Assembly: GCF_028694605.1 (NCBI RefSeq)
Contig: NZ_JAQVKP010000001.1
Coordinates: forward strand, 186,001-250,000
From: Sulfurimonas sp.
GTDB lineage: Bacteria > Campylobacterota > Campylobacteria > Campylobacterales > Sulfurimonadaceae
DNA length: 64,000 nucleotides
Reading direction: 5' to 3'
Every line of letters begins with the position of its first letter. Position 1 is the stretch's first letter. Positions 1-64,000 of this stretch are shown piece after piece. Below the pieces are notes generated by a model that had not been told where the DNA came from, did no database searches, and saw only the letters and a program-made list of their open reading frames with translations. The position numbers and the translations under genes were made by a program.

Positions 1-1
1 T

Positions 2-1342
2 ATCGGTGAAAGTGGCTATGAGTTTAGAAAACATCCAGTTGTTAGGATAAGTTTTGCAAGTGGTAAATTTACCTCTAAGGATGAATTTAATCAAAGAATA
101 TATGAGATTTTAAAATCAAACCAACAAGATTTAGGCATTGTATGCGATAAGGATTTGTCAAGTTCTGGTTGTTTTGAACAACTTATCAAAGAAGCATATT
201 TAAAATACAACCAAAAAGTAGTCATCCTTGTCGATGAATATGATAAACCAATTTTAGATAATATTGAAAATACAGAAATCGCTAGACTTATGAGAGAAGA
301 GCTTAAAAATTTCTATAGTGTGATAAAAGGGAGTGATGAATACCTTAAATTTGTATTTATCACAGGTGTAAGTAAATTTAGTAAAGTGAGTCTTTTTAGT
401 GGGCTCAATAATATCCTAGATATTACGCTCAATCCAAAATATGCAACTATTTGTGGATATACCCAAAATGATGTAGAAACAGTATTTGCAAAGCACCTTA
501 ATGGGCAAGATTTTGTTAAAATCAGACATTGGTACAATGGGTATAAATTTCTGGGAGAAGGAGTCTATAACCCTTTTGATATATTGCTTTTTATTTCAAA
601 TGAGTTTATTTATCGCAACTATTGGTTTTCGACTGCGACCCCTACATTTTTGCTTAAACTTATAGAAAAAAATGACTATTTCTTGCCTGATTTTGAAAAT
701 ATCACTAAAGATGAGTCGATGCTTGATAGCTTTGATGTGGACTATATTGAACTTGAAACTTTGATGTGGCAGACTGGGTATCTTACAATTATAGATTCAA
801 AAGAAACTCCAATAGGGATGAAATACTCTCTCTCTATTCCAAATCAAGAAGTAAAAATATCACTTTTTGGTAGTATCTCTGATTTTATGAGTAAAATTCA
901 AAATTCTATGGAAAACAAAGGCTTTATTTATGAATCATTTTTAAATCTTGATTTTAAAAGATTAGGAACCTCCATCAAATCCCTTTTTGCTTCCATTCCT
1001 TATCATCTTTATACAAATAATCCTATGTTTGAGCGGGAAGGGTATTATGTAAGTGTGTTTTATGCTTATGTTAAATCTATGGGTTTAGAGCTAAGGGTAG
1101 AAGAAACTACTAATAAAGGCAGAATTGATATGGTGGTTTTTTATCCAAATGCAATATTTGTGATGGAGTTTAAAGTTATTGCGAGTGAAACGAAGCAATC
1201 TACTGCTTTATCTCAAATCAAATCTATGAATTATCATGAAAAATACTTAAGTGACACGAGAGGTATATATCTTGTTGGGTTAGAGTTTAGCAAGAGTGAC
1301 AAAAATATCTATAAACTTGAATGGGAAAAGGTTCAAAAATAG
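2..1342 (+). CDS. AAA-ATPase-like / PD-(D/E)XK nuclease family protein, 5' partial
   Basis: The reading frame is open from base 2, so the gene begins upstream of the window; the TTG at 155 is only an internal codon. The visible N-terminal part resembles the AAA-ATPase-like domain of the DUF1703 group, with a Walker-B-like VVILVDEYDKPI and the family signature TGVSKFSKVSLFSGLNN. The C-terminal ~100 residues carry a PD-(D/E)XK nuclease pattern, GRIDMVV followed by VMEFKV. These proteins are common, often multicopy genes in host-associated and anaerobic bacteria, and their biochemical role is poorly known. The Walker A region lies outside the window. I am confident of the family and not of a function. 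Confidence 0.8.
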   Translation: MGESGYEFRKHPVVRISFASGKFTSKDEFNQRIYEILKSNQQDLGIVCDKDLSSSGCFEQLIKEAYLKYNQKVVILVDEYDKPILDNIENTEIARLMREELKNFYSVIKGSDEYLKFVFITGVSKFSKVSLFSGLNNILDITLNPKYATICGYTQNDVETVFAKHLNGQDFVKIRHWYNGYKFLGEGVYNPFDILLFISNEFIYRNYWFSTATPTFLLKLIEKNDYFLPDFENITKDESMLDSFDVDYIELETLMWQTGYLTIIDSKETPIGMKYSLSIPNQEVKISLFGSISDFMSKIQNSMENKGFIYESFLNLDFKRLGTSIKSLFASIPYHLYTNNPMFEREGYYVSVFYAYVKSMGLELRVEETTNKGRIDMVVFYPNAIFVMEFKVIASETKQSTALSQIKSMNYHEKYLSDTRGIYLVGLEFSKSDKNIYKLEWEKVQK

Positions 1343-1361
1343 AGAAGCTCTCTTTTTTGTT
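1340..1361 (+). terminator. Short intrinsic terminator
   Basis: AGAGA at 1341-1345 and TCTCT at 1349-1353 form a short stem followed by a T run, directly after the stop codon of the nuclease-family gene. Confidence 0.5.
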
Positions 1362-1453
1362 TACATGCGACTTTGTAAAACATTTTTTTTGAATTTATGA
1401 TGCCTTTATTTTTAAAGATGCCAAAAAGAGGCTATTTGGTGTATTATTTCTCC

Positions 1454-2248
1454 ATGAAAAAACTGCTTCCGCTCTCTTTTTTACTATTGCTTGGCTGTGC
1501 CACGCCTGATTCGCAAGAGAGTCTGCGCGATGTGTCCGCTTATCTTCAAAAAAGTATTATTAAAAAAGAAAAGTTCGACATATTGGCGTTTGAGAGCGAT
1601 TTGGCACAGTGCAATGGTGAGAGACTTTTTGTCTTTGTGGAGGGAGACGGAGCGGCATGGAAGAGCAGAAATGTAGTATCTAATGACCCGACTCCAAAAA
1701 AACCGACATCACTTTTTCTCTTAAACAGTGTTCAAAAAAAATGTTCTCTATATCTCGCCCGCCCATGCCAGTACACGGGGCAAAAATGTGATAAAAAAGA
1801 GTTTACAAGCCACAGATACAGCCCTGCGGTTTTAAAAAACTACAACGAAATACTCACGACTTACAAGCAAAAATATGCTATAGACGACTTTGTGCTGGTT
1901 GGATACTCCGGAGGAGGGGCAGTTGTAGCGTTGCTGGCAACCATGAGAGAAGATATATCTGCCATCGTTACGGTAGCTTCAAACCTAGACACCGATGCTT
2001 GGACAAGCTACCATAACGTCACTCCTCTCTATGGCTCATTAAATCCCGCACACTTTGCATATAAACTAGAAGACATACCACAGTACCATCTTGTAGGCTC
2101 AAGAGACACTATTGTTCCGCAAACTGTTTTTGAGAGCTACAAGAGTAGATTTTCAAATCAAAAAAATATCCATTTGTTTGTTTACGACAATGGACACTAC
2201 GATGGCTGGGACTGTTTTTTTAGAGAGTTTTTCCAATCTCTATACTAA
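1454..2248 (+). CDS. Lipoprotein alpha/beta hydrolase
   Basis: The start at 1454 (MKKLLPLS) is preferred over the in-frame ATG at 1397. It opens a classical lipoprotein signal peptide with lipobox LLLGC, so the mature protein should be lipid-anchored at Cys and exported. The mature part reads as an alpha/beta hydrolase: nucleophile elbow GYSGGGA, an acidic residue in GSRDTIVP and a late histidine in NGHYDGWD give a plausible Ser-Asp-His triad. Two cysteine-rich stretches (KKCSLYLARPCQYTGQKC) may form disulfides in the periplasm. The substrate is unknown. It stands alone between the terminator upstream and the HDOD gene promoter downstream. Confidence 0.7.
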   Translation: MKKLLPLSFLLLLGCATPDSQESLRDVSAYLQKSIIKKEKFDILAFESDLAQCNGERLFVFVEGDGAAWKSRNVVSNDPTPKKPTSLFLLNSVQKKCSLYLARPCQYTGQKCDKKEFTSHRYSPAVLKNYNEILTTYKQKYAIDDFVLVGYSGGGAVVALLATMREDISAIVTVASNLDTDAWTSYHNVTPLYGSLNPAHFAYKLEDIPQYHLVGSRDTIVPQTVFESYKSRFSNQKNIHLFVYDNGHYDGWDCFFREFFQSLY

Positions 2249-2307
2249 AGCATTCGCACTATCTAGCAAATTTCTATTGCAAAATTCAGGTTTAATTTAT
2301 AAATTGC

Positions 2308-2313
2308 TATAAT
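2308..2313 (+). promoter_or_regulatory. Probable -10 box for the HDOD/polA genes
   Basis: A perfect TATAAT at 2308-2313 lies 27 nt upstream of the TTG start at 2340 in a very AT-rich stretch. No good -35 box is visible, which is usual for sigma-70 promoters of this phylum. Confidence 0.5.
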
Positions 2314-2339
2314 AATTAGAAAAAAAAGGGGTACTTACT

Positions 2340-3152
2340 TTGAAAAGTTCTATCATTGATAACATTAAAGCACTTCCTCCGCTCTCCTCAACAATTGTAA
2401 AAATCAACCAAATTTATGCTGATGAAAACTCGACTATTAAGGATATGGGAAATGCGATTGAGCATGACCCTATGATCGTTGCAAATATCTTAAAGATTGC
2501 AAACTCCCCGCTTTATGGTTTTGGTCGTGAAATCAAAAATGCTGCACAGGCGGTCAGTCTCTTTGGAATGAGCATGACACGCTCAATCGCCATAGGAAAC
2601 TCCATAAGAAAACTACTCAATGTCGATATGCAACCTTACAGAGTGACGTCTGATGAGTTTGCTCATATCTCTTCACTGCAAGCCGCGCTCATCCTTGATT
2701 GGTACAAAAAAATAGACAGACAAAAAGCCGAAAAACTATATCTGGCAGCTTTTTTGCAAGAAACGGGAAAAATCCTTATCGCAAGCGAAGTAATTCAAAA
2801 TGACGAAGCGATTAGTTTTGCGAGTGAAGTAGAGAACTCCAATAATCTGGCAATGGTGGAGAAAGCTTATGTCAATGCCACATGTGGAGAAGTGACGGCG
2901 CTTGTCTTTAAGCACTGGGGGTTTGATGAAGAGTTTATTGAGATGATTCACTACTCCGATGCGCCTTCTCAAGCACCTAGTGAGGTAAGGGAGTTTGCAA
3001 CGGCTCTTAAAATTGTTAAAACAGTAGTTGCTATAAACAAGCCTTTTTCCGAGGTGTCTATCAACTTTGGACTTAAAATCGCACAGGACGCCGGTTATAG
3101 AGTAGAGTTGCTGGAAGAGTCAATTAATAACATCATGCAATCAGTGTTTTAA
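2340..3152 (+). CDS. HDOD domain protein
   Basis: A 270-residue protein made up of a single HDOD domain (LPPLSSTIVKINQIYAD, then EHDPMIVANILKIANSPLYG and the AAFLQETGKILIA segment). HDOD proteins are metal-site-degenerate relatives of HD phosphohydrolases that act in signalling. The start is TTG, with a purine-rich AAAAAAAGGGG tract upstream. The stop overlaps the polA start by one base (TAATG), so polA is probably translationally coupled to it. The likely role is regulatory, but neither target nor ligand can be read from the sequence. Confidence 0.85.
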   Translation: MKSSIIDNIKALPPLSSTIVKINQIYADENSTIKDMGNAIEHDPMIVANILKIANSPLYGFGREIKNAAQAVSLFGMSMTRSIAIGNSIRKLLNVDMQPYRVTSDEFAHISSLQAALILDWYKKIDRQKAEKLYLAAFLQETGKILIASEVIQNDEAISFASEVENSNNLAMVEKAYVNATCGEVTALVFKHWGFDEEFIEMIHYSDAPSQAPSEVREFATALKIVKTVVAINKPFSEVSINFGLKIAQDAGYRVELLEESINNIMQSVF

Positions 3153-5872
3153 TGAACAAAATAGTTACTGTTATCGACACATTTGGTTTTTTCTTCCGCA
3201 GTTTTTATGCACTGCCGCAGCACCTCAAAAACAAAGAGGGCTTTCCCACAGGACTGCTGACGGGCTTTGTCAATTTTATCTCCTCTCTTCAAAAGCAGCA
3301 TGAGAGTGATTATCTTATCTTTGCTATCGATACTAAGGGGGAGAGTTTTCGCTCTCAGATAGACCCAAACTATAAAGCACACCGCACCCCGCCGCCCGCT
3401 GAACTTCTTATGCAGCTTCCCATAGCCATTGAGTGGATAGAGAAGATGGGCTACAAAACGCTTGGTCAAACGGGCTATGAAGCCGATGATATGATAGCAA
3501 CCGTTGTACGCTTTGCAAAGACAAAAGGCTATGATGTGCGTGTCGTTTCACACGATAAAGACCTTTTTCAGCTTATAGACGATGGCAAAGTCGTTTTGGT
3601 AGATGCCATCAAAAAGCAGACGATTGATGAGCAGGCTTGCTATGAGAAGTATGGTATCCATCCAAAGCAGTTTATCGACTATCAGGCTATCTTGGGAGAC
3701 AGTGCGGACAATATCCCAGGAGTGAAAGGGATAGGCAAAGTAGGAGCGCAGAAACTTTTGCAAGAGTATGGAAGTTTGGATGCTATATATGCAAATATAG
3801 AGAGTGTAAAACCCGCTGCTATGCAAAAAAAGCTTTTGGAGTCAAAAGAGGTTGCCTACATGTCAAAAGAACTTGTAACGCTCAGGGATGATGTGTTGGG
3901 GGATTTTGATTTTGAAGAGTACAGGATGGATATCGAAAATCCATTTTTAAACATCTATGACGAGCTTGTCAAATATGAGCAAAACGCTATTTTAAGAACA
4001 CTGCAAGCAAAAAATGTTGTAACAAAAGAGGAGCATCAAGAGGCAGTAAAAAAAGTAGAAGAAGAAGTTCAAAAGAGCAAAGGAGTTCACTTTCAAGCAA
4101 AACTTCTTACCGATGCAAAAGAGATTGATGCGGTTTTGGCAACTTTGAGCAGAGACAGTGTTGTTGCTTTTGATACGGAGACTACGGGACTAGACTATGA
4201 AAAAGACACTCTTGTCGGGTTTAGTTTCTGTTTGAATGATACGGAAGCGTACTATGTTCCTATTGCTCATTTTTATCTCGGTGTGGGAGAGCAGATAGAA
4301 GAACACAAGGCAAAAGAGGCGATACGCAAGATATTTGGCTCACTTGTGGTTGGGCATAACATCAAGTTTGATTTGCATTTTGTTTTAAAGTTTTTGGGTG
4401 AAGAGGATTTGGAGATTTTTGCGGACTCTATGATTCTTGCATGGCTTATCAATCCTGAGAGTGCACTCTCACTTGACAAACTCTCTGAAGCGCTGCTTGG
4501 GCATACTATGCTTCACTACAAAGATACCGTCAAAAAAGGGGAGACTTTCGCAAGTGTGGCACTTGAAGATGCGTGTCGCTATGCGGCTGAGGATGCCTAT
4601 GTAACGCGCAAACTCTACCATCTTTTTTTAGAGATGTTGGAGCTTCAAGGAGCATCGCATCTTATCAAAGAGGCAAGAGAGGTGGAGTTTCCTTTTATCA
4701 AAACGCTTCTGAAGATGGAGAGGGTAGGCATAGAGGTGAACCGCGCTTCGCTTGAGTGTTTTTTGGCAGAAGCAAAAGAGAGTTTAAATGATTTGACGAA
4801 AAAGATATACGCTCTGGCAGGGTGTGAGTTTAACATTAACTCCACACAGCAGCTAGGTACTGTACTTTTTGAAACACTTGGATTAGAGAGCGGCAAAAAG
4901 ACAAAAACAGGATACTCCACTGATGAGGGTGTGCTTAGTTCACTTCAGGATGCACACGAGGTTATCCCCTATCTTTTAGAGTACCGAGAGGTCTATAAAC
5001 TCTACTCAACCTACATCGAACCGCTTTTAAAACTTAGCCGTGCGGACAAGGCAAGCCGTATCCACACCTCTTTTGTGCAGACCGGAACGACTACTGGACG
5101 ACTTAGTTCTAAAAATCCAAACTTGCAAAACATCCCCACTAGAACAAAACTCGGCACAAGGATACGAGAGGCGTTTGTGGCAGGAGAGGGCAAGAAGCTC
5201 ATAGGTATAGACTACTCCCAGATTGAGCTTAGACTTCTTGCGCACTTTACGCAAGACCGTGTGCTTGTAGAGGCGTTTAGAGAGGATAAAGATATCCACA
5301 TGCAAACAGCTATCGCCCTTTTTGGCGAAGAGGAAGCAGCGTCTAAGAGAAACATCGCAAAAACGGTCAATTTTGGACTGCTTTATGGTATGGGGCAAAA
5401 GAAGCTCTCCGAGACGCTTGGCATCACGACAAAAGAGGCAAAAGAGATTATCGAGAAGTATTTTGAGGCTTTTCCAACGGTTAAGAGTTATTTTCGCTCT
5501 GTTGTGGACTTTTCAAAAGAGGTGGGATATGTTGCCACACTTCTTGGACGCAGACGCTACTTTGATTATGCAAATGCTTCTCCGATGTTTAAAGCCGCAT
5601 ACGAGAGAGAAGCGGTTAACAGCCTTTTTCAGGGGAGTGCCAGTGATCTTATCAAGCTAAGTATGAACAAAATCCATAAAGCAATAGAGGATGAGGGGCT
5701 TGGTGTCAAGATGCTGTTACAAATTCACGATGAGTTGATTTTTGAAGCCGATGCCTCACAAGCCCAGATTTTGGGGAGAAGATTTCAAGAAATCATGCAA
5801 AACATTATGCCGCTCAACGTTCCGCTAAAAGCGAGCCTTAACATCGGAGACAACTGGAGCGAGTTAAAATAA
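3152..5872 (+). CDS. polA: DNA polymerase I
   Basis: A 906-residue family A DNA polymerase used in Okazaki-fragment maturation and repair. The N-terminal ~290 residues are the 5' nuclease (FIDYQAILGDSADNIPGVKGIG). A 3'-5' exonuclease domain follows, with intact catalytic DTETTG near residue 340. The polymerase domain carries motif A DYSQIELR (~685), motif B RNIAKTVNFGLLYG and motif C QIHDELIFE (~858). All three activities therefore look intact. The start overlaps the HDOD stop by one base. opgB begins 13 nt after the polA stop, so the three genes may be co-transcribed. Confidence 0.98.
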   Translation: MNKIVTVIDTFGFFFRSFYALPQHLKNKEGFPTGLLTGFVNFISSLQKQHESDYLIFAIDTKGESFRSQIDPNYKAHRTPPPAELLMQLPIAIEWIEKMGYKTLGQTGYEADDMIATVVRFAKTKGYDVRVVSHDKDLFQLIDDGKVVLVDAIKKQTIDEQACYEKYGIHPKQFIDYQAILGDSADNIPGVKGIGKVGAQKLLQEYGSLDAIYANIESVKPAAMQKKLLESKEVAYMSKELVTLRDDVLGDFDFEEYRMDIENPFLNIYDELVKYEQNAILRTLQAKNVVTKEEHQEAVKKVEEEVQKSKGVHFQAKLLTDAKEIDAVLATLSRDSVVAFDTETTGLDYEKDTLVGFSFCLNDTEAYYVPIAHFYLGVGEQIEEHKAKEAIRKIFGSLVVGHNIKFDLHFVLKFLGEEDLEIFADSMILAWLINPESALSLDKLSEALLGHTMLHYKDTVKKGETFASVALEDACRYAAEDAYVTRKLYHLFLEMLELQGASHLIKEAREVEFPFIKTLLKMERVGIEVNRASLECFLAEAKESLNDLTKKIYALAGCEFNINSTQQLGTVLFETLGLESGKKTKTGYSTDEGVLSSLQDAHEVIPYLLEYREVYKLYSTYIEPLLKLSRADKASRIHTSFVQTGTTTGRLSSKNPNLQNIPTRTKLGTRIREAFVAGEGKKLIGIDYSQIELRLLAHFTQDRVLVEAFREDKDIHMQTAIALFGEEEAASKRNIAKTVNFGLLYGMGQKKLSETLGITTKEAKEIIEKYFEAFPTVKSYFRSVVDFSKEVGYVATLLGRRRYFDYANASPMFKAAYEREAVNSLFQGSASDLIKLSMNKIHKAIEDEGLGVKMLLQIHDELIFEADASQAQILGRRFQEIMQNIMPLNVPLKASLNIGDNWSELK

Positions 5873-5885
5873 CTTTGTTGTACAG

Positions 5886-8207
5886 ATGAGCATTATCTTT
5901 TTATCACTTTTTTTCTTCATCTTTGCTGTCGCAACTACAAGGTATAAGGTAAAGCATCAAAAAAGAGTTCTTTTTGATGCATCTCTCTTCTTTTTATATG
6001 GTTTTTTAACTATCGCCTATTTTGTAGCCAACTATTTTACAGGTGTCGGGATCAATGAAACAGTTGTAGCAACGATAAACTTAGGGGTTGGCGATGCCGG
6101 ATTTGGCGAGTATCTGCTGCTTATCGCTGTTGCTTTTGTTGCTTTTGTCGCTCTTTTTATAGCGGCTTTTTTTTATTACCGTCATCTTGGCACCGTTGTT
6201 GCAGTGCAACCGCAAAAGATAAAATCCTTTTTGCATAACGGATTTTTGATTTTGGCATTTTTGACACACCCGGCTTTGCACAATATAAAAAATCTCATTT
6301 TTTCCGTCACAATCCAGCAAGCAGATGACTTTTACGAGTATTACAAGTTTCCCTCTGATTTTAACGGAACGTTGCGTAAGAAAAATATAGTTTTCATCTA
6401 TGCTGAGAGCGTGGAGAGAACATACTTTGACAAAGAGATATTTGCCGATTTGATGCCAAATATGAGTAAGCTTATCCAAGATAAAAATGCTCTTGAATTT
6501 ACAAATATCGTCCAGACAAACGGTACAGACTACACCATAGCGGGTACTACCGCCACGCAGTGTGCTATTCCGCTCTTTACAACTTCAGGAGGCAACTCAA
6601 TGGAGGGGGTGGATAAGTTTTACCCAAAAGCTCTCTGTATAGGAGATATGCTGAAAAAAGAGAGCTACTATCTTAGTATGATGCAAGGCAGCAGTGTCCA
6701 ATTTTCAGGTATGGATAAATTTTATAAGACGCATGGTTTTGACAGTGTTGAGGGAAAAGAGAAGCTGCTTAAGCGAGTAAAGGACAAAAGATATGTTAAT
6801 GGATGGGGCTTATATGATGATACACTTCTTGAGTTGGCATACAAAGAGTTTGAGCATCTCTCATCCTCTAAAGAGAAGTTTGCGCTCTTTTTGCACACCT
6901 TAGACACGCACCATCCAAACGGGCATCTCTCCGCCTCATGTAATAAAAATTTATATATGGATGGCTCAAATAAGATTCTAAATACCGTAAAATGCGCTGA
7001 TTTTTTAATTAGTGATTTTATAAAAAAAGTAAAAGAGTCTAAGTACGGCAAAGATACTGTTGTAGTTGTAGTTTCAGACCATTTGGCGATGAGAAATACG
7101 GCTAAAGAGAAGTTGGAACAATCAAAAAAAAGACGCAATCTCTTCGTTGTCTTTGACCCTGAGAGCAACGCATACGTGGCAGAGGAGAAGATAGGAACTC
7201 CTTTTGATGTCGCCCCTACGGTACTCTCTTTTCTTAACATCCATACAGATTTGGGTTTAGGCAGAAATCTGAGGGAAAAAGAGTCTATTTACGGTATGTT
7301 TGAGGATTTTGGCATTCGTTTAAACCAGTGGCGAAATGATATAGTGAGTTTTTGGAAATTCCCAAAAATGGCGGACTATTTTAGAACTGATTTGAAAAAG
7401 ATGACGGTGTATATAGGAGAAAACCACTACAAACTCCCTGTTTTATTTAAGGTCTTGCAAAGCAGTGTTGAGCCGTATTTTGAGTTTAACCGTGCATGGA
7501 AGCTTTATGAGCAGTTAGAGCATTTTAAGGAAAATGAGAAGTTTTTATGGATAGATAGGTGTGAGAGGCTCAATTACATTTTTGATACAGACATCGCAAA
7601 GAAGTATTGTGTCGCAGAGGGTGTGGTAGGGCAATATTATCAAGTTCAAGGTATAAACCCTTTAAGAGAGTATAAAATTGGCGATGAGAGCGAAGAGTTG
7701 ACCCAGATATATGACACAAACAAAGTATTGGAAAAGATAAATATGGTAAAAGCAAATGGAGTAAGTTACCCGGCTTTGATAAAAGATGCTATAGTATTTA
7801 AAAAAGAGGGGTATCCAAATTTTTTAAAAAATATGGAGGGTGTTTCATACGCTGAAAAGTTTGGACGATGGACGGATGCACAATTGCATCCAAGTGCACG
7901 TTTTACATTTGTAGAGCCGCTTCCTAAAAAATTTAGAGTTGAGCTTGTTTGCGGAGCTTATGGCGAGAATGTCGGAAATGTTGTCAAAGTCATGGTTGGT
8001 GGGAATATGCAAGAGTTTACGCCGCAACACAAAGAGCCTAGAAAGTATCTGCTTTCTTTTGAAAATGAGAATAACGCAAGCACCATAGAGATAGTGCCGC
8101 CAAAACCGTTTGTTTTAAAAGAGAAGTTGGAGGGAAGCGATGAGAGGGGGTTTGGACTCTCTTTGGTAAGTTTAAAAATAATTAATCTTGAGGATAGTAA
8201 AAAATGA
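5886..8207 (+). CDS. opgB: OpgB/MdoB-type phosphoglycerol transferase
   Basis: A 773-residue membrane protein with about four N-terminal hydrophobic helices and a large extracytoplasmic alkaline-phosphatase-superfamily domain. The segment around residue 212 (FTNIVQTNGTDYTIAG, then TQCAIPLF) and the following YPKALCIGDMLK match E. coli OpgB closely, and VVVVSDHLAM near 396 supplies metal ligands. The family moves phosphoglycerol from phosphatidylglycerol to periplasmic glucans; the acceptor here is inferred. The C-terminal ~250 residues have no obvious catalytic motif. The stop overlaps the histidine kinase start (ATGA), so it shares a transcript with a two-component system that may respond to the envelope. 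Confidence 0.8.
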   Translation: MSIIFLSLFFFIFAVATTRYKVKHQKRVLFDASLFFLYGFLTIAYFVANYFTGVGINETVVATINLGVGDAGFGEYLLLIAVAFVAFVALFIAAFFYYRHLGTVVAVQPQKIKSFLHNGFLILAFLTHPALHNIKNLIFSVTIQQADDFYEYYKFPSDFNGTLRKKNIVFIYAESVERTYFDKEIFADLMPNMSKLIQDKNALEFTNIVQTNGTDYTIAGTTATQCAIPLFTTSGGNSMEGVDKFYPKALCIGDMLKKESYYLSMMQGSSVQFSGMDKFYKTHGFDSVEGKEKLLKRVKDKRYVNGWGLYDDTLLELAYKEFEHLSSSKEKFALFLHTLDTHHPNGHLSASCNKNLYMDGSNKILNTVKCADFLISDFIKKVKESKYGKDTVVVVVSDHLAMRNTAKEKLEQSKKRRNLFVVFDPESNAYVAEEKIGTPFDVAPTVLSFLNIHTDLGLGRNLREKESIYGMFEDFGIRLNQWRNDIVSFWKFPKMADYFRTDLKKMTVYIGENHYKLPVLFKVLQSSVEPYFEFNRAWKLYEQLEHFKENEKFLWIDRCERLNYIFDTDIAKKYCVAEGVVGQYYQVQGINPLREYKIGDESEELTQIYDTNKVLEKINMVKANGVSYPALIKDAIVFKKEGYPNFLKNMEGVSYAEKFGRWTDAQLHPSARFTFVEPLPKKFRVELVCGAYGENVGNVVKVMVGGNMQEFTPQHKEPRKYLLSFENENNASTIEIVPPKPFVLKEKLEGSDERGFGLSLVSLKIINLEDSKK

Positions 8208-9487
8208 TAAAAAATTCATCTCTTGTATCCAAAGATAGTGTTTTAGGAAAAGTTTCGATGCTCAAACAGTATAAAGAGGCGATTGAGAAGAGCAATATTA
8301 TCTCTAAAACGGATGCTGATGGGATTATCACTTTTGCCAATGATGAATTTTGCAAAATAAGCGGCTACAGCCAAGAAGAGCTGCTTGGAAAAAACCACAA
8401 CATCGTTCGCCATCCATCTGTGCCACAAGAGAAGTTTGAGCTTCTTTGGGATACGATAAGCCAAAGAGAGGTCTATAGAGATACGGTCAAAAACCTTGCC
8501 AAAGACGGTTCCACTTTCTATGTAAATACAACCATTATACCAATTCTTGATGAAAATAAAGAGATTGTTGAGTATGTGGCTATTCGTTATGATGTTACAA
8601 AAGAGGTACTTTTGCGAGAGGAGCTTTTACGAAAAGAAGCAGCATATGAAGAGTTGAACAAAAGCCTTGAAAAAAGGGTGCAAGAGCAGACACGAGAGCT
8701 AGTCGCACTCAATGAAAATCTTCAAAAACGCATAAGCGATGAGGTGGCAAAAAATGAGCAAAAACAGCGTGTGATGTTTTGGCAGTCACGCCATGCGAGT
8801 TTGGGGCAGATGCTTGCCAACATCGCTCATCAGTGGAGACAGCCGCTTACGGAGCTAAGCCTTACACTTTTCAATATGAAAAAAGCAGTTGCAGCTCAAA
8901 ATAGTGATGATTTTTCAAGATTTTACGATGAGAGTAAGTTTGCGATACAAAATATGTCACAAACGATTGATGATTTTGCAAATTTTTTCTCTCCAAATAA
9001 ACAAAAACACCGCTTCAACGTCAAAGAGAGTGCCGAGGAGGCACTTACCCTTTTAGATAATGTTTTAGCAGAAGAGATGATAACGGTAAAAAAAGAGCTT
9101 CAAGACGGTTATGTTCTTGGTGTCTCAAACGAACTCACACAGGTTATCATCAACCTTGTCAACAACGCCAAAGACGCTTTTAACCACAATAGCATTCTTT
9201 TGAGAGAGATTGTGGTGCGCGTGAAAAACAACGGCGCTTTTGTGCTTGTTGAGGTGGCAGACAATGCAGGCGGTATATCAAAAGAGAATATTGAGAAGAT
9301 TTTTGAACCATACTTTACGACAAAGCACAAAAGCCGTGGCACGGGGCTTGGGCTTTTTATGTCGCGGATGATTTGCGAACAGGGACTAGGCGGCACGCTT
9401 GATGTTAAAAGCAGTAAAAAAAATAGTATATTTAGTATAAAAATTCCATTGGATAAAGATGAAGAAGAGAACATTAAAAGAGCTTAA
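8204..9487 (+). CDS. PAS-domain sensor histidine kinase
   Basis: A 427-residue cytosolic kinase with no membrane helix. An aerotaxis-type PAS domain lies at about 25-130 (FANDEFCKISGYSQEELLGKN, NIVRHPSVPQ). A coiled-coil linker follows, then an H-box with the phosphorylatable His in ANIAHQWRQP (~207), and an HATPase domain with N box NLVNNAKDAF, G1 VADNAGGI and G2 GTGLGLFMS. It overlaps opgB by 4 nt and the response regulator by 29 nt, so the two are almost certainly cognate partners. The PAS ligand is not evident. Confidence 0.93.
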   Translation: MIKNSSLVSKDSVLGKVSMLKQYKEAIEKSNIISKTDADGIITFANDEFCKISGYSQEELLGKNHNIVRHPSVPQEKFELLWDTISQREVYRDTVKNLAKDGSTFYVNTTIIPILDENKEIVEYVAIRYDVTKEVLLREELLRKEAAYEELNKSLEKRVQEQTRELVALNENLQKRISDEVAKNEQKQRVMFWQSRHASLGQMLANIAHQWRQPLTELSLTLFNMKKAVAAQNSDDFSRFYDESKFAIQNMSQTIDDFANFFSPNKQKHRFNVKESAEEALTLLDNVLAEEMITVKKELQDGYVLGVSNELTQVIINLVNNAKDAFNHNSILLREIVVRVKNNGAFVLVEVADNAGGISKENIEKIFEPYFTTKHKSRGTGLGLFMSRMICEQGLGGTLDVKSSKKNSIFSIKIPLDKDEEENIKRA

Positions 9488-10133
9488 AATTCTGCTTGTT
9501 GAAGATGAAGAGAGTCTTGCAAGGCTTCTCAAAGAGGCGATTGGAGATAGTTTTCATAGTTTTACCATCGCAAAAGACGGAGTAGAGGGGATGGAACTCT
9601 TTAGAAAAATCAAACCCGATATCGTCATCACCGACATTATGATGCCGCATAAAACTGGGCTGGAGATGGCAAGAGAGATACGAGAGGTCAATACAAACAT
9701 CCCAATAATCGTACTCAGCGCATTTAGTGAAAAAGAGAAACTTTTTGGTGCTATAGATGCCGGAGTGAGCAAATATTTTTTAAAACCATACCATGCAGAG
9801 GATATTTTGGAGTATATAAACTCTATCACCTCTAAAATTCAAGACAGAGTAGTGAAGCTAAATGAGTGCTTTGTTTTCAACAAAACGACCAATTCACTCT
9901 ACAAAAATGAAAAATATGTTGCTTTGACAAAAAATGAGGTTAAATTTCTAACGCTTCTTCTGGAAAGTAAAAACAAAACACTTGATGAAGTCTCCATAAA
10001 AGAGAGCTTGTGGGGGAATGAGGCGAGTGATGAGAGAGTGCGAACCTTCATCAAGCGCCTGCGTGAAAAAACCTCGAAAAACCTTGTTAAAAACATAAAA
10101 GGTTTTGGGTATCAGCTAATTAGCGAAAGTTAG
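9459..10133 (+). CDS. OmpR-type response regulator
   Basis: 224 residues: a receiver domain with acidic pocket VEDEE, phosphoacceptor Asp59 in VITDIMMP, the switch Ser in IIVLSAF and Lys in YFLKPYHAED, followed by a winged-helix DNA-binding domain (LTKNEVKFLTLLLE, then RVRTFIKRLREK). The start lies 29 nt inside the kinase gene, which implies translational coupling. It should be the phosphorylation partner of the PAS kinase. Its end overlaps the convergent reductase gene by 14 bp. Confidence 0.95.
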   Translation: MKKRTLKELKILLVEDEESLARLLKEAIGDSFHSFTIAKDGVEGMELFRKIKPDIVITDIMMPHKTGLEMAREIREVNTNIPIIVLSAFSEKEKLFGAIDAGVSKYFLKPYHAEDILEYINSITSKIQDRVVKLNECFVFNKTTNSLYKNEKYVALTKNEVKFLTLLLESKNKTLDEVSIKESLWGNEASDERVRTFIKRLREKTSKNLVKNIKGFGYQLISES

Positions 10134-11823
10134 TCCTCTCTATTTTTGGTTTATAGTGAGGATCTTCCCCTTCTATCGTCCAGAGTTTTTTAGAGAGATA
10201 ACTTACTGCATTGAAAAAGTTATCGTCTATATGCTCCCAAAAATCAAGATTTGCAAACTCTTTTCTCAAAAGCTCTTTTTCCTCTTCAAATGTTGTCGAT
10301 ACGTCCCTTGATGCAAGCAGAAGAGTTTTAGAACTCTCAAGGTTTGCTAAAACCCAAAGAGAGACAAACTCCTCAGAGTAGTTGTTGAGCACTTTTGCCG
10401 CAAACTCTTCAAAATCACTGTATCCACTGCGTTCAAAAAACTCTATAACAAGTGAGACGACACTCTCAAGGTGTAAAAACGGCACCATTGAGAAGAGCTG
10501 TCGTGCAGCCAAACCACCTGTCGAGTGCTGCGCACCGATAAAGATTCTTGCTCCTCCCTCCGTATCTCCAAAATTGTTGGTTTTTAAGCCAATAAGCCCG
10601 ATATCGGTATGTCTATGTCGTCCGCACCCTTTTGCACACCCAGAAAAACCGACCTGTATGCGGTGTTCGTTAATCTTTGCAAGAGGAAGATATGATGTTT
10701 CATCTTTGATGCTCCAAACGGCATAAGGACAGAGATTGCCCGCACATGCTACGATGGTATCGCTGATGGCTTTTGATTTTAGTGGTGTCGATGGTTCTTT
10801 TAATCCGATAAGATAGATGTTTTGATCCATTCCAAAGCGGATTTGAAGAGAGTTTTTTGTTGCGTATGAGGCTATTTCTCTTATCTCATCCGTTGTGAGG
10901 CGTGAGAAATCTGTTTGGTAGCAAAAGCCGAATGTTCCGTCTTTGAGCGGATGAAATTCAGAGAATTTTGCTTTTTCTAAGACAATCTCTCCTGCACCCT
11001 GAAACTCTTTTTTATACTCACTTTTTATATGTGCCTTAAGCCCATCCATCCCGATTTCCTCTATCATATGAAAGATACGGGTTTTTGCGCGTGAAAAGCG
11101 AGAACCGTGAAGATAGAAGGCTTCCACAAATGCCTGGAAAAAAGGTACAACCTCTTCTTGTAGCAAAAAGATATCCGCATTTTGAGCTACTTCGGTATTT
11201 TTTCCGCCCATATAGACATTGAATCCAAAAACTCCCTCTTTTTTTGCCAATGCAAAGTAGAGATCGTTTGCAAAAAAAGAGGTGATATTGGCACGGTTAC
11301 CTGAGATACCGACTGAGACACGGCGCGGAAGCATTCCCACATAGCGTGGATTTTTGATGATGTGTTCATGCATCTGCATCACAAGAGGGTAGGTCTCTAT
11401 CTCGCTAAAAGTACCGCACCCGTCATATGCATCCGTAACAATATTTCTTACATTGTCTCCAAAACTCTGCCAAGTGGTAACGCCCAAAGCATTGATGCAC
11501 TGATGAATCTCTAGCACATCCTCCGCACAAACTCCATGAAGTTGTAAGCCGCCCCTTGCGGTAAGAATGATGGCAAGACCATACTCCTGCACAATATCTG
11601 CTATTTTCTGAAAATCATCCGCACTTATGCGCCCTCCTGAGATACGGATACGGATAGTAAATTCATCTTCCAAAAAATTTGTATTAAAGATGCCAAAATC
11701 CTGAAGATAGTATCTATCACCCTCGTTGAGGCTCTCAAAATCTATATTTTCAAAATCTTTGTAGTAATCAATCGGTCTAAGCTGTGCTTTGTAGCGTTCT
11801 CTTTTGTTAAGTTTATTTTCCAT
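10120..11823 (-). CDS. Ferredoxin-type nitrite/sulfite reductase
   Basis: A 567-residue siroheme-[4Fe-4S] reductase. Two ferredoxin-like substrate-binding repeats are visible (ISADDFQKIADIVQEYG; ILTARGGLQLHG). The cluster and siroheme cysteines are in VACAGNLCPYA and GFSGCAKGCGRH. It catalyses six-electron reduction of nitrite to ammonium or sulfite to sulfide; the assimilatory nitrite role (NirA type) is more likely from overall resemblance, but the two are hard to separate by eye. The gene appears monocistronic, with an AT-rich leader between it and nrdG. Confidence 0.85.
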   Translation of the reverse strand: MENKLNKRERYKAQLRPIDYYKDFENIDFESLNEGDRYYLQDFGIFNTNFLEDEFTIRIRISGGRISADDFQKIADIVQEYGLAIILTARGGLQLHGVCAEDVLEIHQCINALGVTTWQSFGDNVRNIVTDAYDGCGTFSEIETYPLVMQMHEHIIKNPRYVGMLPRRVSVGISGNRANITSFFANDLYFALAKKEGVFGFNVYMGGKNTEVAQNADIFLLQEEVVPFFQAFVEAFYLHGSRFSRAKTRIFHMIEEIGMDGLKAHIKSEYKKEFQGAGEIVLEKAKFSEFHPLKDGTFGFCYQTDFSRLTTDEIREIASYATKNSLQIRFGMDQNIYLIGLKEPSTPLKSKAISDTIVACAGNLCPYAVWSIKDETSYLPLAKINEHRIQVGFSGCAKGCGRHRHTDIGLIGLKTNNFGDTEGGARIFIGAQHSTGGLAARQLFSMVPFLHLESVVSLVIEFFERSGYSDFEEFAAKVLNNYSEEFVSLWVLANLESSKTLLLASRDVSTTFEEEKELLRKEFANLDFWEHIDDNFFNAVSYLSKKLWTIEGEDPHYKPKIERTNFR

Positions 11824-11864
11824 GAGTATATTTTATCAAAATAATAAAAATAAATTAAACTAAT

Positions 11865-12566
11865 TCAGCGAAAGATGATTTTTAAATCATTTTTGAGAAG
11901 TGCTTTATTGATTTTATGTTTTGGTTTTGTAAGGTTGCCTATGGTGACACCGGTGTCTAAAAACTCTTGGATGTAATAGATGTTTGTATAGTCACGCTCT
12001 TTCAAATCTTGTATGATGGTGTTAATATCCTCTTCATTTAACAAATCAGCGTGCAGTGTGGTTCTTGCCTCAAAGTTTGTTTTTGTCTCTATAAGATAAT
12101 CAAGTGTTTTGGAAAATTCGTCAAATTTGTTAGAGTGGGTGATTTGTGTAAACTTCGATTGTGGAGCTTTGTAGTCAAGTGCGACATAGTCTAAGAGGTT
12201 TAAATCAAGCAGCTCTTTTATCTGTTTAAAGTTTGTACCGTTAGTGTCAAGTTTTATTTTAAAACCAAGCTCTTTTATCTTTTGGCAAAACAGCGTTAAG
12301 TCGTGTGAAGTTGCTTCTCCGCCAGATAAAACAACTGCTTCAAGCAGACCAACTCTTGTTTTTAAAAAATCGAGGATATCGTTATAGCCGTACTTGCCGT
12401 CTTTGGCAAAAACTATATCTTTGTTATAGCAGTAGTCACAACGCATATTACACCCACCAAACCACACTATACACGATAAGTGGTCGGGATAGTCCAAGTG
12501 GGTAAATGTTGTTAAATCGTAGATTGCCTTAGCACTCAGTGAATTGTTTTCTCTGTTTATGCTCAC
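11865..12566 (-). CDS. nrdG: Anaerobic ribonucleotide reductase activase, radical SAM
   Basis: A 233-residue radical SAM protein with the cluster motif CNMRCDYC preceded by IVWFGG, and the glycine-rich VVLSGGEAT. NrdG installs the glycyl radical on class III ribonucleotide reductase. It is the last gene of nrdD, the glycyl-radical tail ORF and nrdG on the minus strand; its first 38 nt overlap the tail ORF in another frame. It is longer than the ~150-residue E. coli NrdG, in the manner of the ~230-residue pyruvate-formate-lyase-activase-like forms. Confidence 0.88.
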   Translation of the reverse strand: MSINRENNSLSAKAIYDLTTFTHLDYPDHLSCIVWFGGCNMRCDYCYNKDIVFAKDGKYGYNDILDFLKTRVGLLEAVVLSGGEATSHDLTLFCQKIKELGFKIKLDTNGTNFKQIKELLDLNLLDYVALDYKAPQSKFTQITHSNKFDEFSKTLDYLIETKTNFEARTTLHADLLNEEDINTIIQDLKERDYTNIYYIQEFLDTGVTIGNLTKPKHKINKALLKNDLKIIFR

Positions 12567-12681
12567 CGGTTTTCCCTACGTTAAAACTCTCAACAGGTCT
12601 ATGATAACCCATAACTCTTGTGTAAACTGTACACTTTTGTCTTTTGTCTTTTAACATAGCCAAAGCTTCATTCTTACTCAT
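12529..12681 (-). CDS. Separate glycyl-radical tail of class III ribonucleotide reductase
   Basis: A 50-codon ORF immediately after nrdD, with a very strong ribosome-binding site (AAGGAGG, 6 nt before ATG). The product contains VYTRVMGYHRPV followed by ESFNVGKTGEHKQR, which matches the C-terminal glycyl-radical segment of full-length NrdD proteins (E. coli RVCGYLG followed by FNAGKQEEVKRR). The upstream 698-residue NrdD stops just after its zinc site and lacks this segment, so the radical glycine appears to sit on a separate polypeptide. The start is 15 nt after the nrdD stop, and the 3' end overlaps nrdG by 38 nt. The arrangement recalls YfiD, the separate glycyl-radical domain that repairs pyruvate formate-lyase. 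Confidence 0.8.
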   Translation of the reverse strand: MSKNEALAMLKDKRQKCTVYTRVMGYHRPVESFNVGKTGEHKQRKQFTEC

Positions 12682-12696
12682 TTTTCCACCTCCTTT

Positions 12697-14793
12697 TTAA
12701 GATGCGACAACAATATCGCTAAGTAGTTCTTCATCACACTTAGGGCAGAACTCATGCTCTCCGGGGATGTAGCCATGTTTTGGACACACTGAGAAGAGCG
12801 GAGTGACTGTAATGTATGGAAGCCTAAAGTTCGTGATAACATTTTTCACGAGCTTGCGGCACGCTTCTGTGGAGCTGATTTTCTCTTGCATATAGAGGTG
12901 AAGCACAGTTCCGCCTGTGTATTTGCACTGTAAATCATCTTGAAGCTTGAGTGCTTCAAACGGGTCGTTTGTCAAATCTACCGGTATTTGAGATGAGTTT
13001 GTATAGTATATGTTATCACCCATTCCTGCTTGGATGATAGAGCCGCCATAGCGCTTTTTGTCCTCTTTTGCAAATCTATATGTCGTACCCTCGGCAGGTG
13101 TCGCCTCAAGATTGTAAAGGTTTCCCGTAGCTTCTTGAAACTGAACCATTCTATCTCTGATATACTCAAGAAGCTCGATAGCAAACTCTTCGCCACGCTT
13201 GTCGGCGATGTCGTAACTGTCGCTTGTAAAGTTTCTAATCATCTCATTGATGCCGTTTACGCCGATAGTGGAGAAGTGGTTTCTAAACCCCGGTAAATAG
13301 CGTTTTGTATAAGGGTATAAGCCTCTTTCGTACATCTCCTGAATAAACATACGCTTCTTTTCAAGTGTAGATTTGGCATGTTCCATAAGCTCATCAAGAC
13401 GCTTGTAAAGACCCTCTTTGTTGCCTTTATACAAGAAACCTAATCTTGCCATATTGATAGTGACGACCCCGATACTTCCTGTCATCTCAGCACTTCCAAA
13501 AAGCCCGCCGCCACGCTTTAAAAGTTCTCTTAAGTCAAGCTGCAAACGACAACACATTGAACGTACATGCCCCGGTTTGTATGCTTCTTCATTTGGAACA
13601 AGATTGCCGTTTGCATCGCGCTTATACTGTGAGCCTATAAAATTTTGAAAATATGACGAACCAACCTTTGCCGTATTTTCAAACAAAATGTCTGTGTTTT
13701 CTCCATACCAGTCAAAATCTTCCGTGATGTTTACGGTAGGAATCGGGAAAGTAAACGGCTGACCTGTCAAATCTCCCTCCGTCATAATCTCATAATAGGC
13801 ACGGTTGATAAGATTCATCTCCGGCTGAAAATCTTTGTAAGTCATGCTCTCTAAAGAGTTCACACCTCTTTGTTTTGCCATCTCTTCTAGTTCGCTATCA
13901 AGAATGTTTTTAAAAAGATGTACCTGTTTGGATGTAGGAATCTGGTCTTTTAAATCTTGCGGTACTGTCCAGTCAATAGTGATATTTGTAAAAGGCGACT
14001 GTCCCCAGCGAGCAGGTACGTTCAAGTTATATACAAAACTTCTTATCGCTTTTTTGATGTCGTTAAATGGAAGCTTATCTTTAAAAGCATAAGGTGCCAA
14101 GTAGGTGTCAAAAGAGCTAAACGCCTGCGCACCTGCCCACTCGCTCTGCAAAATACCCAAAAAGTTTGCCATCTGCCCTAATGCTTCACGGAAATGTCTT
14201 GGAGCATCACTCTCAACTCTGCCGCGAACACCATTAAAACCTTCATCCAAAAGAACTCTCAAACTCCATCCGGCGCAGTATCCGGTTAAGCAGTCAAGGT
14301 CATGGATATGGTAGTCGCCGTTACGGTGGGCGTACCCTTCTTCTTTTGAGTAAACCTTGTCAAGCCAGTAGTTTGCTATGACTTTACCTGCCGTGTTGTT
14401 TACAAGTCCTGCATTTGAGTAGCCTGTGTTGGAGTTGGCTTTAATACGCCAGTCTGTTCCCAAGATGTACTCTTCTATGGTTTGCGTGGAGTTGATGTAG
14501 GTTGTATCTTCGCTTAGAAGAGAATCTCTTTGCATCTTATGCGTATGGCGGTAAATCATAAAAGAGCGCATGACGTCAAAATAGCGAGCTTTATATAGCT
14601 CTTTTTCTATCAAATCTTGGATATCTTCAACGGCTACAACTCTTTTGGTTTTGAGCTGGTCAAGAACATTGAAAAAAACAGTACTATCGTAAGTGATATT
14701 TTGGGATTTGAATGCTTTTTTGATTGCATCTTCGATTTTAAAAGATAAAAACTCTTTTTGTGTCCCGTCTCTTTTTAAAATAGTTTCAACCAT
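12697..14793 (-). CDS. nrdD: Anaerobic ribonucleoside-triphosphate reductase, large part
   Basis: A 698-residue class III ribonucleotide reductase making dNTPs without oxygen. It has an N-terminal ATP-cone allosteric domain (LKRDGTQKEFLSFKIEDAI), then the ten-stranded barrel core (GDYHIHDLDCLTGYCAGWSL; MCCRLQLDLRELLKRGGGLFG). The end is a CPKHG...CPKC zinc site. The protein ends there, without the usual glycyl-radical C-terminus, which is encoded by the next small ORF. A GTCAC-N6-GTCAC direct repeat lies in the upstream intergenic space, but I cannot assign a regulator to it. Confidence 0.95.
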   Translation of the reverse strand: MVETILKRDGTQKEFLSFKIEDAIKKAFKSQNITYDSTVFFNVLDQLKTKRVVAVEDIQDLIEKELYKARYFDVMRSFMIYRHTHKMQRDSLLSEDTTYINSTQTIEEYILGTDWRIKANSNTGYSNAGLVNNTAGKVIANYWLDKVYSKEEGYAHRNGDYHIHDLDCLTGYCAGWSLRVLLDEGFNGVRGRVESDAPRHFREALGQMANFLGILQSEWAGAQAFSSFDTYLAPYAFKDKLPFNDIKKAIRSFVYNLNVPARWGQSPFTNITIDWTVPQDLKDQIPTSKQVHLFKNILDSELEEMAKQRGVNSLESMTYKDFQPEMNLINRAYYEIMTEGDLTGQPFTFPIPTVNITEDFDWYGENTDILFENTAKVGSSYFQNFIGSQYKRDANGNLVPNEEAYKPGHVRSMCCRLQLDLRELLKRGGGLFGSAEMTGSIGVVTINMARLGFLYKGNKEGLYKRLDELMEHAKSTLEKKRMFIQEMYERGLYPYTKRYLPGFRNHFSTIGVNGINEMIRNFTSDSYDIADKRGEEFAIELLEYIRDRMVQFQEATGNLYNLEATPAEGTTYRFAKEDKKRYGGSIIQAGMGDNIYYTNSSQIPVDLTNDPFEALKLQDDLQCKYTGGTVLHLYMQEKISSTEACRKLVKNVITNFRLPYITVTPLFSVCPKHGYIPGEHEFCPKCDEELLSDIVVAS

Positions 14794-14906
14794 TGCTATC
14801 CCTCGTTTTGTAAAAAAGTGTAGTAGTTTATAGAAATGGAAGTTAAAAAACTCTAATGAAAAATGTCACTGAGGCGTCACGAATGGCTCTATTAATTGCT
14901 ACAAGG

Positions 14907-14912
14907 TATAAT
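14907..14912 (+). promoter_or_regulatory. Probable -10 box for the ThiE/TenI-like gene
   Basis: TATAAT at 14907-14912 lies 41 nt upstream of the ATG at 14954, within the 160-bp divergent spacer between nrdD and this gene. Confidence 0.45.
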
Positions 14913-14953
14913 CACGGAGTTGTAAAAAAATTTAAAAAATTGAAGTTTTTGAA

Positions 14954-15505
14954 ATGCGAAAATATCTGATAACCTCTCGGGAATTTTACGGAGACACTTC
15001 AGGAGAGTTTTGTTCAAATTTGTGTAAACAGATGAAAGAACATAAGCCTGAATTTGTTCTTTATCGTGATAAAGGTGCGCAAAATTATGAAGAAATCGCC
15101 GCTGCTTTTGTTGCGGAGTGCAAAAAATTTGAAAATATAAAACCTTTTTTGCATCAAGATAGTATTTTGGCAAAAAAACTCGGTGCAAGTGGCGTACATT
15201 TGACTTCCTGTCAATTTGATAAAGTAGCACAAGCCAGAGAAATGGGGCTTTTTGTAATCATAAGCACGCATACACACGAAGAGGTTTTAAGAGCGCAGAT
15301 GCTTGGAGCCGATGCCGTGACTTACAGCCCAATCTTTGCTTCACCGAACAAAGGAGAGCCAAAGGGGGTAGAAGATTTAAAGGAACTTTTAGAGATATGC
15401 GAGATAAAAGTTTTTGCTCTTGGCGGTATCGTGACTGAGGAGCATATTGCTGCCATAGAGCAAACGAAGGCATACGGCTTTGCTTCTATACGCTACTTTT
15501 ACTGA
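14954..15505 (+). CDS. Thiamine-phosphate synthase / TenI family protein
   Basis: 183 residues with the TMP-synthase fold: LYRDKG near the start, GVHLTS, the phosphate-binding GADAVTYSPIFASPNKGEPKG and FALGGI. The family couples the thiazole and pyrimidine moieties of thiamine (ThiE) or acts as a thiazole tautomerase (TenI). The protein is shorter than most ThiE, so TenI-type activity is possible. It overlaps the convergent flavoprotein gene by 20 bp. Confidence 0.8.
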   Translation: MRKYLITSREFYGDTSGEFCSNLCKQMKEHKPEFVLYRDKGAQNYEEIAAAFVAECKKFENIKPFLHQDSILAKKLGASGVHLTSCQFDKVAQAREMGLFVIISTHTHEEVLRAQMLGADAVTYSPIFASPNKGEPKGVEDLKELLEICEIKVFALGGIVTEEHIAAIEQTKAYGFASIRYFY

Positions 15506-16739
15506 GCATTCCGGCAAGATACCCGCTGGAAAAACTCCATTGCAGGTTGTATCCTCCGCATGGACCGTCAAGGTCGATAATCTCGCCGCAAAAATATAAG
15601 CCCTTTATAATTTTGCTTTGCATAGTTTTTGGTTCTATCTCTTTTAAATCAACACCGCCGCGGGTAATCATCGCCATTTTAAAACCGTCGTGTCCGATAA
15701 CCGTGAGCGGCGTCCAAGCAAGAAGCTCTATCAGTTTTGCTCTTTGCACTCCTGAGATTTTCTTGTAGGTTGTTTGCGCATCAATTTGGGCTAGGCAACA
15801 CAACTCATTTGATAATGCAGCAGGAAGCAATGTTGTAACTAGCTCTAGTATGGTGCTCTGTGGATTTTTTGTTGCTGCATCTTTGAGATGTTTTGTGATT
15901 TGCTCCTCATTCATCCCTTTGGTAAGATTCAGAAGCAGAGGAACTTCGCCGTATTTGCCTAAAAGCGGAGTTATCTCTCTTGCTGCATCAAGTACGACGG
16001 GACCTCTTATACCGCTTTTTGTAAAAATAAGATCTCCGGTAGCTTTTAGTTTGTTATATTTTTTAATATCAATACGAAGTTCAACTTTTGCAATCGTATC
16101 GGCACGGCAGGCAGCCACCCACTCCTCTTTAACATAAAGCGGCATCATGGCAGGGTGAAGTTGTGTTACTTTGTGTCCCAGTTCTTTTGCCATCTCATGT
16201 CCCTCTCCCTCTGCGCCAAGAGCAGGATACCCAAGTCCGCCTGTTGCCACTATAACATTGCGGGCATAAAATATCCCGTTGTTAGTCTCTACGCCTGTTA
16301 TTTTATTTTGTGAATGTAAAATTTTTTCAACTTTTTGTGATGTTAAAACTTCTATGCCAAGGCGTTGCATCTCATTTTCAAAAGCCGATAAAATTGTTTG
16401 TGAAGAATGAGAAGTAGGAAAGACGCGAAAGCCATCAGGTGCGTGTGTTGTAACACCGATACTTTGTAAAAACTGTATTAAAGCTTTATGGTCAAACACT
16501 CTAAGCGCATCCTGCATAAAGCGACCGTTGCGACCAAACTTAGCCATAAAATCTTCATTGCCAAGCGTGTTTGTAAGGTTGCATCGTCCCCCGCCGGTGG
16601 CTTTGAGCTTTGCGCCGATATGGGAGAGTTTTTCCAAAAGCAAGACGTCTTTACCGTCTCTTGCGGCAGTGATGGCAGCCATCATCCCGGCAGCTCCCGC
16701 ACCAACTACGATAAGATTGTATTCTTTGCTCTTTTTCAT
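15486..16739 (-). CDS. HI0933-family FAD-dependent oxidoreductase
   Basis: 417 residues from the ATG at 16739 (MKKSKEYNLIVVG); the upstream in-frame extension to 16814 is unlikely because it precedes the Rossmann strand with unrelated sequence. FAD binding is shown by VVGAGAAGMMAA. The family hallmarks ATGGGRCNLTN and GEIIDLDGPCGGYNLQWSFSSG at the end place it with the HI0933/YhiN/BaiN flavoproteins, whose substrates are largely unknown. It is convergent with the ThiE-like gene and divergent from selD. Confidence 0.88.
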   Translation of the reverse strand: MKKSKEYNLIVVGAGAAGMMAAITAARDGKDVLLLEKLSHIGAKLKATGGGRCNLTNTLGNEDFMAKFGRNGRFMQDALRVFDHKALIQFLQSIGVTTHAPDGFRVFPTSHSSQTILSAFENEMQRLGIEVLTSQKVEKILHSQNKITGVETNNGIFYARNVIVATGGLGYPALGAEGEGHEMAKELGHKVTQLHPAMMPLYVKEEWVAACRADTIAKVELRIDIKKYNKLKATGDLIFTKSGIRGPVVLDAAREITPLLGKYGEVPLLLNLTKGMNEEQITKHLKDAATKNPQSTILELVTTLLPAALSNELCCLAQIDAQTTYKKISGVQRAKLIELLAWTPLTVIGHDGFKMAMITRGGVDLKEIEPKTMQSKIIKGLYFCGEIIDLDGPCGGYNLQWSFSSGYLAGMLSKSSV

Positions 16740-16844
16740 ACGTAATTGTAATGAAATTATTTTTGAGTTTGGTATAAAGATTGAAAACAATGTAAAAGTA
16801 GAGTAAAATTGCACAAAATTTTACAACCAAAAATCAGGAAAAAA

Positions 16845-17876
16845 ATGCAAGAGATAAAATTAACAGAGTATAGTCACGGTGCAGGGTGCGGATGCAAAAT
16901 CTCTCCGATGTTGTTGGATGAGATATTAAAAAGCGGTGCCGCGCAACCTTTTTTTGAGCAGCTTCTTGTGGGAAACGAGCATAAAGACGATGCGGCGGCG
17001 TATGATTTGGGGGATGGTTCGTCGGTTCTCTCTACTACGGACTTTTTTATGCCTATTGTAGATGATGCTTTTACTTTTGGGCGTATTGCAGCTACAAATG
17101 CACTTAGCGACATCTATGCGATGGGCGGCAAACCTTTGATGGCGATTGCGATTTTTGGATGGCCTATCGATAAGCTCTCCTCGGATGTGGCAAAAGAGGT
17201 GATTGAAGGCGGGCGCAGGGCATGCAGGGATGCTGACATTCCTCTTGCGGGCGGACACTCCATAGACTCTCCAGAGCCGATTTTTGGGTTGGCGGTAACT
17301 GGTATAGTTCAAAATGAAAACCTTATGCAAAACAGCGGCGCGGTCGAAGACTGTTATATCTTTTTGACAAAACCTATCGGCATCGGCATACTGACAACGG
17401 CGCAAAAGCAAAAAAAGATAGAAGCGGGTGACATAAATGTGGCGATTGAGGCTATGACTACGCTTAACAAAATCGGTGCATCTTTGGCACACCTAGAGAG
17501 TGTTGTTACCATGACTGATGTAACGGGGTTTGGTCTTTTGGGGCATTTGAGCGAAGTGTGCGAGGCAAGCGGTATTAGCGCAAATATCTGGTTTGATAAA
17601 GTTCCGCTTCTTGCAAATGTGGAAAAATACAGAACTCTTGGGTGCATTGCCGGAGGGACACGCAAAAACTTTATGAGTTACGGGCATAAAATCTCTCCTA
17701 TGACGCAGCAGCAGCGAGAAATCCTTTGCGATGCGCAGACATCCGGGGGGCTGCTTGTTTTTGTTAAAAAAGATGGCGTGGATGCGTTTTACGAAGTAGC
17801 GCGTGAAGCAGGTTTGACACTTCAGCCAATAGGCGAGAGTGTTGCAAAAAAAGAGCATTTGGTAGAGGTTTTCTAG
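16845..17876 (+). CDS. selD: Selenide, water dikinase
   Basis: 343 residues from the ATG at 16845, with an AGGA purine tract just upstream; the in-frame TTG at 16809 would add an unrelated tail. SelD makes selenophosphate from selenide and ATP. The catalytic segment [12 protein letters not shown] has Cys15 and Lys18 where E. coli has Cys17 and Lys20, so this is the cysteine form, not a selenoprotein. The Mg-ATP residues are conserved ([23 protein letters not shown]). The stop overlaps the GTG start of selU by one base. Confidence 0.96.
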
Positions 17877-18997
17877 TGGCTGAGTTTTTTGATGATTTCA
17901 AGTCCATTGTTTTAAACAAAACGCCGCTTTTGGATGTTCGTGCGCCTGTGGAGTTTCAAAGCGGAGCATTTATCAATGCTCTCAATCTTCCCATCATGGA
18001 CGATGAAGAGCGTCGTTTAGTTGGGATTTGCTATAAAAATGAGGGTAATGCAAAAGCGATAGAGTTAGGACATAAGCTTGTAAGCGGGGATGTAAAAGAG
18101 GAGCGGGTGAAGGCGTGGTGTGATTTTATAGATGCAAACCCATCTGCACTTCTCTACTGTTTTCGTGGCGGACAGCGCTCTAAAATAGCACAACAGTGGA
18201 TAAAAGAGAGCGGCAGAGAGATAAGCCGCTTAAAGGGCGGATATAAGGCATTTAGAAGCTATCTTTTAGGGGAACTTGAAGAGTTTGGAAGCCATTTTAA
18301 CCCTATCATTTTGGGTGGAAGAACAGGTTCAGGCAAAACTATAGAATTAAAAAAACTCTCCAATGCCATCGACCTTGAAGCTCTTGCAAACCATAGAGGC
18401 TCTTCATTTGGACAAAAAGTGACCCCGCAAACATCACAGATAAATTTTGATAACAATCTAGCCTACGAGCTAATCACAAAGCGAGAAGAGGGACATAAAA
18501 AGCTTGTTTTTGAGGACGAGGGCAAACATGTAGGTTCTGTTTTTATGCCACAGAGCCTTGTGGCATCCATGGCGGACGCACCGCTTGTTATCTTAGAGAG
18601 ACCTATGCAAGAGCGCATTGCCATAACGCTTGAAGAGTATGTCGTAGAGGCGCAAAAAGCCTACCGTGATGCAGGATTTGAAGATGGTTGGGAGCAAAAT
18701 ATCCAAAACTCCATAAAGCGTATCCAAAGACGACTTGGCAACCAGCGTTATGAATATGTCAATAGACTTTTTGAAGAGGCATTTAAGAAGCAAAAAGAGG
18801 ACGGCTCATTAAAGGAGCATGAGAAGTGGATAGAGTATCTGCTAAGAGAGTATTATGACCCGATGTACGACTACCAGATACAAAAACGCTCAGAGAGGGT
18901 TGCGTTTCGCGGGAACGAGCAAGAAGTTCAGGAGTACATCTTGTCTTTTTCTAACAATGCGATAAACTCATCTTCACACATCGGTTTTGCAAAATAG
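17876..18997 (+). CDS. selU: tRNA 2-selenouridine synthase
   Basis: A 373-residue SelU/MnmH protein that replaces sulfur by selenium in the wobble uridine of certain tRNAs using selenophosphate from SelD. The N-terminal rhodanese domain has active Cys95 in [11 protein letters not shown]-loop lies at 147-155 (GGRTGSGKT), and EDEGKHVG follows. The GTG start overlaps the selD stop by one base, so the two steps are translationally coupled. The 3' end runs 70 bp into the convergent GGDEF/EAL gene. Confidence 0.95.
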
Positions 18998-20859
18998 TAG
19001 CCTTGGATAGCGTCACACCCGTTGTCTCGTAAAAACTCATACTGCTCTTTGGTTTCAACGCCCTCTGCAACAGTTTTTAAATGCAAACTCTTGCCCATAG
19101 ATAAAATCGTATTGACAAGCGATTTACCGTTCTCATTATCGACGATGTCATCAACAAAACTTTTATCTATCTTCAATGTGTCTATAGGAAATTTTTTAAG
19201 ATATGAGAGAGATGAGTACCCCGTGCCAAAATCATCTACATAAACAGAGACACCTAGTTTTTTTATCTCTCTTAAAGCGCTCAGTGTGTTTTCTACATAT
19301 TTGAGTATGACACCCTCCGTTATTTCAATTCCGAGCTGAGTAGGGTCTATGCGGTTGTATTCTATGTTCTCTTTCAAATCTTGATACAAATTGCTATTTT
19401 GAAACTGTCTTGTAGAGACGTTTATGGATATGCTCAAATCTTTAAAACCAAGAGAGCTAAATCGCTTTATAGCCTGCGTACTGCTTTGAATAACAAATTT
19501 GCCGAGATTGAGGATAAAGCCGGTGTTTTCCGCAAGCGGGATAAAGAGGCTTGGCGGTATGAAGCCTTTTTGTTTATGCTGCCATCTCAAAAGAGCTTCT
19601 GCGCCGATTATTTTTCCATTTAGAGCATCTACTTTTGGTTGGTAGTAGAGTTGAAACTCATTCTCTGCAAATGCTCTTTGCATATCATTGACAATATCGA
19701 CTTCGGTATGTACTTTTGTGTTGAGTTCTTGAGAGAAAAAGCTGAAATTATCTCTTCCGTCTCCCTTGGCCTTATACATAGCAATATCAGCATATTTCAT
19801 AAGATCTTTTACATTTTGTGCATCGTCAGGATAGATAGAAATACCTATGCTTGCCGAGAGTCTTAGCAAGTATCCTTTTATCAACAAATCTTTTCTAAAA
19901 TTATTGAGCAGGTTGTTGATAGTAGGTACAAGTTCGTTTTGGTCATTGAAGTCCGATGCCACCATGATAAATTCATCACCGCCTATTCTTGCTATAAGAG
20001 TATCTTTCGAAACACTCTCTTTGAGCAAGGCGGCAACTCTTTTTAAAAGAGCATCGCCGATATCATGCCCTAGTGTATCGTTTATATTTTTAAAATGATC
20101 CAAATCCAAAAATATAACTGCAAATTTTTTGGCATTTTTTTCTGCATCGATGAGTATATTTTGAATCTTTTCGTTGAGGTTCAATCTGTTTGGCAAATCT
20201 GTAAGCATGTCATGCATAGAGAGATGAGCCAACTCTCTGTTAAGTTCATTGACCCGGTTTTGTGATTCATTGATGTTGATAGTATGTTCTATTTGAAGCC
20301 TTACGATATAACCCAAAACAAAAAGCTCTATGATTACGAAAATAGCATGAAGTATGACGATGTCAAATCCGCAGCCATAGTTAAAAACCATGACAGGCAT
20401 ATCAAAAAGCGAAACCTCGTAAAGCTGGAGATAGTTAAAAACAATGTGGTGTATAATCGTTGTTGCTGCCGCAAATACAAGAGGCATCACGTCTTTGTAG
20501 AGTGTCAAAATCGCCATGGCGATAAAGACATGAAAGTGCATTTCAATTCTGCCGAGATACTGCTGTATGAAGATAACAGAAAAGAGCATCATGGCAACTG
20601 CTATAAAGTATCTGAAATATCTCTCTCCCTTGAGATGTTTGTAGAGCAGCACCAGAGGTAAAACAATCAAAGCACCGCTGAAAAATCCGTAGTAATATGT
20701 AGAGTATTTTATGGATGTGACAAATGTTGCAATCGCCCATTGCAATACAAGCAATCGCAACATAACCCTGTCTGATTCGATATGGAAGAGCTGAAAATTC
20801 ATCTTTGCGTAGCTAGGAATTTCTGGGAATGAAAATATGTAATTAACTATTTTTTTCAC
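18928..20859 (-). CDS. Membrane GGDEF-EAL cyclic-di-GMP signalling protein
   Basis: 643 residues: roughly 200 N-terminal residues with about six hydrophobic helices, a GGDEF domain with intact [11 protein letters not shown] and [11 protein letters not shown], then an EAL domain with [20 protein letters not shown] and DALKIDKSF-like TLKIDKSFV. Both catalytic signatures look intact, so it could make or degrade cyclic di-GMP. It has 70 bp of convergent overlap with selU. The promoter region upstream is interrupted by a MITE-like element at 20879-21146, which may have altered its expression. Confidence 0.93.
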
Positions 20860-20878
20860 TTATCCCTCCTGCTTCTTT

Positions 20879-21146
20879 AGGGCACCTCTAAAAACTCTAG
20901 CCGTCTTCAGAGGGAATCAAAAAAGATGAGAGGACGCAAAATCTTTTTTGAGCCTTAGCCAACGCTAAGGCGATAAAAAGTTTTGCGGCATATCGCTTTT
21001 TTGAACCCTCCCGTAGGGCGATAGAGCCAAGCCCACACTCTGCGTTGCCTCTTTTTGCCTTAGCCTTAGCTAGGGCTGCAAAGAGCCGCCTTGATTGTGA
21101 ACTTGGCTCTATCGCTGAAGATGGCTAGAGTTTTTAGAGGTGCCCT
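20879..21146. mobile_element. MITE-like palindromic element, long copy
   Basis: A 268-bp intergenic element starting AGGGCACCTCTAAAAACTC and ending in its inverse complement; the outer 32 bp match with one mismatch. The inner part carries a further ~108-bp insert relative to the copy at 56391, including GCCTTAGC/GCTAAGGC and other hairpins. It is flanked by TTA on each side of GGGCACC...GGTGCCC, a possible 3-bp target duplication. It contains no ORF, so it would need a transposase in trans. Its right end supplies the last 12 codons and the stop of the SCO-like gene. Confidence 0.85.
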
Positions 21147-21708
21147 TAAGTGAAATAATATCATCAATTAGCTTTTTTCTTTGTATGGGATGGGTAGAGT
21201 AAATTGATTTTAATACTTTGCTGTTTTGGTTGTTTTTTATAAGGTAAATATTGTCGGTATGGTTAAGTTCCGTATCATCGCTAAGACTTCTGGCAAAGTA
21301 TAGTTCAAAATTCCTGTCCATAGAAAACAGCTCGCCCTTTGAGAGATAAACACCTTTAAAAGCATTGTTAAAATACTTTGCAAACAGATCCGGTTGAAAC
21401 GAGTCAACTTCAGGAGTAAGGTTTACAAATATAACATCCACGCTCTCTCTTAGCTCTTCAAACTCTTTGGATTCATAGAGTTTTGACATCTCCTCTAAGA
21501 TTGGTGTACAGACATCTCTGCATCCAAAATATCCAAAAAAAAGCAGTACAAACTTTTTATCGCTTTTTATAAAATCAGCTTTTACATTTTTTTCAATCAC
21601 CATAACACCTTGGGAATTTTGGCTAAAAAAGATGGAGTGTATAAACGGGACAGCACTGAAGAATAGAAGCAAGACAAAGAAGAGGGCTGCTTTATATTTT
21701 ATACTCAA
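21109..21708 (-). CDS. SCO1/SenC-like copper protein with altered C-terminus
   Basis: A 199-residue thioredoxin-fold protein anchored by one N-terminal helix (AALFFVLLLFFSAVPFIHS) and exposed to the periplasm. The copper-binding CRDVC sits after LLFFGYFG, and the distal His is in LNHTDNIYLI. SCO proteins deliver copper to or act as thiol reductants for cytochrome oxidases or nitrous-oxide reductase. The last 12 residues and the stop are encoded by a MITE-like insertion, so the native C-terminus was probably replaced; the catalytic residues are upstream and intact. The start is 6 nt from the end of the preceding binding-protein gene, which suggests an operon. Confidence 0.8.
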   Translation of the reverse strand: MSIKYKAALFFVLLLFFSAVPFIHSIFFSQNSQGVMVIEKNVKADFIKSDKKFVLLFFGYFGCRDVCTPILEEMSKLYESKEFEELRESVDVIFVNLTPEVDSFQPDLFAKYFNNAFKGVYLSKGELFSMDRNFELYFARSLSDDTELNHTDNIYLIKNNQNSKVLKSIYSTHPIQRKKLIDDIISLKGTSKNSSHLQR

Positions 21709-21714
21709 TTTGTA

Positions 21715-22836
21715 TTACTCTTGTGATGAAAAATCTTTTTTTTGTAGCATCACATATAGAGTGACTGTTGTGAAAAAGAAAATAGCCGTCATAACTGCAA
21801 AAATATTTAGAAGGACTGTTCTGTTTTTTTCGATAAAATCCTTGTCTTTGCCTAATATGGTAGAGTTTCTTGCGATATACTCAGAGAGTATCACTCTTGC
21901 TTCCACCAGCTCTTTTGAGTTGAAAATATATAAATTTGGGCTCTTTAGCAGAGAAGCTACATTTTTTAGCGTTTTTTCATCAAGATAGCGCAGCACTAGT
22001 TTCGCAGCCTCTTCGCCTTGCCGCAAACCGCTTGTTACATAACCGCCCACAACGCCCTTGTGCATATAAGCGTCTTCCATGCTCATGATGACAAGTTCTT
22101 TGTTTTGTTTCATTCTTCGTATGGACTCTTGTGGTAAAAGCAGACTCTTTTTTTCATCTTTTATATTGCCGATGGTTGTTAAAATAACAAAAGTTTTCGA
22201 TTTGTTTGGCAGTTGGCTCTCAATCTTTGAAATCTCATCCTCGCCGATATAGTGAAATTTCAAATTTGCAAAAACAGCCTCTTGGGTTTGAATCTCTTTT
22301 TTTATAAACTCATAGGTGTTTGAGTTGTCACCGACAATGTAAATATCTCTTGTCTGCGGAGAAAACTGCTTTATTAGCTCTATGTTTGGTTTTATCTCTT
22401 TTAGCTCATACACGCCTGCATAGATGTCGTTTGGAAGTTTTTCATGCATACCCAAATCGTTAATACCGGAAAAAAACACAGGTATTTTGTTTGTACTGTT
22501 TTGAAAAAGTTTCTCATAATGCTCATGCACAAAACGAAGAGCGTTGTCATCAGAAACATAGATAAGACTCGGAGTTGCATCAGCGTATTTTGTTTGTAGA
22601 TATTCGATAAATTTGTTTTGATACTCAGGAGTAAAATCTACGCGTTTTGTATCAAGATATTCACTGTAAATTTCAAACTCCTGAGTGTTTTGCTCAAGCG
22701 TTGAGACAAAAGAGGAGTGTTGGTTTTTTGTCCATTCATACTCTTGAGAGTAGGAGTGCAGAGCAAAAATCCTTATTTTTTGTGAACCATAGAGCGCATA
22801 TGCAAGACAAAATAGAAGAAAAAATATTTTTAACAA
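21715..22836 (-). CDS. Periplasmic ABC-substrate-binding-like protein with C-terminal membrane anchor
   Basis: 373 residues: signal peptide (FFLLFCLAYALYGS), then a two-lobed binding fold of the ABC_sub_bind type (KIRIFALHSYSQEYEW; PSLIYVSDDNALRFV; KIPVFFSGINDLG), and a C-terminal helix (LLNIFAVMTAIFFFTTVTLYVML) with only a short cytoplasmic tail. Such domains normally form the sensor half of GGDEF or kinase proteins; here the protein stops just after the helix. It may pass a signal to the SCO-like or GGDEF/EAL protein downstream, or be the remnant of a longer sensor. Confidence 0.7.
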   Translation of the reverse strand: MLKIFFLLFCLAYALYGSQKIRIFALHSYSQEYEWTKNQHSSFVSTLEQNTQEFEIYSEYLDTKRVDFTPEYQNKFIEYLQTKYADATPSLIYVSDDNALRFVHEHYEKLFQNSTNKIPVFFSGINDLGMHEKLPNDIYAGVYELKEIKPNIELIKQFSPQTRDIYIVGDNSNTYEFIKKEIQTQEAVFANLKFHYIGEDEISKIESQLPNKSKTFVILTTIGNIKDEKKSLLLPQESIRRMKQNKELVIMSMEDAYMHKGVVGGYVTSGLRQGEEAAKLVLRYLDEKTLKNVASLLKSPNLYIFNSKELVEARVILSEYIARNSTILGKDKDFIEKNRTVLLNIFAVMTAIFFFTTVTLYVMLQKKDFSSQE

Positions 22837-22893
22837 AGACTAACCCGCCTGAGTGATTTTGTCGTATCATATCAGAGAATGGATTAAATTTTT

Positions 22894-23331
22894 TTATGCA
22901 CAACACTTTTTATACTTTTTGCCGCTTTGGCATGGACATGGGTCGTTGCGCTCTATCTTGGAGTTGAAAATTTTTCCATCTTTATAGAGCCAATTCCCTT
23001 CTTCACAGATAAAATTGCTCTTTTCATGCTGTACTTTTATGCCATTGCCATCTTTATAGTAAGCTCTAAACTCCACCGTCTGCTCTTTTGACGCAACGAC
23101 CTCAAGCCCAAGCCACTCCACACTTTTTGCATACTCTTCTATGAGTGCTACATCATCCTCATAGCGATTCTCTTTTGTTGTTGTTTTTACTATGTAAGCA
23201 CCGTTGCCCACCACATAAGCGCTATATCTGCTACGCATAAGCTCTTCGGGTGTTTTAGGCAACGCTTTATCCTCCAAAAAAGGTTCACAACACTTGCTAA
23301 AAGGTTTTTTACTGCCGCAATAACACTTCAT
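22894..23331 (-). CDS. YchJ-family SEC-C motif protein
   Basis: 145 residues with a cysteine-rich motif at each end: MKCYCGSKKPFSKCC at the start and RNDPCPCQSGKKYKKCC at the end (SEC-C zinc motif). Between them lies the conserved PEELMRSRYSAYV of the YchJ/UPF0225 family, an NTF2-like fold. The function of the family is unknown. It is a single gene, divergent from the nitroreductase. Confidence 0.88.
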   Translation of the reverse strand: MKCYCGSKKPFSKCCEPFLEDKALPKTPEELMRSRYSAYVVGNGAYIVKTTTKENRYEDDVALIEEYAKSVEWLGLEVVASKEQTVEFRAYYKDGNGIKVQHEKSNFICEEGNWLYKDGKIFNSKIERNDPCPCQSGKKYKKCCA

Positions 23332-23389
23332 ACAGTCTCCATAAATTTTTCTTTATTATTGTACAATTTTTCAAAAAAAAGAGGTAAAA

Positions 23390-24019
23390 ATGCACAAAAC
23401 ATTTGGTGAAGCGATGGATTTTAGGCATGCGTGCAAGATTTTTGATGAGAATAAAAAGATATCCGACAAAGAGATAAGAGAGATACTAGAAGCTGGACGC
23501 AAGTCGCCGTCCTCTTTTGGGATGGAGCCGTGGAAGTTTTTGGTTGTCACAAATGAGGAGCTAAAAGCCAAACTCCAACCATTTTGCTGGAATCAGCCAC
23601 AAATCACGACTTGTTCGCATTTGGTGGTTGTCTTAGCGGCAATCGAGAGTTTGCGAGTGGAGTCGGGAGTGCCTGCAAAGAGGTTCCAAAGAAGAGCGAT
23701 GCCAAAAGAGAAGTTTGATTTTTATATAGATTTGTACGCAAAACATCTTGAAAAAACACTCTCAAACGATGCAAATACACTTTGCTGGAGTGCAAGACAG
23801 ACCTATATCGCCGCTGCAAATATGATGACATGTGCCGCAACACTTGGCATCGACAGTTGCCCGATGGAGGGGTTTGAAAAAGAACATGTTGAGGAGCTTC
23901 TAGGACTTGATACTAAAGTATATCAACTTTCACTTATTATTCCTTTTGGCTACAGGGTAAACGAACAATCAGCGCAGTTACGACTCTCTTTTGATGAAGT
24001 TGTTGAGTTTATAGAATAG
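23390..24019 (+). CDS. Nitroreductase family NAD(P)H-dependent flavoprotein
   Basis: 209 residues with the FMN-binding nitroreductase fold: MDFRHACKIFDENKKISD at the start, GRKSPSSFGMEPWKFLVV, then AATLGIDSCPMEGFE and LSLIIPFGYR. It probably reduces nitro compounds or quinones with NAD(P)H; the physiological substrate is unknown. It is the last chromosomal gene before the integrated element, and ends 30 nt from the displaced tRNA fragment. Confidence 0.88.
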   Translation: MHKTFGEAMDFRHACKIFDENKKISDKEIREILEAGRKSPSSFGMEPWKFLVVTNEELKAKLQPFCWNQPQITTCSHLVVVLAAIESLRVESGVPAKRFQRRAMPKEKFDFYIDLYAKHLEKTLSNDANTLCWSARQTYIAAANMMTCAATLGIDSCPMEGFEKEHVEELLGLDTKVYQLSLIIPFGYRVNEQSAQLRLSFDEVVEFIE

Positions 24020-24048
24020 GTTTCTTATGATGCAAAAGTTAATGAATT

Positions 24049-24095
24049 TGGTTGCGGAAGCCGGATTTGAACCTGCGACCTTCGGGTTATGAGCC
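24049..24095 (-). other. Left attachment site with displaced 3' fragment of tRNA-fMet
   Basis: A 47-nt fragment matches the 3' part of the initiator tRNA-Met gene from the CCA end back to the anticodon loop, where homology stops after GGGTTATGAGCC (24084-24095). The intact tRNA is at 48492-48568. This is what integration of a tyrosine-recombinase element into a tRNA 3' half leaves behind. The fragment differs from the restored tRNA at five T-arm positions and one in the next loop, so the element brought a diverged 3' half. Confidence 0.9.
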
Positions 24096-24221
24096 GTATT
24101 TAATTATATTTTCTATAATCCTTAAAGAACAAAAACAATCCTCAAACTACCACGAATAGGGCTTTACATCAAATTGCTATTTTTTCTATATTCCGTTAAA
24201 ATTACAATAAAATTTATTGTA

Positions 24222-24241
24222 GGTTGGAAATAGGTTGGAAA
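24222..24241 (+). repeat. Left arm-type repeat near attL
   Basis: GGTTGGAAA-TA-GGTTGGAAA: two 9-bp units spaced 11 bp (one helical turn). An identical 20-bp copy in the same orientation is at 48415-48434 near attR. In the excised circle the two would flank attP at similar distances, as integrase arm-binding sites do. This copy also overlaps the leader of the integrase gene. Confidence 0.7.
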
Positions 24242-24244
24242 AAA

Positions 24245-25327
24245 ATGTCAAGAAAAAGAACTAAATTTACAGGTGTTTATTATCGCGAAACTACTACAAA
24301 TGAAAAGCCTGACAAAACATATTATATCACATTCAAGAATGCTCAAAATAAAATGCAAGAGTTAAAAATAGGAAAATTTAGCGAGGGCATAAGAGAACAG
24401 TATTGTAATTTAAAAAGAAACGAGATTTTAACGAAACTTAGACTTGGCGAAGAGGTACATTTAAAGCATAGGCAAAAAGATAAAATCTATTTAAAAGATA
24501 TCGCCGAGGAATACTTTAACACCAGAACAGATAGTGAGAGTAAAAATAAAGATATCTCTTCATATAAAAAACATCTTCTCTCATATTTTGAAAATACAGA
24601 CTTAAGCACTATTGACAAAAAAGATATACAACTTTTCAAAAAGATAAAACTTGAAACACCATTAGCTCCAAAAACTGTAAACAACATATTAACGCTGCTT
24701 GGCACTATAATAAAATATGGCATTAGTGAAGAGCTGCTTACAAACGATATTTCAAAGTTTATAAAAAAAGACAATATTGATAATGACAGAGAAAGGTTTT
24801 TAACCGTCAGCGAGATAAATAAACTTTATAAAGCGGTTGAAGATGATAAACGATTGTATCTCTTTTGCAAGTTATCTTTAACTACAGGTGCAAGACTTGC
24901 TTCTACTATGAACATAAGAAAAAAAGATATAAATTTTACACATAAAATTATCACACTAAAAGACTTTAAAAACAATACTACATATAAAGCCTTTCTGAAA
25001 GATGATGTTGTGGAGCTATTAAAAGACTATACAGCAGATATAGACCATTCTGAAAAACTATTTGATGTCAACAATACTACAATTCAAAAGCCTATAAGAG
25101 AGATATTGAATGATTTGTTTAATAAAAAAGTAGATACAAGCGATAGAAAAAACAGAGTAGTAGTTCACTCACTAAGACATACTTTTGCTTCACACCTTGC
25201 AATCAATGGAACGCCTATTTTTACTATTCAAAAACTCATGAATCATAAAGATATAAAAATGACTTTAAGATATGCAAAACTAGCTGATCACAGTGGTAGA
25301 AATGAAGTGGATAATTTAGAGTTTTAA
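24245..25327 (+). CDS. int: Tyrosine recombinase (integrase)
   Basis: 360 residues from the ATG at 24245 (MSRKRTKF); the in-frame TTG at 24224 falls inside the GGTTGGAAA repeat and is unlikely. There is an N-terminal AP2/arm-binding-like segment (YYRETTTNEKPDKTYYITF), a SAM-like core-binding domain (SSYKKHLLSYFENTDLSTI), and a catalytic domain with Arg217 (TTGAR), His308 and Arg311 (HSLRHTFASH), His334 (LMNHKD) and Tyr343 (LRYAKL). All catalytic residues are present. It sits next to attL and reads into the element, and should catalyse integration at tRNA-fMet and excision. Confidence 0.96.
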   Translation: MSRKRTKFTGVYYRETTTNEKPDKTYYITFKNAQNKMQELKIGKFSEGIREQYCNLKRNEILTKLRLGEEVHLKHRQKDKIYLKDIAEEYFNTRTDSESKNKDISSYKKHLLSYFENTDLSTIDKKDIQLFKKIKLETPLAPKTVNNILTLLGTIIKYGISEELLTNDISKFIKKDNIDNDRERFLTVSEINKLYKAVEDDKRLYLFCKLSLTTGARLASTMNIRKKDINFTHKIITLKDFKNNTTYKAFLKDDVVELLKDYTADIDHSEKLFDVNNTTIQKPIREILNDLFNKKVDTSDRKNRVVVHSLRHTFASHLAINGTPIFTIQKLMNHKDIKMTLRYAKLADHSGRNEVDNLEF

Positions 25328-25330
25328 AAA

Positions 25331-25359
25331 TTGACTTTGTGTATCTTTTTTGATACAAT
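25331..25359 (+). promoter_or_regulatory. Toxin-antitoxin promoter with embedded operator
   Basis: TTGACT (25331-25336) and TACAAT (25354-25359) are separated by 17 bp, a near-consensus sigma-70 promoter. The spacer holds the inverted repeat GTATC-N6-GATAC (25341-25356), well placed for autorepression by the HigA-like antitoxin. Confidence 0.75.
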
Positions 25360-25378
25360 CACAGACATAAGGACTGGA

Positions 25379-25744
25379 ATGAACAAGATAATAGCCGTTA
25401 GATTTTATAAGACAGAATCAGGCAATGAGCCAGTTAAGGAGTGGCTCCTTTCTTTAGATAAAGAAGAGAGAAAAATCATAGGCACAGATATTCAAACTGT
25501 AGAGTTTGGATTTCCTATTGGTATGCCTTTGGTTAAAAAAATCGATACAAAGCATAAACTTTGGGAAGTTAGAAGCAGTCTTAACTCAGATAAAATTGCA
25601 AGAGTCATTTTTACGATTTACAAAGATTGTATGATTTTGTTGCATGGTTTTATAAAAAAAGAGCAAAAACTGCCTGAAAAAGATAAAAACATAGCAATAA
25701 ATAGAAGAAGAAAAATTGACACAGGGGAATGTGATGAAGAATAA
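25379..25744 (+). CDS. higB: HigB/Gp49-family toxin
   Basis: 121 residues from the ATG at 25379 (MNKIIAVRFY), 20 nt after its promoter. RelE/HigB superfamily features: RFYKTESGNEPVKEWLLSL, then KLWEVRSSL and RVIFTIYKDCMILLHGFIKKEQKLP. Such toxins cleave mRNA on the ribosome. The toxin precedes the antitoxin, as in HigBA loci, and overlaps it by 11 nt. On a mobile element the pair would favour maintenance by killing or stalling cells that lose it. Confidence 0.9.
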   Translation: MNKIIAVRFYKTESGNEPVKEWLLSLDKEERKIIGTDIQTVEFGFPIGMPLVKKIDTKHKLWEVRSSLNSDKIARVIFTIYKDCMILLHGFIKKEQKLPEKDKNIAINRRRKIDTGECDEE

Positions 25745-26015
25745 ACATATTGGAAGTGATTTTGGCGACTTTTTAAAAGAAGAAGGCATCTATGAAGAAG
25801 CTAATGATATAGCAATTAAAAGAGTGATTGCCTATCAGCTTGAACAAGAGATGAAAGCTCAAAATATCACTAAAACAAAAATGGCACAAATGATGCACAC
25901 AAGCAGAGCTGTAGTAAATAGATTGCTAAGTCCTGATAACAGTTCATTGACTCTAAATACATTGGAAGCTGCAACAAACGCTTTAGGAAAAAAATTAAAT
26001 ATATCAATAGCTTAG
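25734..26015 (+). CDS. higA: HigA-type XRE-family antitoxin
   Basis: 93 residues from the ATG at 25734, preceded by AGGGGAATGTG as ribosome-binding site and overlapping the toxin end. The C-terminal half is a helix-turn-helix (KTKMAQMMHTSRAVVNRLLSP). It should bind and neutralise the toxin and repress the operon through the GTATC/GATAC repeat in the promoter. Confidence 0.9.
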   Translation: MKNKHIGSDFGDFLKEEGIYEEANDIAIKRVIAYQLEQEMKAQNITKTKMAQMMHTSRAVVNRLLSPDNSSLTLNTLEAATNALGKKLNISIA

Positions 26016-26036
26016 AAAATTGGTAATAAGCTTTTA

Positions 26037-26158
26037 AATAATCAGTATATAATCAAATAATAAGTATCTTAAGCCTTTTGTAAGTTATAAAGGATTATAA
26101 TTACATTATATCAATTATGTAAAGGCTATAAAACAATGAATAGTATAACACACAATAT
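26037..26158 (+). repeat. 122-bp direct repeat, copy A
   Basis: It matches 29008-29129 with four mismatches over 122 bp. It contains AT-rich promoter-like sequence, the dyads CCTTT-N10-AAAGG and TTACAT-N10-ATGTAA, and ends seven codons into an ORF (MNSITHN) that then continues differently in each copy. It marks the left edge of the 26.1-29.0 kb cargo. Confidence 0.92.
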
Positions 26159-26450
26159 GTCAAAGGAAAAAATAGAAGATTCTCTATTTATTTTTTTATT
26201 TGAGAATTACAATGAGTATAAAAACGGTACTCTAAGTGATGAAAAACTAGAAAAGCTAAACGAGGCATTACCCAATTGGATTGAACATGTAGAAAATGAG
26301 CTACAAAAAGATTTTGATAGGATGGTTGATTATATTGCATTTAGGAATGGAACAATAGATTCTACGATTGTAAAATTACTCAACGACGCAAATGAAAACT
26401 GGCAAACTGAAATAGAGGAAGCCATAAGAGTTGCTTACAGAGTAGCTTGA
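26136..26450 (+). CDS. Small acidic protein of unknown function
   Basis: 104 residues, strongly acidic and predicted mostly helical (YKNGTLSDEKLEKLNEALP; WIEHVENELQKDFDRMVDY). I do not recognise the family. The first seven codons (MNSITHN) and the whole upstream region are the 122-bp repeat that also precedes a 21-codon ORF at 29107, so this gene is expressed from a duplicated control region. It is the first gene of the repeat-bracketed cargo, just upstream of the structured RNA. Confidence 0.6.
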   Translation: MNSITHNMSKEKIEDSLFIFLFENYNEYKNGTLSDEKLEKLNEALPNWIEHVENELQKDFDRMVDYIAFRNGTIDSTIVKLLNDANENWQTEIEEAIRVAYRVA

Positions 26451-26625
26451 GAGGGCTTAAATCCCCTTCTTACAAAAGAAATATTGTCACAATAATGTCA
26501 AAAAAGCGAATGATTTAAGTTGAAAAGTTATTTTTATAGAAAAAATGTTCTATATTCATCAATTATTTCAATATTACGTTATTAACATTAATTATCAACT
26601 AAGTGTAAATCGCCATCCGATTTAA

Positions 26626-26631
26626 TATAAT
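26626..26631 (+). promoter_or_regulatory. Probable -10 box for the structured RNA
   Basis: TATAAT at 26626-26631 would start transcription near 26638, just before the first strand of the long-range stem at 26645. No convincing -35 box is visible. Confidence 0.5.
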
Positions 26632-26637
26632 TTTAAC

Positions 26638-27470
26638 ATACAAATTACTGAACGGGGTACTAAGTTGTAGGCTCTCCCCAAGGGCCAAGGAGACTCCCAG
26701 TCTCCCGTTGAGTAATTTAAAAGATACAACTTAGTACCTTGTGTCTCGCTCACCAATAGAATTAATCAAAACACAAAAAAGATAGACAGTACAACTATCA
26801 AAGCTTTAAAACACTTATGACACAAAAAGGAGTTTTGAAGTAGTAAATATGAAAGACTCTATCAATCTGGAACTAAGTTTGGCGACCAGTGAAGATTGAT
26901 AAAGCTTGGCACATAAAGGTTATGTGGTATTCGCAATTATACCACAACTTTATTAAATCCATTCATATTTTTTAAAATTGTCAAAATAAATAGTAGTGGT
27001 AGAGGTTAGGACTGCGGGGTTGCAAATCCCTTAAAAAATGACACTAACTGGAGCTGGCGTAGTTGTATGTAAACCCATAAATGGAACTTGTGTTGCATAC
27101 TTAAAACCAGCGGTATAAAACTAAAGTCACTTGAATGCAAATCAAGTAAAAAAAGCAGAATAGACCAAATGTACAGAGTGTGAGGCGGTAAGCGGTTCAA
27201 TTCACTCTGGAGATACCCGTAGTTGAGCTAAGACTCAAGTAGTGACTCCCTTTATGTCGGCAATAGTGGCTATGATACGCTGCTTAAGCTGTAAGATATA
27301 AAGGTTATGGATAAGGGCTACCGTCCATATAATAAGCCTCGGAGAATGAGTACAACATTAACCGATATGTCTTTTTTAAGGCAGAAACTACCCCTTGTAA
27401 AAGAATAATTGGCGTTGACAAAAGTTATTTTTTTATAAGGGGTAGTTATGTCTATTTCGGAACTACCCGC
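26638..27470 (+). ncRNA. Candidate large structured non-coding RNA
   Basis: About 830 nt without a credible protein gene, less AT-rich than its surroundings and crowded with complementary segments. It opens with two interleaved long stems (26645-26738), followed by stems at 26781-26799, 26860-26901 (9 bp), 26924-26945 (7 bp), 27005-27048, 27053-27111, 27129-27147 (6 bp), 27174-27209 (7 bp), 27222-27238, 27306-27329 and a closing 11-bp stem 27386-27447. Size, density of structure and location in a mobile element recall the large ornate RNAs such as GOLLD and ROOL, but I cannot match it to a family. No reverse transcriptase is nearby, which argues against a group II intron or retron. The strand is inferred from the TATAAT at 26626. 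Confidence 0.55.
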
Positions 27471-27489
27471 ACATACGAACAAACTTTAG
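27386..27489 (+). promoter_or_regulatory. Mutually exclusive hairpins over a short leader-like ORF
   Basis: AACTACCCCTT (27386-27396) pairs perfectly with AAGGGGTAGTT (27437-27447). The same central strand can instead pair with AACTACCC (27461-27468). AAGGGG lies 5 nt before an ATG at 27448 opening a 13-codon ORF (MSISELPAHTNKL, to 27489). So a ribosome-binding-site-like element is masked in one fold. Whether the short ORF is translated is unknown. Confidence 0.35.
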
Positions 27490-27551
27490 AGGGTTTAAAA
27501 AAGAAAAAGATTGAAAAATAGAACATAACGAGATAAAAAAGATGGTTGAAA

Positions 27552-28556
27552 CTATCTATATTTCTTATCTATTTTTTCAAAATTCATAAGAAAATATGAA
27601 TCAAACATCTCATCACTCCAACCATCATGTGCATATTGGTAATCAATACTATTATTTTTATACTCGTATGGTATATTTATTTTTTGTAGCTCAAGTTGTA
27701 AATTATCATATTCATATTTTATATCTTTTAATCTTAGACTAAAAAACCAATAGTCTAATTTGTCAATATTTATGTCTTTTAAAGCAACAAAAGCTATAAG
27801 ATATGAATAATACATGCTTAAAATGTTATTTTCGTTTCTTTTGCAAAGCAGATTTCTATAAAACATATCTCTTTTTTTGCAGTTTTCACTATTTTTACAT
27901 TTATTAAATATGTTAAAAACAGAAAATTCTACGCCACTGTTAAATATAAATGTACATTTAAACGGTAGTTGTGTCCAAATTGCAAATTTAGCTACACTAA
28001 AGCTTTCGATAAATTCAGTTGTTTTTTTTTCAATTTTTTCATACTTAAAATTTTCTATGTCTTGCAAAAAATTAAAAACTTTTACAAATTCGTCTTTAAA
28101 GAATATTGGTTCTCTCCATTTAACAGGATTATTACATATATTATGTAAGACCTCAAATATTATTTTTTGAGAGTTTATATCATCAATACTTAATGCATCT
28201 AGGATAATTATTTTAAGTAATATTTGAATTTGATTACATTTTTCTATCTCATATTTAATATCGTTATGAATTTTATATCTTGTGTTGAGCTCTTCTGTTT
28301 TTTGTACCGCCTCATCAAGACTTTGAAGACGGGAAGTTTTAACAACTATATCAATATGATTGTTTTTAATATACTCTAATTTTAGATTTAAAAATGAATG
28401 TAGAAGATTGTCCATATTTGTTAGATTGTTTTTATACCAGCTCTCTATTTGATTAATATCGATAAAAATGGGAAATATATTATCTTTTAATTGATAATAA
28501 TTATTTTGAACCCCTATTTGTTGATTGCCGCTGCCATATTGATTAAAATTACTCAT
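27552..28556 (-). CDS. Unknown protein with N-terminal GSGNQQIG motif
   Basis: 334 residues, AT-rich coding sequence, no recognised domain. The N-terminus (FNQYGSGNQQIGVQNNYY) carries a motif also present in the neighbouring repressor-like protein; the underlying 20 bp are identical in both genes (28517-28536 and 28755-28774). The rest looks alpha-helical with a few cysteines (KCKNSENCKKRD) and no membrane segment. It starts 7 nt after the repressor stop, so the two form an operon on the minus strand, convergent with the structured RNA. The short Gln/Asn/Gly motif resembles self-assembling signalling motifs of the RHIM/amyloid kind; this is an inference. Confidence 0.7.
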   Translation of the reverse strand: MSNFNQYGSGNQQIGVQNNYYQLKDNIFPIFIDINQIESWYKNNLTNMDNLLHSFLNLKLEYIKNNHIDIVVKTSRLQSLDEAVQKTEELNTRYKIHNDIKYEIEKCNQIQILLKIIILDALSIDDINSQKIIFEVLHNICNNPVKWREPIFFKDEFVKVFNFLQDIENFKYEKIEKKTTEFIESFSVAKFAIWTQLPFKCTFIFNSGVEFSVFNIFNKCKNSENCKKRDMFYRNLLCKRNENNILSMYYSYLIAFVALKDINIDKLDYWFFSLRLKDIKYEYDNLQLELQKINIPYEYKNNSIDYQYAHDGWSDEMFDSYFLMNFEKIDKKYR

Positions 28557-28563
28557 GCATATT

Positions 28564-28986
28564 TTATAAAGTAGGCAGTGTAGATATTAACTTAGTAAGC
28601 TCTTGTTTAAGCTCTTGTTTTTTATTTAATGCGTTTGCGACACTATTTAAAGCCTCTACGAGTTTTAAAATATCCTCATCTATTTTTGCAGGGTTTGCAG
28701 GGGTAGTGCCAAAATTATTAATATTGCTACTATCACGATTATTTTGCGTGCCAATTTGTTGATTGCCGCTGCCACGTTGAGTAAAAGAAGTATTTACACC
28801 CCCAAATATCTCACTATATATACCTAATTCTCGACACTTTGATGCGATTGCCTTGATGTAATTATTTTTTTTCCACTGGCTAATGGCTGGTTGTGATGTG
28901 TTGATTTCTTTTGCGAGCTCACTAATAGTAAATACATTATAGTAACTCATTAGTTTTTCAATTAACAATTCAGCTTCATTTTTCAA
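28564..28986 (-). CDS. CI-type helix-turn-helix regulator with GSGNQQIG linker
   Basis: 140 residues starting at a TTG with AAAGGA upstream. The N-terminal ~60 residues match the bacteriophage CI repressor HTH type (LMSYYNVFTISELAKEI, NTSQPAISQWKKNNYI). A flexible Gln/Asn/Ser-rich linker follows with RGSGNQQIGTQNN, then a C-terminal coiled-coil-like helix (DILKLVEALNSVANALNKK). There is no LexA-type peptidase domain. It is divergent from the repeat copy at 29008-29129, whose dyads are candidate operators, and operonic with the 334-residue protein. Confidence 0.75.
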   Translation of the reverse strand: MKNEAELLIEKLMSYYNVFTISELAKEINTSQPAISQWKKNNYIKAIASKCRELGIYSEIFGGVNTSFTQRGSGNQQIGTQNNRDSSNINNFGTTPANPAKIDEDILKLVEALNSVANALNKKQELKQELTKLISTLPTL

Positions 28987-29007
28987 TCATAATCCTTTAT
29001 AATTTGT

Positions 29008-29129
29008 AATAATCAATATATAATCAAATAATAAGTATCTTAAGCCTTTTGTAAGTTATAAAGGATTATAATTACATTATATCAATTATGTAAAGGTTAT
29101 AAAATAATGAATAGTATAACACATAATAT
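29008..29129 (+). repeat. 122-bp direct repeat, copy B
   Basis: It differs from copy A (26037-26158) at four positions. It lies between the divergent CI-type gene and the HTH gene at 29169 and includes the start of a 21-codon ORF. It marks the right edge of the cargo block. Confidence 0.92.
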
Positions 29130-29172
29130 TGAAGAGATAGATAAAAATTACAACACAAAGGATAAAAAATGA
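29107..29172 (+). CDS. 21-codon leader ORF, possibly a gene remnant
   Basis: It begins MNSITHN, like the 104-residue protein at 26136, then continues IEEIDKNYNTKDKK and stops in an ATGA overlap with the next gene. It may be the original leader into which the cargo was inserted, or a translational-coupling peptide. There is no independent evidence that it is a functional product. Confidence 0.4.
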   Translation: MNSITHNIEEIDKNYNTKDKK

Positions 29173-29438
29173 AAATTGACGATGAAACACACATTAAGCT
29201 GATGATTAATGAGATTAATAATCTTGACCCAAAATATAAAAAACTAATTGCACTGAATCAGAAGCAAACCGCAAATGCGATAGGAGTGAGCAGCTCAACC
29301 ATGGAAAGCTGGCGAAGAGAGGCGGTAGGGCCCGAGTACAAAAAAATGGACCTGGGTAAAAAAGGCAGAGTTCTTTATTCAAAAATCGCAGTCGCAGCAT
29401 GGATGGTCAATGGAAGCGGCACGATTAAAACAGCGTAG
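29169..29438 (+). CDS. Small helix-turn-helix protein
   Basis: 89 residues with a MerR/excisionase-like HTH: KQTANAIGVSSSTMESWRREAVGPEYKKM followed by GRVLYSKIAVAAWM, which fits the HTH_17 pattern of recognition helix and wing. It may be a recombination directionality factor or a regulator of the downstream mobilization genes. Its start overlaps the 21-codon ORF stop by ATGA. Confidence 0.6.
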   Translation: MKIDDETHIKLMINEINNLDPKYKKLIALNQKQTANAIGVSSSTMESWRREAVGPEYKKMDLGKKGRVLYSKIAVAAWMVNGSGTIKTA

Positions 29439-29500
29439 CAATATCGCTACGCATTGACGCCCCTACTAAATCTTCAATAAAGCCCTATTTTTAGGGTTTT
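29433..29500 (+). terminator. Tandem hairpins ending in a T run
   Basis: GCGTAGC-N6-GCTACGC (29433-29452) overlaps the stop codon. It is followed by CCCTA-N4-TAGGG (29483-29496) and TTTTAT, a good intrinsic terminator ending the HTH transcript. Confidence 0.6.
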
Positions 29501-29662
29501 ATCGAGGATTAAAAACCTAGTTACTTGAAATTGATCACAAAGACAGCAGCAGCAGAGCCTAATAACCCCATTAAGTCATATTTATATGTGATGAGCATGG
29601 TAAAAAGGGGGTGAGCATGTCGTGATCGCAACCTAACCAAAAAATTAAATTAAATTTGATTT

Positions 29663-29702
29663 TGCATTTATTACGGTGTTTCCTAAGGAAACAGTAAATG
29701 CA
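29663..29702. repeat. Bipartite palindrome upstream of the mobilization block
   Basis: TGCATTTA (29663-29670) pairs with TAAATGCA (29695-29702), enclosing TGTTTCCT-A-AGGAAACA (29677-29693). It lies 29 nt before the first gene of the partition/mobilization operon. It could be an operator for the DNA-binding proteins encoded next or a centromere-like site for the ParA-type ATPase. The rest of the gap 29501-29662 shows only a GCAGCAGCAG run and nothing I can name. Confidence 0.45.
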
Positions 29703-29730
29703 GTACAAAATTTAACAGAAAGGTAAAAAA

Positions 29731-30507
29731 ATGAAAGAAGTTGACTGGGATGCCTCCGACGAGGGCGTGGTTGATTTTGAAAATTTAGAAAAATCAGAGA
29801 AAAATATACCCTTTAAAAAAGAGCCTACCACTGCAAAACCTAAAACAGGTTTTAACATAAATTTTAGAGATTTAGAGGATGTCGTATCGGCACTCACCGC
29901 GGCGGAAATGCAGCTGCAAAATAATATAACCGAGCTTAAAAAGCTTGATAATCTAGCCTCACGAGCCAAAGTAATTGAAAGCTTAGATACCTCTAAAATT
30001 TTGGAGCAAATCGAAAAACTCGGCTTTACACAAATTGCGCGAAAAATTACGGACAGCTTAAAAGCAGAACTTGAGACACAAAAAAAAGAGATATACACGA
30101 GTTCATCGGCGCTTGAGACGGCGGCAAAAGATATAAGTGTAAAAGCCGAAAACTTACGAATTGTCGCGGATGGCTTCAAAAATTTGGACAACATGCAGGA
30201 CGATCTCCAAGAGTTCACAAAAAGCGTAAAAAAATGGCGAAACAAAAGCATGTTTATAGCGATTGGTTTATCCCTATTTTTTGGGATTGCGAGCGGTACG
30301 ATAGTAAGTAATATTAATACTATTTTATCGCCCGAGAGCATACAAAACGCGCAAATTCTTAAGTCGAAATTTGGTGAAATTGTCGCTTTGCGCGACGAGC
30401 AAAACCCAAAACTGTATTACCTTGCAATCCCCGAACATAAAAAAATCAAGGAAGTTGTAAGTTTTGTGCAAGACGAAACCAGATACATAAAAATCGAGGC
30501 AAAATAA
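29731..30507 (+). CDS. Coiled-coil membrane protein of the mobilization block
   Basis: 258 residues, family unknown. An acidic N-terminus is followed by a long coiled coil (about 55-170) and one membrane helix near 175-195 (MFIAIGLSLFFGIASGTIV), then a ~60-residue C-terminal domain. The layout resembles membrane-anchored accessory proteins of mobilization systems. It begins an apparently continuous run of plus-strand genes with gaps of a few bases, followed 1 nt later by a small basic protein and then by a ParA-like ATPase. Confidence 0.6.
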   Translation: MKEVDWDASDEGVVDFENLEKSEKNIPFKKEPTTAKPKTGFNINFRDLEDVVSALTAAEMQLQNNITELKKLDNLASRAKVIESLDTSKILEQIEKLGFTQIARKITDSLKAELETQKKEIYTSSSALETAAKDISVKAENLRIVADGFKNLDNMQDDLQEFTKSVKKWRNKSMFIAIGLSLFFGIASGTIVSNINTILSPESIQNAQILKSKFGEIVALRDEQNPKLYYLAIPEHKKIKEVVSFVQDETRYIKIEAK

Positions 30508-30508
30508 A

Positions 30509-30835
30509 ATGAAACCACTTGAAAAATTTAAGGCGCAAAGCCCACCAAAACGGCGAGTTTCACGCTTAAAAAAATTTGAAACAGAGATATTTGAGTTGTA
30601 CGCCGATGGCTATCAGGTCGAGCAAATCCAAGAGTTTTTAGCTGCAAACGGTGTAAAAATAAGCGTGCGAGCAATCAATAAGTTTAAACAAAACTTAAGC
30701 ATAAAATCAAATTCCTCCTTAAAAACCTCGGGCGGCACTGCCGCCCCCGCAAAAAATACCAAAAAAACAGTTGAGGAGCTTAAAAACTCCCCCGATACAA
30801 ATATAGCTACCAAGCTATTTTTACAAAACCTATAA
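30509..30835 (+). CDS. Small basic DNA-binding-like protein
   Basis: 108 residues with a basic N-terminus (KAQSPPKRRVSRLKKF) and a likely helix-turn-helix (EIFELYADGYQVEQIQEFL, then VRAINKFKQNL). Plasmid operons such as stbABC of R388 place a small DNA-binding protein before a ParA-like StbB next to oriT; this gene sits in that place. I infer a centromere- or oriT-binding role, not seen directly. Confidence 0.55.
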   Translation: MKPLEKFKAQSPPKRRVSRLKKFETEIFELYADGYQVEQIQEFLAANGVKISVRAINKFKQNLSIKSNSSLKTSGGTAAPAKNTKKTVEELKNSPDTNIATKLFLQNL

Positions 30836-30851
30836 AAATAAGGATAACTAA

Positions 30852-31622
30852 ATGTTAAGTAATTATGACCTAATTGCAGTAGTAGGCTTAAAAGGCGGCT
30901 GCGGCAAAACAAATACATCATGGCATGTACTCCCTGCGGTTTTGCAAAACCAAAACCAAGAGTTTAAAATTTTTGAGATTGACGATAACAACAGTAGCTA
31001 CTACTTTGTTAACTCAAACTTAATAACCGCCAACAAATGTCAAACTGTAAAAACAAACGATAAAAATATCGTTGCTCAAATTGTCGTCGATACAATCGCC
31101 GGCGACCAAAAAATCATAATTGACGGTGGCGGCGGGAACGATAGCCGCAAGGCTATTGAGCTTATAAAAGCCGTGGGCGAGGATGTCCGCAAGCTTTGGC
31201 TTATACCGTTTGATCGCAATATCGACAATTTTAAAAGTGCAATTGAGACATCCGAGCTAATCGGCGACCCTCAAAACACGGTCTTTGTGCTTAACGGCTA
31301 CACCGCCGATAAATCAGAGTTTGACTGGTTTTACTCTAAAAAAATTGATAACTATGTCGAGGTGCCTTACAGTGATCTTTTTCACTTTTCGCAGGAGCAA
31401 AAATTAACGATTTACGACCTCTCTCAAGTCTCAAAATCAATCCCAAAAAGTGAAATAAAACAAATCTTAAAAGGTAAGTTTTCAAAAGATGGGATACTTG
31501 ATCAAGACAAGTTTATATCCAAATTCAACGAGTACCTCAAAAGCGAAAAAGCCGCGGAGCTGCTAAATGAGATTTTTGACAATTTTGCTCAAAAAAAGAG
31601 CCAAAATCGCAAAAAGAACTGA
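30852..31622 (+). CDS. ParA/StbB-like P-loop ATPase
   Basis: 256 residues with the deviant Walker A motif GLKGGCGKT (residues 12-20) typical of ParA/MinD ATPases, a Walker-B-like IIIDGGGG and EIDDNNSS. No DNA-binding N-terminal domain is present, as in StbB/MobD of mobilizable plasmids. It should take part in segregation or in positioning DNA for transfer. It follows the two accessory proteins and precedes the candidate oriT and the relaxase, an order resembling the stb-oriT-trw region of R388. Confidence 0.8.
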   Translation: MLSNYDLIAVVGLKGGCGKTNTSWHVLPAVLQNQNQEFKIFEIDDNNSSYYFVNSNLITANKCQTVKTNDKNIVAQIVVDTIAGDQKIIIDGGGGNDSRKAIELIKAVGEDVRKLWLIPFDRNIDNFKSAIETSELIGDPQNTVFVLNGYTADKSEFDWFYSKKIDNYVEVPYSDLFHFSQEQKLTIYDLSQVSKSIPKSEIKQILKGKFSKDGILDQDKFISKFNEYLKSEKAAELLNEIFDNFAQKKSQNRKKN

Positions 31623-31682
31623 AAAAGAACAAGACGGTACTCAAAAGGTACCGAAAGAGAACAACTATGTTGTTGCACCAAT

Positions 31683-31737
31683 GCCACTTTTGTTTTTTCA
31701 AAAAAAAAGTGGCGTGCTTGGGTGTAGTTTGGGTGTA
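31683..31737 (+). other. Candidate oriT
   Basis: A 9-bp perfect stem (GCCACTTTT 31683-31691, AAAAGTGGC 31705-31713) is followed by two direct copies of TTGGGTGTA (31718-31726, 31729-31737) with 11-bp period. It lies between the ParA-like gene and the relaxase. MobF-type origins have a hairpin just upstream of nic, and GGGTGT recalls the F-type nic region. A second hairpin CGGTAC-N7-GTACCG lies just upstream, near 31634. Confidence 0.5.
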
Positions 31738-31762
31738 AAAATAAAAAAAATGGGAGAGAAAC

Positions 31763-32032
31763 ATGAAAATTTACAAAGCGACAAAAAGTCATTTACATTT
31801 TAAAAAAGGTGATTATGTGGTACTTATTAGTAGTGAGGTTGTACCTACCCATACTAATTTTACTAATAATTCAAAAAAATCAATCTCTGTAAAAGTTGAT
31901 ATTTTCAACAAAAACCGTAAAAAATATGATGGTTTCAAACACGATATAAATCCAACTAAACTTAAAGAGATGATGGATTGTTTAGAGTTAAGTAGTTTAC
32001 AAAAAGAGGATTTGTATGTTGACGGTTCGTAA
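31763..32032 (+). CDS. Small protein of unknown function before the relaxase
   Basis: 89 residues, basic N-terminal half (KIYKATKSHLHFKKGDYVVLIS) predicted beta-rich and an acidic helical end. GGGAGAG lies 5 nt before the ATG, a strong ribosome-binding site. Its end overlaps the relaxase start by 17 nt, so relaxase translation is probably coupled to it. It is not recognised; it may be a relaxosome accessory protein. Confidence 0.6.
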   Translation: MKIYKATKSHLHFKKGDYVVLISSEVVPTHTNFTNNSKKSISVKVDIFNKNRKKYDGFKHDINPTKLKEMMDCLELSSLQKEDLYVDGS

Positions 32033-33560
32033 GTTATCAATGAAGCAAGCGGCGACATACTATTCCAAGGATAACTACTATACCCAACAAATTGGGGAGT
32101 ATTACGGTAAGCTTAAGGATGGTTTAAGTTTAAATGACCTAACTCATGAGAGTTTTATTCAAATCTTACAAGGCATCCACCCGACCACGGGTGAGAGCCT
32201 AATCGCTTCAAAAAAAGGCAAAGAGGCGGCGGTGCCAGCCTATGATTTTACTTTTTCGCCCTCAAAAAGTGTAAGTATCGCCTACGAGGCGGCACTTGCT
32301 AAAGGCGATACCACCCTTGCTAATGCAATGGAGATGGCACATAACAACGCCGTAAATACGGCTCTGTCTCACATCGAGTCAGAGCATATAAAAACAAGGG
32401 TTCAGACAAAAGGTAAGCGGCAAAGTATCAATACACGTAATATGATCGCGGCAAAATTTCAGCATGATATAAATCGTTCGCTTGAGCCACAGCTTCATAC
32501 TCACTCTGTAATTTTCAATTTTACAAAATCGGCGGACGGCAAATATCGAAGTCTTGACGGTTCCCATCTGCTCCAAAAAGGGCAAGCCGCCTTATCACAA
32601 AGTGTCGGGCAGTTCTACCGCGAAGCCCTTAAAAATGAGTTGCAAAAGGCGGGTTTTGAAATTAGAGATGTCGATAAATCTAAAAGTTTTTTCGAGCTTA
32701 AAAATGTCGACGATAACCTTATCCAAGCTTTTTCAAGCCGCACTATTGCGATTAAAGCCAAAGTTGAAGAGCTAAAAAAAGAGCATCCTCATTTGAGTAA
32801 ATCACAGCTAAGTTTGCGCGCATTTTTCAACACACGCCAGACAAAAAAAGAGGTAAATCGAGATGAAGTTCGTCATAAAAATGTTGAGCTTATGTCAAAA
32901 CATGTAAATCTTGACAAGCTTTTATCCTCTTTACAACCCAAAAAATCAGCTCGAAAAGAGCAAATCCAAGAGCCTAAAATCGAACAAGCCGAGCTTAAAA
33001 AAATCATTAATGAGGCAAAAAGCGAGATACAAAACAAAAAGCACCGCACACCTCTTAATGTAACCATTAAGGCGGCGGCAAAAATAGATACTCCAATATC
33101 TATTACAACCCTTTTTAATCAAGTCAAAAATGAGGAGGTACGACAACAAAAGCAATTAAATACGATGCACGAGGTGCTTTTAAATAGCCTCAAATCCACA
33201 AAATTAGACACTCAAAAACTATTTGAGAGTCTCAAAACACCAAATATAAAAATTCAAATCGAGGAGAAATACGAAAATGCCCGAGGAACAAATAACCGAG
33301 ATAGATTTATTACTAGTTATCGTGACAGCACAGCAGAGCTTGAGCGAGCAAAACAAGCTAATTTTAGAGATGTTGCAGACCTTACTACCGTCGCCGAGCG
33401 AGGAGAGCCAAGAGCCGAGTTTGAAAGATCTCATGATGTTGATGCTAGAGCAGCAAGAGGTGATAATTCAAATGCTGTCACAATCAGCGACATCAGAAGA
33501 GCCGAGGAGCTTCACAGAGCAAGGTACGGACAAAACCAAAACAAAGGAGTCGAAAGATGA
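32016..33560 (+). CDS. MobF-family relaxase without helicase domain
   Basis: 514 residues. The N-terminal ~300 match the TrwC/TraI relaxase domain: tyrosine pairs at 15-16 and 21-22, the DFTFSPSKSVSIAY segment, and the metal-binding histidines 150, 161 and 163 in FQHDINRSLEPQLHTHSV. It should nick oriT and carry the strand covalently. Known TrwC/TraI proteins run to ~970-1750 residues with a RecD-like helicase; here only a charged low-complexity C-terminus follows, so strand unwinding must come from another protein. The last 285 nt also encode a 95-residue ORF in another frame. Confidence 0.92.
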   Translation: MLTVRKLSMKQAATYYSKDNYYTQQIGEYYGKLKDGLSLNDLTHESFIQILQGIHPTTGESLIASKKGKEAAVPAYDFTFSPSKSVSIAYEAALAKGDTTLANAMEMAHNNAVNTALSHIESEHIKTRVQTKGKRQSINTRNMIAAKFQHDINRSLEPQLHTHSVIFNFTKSADGKYRSLDGSHLLQKGQAALSQSVGQFYREALKNELQKAGFEIRDVDKSKSFFELKNVDDNLIQAFSSRTIAIKAKVEELKKEHPHLSKSQLSLRAFFNTRQTKKEVNRDEVRHKNVELMSKHVNLDKLLSSLQPKKSARKEQIQEPKIEQAELKKIINEAKSEIQNKKHRTPLNVTIKAAAKIDTPISITTLFNQVKNEEVRQQKQLNTMHEVLLNSLKSTKLDTQKLFESLKTPNIKIQIEEKYENARGTNNRDRFITSYRDSTAELERAKQANFRDVADLTTVAERGEPRAEFERSHDVDARAARGDNSNAVTISDIRRAEELHRARYGQNQNKGVER

Positions 33561-33564
33561 GTGA
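33277..33564 (+). CDS. Overlapping 95-codon ORF within the relaxase 3' end
   Basis: An ATG at 33277 preceded by GAGGAG opens a frame with protein-like composition: hydrophobic helices (LLLVIVTAQQSL; LMMLMLEQQEVIIQML) and an acidic start. It covers the low-complexity, charged end of the relaxase and stops 4 nt after it. The two frames cannot both be freely selected, and the bland relaxase tail suggests this one may be the selected frame. It could be a coiled-coil mobilization accessory. Confidence 0.5.
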   Translation: MPEEQITEIDLLLVIVTAQQSLSEQNKLILEMLQTLLPSPSEESQEPSLKDLMMLMLEQQEVIIQMLSQSATSEEPRSFTEQGTDKTKTKESKDE

Positions 33565-33808
33565 AAATTCAAATTTACAAGTAATACATGAGTTGAGCGA
33601 GGCAATTCGAGAGTTAAACCCCGACCGTGTAGCGTGGGTGTTTAAGTGGCAAATCATAGATTTACGCCAAAAAGCCCAAGTACTTTTAGAGTCAGTTTCA
33701 AGACTTGAAGCCAACGAAAAAGAAGCGGCAATTACCGCAGCACAAGCGTTTTTGACTGAAATACAACCAGTCGTTCAAGAGTTAAACAATCAAAAAATAG
33801 GAGCTTAA
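33557..33808 (+). CDS. Small helical protein of unknown function
   Basis: 83 residues, nearly all predicted helix (LQVIHELSEAIRELNPD; QKAQVLLESVSRLEANEKEAA). The start overlaps the relaxase stop by 4 nt (ATGA), which indicates coupled translation. Not recognised; probably part of the mobilization set. Confidence 0.55.
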   Translation: MSENSNLQVIHELSEAIRELNPDRVAWVFKWQIIDLRQKAQVLLESVSRLEANEKEAAITAAQAFLTEIQPVVQELNNQKIGA

Positions 33809-33811
33809 AAA

Positions 33812-34099
33812 ATGCCGACACTATGCCCAATTTGCCAAAAAGGCACACTTCGCAGCAGCAAATATTCTCAAAATGTTTATTGTTCGGAAATAGAATATGA
33901 CGTGCTGCCAGGCGCCGATTATCCTCAAAGCGTCGGCTGCGATTTTGATTTTGATTTTGGCCGATCAAAATCAGAATTTGGAGTGGAGTTAACTACGGCG
34001 GATGTTAAAACACTGATCGGCGGAGGTGAAATCGCTTTGCCTGATGGCGACACATTAATTTTCGACCCCGCAAAACGTCTTATGCGAAAATCAAACTAA
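33812..34099 (+). CDS. Small zinc-ribbon protein
   Basis: 95 residues with CPICQKGTLR then VYCSE and a later GC, a layout like a C-terminal zinc ribbon of DNA topoisomerase I; the acidic FDFDFG stretch follows. An AGGAG site precedes the ATG. It may bind single-stranded DNA during transfer, which is inference from the fold type. Confidence 0.55.
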   Translation: MPTLCPICQKGTLRSSKYSQNVYCSEIEYDVLPGADYPQSVGCDFDFDFGRSKSEFGVELTTADVKTLIGGGEIALPDGDTLIFDPAKRLMRKSN

Positions 34100-34111
34100 A
34101 AGGATCTAAGT

Positions 34112-34380
34112 ATGAGCAAAAAAAAATACACAACTTTGACGAAATAACCAAAGGCGCACTTGCAGTTCTAATATCTCAAATGCAACCAAAACAAAAAGAG
34201 GGTTTTACAGTTGCTCAAGCCGCTCAAATGTTAGGCATAAGTGTTGCAAAACTCTCTCAAATGAGACACAATAAAAAAGGACCTCAATTCTATCGTGAGG
34301 ACGGAAAAATCCTATATACACCATCAAGCATAAGGGTTTTTATCTCTCAAACCAATGTAAAAAATAGGATAAAAAAATGA
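34112..34380 (+). pseudogene. HTH_17-type protein interrupted at an A9 tract
   Basis: An ATG at 34112 with AAAGGA upstream reads MSKKKYTTLTK and stops. One extra A in the nine-A run at 34118-34126 would join it to the frame reading IHNFDEITKGALAVLISQ and then the HTH segment EGFTVAQAAQMLGISVAKLSQMR with wing KILYTPSSIRVFI. In the sequence as given, only the shorter 66-residue version from the ATG at 34180 has an uninterrupted frame. The break could be a sequence error, phase variation or a slippage site. The domain is excisionase/MerR-like. Confidence 0.6.
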
Positions 34381-34538
34381 AGCTACTATCTAGTTTTATC
34401 TTCATCCATCTAAAAATGTTTTTTTGGTATTTTTTAGGTGCAACGATTGTAGGTTTTACTGCTTCAACCATCGTAAAAATTCACGATGCAGGCATATCGT
34501 TTACGACACTATTGCCATTTTCGCAATTCTTTAAATAA
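34377..34538 (+). CDS. 53-residue single-span membrane protein
   Basis: It starts in an ATGA overlap with the stop of the HTH gene. MKLLSSFIFIHLKMFF is followed by the hydrophobic stretch FFWYFLGATIVGFTASTIV and a short tail. No family is recognised. Its coupled start and clear membrane helix argue that it is real. Confidence 0.5.
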   Translation: MKLLSSFIFIHLKMFFWYFLGATIVGFTASTIVKIHDAGISFTTLLPFSQFFK

Positions 34539-34549
34539 GGGTAAAAGAG

Positions 34550-34669
34550 GTGCAAAATCTTAAAAATGAAGTAAACCCGACAATCAGTCAAGAGGTGCGG
34601 TTACAAAGTACTACTTTAGTACCTATTACACCGTCAATAAATCAAATTTCAATACCAAATCAGGAGTAA
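34550..34669 (+). CDS. Possible 39-residue peptide
   Basis: A GTG with AAAAGAGG partly overlapping it opens 39 codons (VQNLKNEVNPTISQE...) that end in CAGGAGTAA, which is the ribosome-binding site of the next gene. Evidence is position only; it may just be leader sequence. Confidence 0.25.
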   Translation: MQNLKNEVNPTISQEVRLQSTTLVPITPSINQISIPNQE

Positions 34670-34673
34670 TAAA

Positions 34674-36404
34674 ATGGATTTATATGCTAAGAAATGGACA
34701 GTGTTGCTAGGCTCGGAGCCATTAACACTATGGATAAAAAACGACCAAGTGCAGTCAGCTAAGTTTATGGACAAAAAAGTCCAATTAAATTTAGATACAG
34801 AGGCAATTAAACTTATCAAAGATAATCCCACAAAGGTAGTAAACGGTAACAACCTTTTACAAAACCAAAACTTCACGCAAAATGTCTCAAAAATGATGTC
34901 TTCTAAGTTAGAGTTAGCAATCGCAAATAACGATAAAAAAACCTTAAGTCGATACGCTAGAAGTGATTTAGTGCCAGAGAACATGAAAGATAATTTCATC
35001 CACGCTATTAACCGTCCAAACGGTTTAAGAGGTGTCTTAACTCGTGCCGTAAATAACACAAATAAAATCATACAGACTTTATCAAAGCGTATTGATAGAT
35101 TTTTCGACAAAGTCGCAGATAAAACTGCCAACCAAAGATTAGATCCGTATCTAAGCGACTACCAGCTTAAATATGTTAATCGTGCGCCGCCATTTTCTCA
35201 AAAAGATTTAGGGGAACATGTTGACCCTAAATTAATGCAGTTTGCCGAGGAGTTCTATAAACAAAAGGGGCTTAAAGACACCCTTAATCCAGACCAGTTG
35301 AGTGACAGAATCATCCTAAATGAGTTTTTGGAGAAAGCCGTGAGCAAAGGGTACGATTTAAAAGACTCTTCCGTAGCGATAAATAAAGTCGGACATCAGA
35401 CATATCTTGAAGGTTTTAAAAGCTATTACAATGATTATCTTATCGGTGAAAAACAAAATTTTCAGCAGACGATAGAAGATCTTCAAAAACGCTTACATGT
35501 TCATGAACTCAAAGCCGCTGCTAAAAACGAAACAATCGAGGATTTTAAAACCCTCTCTAAATCCCTTGACCAAAGCGACCGCATAGACCTTTTAGTTAAA
35601 AACAAAGAGTATCAAGGAATGGATGAGGAACAAAAAAGAAAAGTCGAAGATAATCATATTTTTAATCCTGAACCAATCCTACAGCGTGCCGCGGAGCTTC
35701 AAAATATAGCCGAAATTGTGCAGTCTGTTACTCCTATCGTTGAGACCGTAATCGATAGAACGCCGACAGTTGATTTTTTGGATAAAACTGTTTTATCCAA
35801 AATTAACGAGCAATGGCAACACCAGCAGACGGTTAATCGCCAAAATGCAACCCCCACAAGAGACTTCATGAATATATCAGCCGTTAAGTTTAACGGTGTT
35901 TCCAAAGACTCCTTAGACAGATGGGGAGAGACGGCAAAATCTCATGCAAGAGCAGATGCAGGTGTGATAGATGCTTTTATAAACGCTAGTTTAAGAAATG
36001 CAAATGAGCTTTTGAAAATCGGTGTGCTAAAAGAAGTTTCAAAAGATAATTTTAAATTTGTTGACAATTTTGCAAAGCAATCTCTCTATAACAACATAGA
36101 TAAAACAGTTGCCGAAATCGCAGAGGCAAATCAAGGTAAGCATGTAACCCGTGAGACCTACTCAAAAGACGAGATAAAAGAGCGTGTAGCTCACATGTCC
36201 TCAGAGCAGAGCTTTAAAGATATGCTCACTCCAAGCGGAGAGCTTGACTCCAAAAAGCTTTATGACTATGCGCAAAAGCTTCAAAGTGTTGCAGCGGCAT
36301 TACATGAACAAGAGAGTCCAAGTAAAGCAGTCACTAGAGATGAGTTACAGCGTGCTAATCAGGGTGCTCAAAAATCCCAAGGAGTAGAAAATGTTCGGGG
36401 ATAA
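34674..36404 (+). CDS. Large soluble transfer-region protein with PSKAVTR tail
   Basis: 576 residues, no recognised domain and no membrane helix; hydrophilic, mostly helical, with a central coiled coil (NFQQTIEDLQKRLHVHELK). A strong CAGGAG lies 7 nt before the ATG. The C-terminal ~30 residues (SPSKAVTRDELQRANQ; PSKAVTR at 549-555) closely match the tail of the Toprim protein at 39770 although the rest of the two proteins is unrelated. A shared tail suggests a common partner, for instance the coupling protein, or a secretion signal. It could be a protein carried into the recipient. Confidence 0.7.
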   Translation: MDLYAKKWTVLLGSEPLTLWIKNDQVQSAKFMDKKVQLNLDTEAIKLIKDNPTKVVNGNNLLQNQNFTQNVSKMMSSKLELAIANNDKKTLSRYARSDLVPENMKDNFIHAINRPNGLRGVLTRAVNNTNKIIQTLSKRIDRFFDKVADKTANQRLDPYLSDYQLKYVNRAPPFSQKDLGEHVDPKLMQFAEEFYKQKGLKDTLNPDQLSDRIILNEFLEKAVSKGYDLKDSSVAINKVGHQTYLEGFKSYYNDYLIGEKQNFQQTIEDLQKRLHVHELKAAAKNETIEDFKTLSKSLDQSDRIDLLVKNKEYQGMDEEQKRKVEDNHIFNPEPILQRAAELQNIAEIVQSVTPIVETVIDRTPTVDFLDKTVLSKINEQWQHQQTVNRQNATPTRDFMNISAVKFNGVSKDSLDRWGETAKSHARADAGVIDAFINASLRNANELLKIGVLKEVSKDNFKFVDNFAKQSLYNNIDKTVAEIAEANQGKHVTRETYSKDEIKERVAHMSSEQSFKDMLTPSGELDSKKLYDYAQKLQSVAAALHEQESPSKAVTRDELQRANQGAQKSQGVENVRG

Positions 36405-36639
36405 ACGTATTTTTATGGAGCTGGGCGACGAAGAGGATTTTGAGAGCAATAAATCACAAAAAAAAGAAGTCAGAAAAGAGATAGAGGACACCGCTATCGA
36501 CAAGCTTATTGACGGTGTAGAGGTGCTACATATGAGCGGGGGTATGGCAACAATTGCCGTGCCTCTTGAGTTGCTAAAAATTTTTAAAATGTTTTCAAAA
36601 CTTTTAGATATCACACAAGAACAGGGGATGACAAGATGA
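36391..36639 (+). CDS. Small acidic protein upstream of the coupling protein
   Basis: 82 residues, N-terminal acidic (ELGDEEDFESNKSQKKE), C-terminal amphipathic helices (VPLELLKIFKMFSKLL). It overlaps the preceding gene by 14 nt and the coupling-protein start by 4 nt, so the three are translationally coupled. Function unknown. Confidence 0.6.
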   Translation: MFGDKRIFMELGDEEDFESNKSQKKEVRKEIEDTAIDKLIDGVEVLHMSGGMATIAVPLELLKIFKMFSKLLDITQEQGMTR

Positions 36640-38525
36640 CAGATTTACTTCTTACAACCGCGGCACTTACTGCTGCATCGTTTTATTTTTTTGGAGTTAA
36701 AAAAGAGAGCGGTTTTGTATATGCACGCTTTCCTGGACTTGCGCACAGAAACGCAGGGGGTAGTTTACCAAATCCGCTGGAGGTTAAAAGAGGCTATATG
36801 TGGACACCAATATCAAGACTAAAAAGCCTTTTTAGAGAGAATAAAAAAAATACAGTCTTTATCGATGAGTTTCGCTTTGATGATGATTATGCGTATAAAG
36901 CAGGTATCAACGGTTTTTACCGTAAAAGTGCTGAAAAAACAGAGTTCTACTTTGACCCTCTCAAACTCACGCAGGGCGTGCTTTTAGTCGGAAAGATGGG
37001 GGCAGGTAAAACTGAGTTTTACTTTAGTGTCTTATCCCAAAAGTTCTATAGCCGTGCAGTTATTCATCAGGTAAAGGTTGGGGATTTCGTAGAACCTCTT
37101 TTAGGCAAAAACGACATGCTTTTTAGTCCGTATGATAAACGAGGGTATCTTTGGGATGCAATGTCAGAGTCAGAGGGTATCTTAAAAACATTCTTTGAAA
37201 ACTTTGCAAATAGTGTTATGGGCGATAAAAAAGATTTTTTTTCCAGTTCAAGCCAGAGGCTCTACAACGAACTAGCTCAAAAGATACGCACAAAGTATAA
37301 AGATGAACCCTCAAGTGTTAAATGGCTACTTCTTATCAAAGCAATAAAAGATTTATTCGCAGAGATGGACAGCGGTTCTCAAAAGTCTAAACAAGATGTC
37401 AAAAGCACAATGGAAGCTATTTTAGAGCCTTTGGAAATTATGGCTTTTAAAATGCAAGACCCAAAACAAAAGAGTTTCGTTATCGCTGACTTTTTTAAGC
37501 GCAAAAATCAATGTAAACTTATTTTGGACAATATTCCAGAGTATGAAAAATCTCTTACTCCATTATTTACAGCGTTTGTAGCTTGTATGTCTCAAGTTCA
37601 TACAAGCCTACCAGATAGCAAGACTGACTTCACCCTGTATGCGCTAGACGAATATCTCAGCTTTGCGCAAATTATGGATGAACCGTCGAAAAAGCGTTTG
37701 CATACTCTTATTCGCTCCAAGGGCGGGATACTCATGCCTGCCGTGCAGTATATCCCCAAAGATGATAAGAAGTTGCAGCAGCTATTGACATCATCCGCTT
37801 ACGCATGGATCTACTTTTCGGTGATTGAGGAAGAGACAATCAAGCTTTTTAAGGATGCCGTCAGCGAGACAGAGTATGTTTATTTTGAAAAGAGCCATAG
37901 CAAAGGCGAGAGCGGCAGCAGTACAAGTACAAGCACTAAAAACGAGAGAGTCAATCTTATAAACAATCATCTCTTAAACGGCTTAGGTACGAAGTATGAG
38001 CATATCTGCTACATACCAAACGAGAAAGTTTTATATCTAGGTTATACGCCTCAAGCGAACTTACCTAAAAAAGCTGAAAAATCAGTTCCGTCGGATTTGT
38101 CAGAGTTTTATGCTATTAAATACAGAATTGATAACGAAGAGCAAGAGGACTATAAAAATCTTACTTTTGCGGACTTGTTTAAAGAGAAACCGTTATCGAA
38201 GCTTGAGGAGTACAAGCTCTTTAAAAAATTCGAGAAGGCGAAAAGACAAGGCGAGGAAGCAATGGCAAGTTTTAAACAAGCTGAAAAACTAGAAGCCGTA
38301 AATCTTGAACTGTTGTTTTCTAAATACATGGAAGATAAACAAGTTGTAAGCAATAAAATGAAAATGTATAGCATTCAGCAGAGGTTTGAGCTTTTTCACA
38401 GTTATCGAAAGATCAAGGATGATGATGCGGCAGCTCTTGAGTTCATTGAAAAACATAATTTGTTTGGAGCGTTGCCGTCGTTTTTTACCTTTAATGAAGA
38501 AGATTTAGGAGAGGTGAACTTATGA
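36636..38525 (+). CDS. Type IV coupling protein (TraD/TrwB-like)
   Basis: 629 residues with one short N-terminal hydrophobic stretch, then a RecA-like motor with Walker A GKMGAGKT at 119-126 and Walker B TLYALDEYLSF, followed by a long charged C-terminus. Coupling proteins bring the relaxase-DNA complex to the secretion channel. Typical family members have two membrane spans; only one is clear here. An ATGA overlap joins it to the small acidic gene upstream. Its presence shows the element provides its own docking protein even though no core channel genes are visible. Confidence 0.82.
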   Translation: MTDLLLTTAALTAASFYFFGVKKESGFVYARFPGLAHRNAGGSLPNPLEVKRGYMWTPISRLKSLFRENKKNTVFIDEFRFDDDYAYKAGINGFYRKSAEKTEFYFDPLKLTQGVLLVGKMGAGKTEFYFSVLSQKFYSRAVIHQVKVGDFVEPLLGKNDMLFSPYDKRGYLWDAMSESEGILKTFFENFANSVMGDKKDFFSSSSQRLYNELAQKIRTKYKDEPSSVKWLLLIKAIKDLFAEMDSGSQKSKQDVKSTMEAILEPLEIMAFKMQDPKQKSFVIADFFKRKNQCKLILDNIPEYEKSLTPLFTAFVACMSQVHTSLPDSKTDFTLYALDEYLSFAQIMDEPSKKRLHTLIRSKGGILMPAVQYIPKDDKKLQQLLTSSAYAWIYFSVIEEETIKLFKDAVSETEYVYFEKSHSKGESGSSTSTSTKNERVNLINNHLLNGLGTKYEHICYIPNEKVLYLGYTPQANLPKKAEKSVPSDLSEFYAIKYRIDNEEQEDYKNLTFADLFKEKPLSKLEEYKLFKKFEKAKRQGEEAMASFKQAEKLEAVNLELLFSKYMEDKQVVSNKMKMYSIQQRFELFHSYRKIKDDDAAALEFIEKHNLFGALPSFFTFNEEDLGEVNL

Positions 38526-38716
38526 GTATGAAAAGAATAGATGCAATTAAAAAGATGTCAGGCGCGGCGAACAATGCCGCACCTATAGAGACCCCAAGCA
38601 ATGAATCGATTTATCCCTGGGATATTAATCTTGATTTATCAGAGTTCAGCGATGAGCAGATAGAAGAGTTCTATGATGCACAAGAGGTTCAAGATGAAAA
38701 AAGAACAACCAAATAA
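38522..38716 (+). CDS. Small acidic protein of unknown function
   Basis: 64 residues, basic start (MSMKRIDAIKKMSG) and acidic end (SEFSDEQIEEFYDAQEVQDE). The ATG overlaps the coupling-protein stop. Its end overlaps the ArdC-like gene by 23 nt. Not recognised. Confidence 0.5.
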   Translation: MSMKRIDAIKKMSGAANNAAPIETPSNESIYPWDINLDLSEFSDEQIEEFYDAQEVQDEKRTTK

Positions 38717-39773
38717 AGCCGATGAGCTGCTCACCAAAATAAATGAGAAGTTTGAGACTCTAGCTGCCAATCTTGACTCTAAGCAGACGGAAGATGAGAT
38801 TAAAAATTACTTCAAATTTGCAGGACAGTTTCATAAATACTCGCTCAGAAATCAGATGCTTATAGCTGATGAGGCTATGTTTAGAAATGCAAATGTTGAA
38901 CACATGGCAAGTTTTAAGACATGGAGTGATTTAAAAAATAGCGACGGTGCAAGAGCGAGTGTTAAAAAGGGCGAAAGAGGTTTTACGATTTTAGTGCCGA
39001 CACCATATATCAAGTATGAGCTTGATTCAAACAGAGAGTATCTGCTCAATGCAAAAGGTGAAAAGATACCAAAATTAGATAATCAGGGAAAAGTACAAAA
39101 AGGTATGGCATTTAAAGCGGGGACAGTTTTTGATGTGAACCAGACAACTGCCAAAGAGATAGGAGTATATAAAACGCTTGATTATCGTTCTAAGATAGAT
39201 ATCAATGAGGCTCTTTTTGAGAGACTTAAAAAAGATATCTCTGAAAAATTTAATGTCAATATCGATGTCGAATCTATTCATGGCGGCGCAAAAGGCTACT
39301 ATAGCTTTTTAGAAAATAAAATAGCCATAGATCCAAAGTACACCACAAGCGAGCGTATATCAACTCTTTACCATGAGCTAGGACATCATCTTATTCACGG
39401 TGAGCAATTTAAAAACGGCTCTCTTGACTACTCTAATTTACACAAAGACAGAGGCGCAAGAGAGGGCGAGGCGGAGTCCTTTAGCTATATACTCTCTTCA
39501 ATGACTGGTATTGAGAACAAAAGCGAACTCTACATAAAGACCTGGGGAAATAATGGAAAAGACCTCAAAGAGAGGTTTGAGCTTATAACAGGTAAAGCAA
39601 AAGAAGCTATACAAACTCTGGAGCTTGAAAGCGTAATCAAGCAAGAGCATTTTAAAAATTTAATATCTGAATCCAAAAGCCTCTCAAGTGGCGTAAGCGT
39701 AGAGGATGTTAAATTTGCAAATATCGGCGGGCAATGTCAACAAAGACAGGAAGAGAGAGGAATATCAAGATGA
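38694..39773 (+). CDS. ArdC-like antirestriction protein
   Basis: 359 residues from the ATG at 38694. The N-terminal domain resembles the ArdC/DUF1738 single-stranded-DNA-binding fold (FHKYSLRNQMLIADEAMF; VKKGERGFTILVP). The C-terminal half is a metallopeptidase-like domain with HELGHH and downstream EGEAESFSYIL. ArdC-type proteins protect incoming DNA from host restriction. It lies between the coupling protein and the primase-like gene, with ATGA overlap at its end. Confidence 0.82.
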   Translation: MKKEQPNKADELLTKINEKFETLAANLDSKQTEDEIKNYFKFAGQFHKYSLRNQMLIADEAMFRNANVEHMASFKTWSDLKNSDGARASVKKGERGFTILVPTPYIKYELDSNREYLLNAKGEKIPKLDNQGKVQKGMAFKAGTVFDVNQTTAKEIGVYKTLDYRSKIDINEALFERLKKDISEKFNVNIDVESIHGGAKGYYSFLENKIAIDPKYTTSERISTLYHELGHHLIHGEQFKNGSLDYSNLHKDRGAREGEAESFSYILSSMTGIENKSELYIKTWGNNGKDLKERFELITGKAKEAIQTLELESVIKQEHFKNLISESKSLSSGVSVEDVKFANIGGQCQQRQEERGISR

Positions 39774-40945
39774 GCCAAAAAAAATTTACAGATCAACAAA
39801 TCAAAGTCTTTATCTCACAAACCAACGCAGAGCTTGTCTTGCAAGACCCTCAACCCGTTTTGCAAGATTTAGGGATAGAGTACAAAGAGTTAGGTAATGA
39901 CAGTTATCGCATGAACATAAGAGGAGAGAAAACGCCGAGTGCGTATATCTCTCTCAAAAACGGCTTATGGAAATATAAAGACTTTGGCACAGATAAAAGC
40001 GGCAATATCGTTAATGTAGTGATGGACTACACAGGCAAAGACTATAAATCGGCTCTTAGCTACTCACTTCAAACTTTAGGCGTGCCTAACTATCTTGAGC
40101 AGGCTCTTAATTCTAAACAGCAAGATTATCAGCTCTCTCAAGCAGATAGAGAGCGTATAAAACAACAACGAGAGGCAAATGCACAGCGTGAGAGTTCTCA
40201 TCCTCTATCTAAGGTTACCACCGTTTATGAAGTCTCTACTAATCAAATGGCAGTCGATTATTTGGCTTCAAGAGGTATAGTAAAAATTCCACCTCAAATG
40301 AAAGTTATAAATGGCGAATACACGAATAACAAAGGCGAGGTAAAACGCGCTTTTGGTGTAGGCGTGCTTACAAGAGACGGCACAGGTGCAGATATCCATT
40401 TTTTGCAAAAGATAGGCGATTTAAAAACTCTTTCTCTTGGCGAGAAAGATATCTCATTCTTTAAAAACCCGCAGAGCAACAAAGTAGCCATATTTGAAAG
40501 CAAAATGGATTACGCCGCTGCATATCAGCAAATGCCGCTAGACGATGTAAATGTCATTATCGCAAACAGCGTATCAAACGCTGCTAAAGTTGCCGAGCTG
40601 TTAGTATCAGAGGGCTTAACACAAACCCCTATGATTTTCAATCAAAACGATGCAGCAGGCTATCGTTTCGTTGCAGATATTATGCAAAAAGCAGAGATAC
40701 CAGAGGTTAAGAGTATCGGATATCAGGTTATGACCGAATATAAAAAAGACATTAACGACTTGCTGCTTGAGGGCGTTAAAATAGCCGACCGCATAGAAAC
40801 GCGACCGCTTGAGTATTTTGCAGATATCGCTGCTTCACTTGAAAGTATCCAAAAGGCACAACAGACCCCAAGCAAAGCGGTGACAAGAGAAGATTTACAG
40901 CAACGCACTAAGCAACAATCTCAAGAACAGGAGCAAGAAAGATGA
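39770..40945 (+). CDS. Toprim/DUF3991-like primase-related protein with PSKAVTR tail
   Basis: 391 residues from the ATG at 39770. The N-terminal part resembles the CHC2-type primase fold without its cysteines (RGEKTPSAYISLKNGLWKYKDFG; NIVNVVMDYTG). A Toprim-like domain follows (KVAIFESKMDYAAAY; NQNDAAGYRF), which also has weak metal ligands. It may prime the transferred strand or only bind DNA. The last 25 residues (PSKAVTR at 367-373, then EDLQQR) match the tail of the 576-residue protein. Confidence 0.75.
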   Translation: MSQKKFTDQQIKVFISQTNAELVLQDPQPVLQDLGIEYKELGNDSYRMNIRGEKTPSAYISLKNGLWKYKDFGTDKSGNIVNVVMDYTGKDYKSALSYSLQTLGVPNYLEQALNSKQQDYQLSQADRERIKQQREANAQRESSHPLSKVTTVYEVSTNQMAVDYLASRGIVKIPPQMKVINGEYTNNKGEVKRAFGVGVLTRDGTGADIHFLQKIGDLKTLSLGEKDISFFKNPQSNKVAIFESKMDYAAAYQQMPLDDVNVIIANSVSNAAKVAELLVSEGLTQTPMIFNQNDAAGYRFVADIMQKAEIPEVKSIGYQVMTEYKKDINDLLLEGVKIADRIETRPLEYFADIAASLESIQKAQQTPSKAVTREDLQQRTKQQSQEQEQER

Positions 40946-41009
40946 TGAGAATTTTGAGCAGCTTTACTGCTCAGGGTTTGAAAAAGAAAAAGATGGAGCG
41001 TTTGAGGTT

Positions 41010-41228
41010 TTAGAGAGAAAGTTTTTTGACTGTTTGAAGAGCGGTTTTTAGTTCTTCCAACTCTTTAGCTTTATAGTAATACTCAATAAAAGCACTTACC
41101 CATGAGGGTACTTTAGAGGACTTCCCCCACTTCTGTACTGTAGCTAGGGGAGTGTTTACGATTTGAGCAAATCTTATTAGTGTTAAATCCTCTTTTGCAA
41201 GAAAATCTTTAAAATCTTGATCGTTCAT
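41010..41228 (-). CDS. Cro-like helix-turn-helix repressor
   Basis: 72 residues with an HTH (LTLIRFAQIVNTPLATVQKWGKSSKVPSW) and a C-terminal helix (KAKELEELKTALQTV). It is divergent from the membrane-protein operon beginning near 41461 and the only minus-strand gene in this stretch. The 18-bp inverted repeats at 41296 and 41401 are candidate operators. Confidence 0.75.
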   Translation of the reverse strand: MNDQDFKDFLAKEDLTLIRFAQIVNTPLATVQKWGKSSKVPSWVSAFIEYYYKAKELEELKTALQTVKKLSL

Positions 41229-41295
41229 TTTTTGTATAACCTCAAATATAATAAGTATATATTGAATTATATCTTAAAATACCACTCAACGCAAT

Positions 41296-41418
41296 AGTAA
41301 ATATCCGAAATGGAGATAATATTTAAAAGAAAATAGTAAAAAACCTGCTTTTTACTTGCTTTGTTATTTCTATTTGGTTATAATAATATAAATAAAAGAG
41401 CCATTTCGGATATTTACT
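41296..41418. promoter_or_regulatory. Divergent control region with 18-bp inverted repeats
   Basis: AGTAAATATCCGAAATGG (41296-41313) and its perfect inverse complement (41401-41418) bracket the promoter TTGCTT (41356-41361)-17 bp-TATAAT (41379-41384). Transcription would start near 41391, so the right copy lies at about +10. The sites fit a looped repression by the Cro-like protein. They could also pair as RNA in a transcript that crosses both. Confidence 0.7.
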
Positions 41419-41460
41419 TATCTCTTAAATGACTTTTTAATAAATAAACAGGAGACAGAG

Positions 41461-41601
41461 ATGCCAACAATAGCTACCATGCAACCAATAAAAAGTTTTC
41501 ACGAAATAGTAGAAATGGTGATAAATGCACCCGTACATGATTTGATTGGTGGAGCGATAGGATTTTTTATCATGATCGCCATCATGAAAAATAGAAAATA
41601 A
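41461..41601 (+). CDS. 46-residue membrane peptide
   Basis: MPTIATMQPIKSFHEIVEM followed by a hydrophobic helix LIGGAIGFFIMIAIM and a basic end (KNRK). GGAGACAG precedes the ATG. It is the first gene after the TATAAT at 41379. The family is unknown; size and topology would suit a conjugation-associated small membrane protein. Confidence 0.5.
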   Translation: MPTIATMQPIKSFHEIVEMVINAPVHDLIGGAIGFFIMIAIMKNRK

Positions 41602-41617
41602 AGAAAAGGGAGAGAAA

Positions 41618-41953
41618 ATGGGCAGTTTACAAGAAACAAAAGAGACAATTAAGTTCTATGAGAAAGCTATTAAAAATGCACAAGAGATGATCAAAGCACA
41701 GATAGAAAATGACATAGAGTTTCAAATCTTCTACGCAAAGTTAAAAAGCATATCGCCAGATTATGGTTTTATTTTCTATGACCACAATTTGAAGTTCGCT
41801 ATGTATAAAATGATACATGATGGTGCCGAGCATAAATCTATCAACTACTTTGAAATAAATAGCAATGGTGAAATTGTCTATACTGAAAACAGTTTCGATA
41901 ACATCGAAGAGATCGCAAAAGAGGCTCAAAAAATAGTCTCTAAATTTTTATAA
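41618..41953 (+). CDS. Unknown 111-residue protein
   Basis: A helical N-terminus (ETIKFYEKAIKNAQEMIKAQ) and a C-terminal part with beta-like strands (YGFIFYDHNLKFAMYKM). A strong GGGAGAG ribosome-binding site is present. No homologue is recognised; it is the second gene of the membrane-protein operon. Confidence 0.6.
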   Translation: MGSLQETKETIKFYEKAIKNAQEMIKAQIENDIEFQIFYAKLKSISPDYGFIFYDHNLKFAMYKMIHDGAEHKSINYFEINSNGEIVYTENSFDNIEEIAKEAQKIVSKFL

Positions 41954-41969
41954 AAAAGAGGATTAAAAA

Positions 41970-42197
41970 ATGAACAGATGTAAACGAGATGAGATTGAAG
42001 CTCTAAACTTTAATTTAAATGTTTTGGTTGAAAAATCAAAGTGTGAGTTATCCATCGCAGGCGCAACAATGGCAAAAGAGTTGATTTTGACTTTGAAAAA
42101 AGTTAAATCCATGATTGAAAAAAAAGAAGCGAGAAATATCGAGCTAATCTGCTCAACTCTCCCGCTTTTATATTTTCAAATCCCAACCATAAAATAA
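41970..42197 (+). CDS. Unknown 75-residue protein
   Basis: A basic, helical small protein (CELSIAGATMAKELILTLKKVKSMIEKK), preceded by AGAGGATT. Not recognised. It is third in the operon, 16 nt after the preceding stop. Confidence 0.5.
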   Translation: MNRCKRDEIEALNFNLNVLVEKSKCELSIAGATMAKELILTLKKVKSMIEKKEARNIELICSTLPLLYFQIPTIK

Positions 42198-42206
42198 GGA
42201 TAACAC

Positions 42207-42626
42207 ATGTCAAAAATCGCAAATATTTACAGTAATACAGGTTTAAAAATCAATAGAGCGGTATTGGGGGCGGAACGCTTTTTAAGTGAGGCGGCTTTAT
42301 ATGTAATGCCAGTTTTTCTCGCGTTATGCTTATTTTTCTTTTTTGCTCAGATGGACTACATCAAAAATGGATATAAACGAGATTTTACACAGCTATCGCA
42401 GGCAAAACAAGAGAGGTTGAATTATCTAAAAAGTGAAGAAATTCGACTGTTTAGAAAAGCAGAACAACTGAGAGAAAAATTAGATTTTGCAGAGGCAAGA
42501 GAGATTAATAGCCAAAGAAACCCAATTATGGCGGAGATGGATAGTATCGTTAAACAAGCTCCTTACGATGCATGGAGCTATAGGCTATATTTAGCGGTCG
42601 GTGCAGTCAGACCACACAAGGATTAA
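42207..42626 (+). CDS. Single-span membrane protein of the transfer operon
   Basis: 139 residues; one membrane helix near 32-48 (LYVMPVFLALCLFFFFAQM), then a charged coiled coil (LSQAKQERLNYLKSEEI) and a soluble C-terminus. Not recognised. It lies 9 nt after the previous gene and just before a second membrane protein. Confidence 0.6.
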   Translation: MSKIANIYSNTGLKINRAVLGAERFLSEAALYVMPVFLALCLFFFFAQMDYIKNGYKRDFTQLSQAKQERLNYLKSEEIRLFRKAEQLREKLDFAEAREINSQRNPIMAEMDSIVKQAPYDAWSYRLYLAVGAVRPHKD

Positions 42627-42630
42627 TAAA

Positions 42631-43284
42631 ATGGAAACTATACAAAACCTCACACTCACGCAAAAAGTAGCCATCTTATGGCTACGCAATGTTGACCGCG
42701 GACTTAGCATTTTTAAGATGCTACAAACTATGCCACAAGCATTCAGATATATATTTTATACTGGGCTTATTACTTTCACGATCGCGGGGATGATGTTTCT
42801 ATCAACTTTTATCCCGAAATACGATAACGCCTTCTGGCAGTTACTGGGTAACACGGTATTTTATGGCGTGGCGATAGGCATTATATTAGTTGGTAGCATA
42901 GAAAGCGTTTTAAAACTCGATGTCGCTCAAATTTTTGCAGATGAAAAAGCAAGAAAAGCCGAGATTAAAGCAAAGAAACTTCAAAAATGGCGCTTACGCA
43001 ATATGAGTATTTGGAGCCGTATTTTTATCTACATCTCATTTTACCTGCTTTGTTATTTCATTATCCAAACATCCACTCAAGGTGCAGTTTTTGCTCTTTT
43101 TGGTATGGCAGATATGAGCAACCCAGAAGTACAAAAACAAATCAATCTATTTTTTAATGAGTATAACTCACTCATACAATGGTTCACATTTTTATACATT
43201 GTCAGTGGACTTGCTTTAGACTATTTCGTCTCAAAAAACAGAGCAAAACAAGCTCAAAAAGAGGTCCAAAATGAAACCCTTTAA
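42631..43284 (+). CDS. Polytopic membrane protein of the transfer operon
   Basis: 217 residues from the ATG at 42631. About four hydrophobic stretches are visible (YIFYTGLITFTIAGMMFLSTF; LLGNTVFYGVAIGIILVG; IFIYISFYLLCYFII; WFTFLYIVSGLAL) and a charged loop in the middle. Not recognised. It overlaps the start of the 832-residue gene by 14 nt, which points to co-translation with the large membrane protein. Confidence 0.6.
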   Translation: METIQNLTLTQKVAILWLRNVDRGLSIFKMLQTMPQAFRYIFYTGLITFTIAGMMFLSTFIPKYDNAFWQLLGNTVFYGVAIGIILVGSIESVLKLDVAQIFADEKARKAEIKAKKLQKWRLRNMSIWSRIFIYISFYLLCYFIIQTSTQGAVFALFGMADMSNPEVQKQINLFFNEYNSLIQWFTFLYIVSGLALDYFVSKNRAKQAQKEVQNETL

Positions 43285-45769
43285 ACTCATAGCCTTAGCG
43301 GCTCTTTTGTTTTTACAAACCTCTCTCTTTGGCAATTACCAAAGCAAATATATCCCCGATCAAGTCAAAAAAGATTTTTCAGAGGGTACGGTTGGTAAAT
43401 ATCAAGTTGAAACAATCCCTACTGTTACTTTGGCAGAACTTCAAAGCAAGGGTGTTTACGGTGCTAGTAGCACCTTGACCAAGCATATCTCAGGCACTCC
43501 TGATTTTAAAGCTATTGTTGCAGCGGATGTTTGCAAAGTTGATGCTCCTCAAGCCTACACGAGCACGATATATGAGATGGACTTGCCAAATGGCGTAATT
43601 ACTTGTATGTACGCTGCAAAAGGTGACTTATATAATCCGATGGGGTTGTATAAAGTCAGCGTTCCAGAAGTCAAGGCTTATTACAGTGTTGATACGCAAG
43701 CGGCTAAGACTGCAAAAGCGGCAGAGATATCGGCAGCAGAAGCACAATTCGCCCCTCTCATGGCAAGAAAAAAAGAAATTGCAGATCAAGCTCAAGAGCA
43801 AGTTAACGCTGGCTTTTTGACAATACCAGAATTGATTTTGGCAGCGGTTTTAACCGATGATGAGATTATTGATATAGCAGCCACAAAAGCAACTGGCAAA
43901 TTTTCACTTAAACCAGGATATACCTCTAAGTTTACAAACAATGGCGAAATCGTAGATAACACCGAATACATTCTCGCAGATGCAGCGGGCATATATGAAG
44001 TATATGCGGGACTTGCAAGCGTTTCTATGAACTTTCTTATGATTTTAGTTGTCGGTTTTGGGGCTTATGGCGGGGCGCGGTTTTTTGGTGGTAGGTTTGC
44101 CAATAAAATGGAAGATAAAAAAACTCACGATGCATCTGCTCCTTATTATGTGGGACTCGTTGCGGGTGTTTTACTATTCTTTCCACAGGACCAAATTAAT
44201 ATTAATCAAGCAGGAGAAGCAACAGAGTATGAACTTTTAAAAACTCAATATCAAGAGTTTGAAAAGTTTGGTTACTACACTTTCGCAGATTGGGCAAACC
44301 AGAGTGCTAAAGTAATTATAGATACCGAGATGGGTACGATTATCGGCAAAAGCGGTTTGGGGACTAAAGAGCAGATTGTTGATACAACTGCTCAAATCAC
44401 TCAAAGCCAAAAACTAAATGCTTTTTATGTTGATAATTACAATACCTGCTTAAACGATATTTACAAGCAAGAAAATCTGACGCTGTACGATGGCAAGTCA
44501 ATTTTTGGCGAAACAGATAAAAGCACATTTCCAAGCACAGAACATTGGGCATACGCTGCCTATAAAGGCAGAACGCTAACAAATGGATATTATGAGACGG
44601 GCGATGAGGGAAGTTTAAAGGACGGTGCGGCAGGAGCTGGTGAATACCCAAAATTTGCATTTAGCGCGTGTGGAAAAGCCGACTATTTGAGTGCCTTTCA
44701 CAAAGATAAAAAAACACAGCTTACAAATAGCTATGCTACTCTAGTTCAAAATAACCCGAGTTCATCGCCAAAGTTCGCAAGCATGGAAAAACTCGTGCAG
44801 TTTCAGTATGAACTCTATCGTGACTGGGGTATGCTCTCCGTTTTAACATTACCAATCGTAAAAATGCAGGCAGGACTTTTAAGCGGGGCTAAAGCCAAAA
44901 ATAACGAGGTTCTTGAGAAGCTCAATGCAAACATTGCGAACGGAAACAAGGTCATGCATAATCTGCTTTCAAGTGTCCCTTATATGTTTATCCCTGGGGC
45001 AAAAACTGTTTTTGATATTGTCAAAGACAACAGTTTGGTTATAGGCGGTGCAACAGGTGCGGTGGTAGGTTCGCAAGTTCCAGAAGCTGACGGATGGTTG
45101 AGTAAAGCCTTTTATACAGTGGTAGGTGCGATAGACGGTGCTGCAATCGGTGCCACAGGCGCAGGTGGTGCAGCTTTAGGAGCTGGTTTTGCATACATGG
45201 CGGCAAAGGTCGTCTTATCACTTCTCCCTATTCTGGGCTTGGTAATTGTAGGTGTGCTTAGATTTATTATCATTATTTTAAAAATCTTAAGTTTTCACTT
45301 CTTATCGCTGTTTGTTATGCCTATTATGTTTTTACAAAGAAACACGGAGCTGATGGTTAAGTTCTCAGCAAAAATACTTGCAAATATGCTTGAATTACCA
45401 ATCTTTGTATTGAGTATATGGCTTGCTGTAACGTTTAGTTCACTCTTAAACACAATCGGTACTTTTTTTAGCAAAAAAATGATAGCGGGTATGCTTGATA
45501 ACAATATTGCCTTAAACCCACTAGGAACAACACAAGTAGATGCAGGCGGTTTTAATCTCAATGATTTGTTCTCTCAGATGTTACTTTATGGATTTGACGG
45601 GTTTTTCGAGGTTGCGATAGCCGTTTTTAGTATCGTTATTATTTATAAAATTATTGTAACTCTTCATACAGAGCTATTTAATACAATAGACCTTTCTACA
45701 TCAAGCGCGATAGATAATTCCATCGATGCCATGAAGAGTGAGTCTAGCGGATGGGGAGCTAGGATTTAA
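43271..45769 (+). CDS. Very large polytopic conjugation-type protein (VirB6/TrbL/DotA-like)
   Basis: 832 residues with a signal-peptide-like start (LIALAALLFLQTSLFG), a ~220-residue exported N-terminal part, membrane helices near 255-275 and 290-305, a long central soluble region with spaced cysteines, Gly/Ala-rich helices, and a C-terminal cluster of helices (LLPILGLVIVGVLRFIIIILKIL; HFLSLFVMPIMFL; LELPIFVLSIWLAVTF). This layout resembles VirB6/TrbL/TraG or DotA-type inner-membrane channel components. I infer a role in the transfer channel or in modifying a helper system. It ends the operon from 41461. Confidence 0.6.
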   Translation: MKPFKLIALAALLFLQTSLFGNYQSKYIPDQVKKDFSEGTVGKYQVETIPTVTLAELQSKGVYGASSTLTKHISGTPDFKAIVAADVCKVDAPQAYTSTIYEMDLPNGVITCMYAAKGDLYNPMGLYKVSVPEVKAYYSVDTQAAKTAKAAEISAAEAQFAPLMARKKEIADQAQEQVNAGFLTIPELILAAVLTDDEIIDIAATKATGKFSLKPGYTSKFTNNGEIVDNTEYILADAAGIYEVYAGLASVSMNFLMILVVGFGAYGGARFFGGRFANKMEDKKTHDASAPYYVGLVAGVLLFFPQDQININQAGEATEYELLKTQYQEFEKFGYYTFADWANQSAKVIIDTEMGTIIGKSGLGTKEQIVDTTAQITQSQKLNAFYVDNYNTCLNDIYKQENLTLYDGKSIFGETDKSTFPSTEHWAYAAYKGRTLTNGYYETGDEGSLKDGAAGAGEYPKFAFSACGKADYLSAFHKDKKTQLTNSYATLVQNNPSSSPKFASMEKLVQFQYELYRDWGMLSVLTLPIVKMQAGLLSGAKAKNNEVLEKLNANIANGNKVMHNLLSSVPYMFIPGAKTVFDIVKDNSLVIGGATGAVVGSQVPEADGWLSKAFYTVVGAIDGAAIGATGAGGAALGAGFAYMAAKVVLSLLPILGLVIVGVLRFIIIILKILSFHFLSLFVMPIMFLQRNTELMVKFSAKILANMLELPIFVLSIWLAVTFSSLLNTIGTFFSKKMIAGMLDNNIALNPLGTTQVDAGGFNLNDLFSQMLLYGFDGFFEVAIAVFSIVIIYKIIVTLHTELFNTIDLSTSSAIDNSIDAMKSESSGWGARI

Positions 45770-45808
45770 TATCCTACTCCGCTCTCTTCCAATACTTATA
45801 CAAAACAG

Positions 45809-46294
45809 CTACATCAACTCCGCTTTCTTCTTATCATACTCTTCTTGCGTAATCGCCCCATCCCTCAACAACCCAAACCAATACCCGATATCACTTTTAT
45901 CAACACTCTCGCCACCTTTAGCTAAACCATTATTCACAAACGCCTTATGCTCTTTTCTAACCCGCTCATCAATCTCTCTCTGCTCAAGCTCTTCTCTAAT
46001 ATTTCCATAAATACTAAGCCCATTAGCACGACGAAATTTTCTAATGCTTCTCTCCCAGAAGTAGAAAGGAAGAGCCGCTCCCCCCCAGAAAAATAAATGT
46101 TGCAATATTATGTCAAATTTTGTAAAAGTGCCAGCAGGCATTTTTGGTTGGGCTATTAAGACAAGAAGCATTAAGACTATTGCAAAAATTACATAAGATA
46201 TGAAGTATCCAAACAGTCTAGCTTTAAACCCACCTGTTTGGATTCCCATTACCAACAAATCCCAATTATTTTTGTTCCCAAAATCTTGTGCCAT
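45809..46294 (-). CDS. SHOCT-domain membrane protein
   Basis: 161 residues from the ATG at 46294, with AAAGGATT upstream. Two membrane helices (LFGYFISYVIFAIVLMLLVLI; LQHLFFWGGAALPFYFW), a basic coiled region, and a C-terminal SHOCT motif (IGYWFGLLRDGAITQEEYDKKKAELM region). SHOCT domains occur at the ends of many bacterial membrane or nucleic-acid proteins and their role is unclear. It is convergent with the transfer operon and opens the right-end cargo. Confidence 0.7.
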   Translation of the reverse strand: MAQDFGNKNNWDLLVMGIQTGGFKARLFGYFISYVIFAIVLMLLVLIAQPKMPAGTFTKFDIILQHLFFWGGAALPFYFWERSIRKFRRANGLSIYGNIREELEQREIDERVRKEHKAFVNNGLAKGGESVDKSDIGYWFGLLRDGAITQEEYDKKKAELM

Positions 46295-46434
46295 CTTCAA
46301 TCCTTTTATTATTTAATTAACATAATATTAACCAAAAAATAGAGTTTTAAAAAGAAAAGATGGCACTGACTTATTAGCCATACAGGTTTTTATTGTTAAA
46401 AAATCTAGCAAGTTTATAGTCAAGCCAATTGGCT

Positions 46435-46463
46435 GTGACATATTCATCAAACTTTGCTACAAT
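46435..46463 (+). promoter_or_regulatory. Near-consensus sigma-70 promoter
   Basis: GTGACA (46435-46440), 17-bp spacer, TACAAT (46458-46463). The palindrome AGCCAATTGGCT (46423-46434) abuts the -35 box and is a candidate regulator site. Upstream in 46295-46422 I see only AT-rich sequence. Confidence 0.6.
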
Positions 46464-46489
46464 CATTATAATTTGCAGGAGTTTAACCA

Positions 46490-46717
46490 ATGTTATTCCA
46501 ACAAACTATGATACCAATGACAGCCAACTGTACTACAACCTTCCCGAATGGGCCGTACCACCAGATAACTCTTGTTTTTTTGTCATTAGGAAAGGGCTAC
46601 TATTTTTGGGTATTTGCTCATTGTAGAAAGAAAGAGACTTGTGTCAAAAGTTTAAAAATAACGATGAATACAGTCAGAACTATCGCCGCAATGATAAATA
46701 GTTTATTCAATTGTTGA
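46490..46717 (+). CDS. Possible small cysteine-containing protein
   Basis: 75 codons with AGGAG 8 nt before the ATG and a good promoter ending 27 nt upstream. The product (MLFQQTMIPMTANCTTTF...) has a hydrophobic centre (ITLVFLSLGKGYYFWVFAHC) and four cysteines. No homology is recognised. Promoter and ribosome-binding site together are the only evidence; coding is uncertain. Confidence 0.4.
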   Translation: MLFQQTMIPMTANCTTTFPNGPYHQITLVFLSLGKGYYFWVFAHCRKKETCVKSLKITMNTVRTIAAMINSLFNC

Positions 46718-46773
46718 AGTTTATGCATTGTTAGAAGTTTTTGCCTTTTTGGTAACTGTTTGTGGAGTAAAAA

Positions 46774-47844
46774 TTATTCCATGGCATATTGAAATTGTTC
46801 AATGATGCTTCCGTGAAGATTCCCAGGATCAAAGTCAAATATGGTTTCGCCGCTCGTATGTGTTAGTACGATTGAACCGTCATTAAAATCGTCAATTTTA
46901 ATATCAAAGGAAATTTCTATAGTTTTTTCTGTTAAAAATTTTATTTTGGTCATCATATATGTGAACCAAACATCATCTTCTTTGTCGCGAATTGCATAGT
47001 CATAGTCTGGAAATTGCTCTGTGGTTACGATAAATGAAATGGATACATTGGCAGCTACGCTCATTGTTAAATACTCATCATCTTCAGCAAGTAGATTCAA
47101 AGAATCAATGTTTATGGATTCAATAGAGTAATCAGCTTCAACATCATCATAATTAAAGGTCATACCATAAAATTCGAACTGGATTTGATTATTTAAAATG
47201 TAGTTTTCAATCTGTGCACTAATTCTTTCTTGGTATTTGAGATAAAATTTATTTAGATTGTATTGTGAATTTAAAATATGAAGAGCATGAGAAGGCATAT
47301 GTGAGTGAGCTAAACCATTCGCATTACAAAATTCATTTATACCATTGTCATTAGAGATTACTAGGATATTTTTGGCATTTTTAATTGCAAAATTTTTGGC
47401 ATTTAACATTGCAATCGCATCTGGAAATTCACTCTTTTTATTATCAACATTAAATGGTGGCAGACCAGCGTGATATAGCTGTATCAATTCGAAAGAATGA
47501 TAATCTGAGGGAATCGTAAGTATCGTACCATCACTTGTACTAGAAGTAAATAATGTGCTGAGCCTCTCAAACATACCAGAACGAATTGCTTCTTTGCTAG
47601 GTGGGATAGACGAAAAAGTCCTTGAAAAAATTGTAAGTCTCTCATTTTTGAGACCTTCAACCCATTCATTTGTTTTATACTCTATTCGTTTTAAAACTTC
47701 ACCATAAACCATTTCATCAATATATATTGGAAGGTTATATTTTTGAGCGAAAGAAATCAGCTTTTCAAGATTGTTGTCCGTAAATTCAAAACTTGCTGCT
47801 TCAAATACATTAGTGTCTAAAAAAATAGCCTCGATATTTTTCAT
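46774..47844 (-). CDS. PIN-domain (DUF4935-like) protein
   Basis: 356 residues from the ATG at 47844; a GTG at 47856 is possible. The N-terminal half is a PIN nuclease fold: AIFLDTNVFE, the conserved EFPDAIAMLNAKNFA and LVISNDNGINEFC provide the acidic metal-binding residues. The C-terminal half is beta-rich and acidic (YDDVEADYSIESINID) with no recognised family. PIN proteins cleave RNA and act as toxins or defence effectors. It stands near the right end, where elements often carry cargo, preceded on the same strand by a 113-residue gene. Confidence 0.8.
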   Translation of the reverse strand: MKNIEAIFLDTNVFEAASFEFTDNNLEKLISFAQKYNLPIYIDEMVYGEVLKRIEYKTNEWVEGLKNERLTIFSRTFSSIPPSKEAIRSGMFERLSTLFTSSTSDGTILTIPSDYHSFELIQLYHAGLPPFNVDNKKSEFPDAIAMLNAKNFAIKNAKNILVISNDNGINEFCNANGLAHSHMPSHALHILNSQYNLNKFYLKYQERISAQIENYILNNQIQFEFYGMTFNYDDVEADYSIESINIDSLNLLAEDDEYLTMSVAANVSISFIVTTEQFPDYDYAIRDKEDDVWFTYMMTKIKFLTEKTIEISFDIKIDDFNDGSIVLTHTSGETIFDFDPGNLHGSIIEQFQYAME

Positions 47845-47915
47845 TATAGATCTCACATTATTCTGTTAGAAAATAAATTATAGATATATATACAACTGTA
47901 GATAATTTGCATAAA

Positions 47916-48257
47916 TCAGCCATGAATTTTGATTTTATATGGTTGCCCAAATTTATTTTTAGTATTGTTTTGTTCAATATCGAAAATATTGTTTTTTGAA
48001 TCAAAACTATAATCCTGATACTTTGGCGAAAAACCCGTGTGGTATATTTCTGCATCTAAATCCTGTATTTGAATATCTTGGCCATATTCCGGGTGTTGCA
48101 CTTGGAAATTTATAACTTTTGTACCTTTGTGGCGTAGTTCATTAGCTACATAATATTCAATATAAAAATTTTCATTAAAAACATGACCGCTGCTAAAATC
48201 TTTACCATTATGACTAAGAAAATCTTTCACTTGTTTGTAACCTTGTGCTTCTTTCAT
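47916..48257 (-). CDS. Unknown 113-residue protein
   Basis: Preceded by AGGAG 6 nt before the ATG. A soluble protein (YKQVKDFLSHNGKDFSSGHV; NELRHKGTKVINFQVQHPEYG) with no recognised motif. It lies 71 nt upstream of the PIN gene on the same strand and could be its partner or antitoxin; that is inference from position. It is the last gene before attR. Confidence 0.55.
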   Translation of the reverse strand: MKEAQGYKQVKDFLSHNGKDFSSGHVFNENFYIEYYVANELRHKGTKVINFQVQHPEYGQDIQIQDLDAEIYHTGFSPKYQDYSFDSKNNIFDIEQNNTKNKFGQPYKIKIHG

Positions 48258-48414
48258 TTTAGACTCCTATTGAGATAACTATTATATAGTCAAAAATTAA
48301 ATTATACTGCTAATTTATATATTGTATCTTAGTTTATTGGAGAAAATAGCAGAGTTTCTTGGAAATGATACCAAAAATACATCAACTATAAAGAAAATTG
48401 CAATTTATTGCTTT

Positions 48415-48434
48415 GGTTGGAAATAGGTTGGAAA
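48415..48434 (+). repeat. Right arm-type repeat near attR
   Basis: Identical to the 20-bp GGTTGGAAA-TA-GGTTGGAAA at 24222-24241, same orientation, 92 bp inside the right core. ATTTATTG precedes both copies. The rest of 48258-48491 shows no gene. Confidence 0.7.
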
Positions 48435-48491
48435 GTTGTTTTAAAAAGAAAACTTAAAGTGAGTGATTTTTATAAGAAAAGTTGATGATTT

Positions 48492-48568
<77 letters not shown>

Positions 48569-48592
48569 ATATTGCCTAAAATAGGGGATTTG

Positions 48593-48667
48593 TGGATGGG
48601 GTAAAGGGATTCGAACCCCTGGATGACTGGACCAAAACCAGTTGCCTTACCGCTTGGCGATACCCCA
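48593..48667 (-). tRNA. tRNA-Gln (TTG)
   Basis: A 75-nt cloverleaf with acceptor TGGGGTA/TACCCCA, loop reading TTTTGGT around anticodon TTG, T-loop GGTTCGAAT and encoded CCA. Confidence 0.93.
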
Positions 48668-48687
48668 ACAATAAAAAGTGAAAGACT

Positions 48688-48764
<77 letters not shown>

Positions 48765-48901
48765 GTAAAAACAAACGTTTTAACTGTTTGTGGAGTGGAA
48801 TTATAGGCAAATAGATGCTCTTTGTCAAGAAGGATGGCGCTGAAATGTAAAATTAATCAACAATTTACTATAATTTGCACAATTAAATATAAAGAAGAGT
48901 T

Positions 48902-49930
48902 ATGACACCTATACAAAGAGTATTAGAAGCTATTGATGAGATAAAAAAAGGGCGTATGGTCATCATGGTTGATGACGAGGATAGAGAAAATGAGGGTGAT
49001 TTGGTTTATGCCTCGGCATTTTCTACGCCTGAGCATGTAAATTTTATGGCAACACACGCAAGGGGGCTTATTTGCGTTGCTATAAGCAAAACCATTGCAA
49101 CACGTCTCTCTTTAAACCCGATGGTGAGCTCCAACACATCTACGCACGAGACGGCTTTTACGGTTTCAGTTGATGCAAGAAGCGCTACAACCGGGATATC
49201 GGCAAAAGAGAGAGACGATACCATTAAGATTTTGGCAAACCCTATCAGCCATGCAGACGAGCTTGTCAAACCGGGGCATATCTTTCCTCTTATTGCCAAA
49301 GATGGCGGAGTGCTTGTAAGAACAGGACATACAGAGGGTTCTGTGGATCTTTGCCGCTTGGCGGGTCTTAGTGAATCGTCAGTTATCTGTGAAATCATCA
49401 AAGAAGACGGTACAATGGCACGTCGTGATGATTTGGATATTTTTGGCGAGAAGCACAATCTCAAAACTGTTTTTATCTCTGATCTGGTTGAGTACCGTCT
49501 TGCAAATGAGAGACTTGTCAGTGAAAAAAGTGTTGAAGAGATAGAGTTTTTTGGTACAAAAGTAAAAAAACATACTTTCAAAGACCATGACAGCATAGAA
49601 CATACGGCTGTTGTTTTTCACAAAGTGGGCACGGTTGCAAACGTAAGAGTTCATAATGTCATACCTGATATAGAATTGCTTTTAAACCAAAAAAAATACA
49701 ATAATCTTATCGCTTCCATAGAGCATTTAAAGCTTAACGGCGGCGTACTTATCTTTATCAACAAGCCTGCACACAATGACAATGCGGCAATGAAAGAGTT
49801 TGGTATCGGTGCGCAGATACTTAAATCTTTTGGTGTTTCAAAGATGAATCTCCTATCTTCTTTGAGCCATAACGACTTTGTCGGCTTAAGCGGATTTGGG
49901 CTGGAAATCAACGAAATTATCTCTATATGA
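48902..49930 (+). CDS. ribB: RibBA: DHBP synthase with degenerate cyclohydrolase domain
   Basis: 342 residues. The N-terminal ~200 form 3,4-dihydroxy-2-butanone-4-phosphate synthase with VDDEDRENEGDLVYA and the His-bearing GHTEGSVDLCRLAG, which supplies the four-carbon unit of riboflavin. The C-terminal half aligns loosely with GTP cyclohydrolase II (VRVHNVIPD; FGIGAQILKSFGV) but lacks the zinc cysteines and the EGRGIGL loop, so it should be inactive for GTP. Only the DHBP step should come from this gene. Confidence 0.92.
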   Translation: MTPIQRVLEAIDEIKKGRMVIMVDDEDRENEGDLVYASAFSTPEHVNFMATHARGLICVAISKTIATRLSLNPMVSSNTSTHETAFTVSVDARSATTGISAKERDDTIKILANPISHADELVKPGHIFPLIAKDGGVLVRTGHTEGSVDLCRLAGLSESSVICEIIKEDGTMARRDDLDIFGEKHNLKTVFISDLVEYRLANERLVSEKSVEEIEFFGTKVKKHTFKDHDSIEHTAVVFHKVGTVANVRVHNVIPDIELLLNQKKYNNLIASIEHLKLNGGVLIFINKPAHNDNAAMKEFGIGAQILKSFGVSKMNLLSSLSHNDFVGLSGFGLEINEIISI

Positions 49931-49942
49931 TAAAGTAAATAT

Positions 49943-50662
49943 ATGAGAGAAATTTTTAGCAGAGTTGAAGAAAATTCGGTAGTTGCTATTGAGACGGAAG
50001 TTGATTTGGAGTGCGATAAAAAGTCGTTTCCTTGGCTGTTGAGTGTTTTTATAAAAGCTATTGGCTCAAACGAGGGTTTTGATGCTTTGGAGACATTTTT
50101 GGAGACAAAAGAGTCTCTGATTTTGGCATTGGAGCATAATGGAAGTGCTTTTTATGTCGGTTCAAGAGAACATGATGGGTGGAGAGAACTCTATTTTTAT
50201 GTCAAAAGCGCTAAAAATCTTGAAACAGTGGTCACAAAAATGCTATCGCAAAGCGGTTGCAAGTTTGAGAGCAGTATTGTTAAAGATGCAAAATGGGATT
50301 TTTATCATAAAAATCTATATCCGACCGAACTGGAATTTCACCATATTGAGAGTGACAAAATTATAGCCTTGCTTGAGGAAGAGGGCGATATGCTTAAAGC
50401 TTCAAGAGAGGTAGAACACTACGTCTCTTTTGACACACAAACACAAAAAGAGAGATTTTCGCAAAATGTTTTAGAGAGCGGTTTTGCTTTTAAAGATGAT
50501 ATTAGCAGCGAAGAGTTTGAGTATGGCGTAGCGGTTGTAAAAAACCATCCGGTAACAAAAGAGGCTGTCGCAAAAGTTGTACAGGAACTTTACGAGCTTC
50601 TCAAAAAAGAGCACGGTTACTATGAGGGGTGGAGTACGGTTTTGGTGGACACTCAGAGTTAA
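49943..50662 (+). CDS. RraB-type ribonuclease regulator-like protein
   Basis: 239 residues: an N-terminal DUF695-like domain (ENSVVAIETEVDLE; YVGSREHDGWRELYFYV) and a C-terminal RraB-like domain (LLEEEGDMLKASREVEHYVSF; GYYEGWSTVLVD). RraB proteins modulate RNase E in gammaproteobacteria; RNase E regulation here is not assured. It lies between ribB and the LplT-PlsC gene with 12- and 0-nt gaps, which suggests an operon. Confidence 0.75.
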   Translation: MREIFSRVEENSVVAIETEVDLECDKKSFPWLLSVFIKAIGSNEGFDALETFLETKESLILALEHNGSAFYVGSREHDGWRELYFYVKSAKNLETVVTKMLSQSGCKFESSIVKDAKWDFYHKNLYPTELEFHHIESDKIIALLEEEGDMLKASREVEHYVSFDTQTQKERFSQNVLESGFAFKDDISSEEFEYGVAVVKNHPVTKEAVAKVVQELYELLKKEHGYYEGWSTVLVDTQS

Positions 50663-52486
50663 ATGAAAAAAATGTTTGCCATTGCCGGAGTTTTTAACTA
50701 CCTCTTGGTAGTTTTTTTAAACGCATTTACCGATTTGGGTCATAAAATAATTATTCAAAACACCGTATTTAAGGTGTATGACGGAACTACCCAAATCATG
50801 CTCACGGCAGTTGTCAATGCTTTGATGCTTCTTCCTTTTATCTTGGCATTTTCACCGTCTGGCTATCTAAGTGACAGATTTGCAAAAAATGTTGTGATGA
50901 AGCATGCTGCTCTTTTGGCTGTTTTTATCACTCTTGCTATCACTTTTTGCTACTATCAAGGCTGGTTTGTAAGTGCGTTTGCTCTTACCTTTTTACTTGC
51001 CCTTCAAAGTGCGCTTTATAGCCCCGCAAAATACGGATATATAAAAGAGTTAGTCGGTACAAGGTATATAAGCGATGGAAACGGCGCTCTCCAAGCTGTT
51101 ACAACGAGTGCAATTTTACTAGGCATTATCGTCTATACCATACTTTTTGAGACGCTCTTAGGCGATGTTTTTGCCACAAAAGAGGATATCTTAAGAGCCA
51201 TCGCACCTCTTGGCTGGCTTTTGGTTTTTGGCTCGGTTGTCGAGTATATGCTTGCTCTAAAACTGCCAAATATGAGTATAAACACAAGCCGTAAAAAATT
51301 TGATTTTGCAAAATACGTAAAAGGTTTTTATCTCAAAAAAAATCTCATAATGCTTAGAAGAAAAAAAGAGGTTTTCGACTCCGTTATAGCGCTTAGTCTT
51401 TTTTGGTCTGTTTCTCAGGTTGTACTGGCGATTTTTGGCGAATATGCAAAGAGTGAGCTTAAAATCACAAATACGATTGTCGTTCAGGGAATCATGACAT
51501 TTTCGGTTATCGGCATAGTTGTCGGTTCAATACTCTCATCGGCTTTTTCAAAGTACTATATCAACAGCGGTCTTGCGGCACTTAGCGCACTCGGGATTGC
51601 ACTGCTGCTTTTTGCTATCCCGTTTACGACAAATACGCTCTTCTTAGGGGTTGAGTTTGTACTGTTTGGGCTCTTTAGCGGTATGCTTTTGGTACCGCTC
51701 AATGCAAAAATCCAGCATCTCTCCCCCGATATCCATCTTGGAACGGTTTTGGCGGGAAATAACTTTATCCAAACGCTTTTTATGTTCTCCTTTTTGATGC
51801 TGACTACACTTTTTGCCTACTTCGGTATGAATGCAAAGATTCTCTTTTTTGTTATGGGTGTAGTTGCGCTGTATCTGCTATATCTGCTTTTTAAGAGATA
51901 CTTGGTTTTGGCTATTTGGACACTTTTTGAAGCAGTTTTTAAAATCCGCTATAGATGCACATACAGAGGACTGGAGCATATCCCGCAAAATACTCCTGTA
52001 CTCTTGGCGGGAAACCATGTCAGCTGGATTGACTGGTTTTTTCTTCAGCTTCCGTTTGAGGGAAGGGTTGTTTTTTTGATTGACAAAGACATATACAACA
52101 ACAAACTTCTCAATCCGCTTTTTAGGCTTGGCGGCTTGATTCCTCTGTCGCCTAGAGCATCAAAAGATTCCTTTTTTGAAACCTTTATGAAATTAAAAGA
52201 TGGTAAAATAGTAGCCATATTTCCTGAGGGTGAAATATCTAGGGATTCTAGTGTGTCAAAGTTTTACAGAGGCTATGAGGTTATCCAAAGAAGCGGTGCG
52301 GTTATCGTACCGTTTTATATCGATGGAATTTTTGGAAGTGTTTTTGCAAGGTATAAAGGCGATGCAAGAAGATGCTTTTTGAAAAAAAGAGAGATTACAC
52401 TTACCTTTGGAGAGCCGATTTGGGGACATATAAGTGCAGATGAACTTAGAGACAGAGTTATAAATTTGAAAAGGATACAAAATTGA
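50663..52486 (+). CDS. LplT-like transporter fused to PlsC-type acyltransferase
   Basis: 607 residues. The first ~420 are a major-facilitator transporter with about 12 helices, resembling the lysophospholipid flippase LplT. The end is a 1-acyl-glycerophosphate acyltransferase domain with NHVSWIDWFF (HxxxxD) and FPEGEISRD. Aas of E. coli adds an acyl-ACP synthetase, which is absent here. It probably imports and re-acylates lysophospholipids. It follows the RraB-like gene with no gap and overlaps the next gene by 4 nt. Confidence 0.85.
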   Translation: MKKMFAIAGVFNYLLVVFLNAFTDLGHKIIIQNTVFKVYDGTTQIMLTAVVNALMLLPFILAFSPSGYLSDRFAKNVVMKHAALLAVFITLAITFCYYQGWFVSAFALTFLLALQSALYSPAKYGYIKELVGTRYISDGNGALQAVTTSAILLGIIVYTILFETLLGDVFATKEDILRAIAPLGWLLVFGSVVEYMLALKLPNMSINTSRKKFDFAKYVKGFYLKKNLIMLRRKKEVFDSVIALSLFWSVSQVVLAIFGEYAKSELKITNTIVVQGIMTFSVIGIVVGSILSSAFSKYYINSGLAALSALGIALLLFAIPFTTNTLFLGVEFVLFGLFSGMLLVPLNAKIQHLSPDIHLGTVLAGNNFIQTLFMFSFLMLTTLFAYFGMNAKILFFVMGVVALYLLYLLFKRYLVLAIWTLFEAVFKIRYRCTYRGLEHIPQNTPVLLAGNHVSWIDWFFLQLPFEGRVVFLIDKDIYNNKLLNPLFRLGGLIPLSPRASKDSFFETFMKLKDGKIVAIFPEGEISRDSSVSKFYRGYEVIQRSGAVIVPFYIDGIFGSVFARYKGDARRCFLKKREITLTFGEPIWGHISADELRDRVINLKRIQN

Positions 52487-53667
52487 AAACAACATTAATA
52501 ATAGGTGCAGGCGGAGTTAGTCGTGTGGTTGTACATAAATGTGTACAAAATGCGGATGTTTTTGGGAAAATCGTACTGGCGAGCAGAACGCTAAGCAAGT
52601 GCCAAGAGATAAGAAATGAGCTTCCGGATGCGGATATGGAAGTAGCTTCTGTTAATGCAGACAGCGTGGATGAAGTTATAAAACTTATAAACTCATGCAA
52701 CCCGAGCATTGTTATAAATGTAGCGCTTCCGTATCAGGATTTGGCGATTATGGATGCTTGTATCGCTACAAAAACGCCGTATCTTGATACTGCAAACTAT
52801 GAACATCCAGATGAAGCAAAATTTGAGTACAAACTTCAATGGGCAAGAGATGAAAAGTTTAAAGAAGCGGGAATTATGGGACTTTTAGGCAGCGGTTTTG
52901 ACCCGGGGGCTACAAATGTATTTTGTGCTTATGCTCAAAAACACTACTTTGATGAGATTCACACCGTAGATATTTTGGATTGTAACGCAGGAGATCACGG
53001 TTACGCTTTTGCAACAAACTTTAACCCTGAAATCAACCTAAGAGAAGTCTCCGCAAACGGCAGATATTGGGAAAACGGCGAGTGGATAGAGACAAAGCCG
53101 CTTGAAATTATGCAGGTTTGGGATTATCCTGAGGTTGGACCAAAAGATAGCTATCTGCTCTACCATGAAGAGATGGAGTCTTTGGTAAAACATATAAAAG
53201 GTCTAAAGCGCATCAGATTTTTTATGACATTTGGGCAGAGCTACATCAAACATATGGAAGTTCTTCAAAATGTCGGAATGCTTGGAATCGAGCCTGTTGA
53301 ACATAAAGGCATGAAAATTATTCCTATAGAGTTTTTAAAGACACTTCTGCCCGATCCTGCATCACTAGGCGCGCGCACAAAAGGAAAAACAAATATCGGT
53401 ATCGTTGCAGAAGGTATCAAAGACGGTAAGAAGAGAAAAATTTATATCTATCAGGTAAAAGACCACGAAGAGTGCTACCGTGAGACAAACTCTCAAGGTG
53501 TATCTTACACAACGGGAGTTCCTGCTATGATAGGCGCAAAGCTTATGCTTAAAGGTATTTGGAGTGGAGCGGGCGTGTTTAACATGGAGCAGATGAATCC
53601 CGATCCGTTTATGGACGAGATGAATACGCAAGGACTTCCTTGGAAGATTAAAGAGCTAGAAGCGTAG
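52483..53667 (+). CDS. Carboxynorspermidine dehydrogenase (saccharopine dehydrogenase family)
   Basis: 394 residues with N-terminal NAD(P)-binding TLIIGAGGVSRVVVHK and the family body (LGSGFDPGATNVFCAYA; HEECYRETNSQGVSYTTGVPAM). Adjacent to nspC with a 3-nt gap, it is best read as the dehydrogenase that joins aspartate semialdehyde to a diamine, giving carboxy(nor)spermidine, the spermidine route used by Campylobacterota. It overlaps the LplT-PlsC gene by 4 nt (ATGA-type junction). Confidence 0.88.
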   Translation: MKTTLIIGAGGVSRVVVHKCVQNADVFGKIVLASRTLSKCQEIRNELPDADMEVASVNADSVDEVIKLINSCNPSIVINVALPYQDLAIMDACIATKTPYLDTANYEHPDEAKFEYKLQWARDEKFKEAGIMGLLGSGFDPGATNVFCAYAQKHYFDEIHTVDILDCNAGDHGYAFATNFNPEINLREVSANGRYWENGEWIETKPLEIMQVWDYPEVGPKDSYLLYHEEMESLVKHIKGLKRIRFFMTFGQSYIKHMEVLQNVGMLGIEPVEHKGMKIIPIEFLKTLLPDPASLGARTKGKTNIGIVAEGIKDGKKRKIYIYQVKDHEECYRETNSQGVSYTTGVPAMIGAKLMLKGIWSGAGVFNMEQMNPDPFMDEMNTQGLPWKIKELEA

Positions 53668-53670
53668 TCT

Positions 53671-54819
53671 ATGCAGAGTTTAGAAAAAATCGCTACACCT
53701 TACTATATATGCCATGAGTCGCTACTTCGCAAAAACCTTGAAATCTTAGACCGTGTGCAAAAAGAGGGCGGAGCTAAAGTGATTTTGGCTCTAAAAGGTT
53801 TTGCAATGTGGAGTACATTTCCTCTTGTAAAACAGTATCTCAAAGGATGTACTTCCAGCGGACTTCATGAAGCACTTTTAGCCAGAGAAGAGTTTGCAAA
53901 AGATGATAAAAACCTTGAAGTTCACACCTACTCGCCTGCTTACAAAGATGAAGACATAGACGAGATAGCGCGCATATCCGACCATATTGTTTTTAACTCT
54001 CCAACTCAGCTTTTTAAATACTCCGACAGAGTAAAAAAAATCAATCCGAATGTGAGTTTATCGCTGAGAATAAATCCTGAACAGTCTTCATCCCCAAAAG
54101 ATATATACAACCCTTGCGGACTTTACAGCCGTCTTGGAACAACACTTGCAAATTTTGACGAGAGAGTTTTGGAGCATATAGACGGGCTTAACTTTCACGC
54201 ACTTTGCGAGCAAGATGTCGATGCGCTTGAAGAAGTTTTAGTATCTTTTGAAGAGAAGTTTTCAAAATATTTTAAAGGGATGAAATACATAAACTTCGGC
54301 GGCGGACATCATATAACCAAAAAGGGTTATGATGTTGAGAAACTCATAAGCATCATTAAAGATTTTAGAGCAAAATACGGCGTTGAAGTTTACCTAGAAC
54401 CGGGAGAAGCGGTAGGCTGGCAAACGGGCGAACTTGTGAGCAGTGTCCTTGACATAGTTCACAACGGTATGGATATCGCCATTTTAGACACTTCCGCAGA
54501 AGCGCATATGCCTGACACTCTTGCAATGCCATACCGTGCAATGGTGCGGGGAAGCGCAGAAGCGGGAGAAAAACGCTACACTTACCGGTTTGGCGGAAAT
54601 ACTTGTTTAGCGGGTGACATCATGGGGGATTACTCTTTTGATGAACCGCTCAAAGTCGGCGATAAAATTATATTTGAAGACCAGATTCACTACACATTTG
54701 TTAAAAATACGACTTTTAACGGCATAAAACTTCCGTCCTTGGTTATCAAAAGAGAAGATGGAAGCGTAGAGCTTATAAAAGAGTTTGGATATCAAGACTA
54801 TAAAAATAGACTTTCTTAA
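53671..54819 (+). CDS. nspC: Carboxynorspermidine decarboxylase
   Basis: A 382-residue PLP-dependent alanine-racemase-fold decarboxylase. The PLP lysine is in ILALKGFAMWS; INFGGGHHITKKGYD and YLEPGEAVGW are family marks, and the distal Cys is in FGGNTCLAGD. It removes the carboxyl group of carboxy(nor)spermidine to give spermidine or norspermidine. It begins 3 nt after the dehydrogenase gene and is followed by a terminator. Confidence 0.94.
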   Translation: MQSLEKIATPYYICHESLLRKNLEILDRVQKEGGAKVILALKGFAMWSTFPLVKQYLKGCTSSGLHEALLAREEFAKDDKNLEVHTYSPAYKDEDIDEIARISDHIVFNSPTQLFKYSDRVKKINPNVSLSLRINPEQSSSPKDIYNPCGLYSRLGTTLANFDERVLEHIDGLNFHALCEQDVDALEEVLVSFEEKFSKYFKGMKYINFGGGHHITKKGYDVEKLISIIKDFRAKYGVEVYLEPGEAVGWQTGELVSSVLDIVHNGMDIAILDTSAEAHMPDTLAMPYRAMVRGSAEAGEKRYTYRFGGNTCLAGDIMGDYSFDEPLKVGDKIIFEDQIHYTFVKNTTFNGIKLPSLVIKREDGSVELIKEFGYQDYKNRLS

Positions 54820-54839
54820 GCCCTATTTAGTAGGGTTTT
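54820..54839 (+). terminator. Bidirectional intrinsic terminator
   Basis: CCCTA-N5-TAGGG with a T run after the stop codon of nspC; the complementary A-rich side also serves the convergent flagellar gene, whose stop lies at 54838. Confidence 0.75.
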
Positions 54840-55143
54840 AGGCTTTGATATCTAAAAGCGTTCCAAACATCTCATCTTGTGTTCTTATGGTGGCTACATT
54901 AATGGCGGAAACATCTTCTGCAACCATCTGAGTGACCATCTCTTTTGACAAATCCGTTTGGCTTGTTTGAGAACCTGTGTTGTCTGCTTGTGTGTTTTGT
55001 GCTCTTATGGAGTTTTCGTCGCCTATAACCCTTGTTTGTGTCGGTACAAAACCATCACTGTTTGTATTTGCAACATTGTTTGCACTTGTGTTTAGCATCG
55101 TCTGATGTGCTTGCAGTGAGGCGATATTGTTTGAGATGTTCAT
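54838..55143 (-). CDS. Minimal flagellar rod/hook-type protein
   Basis: 101 residues. It combines the N-terminal flagellar rod motif (SLQAHQTMLNTSANNVANTNSDGF region) with a Flg_bbr_C-type tail (MVAEDVSAINVATIRTQDEMFG) and almost nothing between. Rod proteins such as FlgB, FlgC and FlgE share this pattern but carry a middle domain. It overlaps hisS by 4 nt. It may be a flagellar structural or assembly protein of the axial family; the exact role is open. Confidence 0.75.
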   Translation of the reverse strand: MNISNNIASLQAHQTMLNTSANNVANTNSDGFVPTQTRVIGDENSIRAQNTQADNTGSQTSQTDLSKEMVTQMVAEDVSAINVATIRTQDEMFGTLLDIKA

Positions 55144-56375
55144 AGTGGTTCCCCTGCCAGAGCGTAAAACTCTTCATGTGAAAGTGTTTTTTCTGTCTTA
55201 TGCTCCAAATCTTTTACCCAGATTGTACCATTTTGAAGCTCATTTTCGCCTATGACACAGCAAAAGCGTGTATTTACTTTGTCGGCTGCTTTGAGGTGGT
55301 TTTTGAGGTTTTTTGGTTTGTAGTCAAGCACGACTTTATCGCTGCCTCTTTTTTGATGTGCCATTCTTACAACCAAGTCAACAGTATTTTCATCCATGGC
55401 ACCCATGTAGTATCCGTCTCTGCCATTTTGCGGCATAACGATAAGCTCCATAAGCCTCTCAATCCCCATTGCAAAGCCAACGGCCGGAGTAGGGCGACCA
55501 TCCAAAAACTCTACAAGCCTGTCATAACGCCCCCCGCCTGCAATGGCACTCTGACTTCCGATGTTGTCGCTGACAAACTCAAACGCCGTTTTAGAGTAGT
55601 AGTCAAGTCCTCGAACCAGGTGTGTATCTATCTCATAAGAGATACCGCTTTGTGCAAGAAGTGTTTGAAGCTTTGAAAACTCACTGCCGCACCCCGTACA
55701 CAAATTGTTTATCAGTTTTGGCGCATCCGCATAGATATTTTGGCACTTCTGCTCTTTACAGTCAAGCACACGGATGGGATTTGTACCGACTCTGCGTCTG
55801 CAATCCTCACAAATATGTTCTTCATGAATCGTGACAAAATCAATCAAATTTTGACGATAAGGCGGCATACACTCTTTGCACCCAAGAGAGTTTAGTTTAA
55901 GCCTGTAGCCGATGCCAAGCTCTTTTAAGATGTCGCTTACCATCATAATCATACTCACATCTTCATGAACACTCTCAACCCCAAAACTCTCAACCCCAAA
56001 CTGATGAAACTGTCTTAGTCTCCCTTTTTGCGGTCTCTCATAGCGAAACATCGGACCATGGTAAAAAAAGCGGTGGATACCGCCTGCACGGTCAAGCTTC
56101 TTTTGTATAAACGCACGTACAACGCCCGCTGTTCCCTCTGGGCGCAAACAGACGTCATTCTCACCCTTGTCGATAAACTGGTACATCTCTTTGCCCACGA
56201 TATCGCTTGATTCGCCGACAGAGCGTTTAAAAAGTGCCGTCTCTTCCAAAATTGGAGTCTCAATAAAGTGAAAACCGTATCTCTGCGCTACTTTTGTCGC
56301 AAGGGACAAAAAATATGTAAACCTCTCATACTCTTCACTTAAAATATCATTCATGCCTCGAAGGGAGCTAATCAT
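55140..56375 (-). CDS. hisS: Histidyl-tRNA synthetase
   Basis: A 411-residue class II synthetase: motif 1 region near the start, motif 2 YHGPMFRYERPQKGRLRQFHQ, then LVRGLDYYSKTAFEF and GGGRYDRLVEF, and motif 3 GFAMGIERL. A CDCE-like zinc patch (CKECMPP; CEDCRRR) is present. The start at 56375 follows a MITE-like element that separates it from tmk. Confidence 0.97.
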   Translation of the reverse strand: MISSLRGMNDILSEEYERFTYFLSLATKVAQRYGFHFIETPILEETALFKRSVGESSDIVGKEMYQFIDKGENDVCLRPEGTAGVVRAFIQKKLDRAGGIHRFFYHGPMFRYERPQKGRLRQFHQFGVESFGVESVHEDVSMIMMVSDILKELGIGYRLKLNSLGCKECMPPYRQNLIDFVTIHEEHICEDCRRRVGTNPIRVLDCKEQKCQNIYADAPKLINNLCTGCGSEFSKLQTLLAQSGISYEIDTHLVRGLDYYSKTAFEFVSDNIGSQSAIAGGGRYDRLVEFLDGRPTPAVGFAMGIERLMELIVMPQNGRDGYYMGAMDENTVDLVVRMAHQKRGSDKVVLDYKPKNLKNHLKAADKVNTRFCCVIGENELQNGTIWVKDLEHKTEKTLSHEEFYALAGEPL

Positions 56376-56390
56376 CTTTCTTCCTACTCT

Positions 56391-56550
56391 AGGGCACCTC
56401 TAAAAACTCTAGCCATCTTCAGCGATAGAGCCAAGCCCACACTCTGCGTTGCCTCTTTTTGCCTTAGCCTTAGCTAGGGCTGCAAAGAGCCGCCTTGATT
56501 GTGAACTTGGCTCTATCGCTGAAGATGGCTAGAGTTTTTAGAGGTGCCCT
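56391..56550. mobile_element. MITE-like palindromic element, short copy
   Basis: A 160-bp element with perfect 45-bp terminal inverted repeats (56391-56435 and 56506-56550) and a ~70-bp centre, no ORF. It is the shorter relative of 20879-21146 and lacks its internal insert. TCTA on both sides of GGGCACC...GGTGCCC may be a target duplication. It lies between hisS and tmk. Confidence 0.88.
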
Positions 56551-56586
56551 CTATTTTGTTATACTAAAAGAATACCATTTTTCTCT

Positions 56587-57156
56587 TTAGATACTGTTTA
56601 TTATCTCTTGAGTTATGGTGTCTATATCTTTTGCTGCGTCTATAACTATAAGCTCAATATTTAGGAGTTTTGCGGCTGTTATAAGTGCTTCTTGAATTTT
56701 TAAAAGATACTCCTCGCCTCTTAGTTCTATGCCGTCAAGCTTCTTTTGCGAGAGCCTAAAGGTAAGTTCCTCTTTTGTAAGTGAGAGTAAAAAAACTTTT
56801 TGCGGGTAAATCCCGCCTGTTGCAAATCTGTTGAGATGCAAGATGGCTGTTTCGCTGATTTCACCCTGAACAAGGGCGTAAGCAACACCGCTTACAACGC
56901 TTCTGTCAGAGATAATCATCTTATCAAGATTTGGCTCAATCACCTCTTTTATATGTTCGGCACGGTCTGCCAAAAAGAGCAAAAATTCTGCTTTTTTGCT
57001 TTTGGTTTTAGCGCTTAGCACTATCTCTCTTATCTCTTTTCCCGCCTCAGTTGCGCCGGGTTCTTTGGTGATGATGGCGTCTGGAAAATGGGTGCGCAAA
57101 CGCTCTATCTGGGTGCTTTTGCCTGCGGTGTCGATGCCCTCTACTGTAATGTACAT
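56587..57156 (-). CDS. tmk: Thymidylate kinase
   Basis: 189 residues; P-loop GIDTAGKSTQIERL at the start, the DR motif ISDRSVVSGVAYA and FLLFLADRAEHI. It phosphorylates dTMP to dTDP. It overlaps coaD by 16 nt and lies in a four-gene minus-strand operon flgA-ubiX-coaD-tmk. Confidence 0.95.
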   Translation of the reverse strand: MYITVEGIDTAGKSTQIERLRTHFPDAIITKEPGATEAGKEIREIVLSAKTKSKKAEFLLFLADRAEHIKEVIEPNLDKMIISDRSVVSGVAYALVQGEISETAILHLNRFATGGIYPQKVFLLSLTKEELTFRLSQKKLDGIELRGEEYLLKIQEALITAAKLLNIELIVIDAAKDIDTITQEIINSI

Positions 57157-57632
57157 GACTTCATCTCCCTAATAATTTTTTGCACCTCTTTTGGAACAAG
57201 ATGCTCTGTTTTTGCGTTGAATTTTAGAAGATTTCTCACGATTGAAGAGCTTATAAAAGCGTGTTGGAGTTTTGGCATAAGATAAACTGTTTCAATTGTC
57301 CCATCAAGGGAGTTGTTTAAGTAGCCAAGCTGGAGTTCATACTCAAAATCGCTCACGGCACGAAGCCCTCTTATAAGCACCTTTGCATCATAAGCTCTTG
57401 CCAGATCAACCGTGAGATTGTCAAATCCGACGACTTTCACATTTGCAAGACCACCAACTGCTTCTTGTACCATCTCTATGCGCTCAGCTAGCGTAAACAT
57501 AGGTTTTTTATCTGTAGATATTGCCACGGCAACGATAACCTCGTCAAAAAGGTTTAATGCCCTCTCGATAATGTCAAAATGTCCGTTTGTGATAGGGTCA
57601 AATGTCCCCGGATAAAGTGCTGTTTTTTTCAT
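57141..57632 (-). CDS. coaD: Phosphopantetheine adenylyltransferase
   Basis: 163 residues from the ATG at 57632 (MKKTALYPG); an ATG at 57641 would add three residues. Nucleotidyl-transferase signature YPGTFDPITNGHFDII and ISSSIVRNLL. It carries out the fourth step of coenzyme A synthesis. It starts just before the ubiX stop and overlaps tmk. Confidence 0.95.
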   Translation of the reverse strand: MKKTALYPGTFDPITNGHFDIIERALNLFDEVIVAVAISTDKKPMFTLAERIEMVQEAVGGLANVKVVGFDNLTVDLARAYDAKVLIRGLRAVSDFEYELQLGYLNNSLDGTIETVYLMPKLQHAFISSSIVRNLLKFNAKTEHLVPKEVQKIIREMKSCTLQ

Positions 57633-58159
57633 ATTTCCCATCTTTTGTAGAGGCTGTTTTCGATGCCAAGGAGGTCAAACCATTTCCCGATGAGAAAGTT
57701 CTCCATCTCCTCAAGTGTCTGCTGCTGTGAGTAATACGCCATAACCGGAGGAGCGATAACCACTCCAAGCATGGAGAGTTTGTGCATATTTTCGAGTGCA
57801 ATTGCCGAAAAAGGCATCTCACGGGGTGCTAAGATAAGTTTTTTATGCTCTTTTATCATCACGCTTGCGCATCTGGTAACTAGGTTATCCGCTATGCCGC
57901 ATGCTATCTTTGCAAGGGTATTCATGCTGCACGGTGCGATAATCATTGCATCCACGCCAAAAGAGCCTGAAGAGATGCTTGCTGCAATGTTGTCATGCTC
58001 GTGGATAGTTACGCCCATCTCCTTGTCTAAAACAACCTCCGCACTTTTGGTTAAGATAAAATGTTTTTCTATCCCTTTTGGCATAAGCTCCAATATTTTA
58101 AGACCCAGATTTGCACCGCTCGCACCGCTTGAGGCAACTACTATCTTTTTGGTTTTCAT
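57629..58159 (-). CDS. ubiX: Flavin prenyltransferase
   Basis: A 176-residue flavoprotein with VASSGASGANLGLKILEL, MIIAPCSMNTLAKIACGIADNL and LILAPREMPFSAI. UbiX makes the prenylated FMN cofactor for UbiD decarboxylases, usually in quinone synthesis. It overlaps flgA by 4 nt and coaD by 4 nt. Confidence 0.94.
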   Translation of the reverse strand: MKTKKIVVASSGASGANLGLKILELMPKGIEKHFILTKSAEVVLDKEMGVTIHEHDNIAASISSGSFGVDAMIIAPCSMNTLAKIACGIADNLVTRCASVMIKEHKKLILAPREMPFSAIALENMHKLSMLGVVIAPPVMAYYSQQQTLEEMENFLIGKWFDLLGIENSLYKRWEI

Positions 58160-59025
58160 TCCATTTCTGCCATATCAGAGCCTGTAACTCTTACTTTTAA
58201 AATTTTTCCGCTGTTGTTTTGAACATCAATTATATCATTTACTTTGCCGTCTTGAAGTGCTTTTGCGCTAAAAGTTATTGCCATGCCATCTTGAAAAAAG
58301 TTAACATTGATCATAGAATCTTTTGTCACAACATCCAAAATCTCAACATCACGCAGAGTTAAAATCATATCTTTTGGTATGTGCCGCTTTGCCTGAAGTT
58401 GCTTTTGTCCTATATTTTGAACCGGCTTATCTTGAAAACTCTCCAAGGCAACGCTTTTTTTGATGCAGTTTGTAAGAGTAAGTTGTGTATCTTTTTTGAT
58501 TACATCTCTGCTTTTGTAAATCGCAACATCTGCAACGACAGTATAATTAAAGAAGAATTTTTTATTTTCTGTCGTTTTGACGCTTACGATGCCCTCGCTC
58601 GATAAAAAATCACGGTTTTTTATCTCAATGCTGTATTTATCCGGCAAAGATTCAAGATAGCCGCGAGGTGCAACAATAATAGAATTGATAGAGATATCCT
58701 CATAGTTTGTTTTATAATAATTTCTGACTTTTTCCTCAATCAAAGATGTATCTACCGGACTTTTTAAGACAAAATTTATATAGTTGCTATTTGCGGTATA
58801 GTGCTTGTATCCATGCTTTGCAAGCAATTTTAAAAGATCTTTAGACTTTATTTTTTGCGAATACCTATTTTGTTCAATTGTTGTAATCAAAAAATCATCT
58901 CTAGTATCAGGAGCAACGGAAGAAAATCTCACTTCTTTTCCTTGCACATAATACACACTCTCAAGAGTAAGTTGAGCATAAAGGGTAGAAGTAAAAATAA
59001 AAAATAAAAAAGTTTTTAATAACAT
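58156..59025 (-). CDS. flgA: Flagellar P-ring assembly protein FlgA
   Basis: 289 residues from the ATG at 59025, which opens a signal peptide (LLKTFLFFIFTSTLYA); the in-frame extension to 59127 is not plausible. The C-terminal half has the SAF-domain pattern (VIKKDTQLTLTN; LQAKRHIPKDMILTLRDVE; NNSGKILKVRVTGSDMAEME). FlgA is the periplasmic chaperone for the flagellar P-ring. It leads the flgA-ubiX-coaD-tmk operon. Confidence 0.88.
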   Translation of the reverse strand: MLLKTFLFFIFTSTLYAQLTLESVYYVQGKEVRFSSVAPDTRDDFLITTIEQNRYSQKIKSKDLLKLLAKHGYKHYTANSNYINFVLKSPVDTSLIEEKVRNYYKTNYEDISINSIIVAPRGYLESLPDKYSIEIKNRDFLSSEGIVSVKTTENKKFFFNYTVVADVAIYKSRDVIKKDTQLTLTNCIKKSVALESFQDKPVQNIGQKQLQAKRHIPKDMILTLRDVEILDVVTKDSMINVNFFQDGMAITFSAKALQDGKVNDIIDVQNNSGKILKVRVTGSDMAEME

Positions 59026-59095
59026 AAATATACTTTGGTGCGATTGGGATTTTGCATTGTAGCAGATAGATTGAAAATGGAAAGTTAAAATCGGA

Positions 59096-59179
59096 TGGTA
59101 CCAGTGGGCGGACTCGAACCGCCACATATTTCTATACCTGATTTTGAATCAGGCGTGTCTACCATTTCACCACACTGGC
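59096..59179 (-). tRNA. tRNA-Leu (CAA)
   Basis: An 84-nt class II cloverleaf with long variable arm, anticodon loop TTCAAAA on stem CTGAT/ATCAG, T-loop GGTTCGAGT and encoded CCA. Confidence 0.93.
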
Positions 59180-59226
59180 TTTAAGAGCGAAATGATAGTG
59201 ACTTCTAGCTTAAAATATTGTGAAAG

Positions 59227-59253
59227 TAAAAGTAAATCGCTTCCGGTCGATAT
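59227..59253 (+). promoter_or_regulatory. FliA (sigma-28) type promoter of flgL
   Basis: TAAA (59227-59230), 15 nt, GTCGATAT (59246-59253), one or two bases from the TAAA-N15-GCCGATAA consensus. It is ~70 nt upstream of the flgL start and fits late flagellar expression. Confidence 0.75.
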
Positions 59254-59324
59254 AGCAGTTATGGAACTTATGTTGCTTAGTGGGGCAATAAGATGTGTAG
59301 TTTTACTTATGGTGGAGGTGTATT

Positions 59325-61388
59325 ATGAGAATTGCAAGTAGCATGTACTATAAAAATATATACGGTGAAAATAGTTCACAGCTTAGCAAGAGTCTTTTTG
59401 ATGTAAATAAGCAGATTGCTTCGGGGTTGAAGATTCAGTATGCTTATGAGGGGATACGTACTTTTACTGAGACAATGAGACTGGATAATGAGATAACGAC
59501 GCTAGATCAAACCAAAAACAGTGTGCAGAGTGCTTTGAAATTTTCTGATCAGACAGATTCTGTTTTAAATGAGTTTGAAACATCTATGAATAGAGCAAGA
59601 ACACTTCTTCTTAATGCTGCAAATGCCACAAACAGCGAAACATCACTTGATGCTATAGCACATGAACTAAGAGGCTTGGAAGAGCATTTTAAAAGCTTGT
59701 CAAATACCTCTGTCAATGGGCAGTATCTCTTTTCCGGCTCTGCTGTTGATACAAAACCTATAGCAAGTGACGGTTCATATAGGGGAAATGACGCGATTCT
59801 TAAAGCATTTACCGGTTCTGGAACGTCACAACAGTACAACATAAGCGGTGCAGAACTCTTTTTGGGTGAAGAACAGACCGTAAAACGTGAAATTACCACC
59901 AATATAATGCAGTACAATCTCTCTACAAAGTACCCTGATTTTACGGATTCAAGCGTGAGTGGGACTGCGGCGTACATTACAAGTGACGATACGATACGTG
60001 ATCTTATGGGTGACACTGACAGTATGGCGGGTGGCACAAGCTATTTTTATGTAAGCGGTACGCAAAGTGACGGAACTTCTTTTAAAGAGAAGATTTCTAT
60101 GTCTGATGGAGACAAAATAGATAGTTTGCTTAAACGAATCGGTGATATTTATGGCAATACCGCAGATTTGGATGTGGTCAATGTGAGCTTAAATCCTTAT
60201 GGACAGATTGTTATAGAAGATAAAATGAGAGGCTCTAGCAAGATTGATTTTCATATGGTCGGGGCAACGGATTTTAGTGGTGGCGCAGCAGCCGATGTGA
60301 TAAATATAGATGCTCTTGGCGACGGAGAGACAAACTTTGACAAAATAATGCTTGGAACATCTACGGCAACAAATCCAAATCTATTTGTAAAAGAGTTTGT
60401 AAAATCTTCTCTGTCTGCGGCAGATAGTGTTGCTGCTGGAAACAGTATAGAAGGAACTCTCTATGATAGAGTTGAGTTTACAAAAGATGGTGCAATGCTC
60501 TCTGCATCAACGCCACAAATCATAAAAGAGACCAATGAGTTTGCAACCGCATCAACAAAATTGTCTGAAGTTGCTTCCGGGAGTTTGGATGGCAAATCTT
60601 TTGTGTTTGAGGGTGTAAATGTTTACGGATTTTCCTATATCGCTCAGATAGACTTGGCAGTGGGTGGTTCGACATTTAGTGTCGGCGGAAATACGTACGA
60701 TATTTTTGACATGGGCTCTCCAAGAGCTGCTGTTAGTGCAGATGATATGACTTATAAACAGTTGATGGATGTTATGAATATGATTGCGATGGGAAATCTT
60801 CCGGCTGCCAATAATGCTGTGGAGTACGATAAGGCAATTGAGACGGCTGATTTGGGAGCAAGGACTTTTTTAAGTTATGACGGCAAGATAACATTTGAGG
60901 AGATAGGTAGCGGCAATACACAAGCAACGATGGCACTTTATGATGCAAATAGCGGTGATTTTAGTGCGGCCGCTTCTATAATGACATTTAATACAAACAA
61001 CGCTTTAACCGTTCGTGATTCTAAGACAGATTTTTTTAAAACACTAGATGCAATGATATCTGCAGTTGAAAATCATAAACTCTATCCCGATGGCAGTTCC
61101 GGCGATGTGAGAAACGTAGGGATAGAGAATGCTGTCAAAATGATGGATGATTTACAAGACCATATTTTTAGATCACATTCACAAGTCGGTGCACAATCAA
61201 ATGCACTTACTGACTCTTTAGAGAGAACAGAGATGTTAAAGATGAGCTCGGTCGGTCTTAGGTCATCGGTTATTGATACAGATTTGGCAGAGGCTTACTT
61301 GACATTAGAACAACTAAATACAAACTATAAGGCGATGCTCTCAACTGTTACTAAAGTTTCAGAGTTAAGCTTGGTAAATTATCTCTAA
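59325..61388 (+). CDS. flgL: Flagellar hook-associated protein 3 (FlgL)
   Basis: 687 residues, longer than the ~300 of enteric FlgL but common in Campylobacterota. The N-terminal flagellin-like helix bundle (IASSMYYKNIYGENSSQLSK; QYLFSGSAVDTKP) and the C-terminal helices (EQLNTNYKAMLSTVTKVSELSLVNYL region) form the D0/D1 core, with a long surface-exposed insert between. FlgL joins the hook to the filament. AGGAG lies upstream (GGAGGTGT) and a FliA promoter is present. Confidence 0.92.
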   Translation: MRIASSMYYKNIYGENSSQLSKSLFDVNKQIASGLKIQYAYEGIRTFTETMRLDNEITTLDQTKNSVQSALKFSDQTDSVLNEFETSMNRARTLLLNAANATNSETSLDAIAHELRGLEEHFKSLSNTSVNGQYLFSGSAVDTKPIASDGSYRGNDAILKAFTGSGTSQQYNISGAELFLGEEQTVKREITTNIMQYNLSTKYPDFTDSSVSGTAAYITSDDTIRDLMGDTDSMAGGTSYFYVSGTQSDGTSFKEKISMSDGDKIDSLLKRIGDIYGNTADLDVVNVSLNPYGQIVIEDKMRGSSKIDFHMVGATDFSGGAAADVINIDALGDGETNFDKIMLGTSTATNPNLFVKEFVKSSLSAADSVAAGNSIEGTLYDRVEFTKDGAMLSASTPQIIKETNEFATASTKLSEVASGSLDGKSFVFEGVNVYGFSYIAQIDLAVGGSTFSVGGNTYDIFDMGSPRAAVSADDMTYKQLMDVMNMIAMGNLPAANNAVEYDKAIETADLGARTFLSYDGKITFEEIGSGNTQATMALYDANSGDFSAAASIMTFNTNNALTVRDSKTDFFKTLDAMISAVENHKLYPDGSSGDVRNVGIENAVKMMDDLQDHIFRSHSQVGAQSNALTDSLERTEMLKMSSVGLRSSVIDTDLAEAYLTLEQLNTNYKAMLSTVTKVSELSLVNYL

Positions 61389-61451
61389 AAATAGCCTTTA
61401 TACGTACATTTGGCTATAATCTTTTTTTAGTTTTTAAAAGGAAATTTTAGT

Positions 61452-63659
61452 TTGAAAGACGCTCTGTTTATCTTATGTTTTGGTCTGCTTATCTATCTCG
61501 GGTTTGCAACAATTTTGGGTGATACTGCTCTGATGGGGAGCTTTGGTGCTGTTTTTGCCTCTTACAATCATTACTATTTTGGCTACATCTCTTATGTTTA
61601 TATTTTTGCTTCACTTTTACCACTCTATATTGTTTATAAACAAAGTCCTATAGCTATCAAAAAAGTGGAGTTGTCCGTAGCCTCCTTTTTGATTTTTTTC
61701 TCTCTTTTGCTTGCTCAAGCACTTCTTGTTACTGATGAGCTTCGAGGTGCGTTTGGTGCAGGATTTGTGGATTTTTTATCGCCAAATATCGGGTTTTTCG
61801 GACTCTGGATATTTTGGTTTATTATCTCTCTTTTATCAATGGTTATCATTTTTGAGAAAAGCGCACATGAGATGGTGGATATGCTTTTTGCAAATCTCAA
61901 AAAAGTCAATATTAAAACCCCTAATGAGGATAGCCTAAAAAAAGCCTCTTTAAAAAAGAGCAAAGATGTGGATGTCGCAGCTCTTTACGCTAAAGCACAA
62001 AAAGAAAAAGGCGTTACCGTAGAAGCACCAAAAGAACAGAAACAAGAGAGTACAAAACAAGCTATAGAAAAACCCATAGAACCTCAAGAGGTAAAAGAGA
62101 GTGCTCCGCTACCTACTAGCACGCTGCCTAAAATCAAAGAACACAATATTTTAGAACTTGTAAACGAGCTAAAAGAGCAAAAAGGAGCTATTGTTGTCGA
62201 GGAGTTGGAAGAAAATGCAAAACTTCTTGCAGCCATCGAAAAAGGGGAGGTTGAAAAACCAAAAAATTTCAAACTGCCTTCGGTTGAATTTTTGCAAAAA
62301 CCAAATGCAAAAGCGCATAGTGTCGATGAGAGTGAGCTTGACGGGAAGATAAAGTTTCTTATTGAAAAACTTGCCCACTTTAAGATAGAGGGGGATGTGG
62401 TGCGTACTTATGCAGGTCCCGTGGTCTCTACTTTTGAGTTTAAACCTGCCGCAAATGTTAAGGTTTCTCGTATCCTGAATCTTCAAGACGATTTGGCAAT
62501 GGCGCTGAGTGCCGAGACTATCCGTATCCAAGCTCCGATTCCGGGTAAAGATGTGGTTGGGATTGAGATACCAAATGAGAAGATTGACACGATTTACCTA
62601 AGAGAACTGCTTGATAGCAAACTTTTCAAAGAGTCCTCTTCGCCGCTTACTATTGTTTTGGGCAAAGATATAGTGGGTAAGCCATTTGTAACAGACCTTA
62701 AAAAACTGCCTCACTTGCTTATAGCAGGAACAACGGGAAGCGGAAAGAGTGTGGGTATAAATGCTATGATACTTTCACTTCTCTATAAAAATTCTCCTGA
62801 CCAGCTAAGACTACTGATGATAGACCCAAAAATGCTTGAGTTTTCTATCTACAACGATATTCCACATCTTCTGACCCCTGTTATAACCAAAGCTAAACAG
62901 GCTATTGTGGCGCTTAACAACATGGTTTATGAGATGGAGCGCCGTTACGCCCTTATGAGTGACAACAGAACCAAAAATATAGAGAGCTATAACGAAAAAG
63001 TGAAAAAAGAGGGTGGCGAAAATCTTCCTTACATTGTTGTAATTATTGATGAGTTGGCGGATTTGATGATGACAAGCGGCAAGGATGTAGAGTACTCTAT
63101 TGCCAGACTTGCGCAGATGGCGAGAGCTTCAGGTATCCATCTTGTCGTGGCTACACAACGACCGTCCGTAGATGTTGTAACAGGTCTTATCAAAGCAAAT
63201 CTTCCCTCTCGAATCTCTTACAGAGTAGGACAGAAAGTGGACTCTAAAATTATCCTAGACCAGCAGGGTGCAGAGTCGCTTCTTGGCAAAGGAGATATGC
63301 TCTTCACGCCTCCGGGCGCTACAGGGCTTGTGCGCCTTCATGCTCCATGGAGCACGGAAGAGGAGATTGAGAAAATTGTTGATTTTATAAAATCTCAAAG
63401 AGCGCCAAACTACGACAAGAGCTTTTTAGTTGAGGATAGCGAGGCAGCCAGTGCATCTATGGGAGAGAGCTATGAAGAGCTTGACCCTATGTTTGAAGAA
63501 GCTAAAAATGTGGTGCTTGCTGATAGAAAGACTTCTATCTCTTATCTTCAAAGAAAACTTCAAATCGGTTATAACAAATCTGCAAGGCTTATTGAACAAC
63601 TTGAAAATGAGGGGATTCTATCTGCTCCAAACTCCAAAGGAATCCGTGACATTCTATAA
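61452..63659 (+). CDS. ftsK: DNA translocase FtsK
   Basis: 735 residues from a TTG start with AAAGGAAA upstream. Four or so N-terminal membrane helices, a Lys/Glu-rich linker (~170-290), then the motor with GTTGSGKSVGIN near 425, IVVIIDELADLMM and DILDQQGAE-like IILDQQGAESLLGKGDML. The C-terminal gamma winged helix (SISYLQRKLQIGYNKSARL) recognises KOPS. It moves chromosome termini through the septum. Confidence 0.96.
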   Translation: MKDALFILCFGLLIYLGFATILGDTALMGSFGAVFASYNHYYFGYISYVYIFASLLPLYIVYKQSPIAIKKVELSVASFLIFFSLLLAQALLVTDELRGAFGAGFVDFLSPNIGFFGLWIFWFIISLLSMVIIFEKSAHEMVDMLFANLKKVNIKTPNEDSLKKASLKKSKDVDVAALYAKAQKEKGVTVEAPKEQKQESTKQAIEKPIEPQEVKESAPLPTSTLPKIKEHNILELVNELKEQKGAIVVEELEENAKLLAAIEKGEVEKPKNFKLPSVEFLQKPNAKAHSVDESELDGKIKFLIEKLAHFKIEGDVVRTYAGPVVSTFEFKPAANVKVSRILNLQDDLAMALSAETIRIQAPIPGKDVVGIEIPNEKIDTIYLRELLDSKLFKESSSPLTIVLGKDIVGKPFVTDLKKLPHLLIAGTTGSGKSVGINAMILSLLYKNSPDQLRLLMIDPKMLEFSIYNDIPHLLTPVITKAKQAIVALNNMVYEMERRYALMSDNRTKNIESYNEKVKKEGGENLPYIVVIIDELADLMMTSGKDVEYSIARLAQMARASGIHLVVATQRPSVDVVTGLIKANLPSRISYRVGQKVDSKIILDQQGAESLLGKGDMLFTPPGATGLVRLHAPWSTEEEIEKIVDFIKSQRAPNYDKSFLVEDSEAASASMGESYEELDPMFEEAKNVVLADRKTSISYLQRKLQIGYNKSARLIEQLENEGILSAPNSKGIRDIL

Positions 63660-63716
63660 ATGTTACTAAAATACACATGTTTTTTATAAAATTTAGATAT
63701 TTTGTTTATTTTGGTA

Positions 63717-63740
63717 ACACCAATCTTCTGGTGTCTCTTT
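63717..63740 (+). terminator. Hairpin after ftsK
   Basis: ACACCA (63717-63722) pairs with TGGTGT (63729-63734), followed by CTCTTTATTTT. A moderate intrinsic terminator. Confidence 0.5.
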
Positions 63741-63747
63741 ATTTTGT

Positions 63748-63753
63748 TACAAT
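63748..63753 (+). promoter_or_regulatory. Probable -10 box for acnB
   Basis: TACAAT at 63748-63753, about 30 nt before the ATG at 63784, downstream of the ftsK hairpin. Confidence 0.45.
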
Positions 63754-63783
63754 CCTACTAAATTTTAACTTATAGGAAAAAAA

Positions 63784-64000
63784 ATGTCATTTATAGAAGA
63801 GTATAAAGCGCATACGTTAGATAGAGAGGCTCTTGGTGTACCGCCGTTGCCGCTAAACGCCGCGCAAGCTGTTGCATTGGTAGAGATGATAAAAGCAGGT
63901 GAAGGCGACATGGCTCAAAATGTTGATCTTCTTACAAACCGTGTCTCTCCGGGTGTTGACGATGCTGCTTATGTAAAAGCTGCATTTTTAAATGATGTTG
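63784..64000 (+). CDS. acnB: Aconitate hydratase B, 3' partial
   Basis: The first 72 codons are in the window. MSFIEEYKAHTLDREALGVPPLPLNAAQ is the AcnB N-terminal HEAT-like start (written here only in part). AcnB is the main TCA-cycle aconitase of these bacteria. GGAAAAAA precedes the ATG. The gene runs out of the window, so the iron-sulfur site cannot be checked. Confidence 0.9.
   Translation, partial: MSFIEEYKAHTLDREALGVPPLPLNAAQAVALVEMIKAGEGDMAQNVDLLTNRVSPGVDDAAYVKAAFLNDV

Follow-up and report, generated by a model that had tools for sequence, protein, structure and literature searches.

Introduction

Large ornate RNAs are few to our knowledge, and nearly all of them are of unknown function. 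GOLLD assembles into a 14-mer RNA cage and ROOL into an octameric RNA cage, and the int-alpA RNA motif, a structured RNA beside the integrase gene in mobile elements, is much smaller than the RNA described here. Both GOLLD and ROOL are encoded by phages or prophages, frequently lie near tRNA islands, have no known function and form RNA-only cages (PMC12286853). GOLLD of a Lactobacillus brevis prophage accumulates during lytic infection and is dispensable, and the Vibrio phage ICP1 produces an ~800-nt non-coding transcript that the authors liken to GOLLD and ROOL (PMC7567579).

Here we compare with these systems a locus in a Sulfurimonas sp. contig. The window, that is, the whole stretch of DNA analysed, comprises 64,000 nucleotides, and the host genome is 2.15 Mb in size.

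The RNA locus and the element that carries it

26638–27470, + strand: structured RNA; fold z of −6.1, covariation with the relative in genome G162 and a full-length homologue; start placed from the −10 box, 3′ end approximate, perhaps ~27545

The 833 nt of the + strand fold with an energy of −236.5 kcal/mol (z = −6.1, 20 shuffles), and the − strand of the region reaches −211.1 kcal/mol (z = −4.4, 20 shuffles). A first-pass annotation had described the region as a candidate for a large, ornate RNA within mobile-element cargo that could be assigned to no family, without a credible ORF, preceded closely by TATAAT, richer in G and C than its flanks and containing at least nine stems. These points agree with our results. 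The longest ORF is 64 amino acids, on the minus strand, and the type-A relatives introduced below have no ORF in common; a coding origin is rejected for want of a credible or shared ORF. TATAAT lies at 26626–26631, the GC content is 0.35–0.39 across most of the region compared with 0.23–0.30 for most nearby 500-base windows, and more than nine stems are found, several of which covary with the nearest full-length relative. The locus is several hundred nucleotides long, non-coding, of covarying structure and carried by a mobile element, as is typical of large ornate mobile-element RNAs, which are a kind and not a family; this reading is further supported by the promoter position and the lack of an Rfam match. 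The annotated 11-bp closing stem also exists (27386–27396/27437–27447), but it closes a local 62-nt 3′ hairpin and not the whole RNA. The start at 26638 is consistent with the position of the −10 box, whereas similarity to the full-length relative continues to ~27545 and leaves the 3′ boundary uncertain.

The RNA lies within a ~24.5-kb ICE with an integrase, a TrwC relaxase and tRNA-Met att repeats:

24034–24095: left att, which partially repeats the 3′ part of tRNA-Met and shares 62 bp with 48477–48538 at 90% identity
24224–25327, + strand: tyrosine integrase (PF00589, E 6.5e-27)
25331–26015, + strand: toxin–antitoxin pair, with a Gp49/RelE-like toxin at 25331–25744 (PF05973) and an HTH antitoxin, named from sequence and position, at 25716–26015
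32016–33560, + strand: TrwC relaxase (PF08751, E 7.5e-64)
48477–48538: right att, tRNA-Met 3′ part; the tRNA itself is at 48492–48568, minus strand

The left end reads integrase, toxin, antitoxin, a 104-aa protein, the RNA and two opposite-strand genes, and the RNA is ~2.5 kb from att. A 20-bp repeat, GGTTGGAAATAGGTTGGAAA, is located just within each ICE end. The proteins encoded at 27552–28556 (−) and 28564–28986 (−) share a GNQQIG-NN-like motif, the smaller one having an HTH; the pair (27552–28986) gives no Pfam match and only weak padloc matches. Similar protein pairs stand downstream of the RNA, on the opposite strand, in G162 (L013) and G180 (L014).

The 5′ pseudoknot head and the promoter

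The most telling feature, which the first-pass annotation did not name, is an H-type pseudoknot at 26642–26738. In the family this conserved head is ~100 nt long and runs from the P1 5′ strand through the P2 5′ strand and two hairpins to the P1 3′ strand and then the P2 3′ strand. In the window it directly follows the −10 box:

26626–26631, + strand: TATAAT, the −10 box of the RNA; a TA[TG]NAT box precedes P1 by 8–17 nt in 35 of 35 distinct loci
26642–26656, + strand: P1 5′ strand (AAATTACTGAACGGG), pairing with 26704–26718
26656–26669, + strand: P2 5′ strand (GGTACTAAGTTGTA), fully complementary to 26725–26738
26704–26718, + strand: P1 3′ strand (CCCGTTGAGTAATTT), partner of the P1 5′ strand
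26725–26738, + strand: P2 3′ strand (TACAACTTAGTACC), partner of the P2 5′ strand

Both P1 and P2 re-form in 36 distinct copies, which is the strongest single evidence for RNA structure. The P1 pairing ACGGG/CCCGT changes to ATGCA/TGCAT, AGCGGG/CCCGCT or ATGGGA/TCCCAT in relatives, and P2 occurs as about eight clearly different complementary sequences. The cross-pairing control is imperfect: unrelated strands score a mean of 22 versus 33 for a copy's own strands, and some related strands equal the own pairs. Covariance model R1 matches the window head at 77.3 bits, the window having belonged to its training set.

The distance from the end of the TA[TG]NAT box to P1 has its mode at 12 nt, and no such box occurs in the control stretch; a TTRACW motif that resembles a −35 box and is suitably spaced is present in 13 of the 35 loci. 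Transcription would thus start at about 26638, judging from the box. Upstream of the −10 box, alternative motifs occur at a similar position in many loci (L042, L023, L038), namely TTTATTAACA, CTTTATGGAC/GGTA and CTCAGGCA/GGTAC; these three may be −35 variants or sites for an integrase or regulator.

Distribution of the RNA

Among 200 family genomes, blastn finds a full-length relative in G162, the sole one of the window's own type, and partial relatives elsewhere. The 5′-end pattern is present in 23 of 135 Sulfurimonas genomes (reversed control, 0) and the head covariance model matches 24 of the 135. Across the order, this model matches 15 of 399 genomes, in 7 of 87 sampled genera and three families. 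A pattern scan of the whole collection extends the set to Sulfuricurvum, Sulfurospirillum and two contigs assigned by binning to Gracilibacteria and Desulfurellales; these two may reflect transfer or faulty binning. Eight of its 32 matches (Ferruginibacter, Flavobacteriaceae, Bacteroidetes, Eubacteriales, Bacilli and Sphingobacteriaceae) do not have the remainder of the head and are ascribed to chance. Sampling across the phylum yielded no further family in addition to those of the order. Named carriers are Sulfurimonas indica NW8N and Sulfurospirillum cavolei UCH003, the latter with a 3′-truncated copy. The window's own genome holds a second copy at C19:94719 (L044/L085), beside a tRNA-Leu(UAG) cluster, which has lost its 3′ part. 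Plasmid and phage records gave no blastn match to the window type or type A, and five patterns run on viral contigs gave twelve matches to short seeds, all of which lacked the head and could not be aligned to the RNA.

All 4227 families of Rfam 15, including GOLLD, ROOL, the introns and int-alpA, were compared with the window, and none reached its gathering threshold. Eight relatives and one type-A copy, the latter scanned at E ≤ 1, likewise matched no family. The sub-threshold matches to mir, CopA, SSRC41 and Plastid-psbJ are regarded as chance fits to hairpins. In the literature covered, which lies outside subscription journals and most preprints, no description of this RNA was found. The RNA represents a new family, absent from Rfam, in sulfur-oxidising Campylobacterota.

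A conserved head with apparently exchangeable bodies

The type-A RNA profile aligns to the window only across the head (26642–26753). The copy in G099 (L004) is a chimera, in which a type-A body follows a head 90% identical to that of the window over 82 nt, and types B (window, G162), C (L053, L076) and D (G180) have ~330 nt in common and then diverge. This chimera and the divergence of B, C and D show one head joined to several bodies; thus, the family combines a conserved ~100-nt head with exchangeable 3′ bodies.

For type A, RNAalifold on 16 complete relatives (570–640 nt) predicts 98 pairs, of which 27 are doubly changed. With P1 added, 97.1% of the cells pair, and pairing falls to 35–43% in slid controls. 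The double changes and the covariation score were reached by 0 of 500 shuffles, which ignore relatedness, so this result is support and not a P value.

For type B, the window and G162 are 71% identical and show 37 doubly changed pairs versus 24.8 ± 3.7 (maximum 30) in column-shuffled controls. Their common structure has an energy of −700 versus −608 ± 12 in the controls, and the − strand is weaker. The ratio of G-U to A-C cells is 267:35 on the + strand versus 228:77 on the − strand. The + strand is favoured as the RNA strand by this better fold, by the retention of G-U and by a U-G pair in P1 that is kept in 15 of 16 type-A relatives. The stems of the window body are as follows:

26803–26841, + strand: stem-loop common to the window and G162, invariant between them so that covariation gives no test
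26854–26906, + strand: stem-loop (CTATCAATCT/AGATTGATAAAG) kept in types B, C and D
26916–26951, + strand: 13-bp stem-loop; one double and two single compensations relative to G162, none broken
27169–27214, + strand: highly conserved hairpin, module TGAGGCGGTNAGCGGTTCAATT; one loop base differs in G162
27224–27237, + strand: stem UGAG/CUCA, which is AAGC/GCUU in G162, with four of four pairs doubly changed
27259–27290, + strand: 9-pair stem-loop; four pairs changed on one side yet kept, none broken
27306–27329, + strand: 9-pair stem-loop without change between the window and G162; GGATAAGGG..ACCGTCCAT also in G180
27339–27365, + strand: 8-pair stem-loop with three double compensations
27386–27447, + strand: 3′-terminal hairpin, in which the 11-bp stem extends to 23-nt arms with 91% complementarity; G162 has CCCTGTACAGAG/CTCTATACAGGG there instead

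Module TGAGGCGGTNAGCGGTTCAATT recurs in G078 with a different closing stem. The hairpin module TGAGGCGGTAAGCGGTTCAATT in G078 (L019, ~18700–19590, minus strand) also has another closing stem and no 5′ head, and this locus may be a further structured RNA with a module in common. With up to two mismatches, the TGAGGCGGTNAGCGGTTCAATTC module was found in its own genome only among 399 genomes of the order.

tRNA-linked elements in relatives

Most relatives stand immediately behind a tRNA gene, mainly tRNA-Leu(UAG). In ~20 genomes the next gene downstream of the final tRNA in a Pro-His-Arg-Arg-Leu(UAG) cluster is that of the RNA, encoded on the same strand, and other copies follow tRNA-Leu(GAG), tRNA-Leu(CAA), tRNA-Asn or an integrase gene (G180, L076). 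Further downstream, the 3′ part of tRNA-Leu occurs again at +9263 (56 bp, identical), +3693 (127 bp, 97%), +2971 (25 bp) and +5306 (57 bp, 96%), so that the elements span 3–10 kb and the RNA lies, in several cases, at the att-proximal end of a small integrative element. G069 has two att copies, a tandem insertion. In eight genomes without a detected head the same tRNA-Leu is followed by different sequence, which in one case is another small element. Repeats like GGTACGGTCTAGGGTACGGTT, possibly integrase arm sites, are observed near att, just after tRNA-Leu, in G162, G294 (L101) and G047 (L154). The cargo, named by eye from the sequence, includes HipA-like, AbiE-like, Fic, ParA-like and type I restriction genes. 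No gene common to all RNA neighbourhoods was seen, and the next gene downstream varies and frequently lies on the opposite strand (in the window, G162, G180, G191 and S. indica).

Proposed role and alternative explanations

With homology, fold, covariation, promoter position and mobile location established here, the locus almost certainly encodes a stand-alone structured RNA, because the fold, the covariation, the −10 box, the lack of a shared ORF, the + strand bias, the att-proximal setting with variable neighbours and presence or absence between genomes, and the joining of one head to different bodies all argue for it. The product would be the RNA itself, which would act in trans and not as a leader. 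Taken as a whole, our preferred explanation, a stand-alone RNA gene carried by tRNA-targeting elements, is probably correct. A folded RNA of ~600–850 nt would be made from its own promoter; its 5′ pseudoknot head is conserved and its body exchangeable, and its carriers are integrative elements that target tRNA genes, in which the RNA is usually the att-proximal gene. The head may fix or protect the 5′ end of the RNA, and the body may build a compact particle, made either of RNA alone, as in GOLLD and ROOL, or of RNA and a host protein. Such a particle might serve the element during mobilisation or phage attack, a mode of action that we propose tentatively as the likeliest one. Somewhat more speculative is the idea that one pseudoknot head has been recombined with bodies that act as specificity or assembly domains, the RNA being the active agent as an RNA particle, an anti-phage agent or an excision or transfer factor.

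Among the alternatives, a role as the RNA component of a defence or toxin–antitoxin system (type III antitoxin, retron or similar) survives best, although it is improbable. It would suit the pseudoknot head and a cargo that often contains toxin–antitoxin, HipA-like, AbiE-like, Fic or restriction genes; however, the neighbourhoods have no protein in common, tandem antitoxin repeats are absent, no adjacent reverse transcriptase was noticed, and the toxin is the only solid padloc match near the window RNA. The type III form is rejected, since each copy has one head instead of tandem pseudoknots and is followed by a variable gene, often on the opposite strand.

A DNA-level site (oriT, origin or recombination/arm region) with a folding single strand and incidental transcription is distinctly less likely. 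Folds of single-stranded DNA are usual at such sites, and att is near in most elements. Both strands should then matter, yet the + strand folds better and keeps its G-U cells and the P1 U-G pair. Moreover, the −10 box is fixed upstream of the RNA, the window RNA stands ~2.5 kb away from att, and the small RNA-bearing elements have no noticed conjugation gene. Slightly less likely again is a cis-acting leader or attenuator of the downstream gene, which the promoter and dense structure would allow, but that gene varies by element and is often on the opposite strand, as listed above, and the reading is rejected. Despite the size and dense fold, the remnant of a group I/II intron, or another ribozyme, is highly improbable and likewise rejected, as the intron covariance models gave no match (none at E ≤ 5 for the window or E ≤ 1 for a type-A copy) and the RNA is intergenic, after intact tRNAs, with no intron-encoded protein noticed.

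Comparison with known large RNAs

Its position next to att in small integrative elements ties the stand-alone RNA to element biology, and its modular build lets head and body be tested separately. The first-pass annotation had likened it to GOLLD and ROOL, a likeness that is retained in kind and not in membership as judged by covariance model. Like the new RNA, GOLLD is large (often >800 nt) and ornate, is carried by mobile elements, often near tRNAs, and has one conserved and one variable half (PMC12286853). However, the GOLLD covariance model is matched neither by the window nor by the eight relatives or the type-A copy. Its conserved part is the 3′ region, whereas that of the new RNA is the 5′ pseudoknot head, and its carriers are phages and prophages, whereas those of the new RNA are tRNA-targeting integrative elements, the search of phage records having given no match. 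ROOL resembles the new RNA in its length of ~650 nt, its several pseudoknots and its place in phages and prophages near tRNA islands, but the accessible part of the same source describes no conserved head with exchangeable bodies (PMC12286853), and the new RNA does not match the ROOL covariance model. The ICP1 transcript, compared by description only, is also large, ORF-less and from a mobile genetic element, but belongs to a Vibrio phage and is not near tRNAs. Thus, the new RNA resembles GOLLD and ROOL only in kind, that is, in size, mobile setting, tRNA proximity and modularity, and the new family adds dozens of natural variants to the large ornate RNAs.
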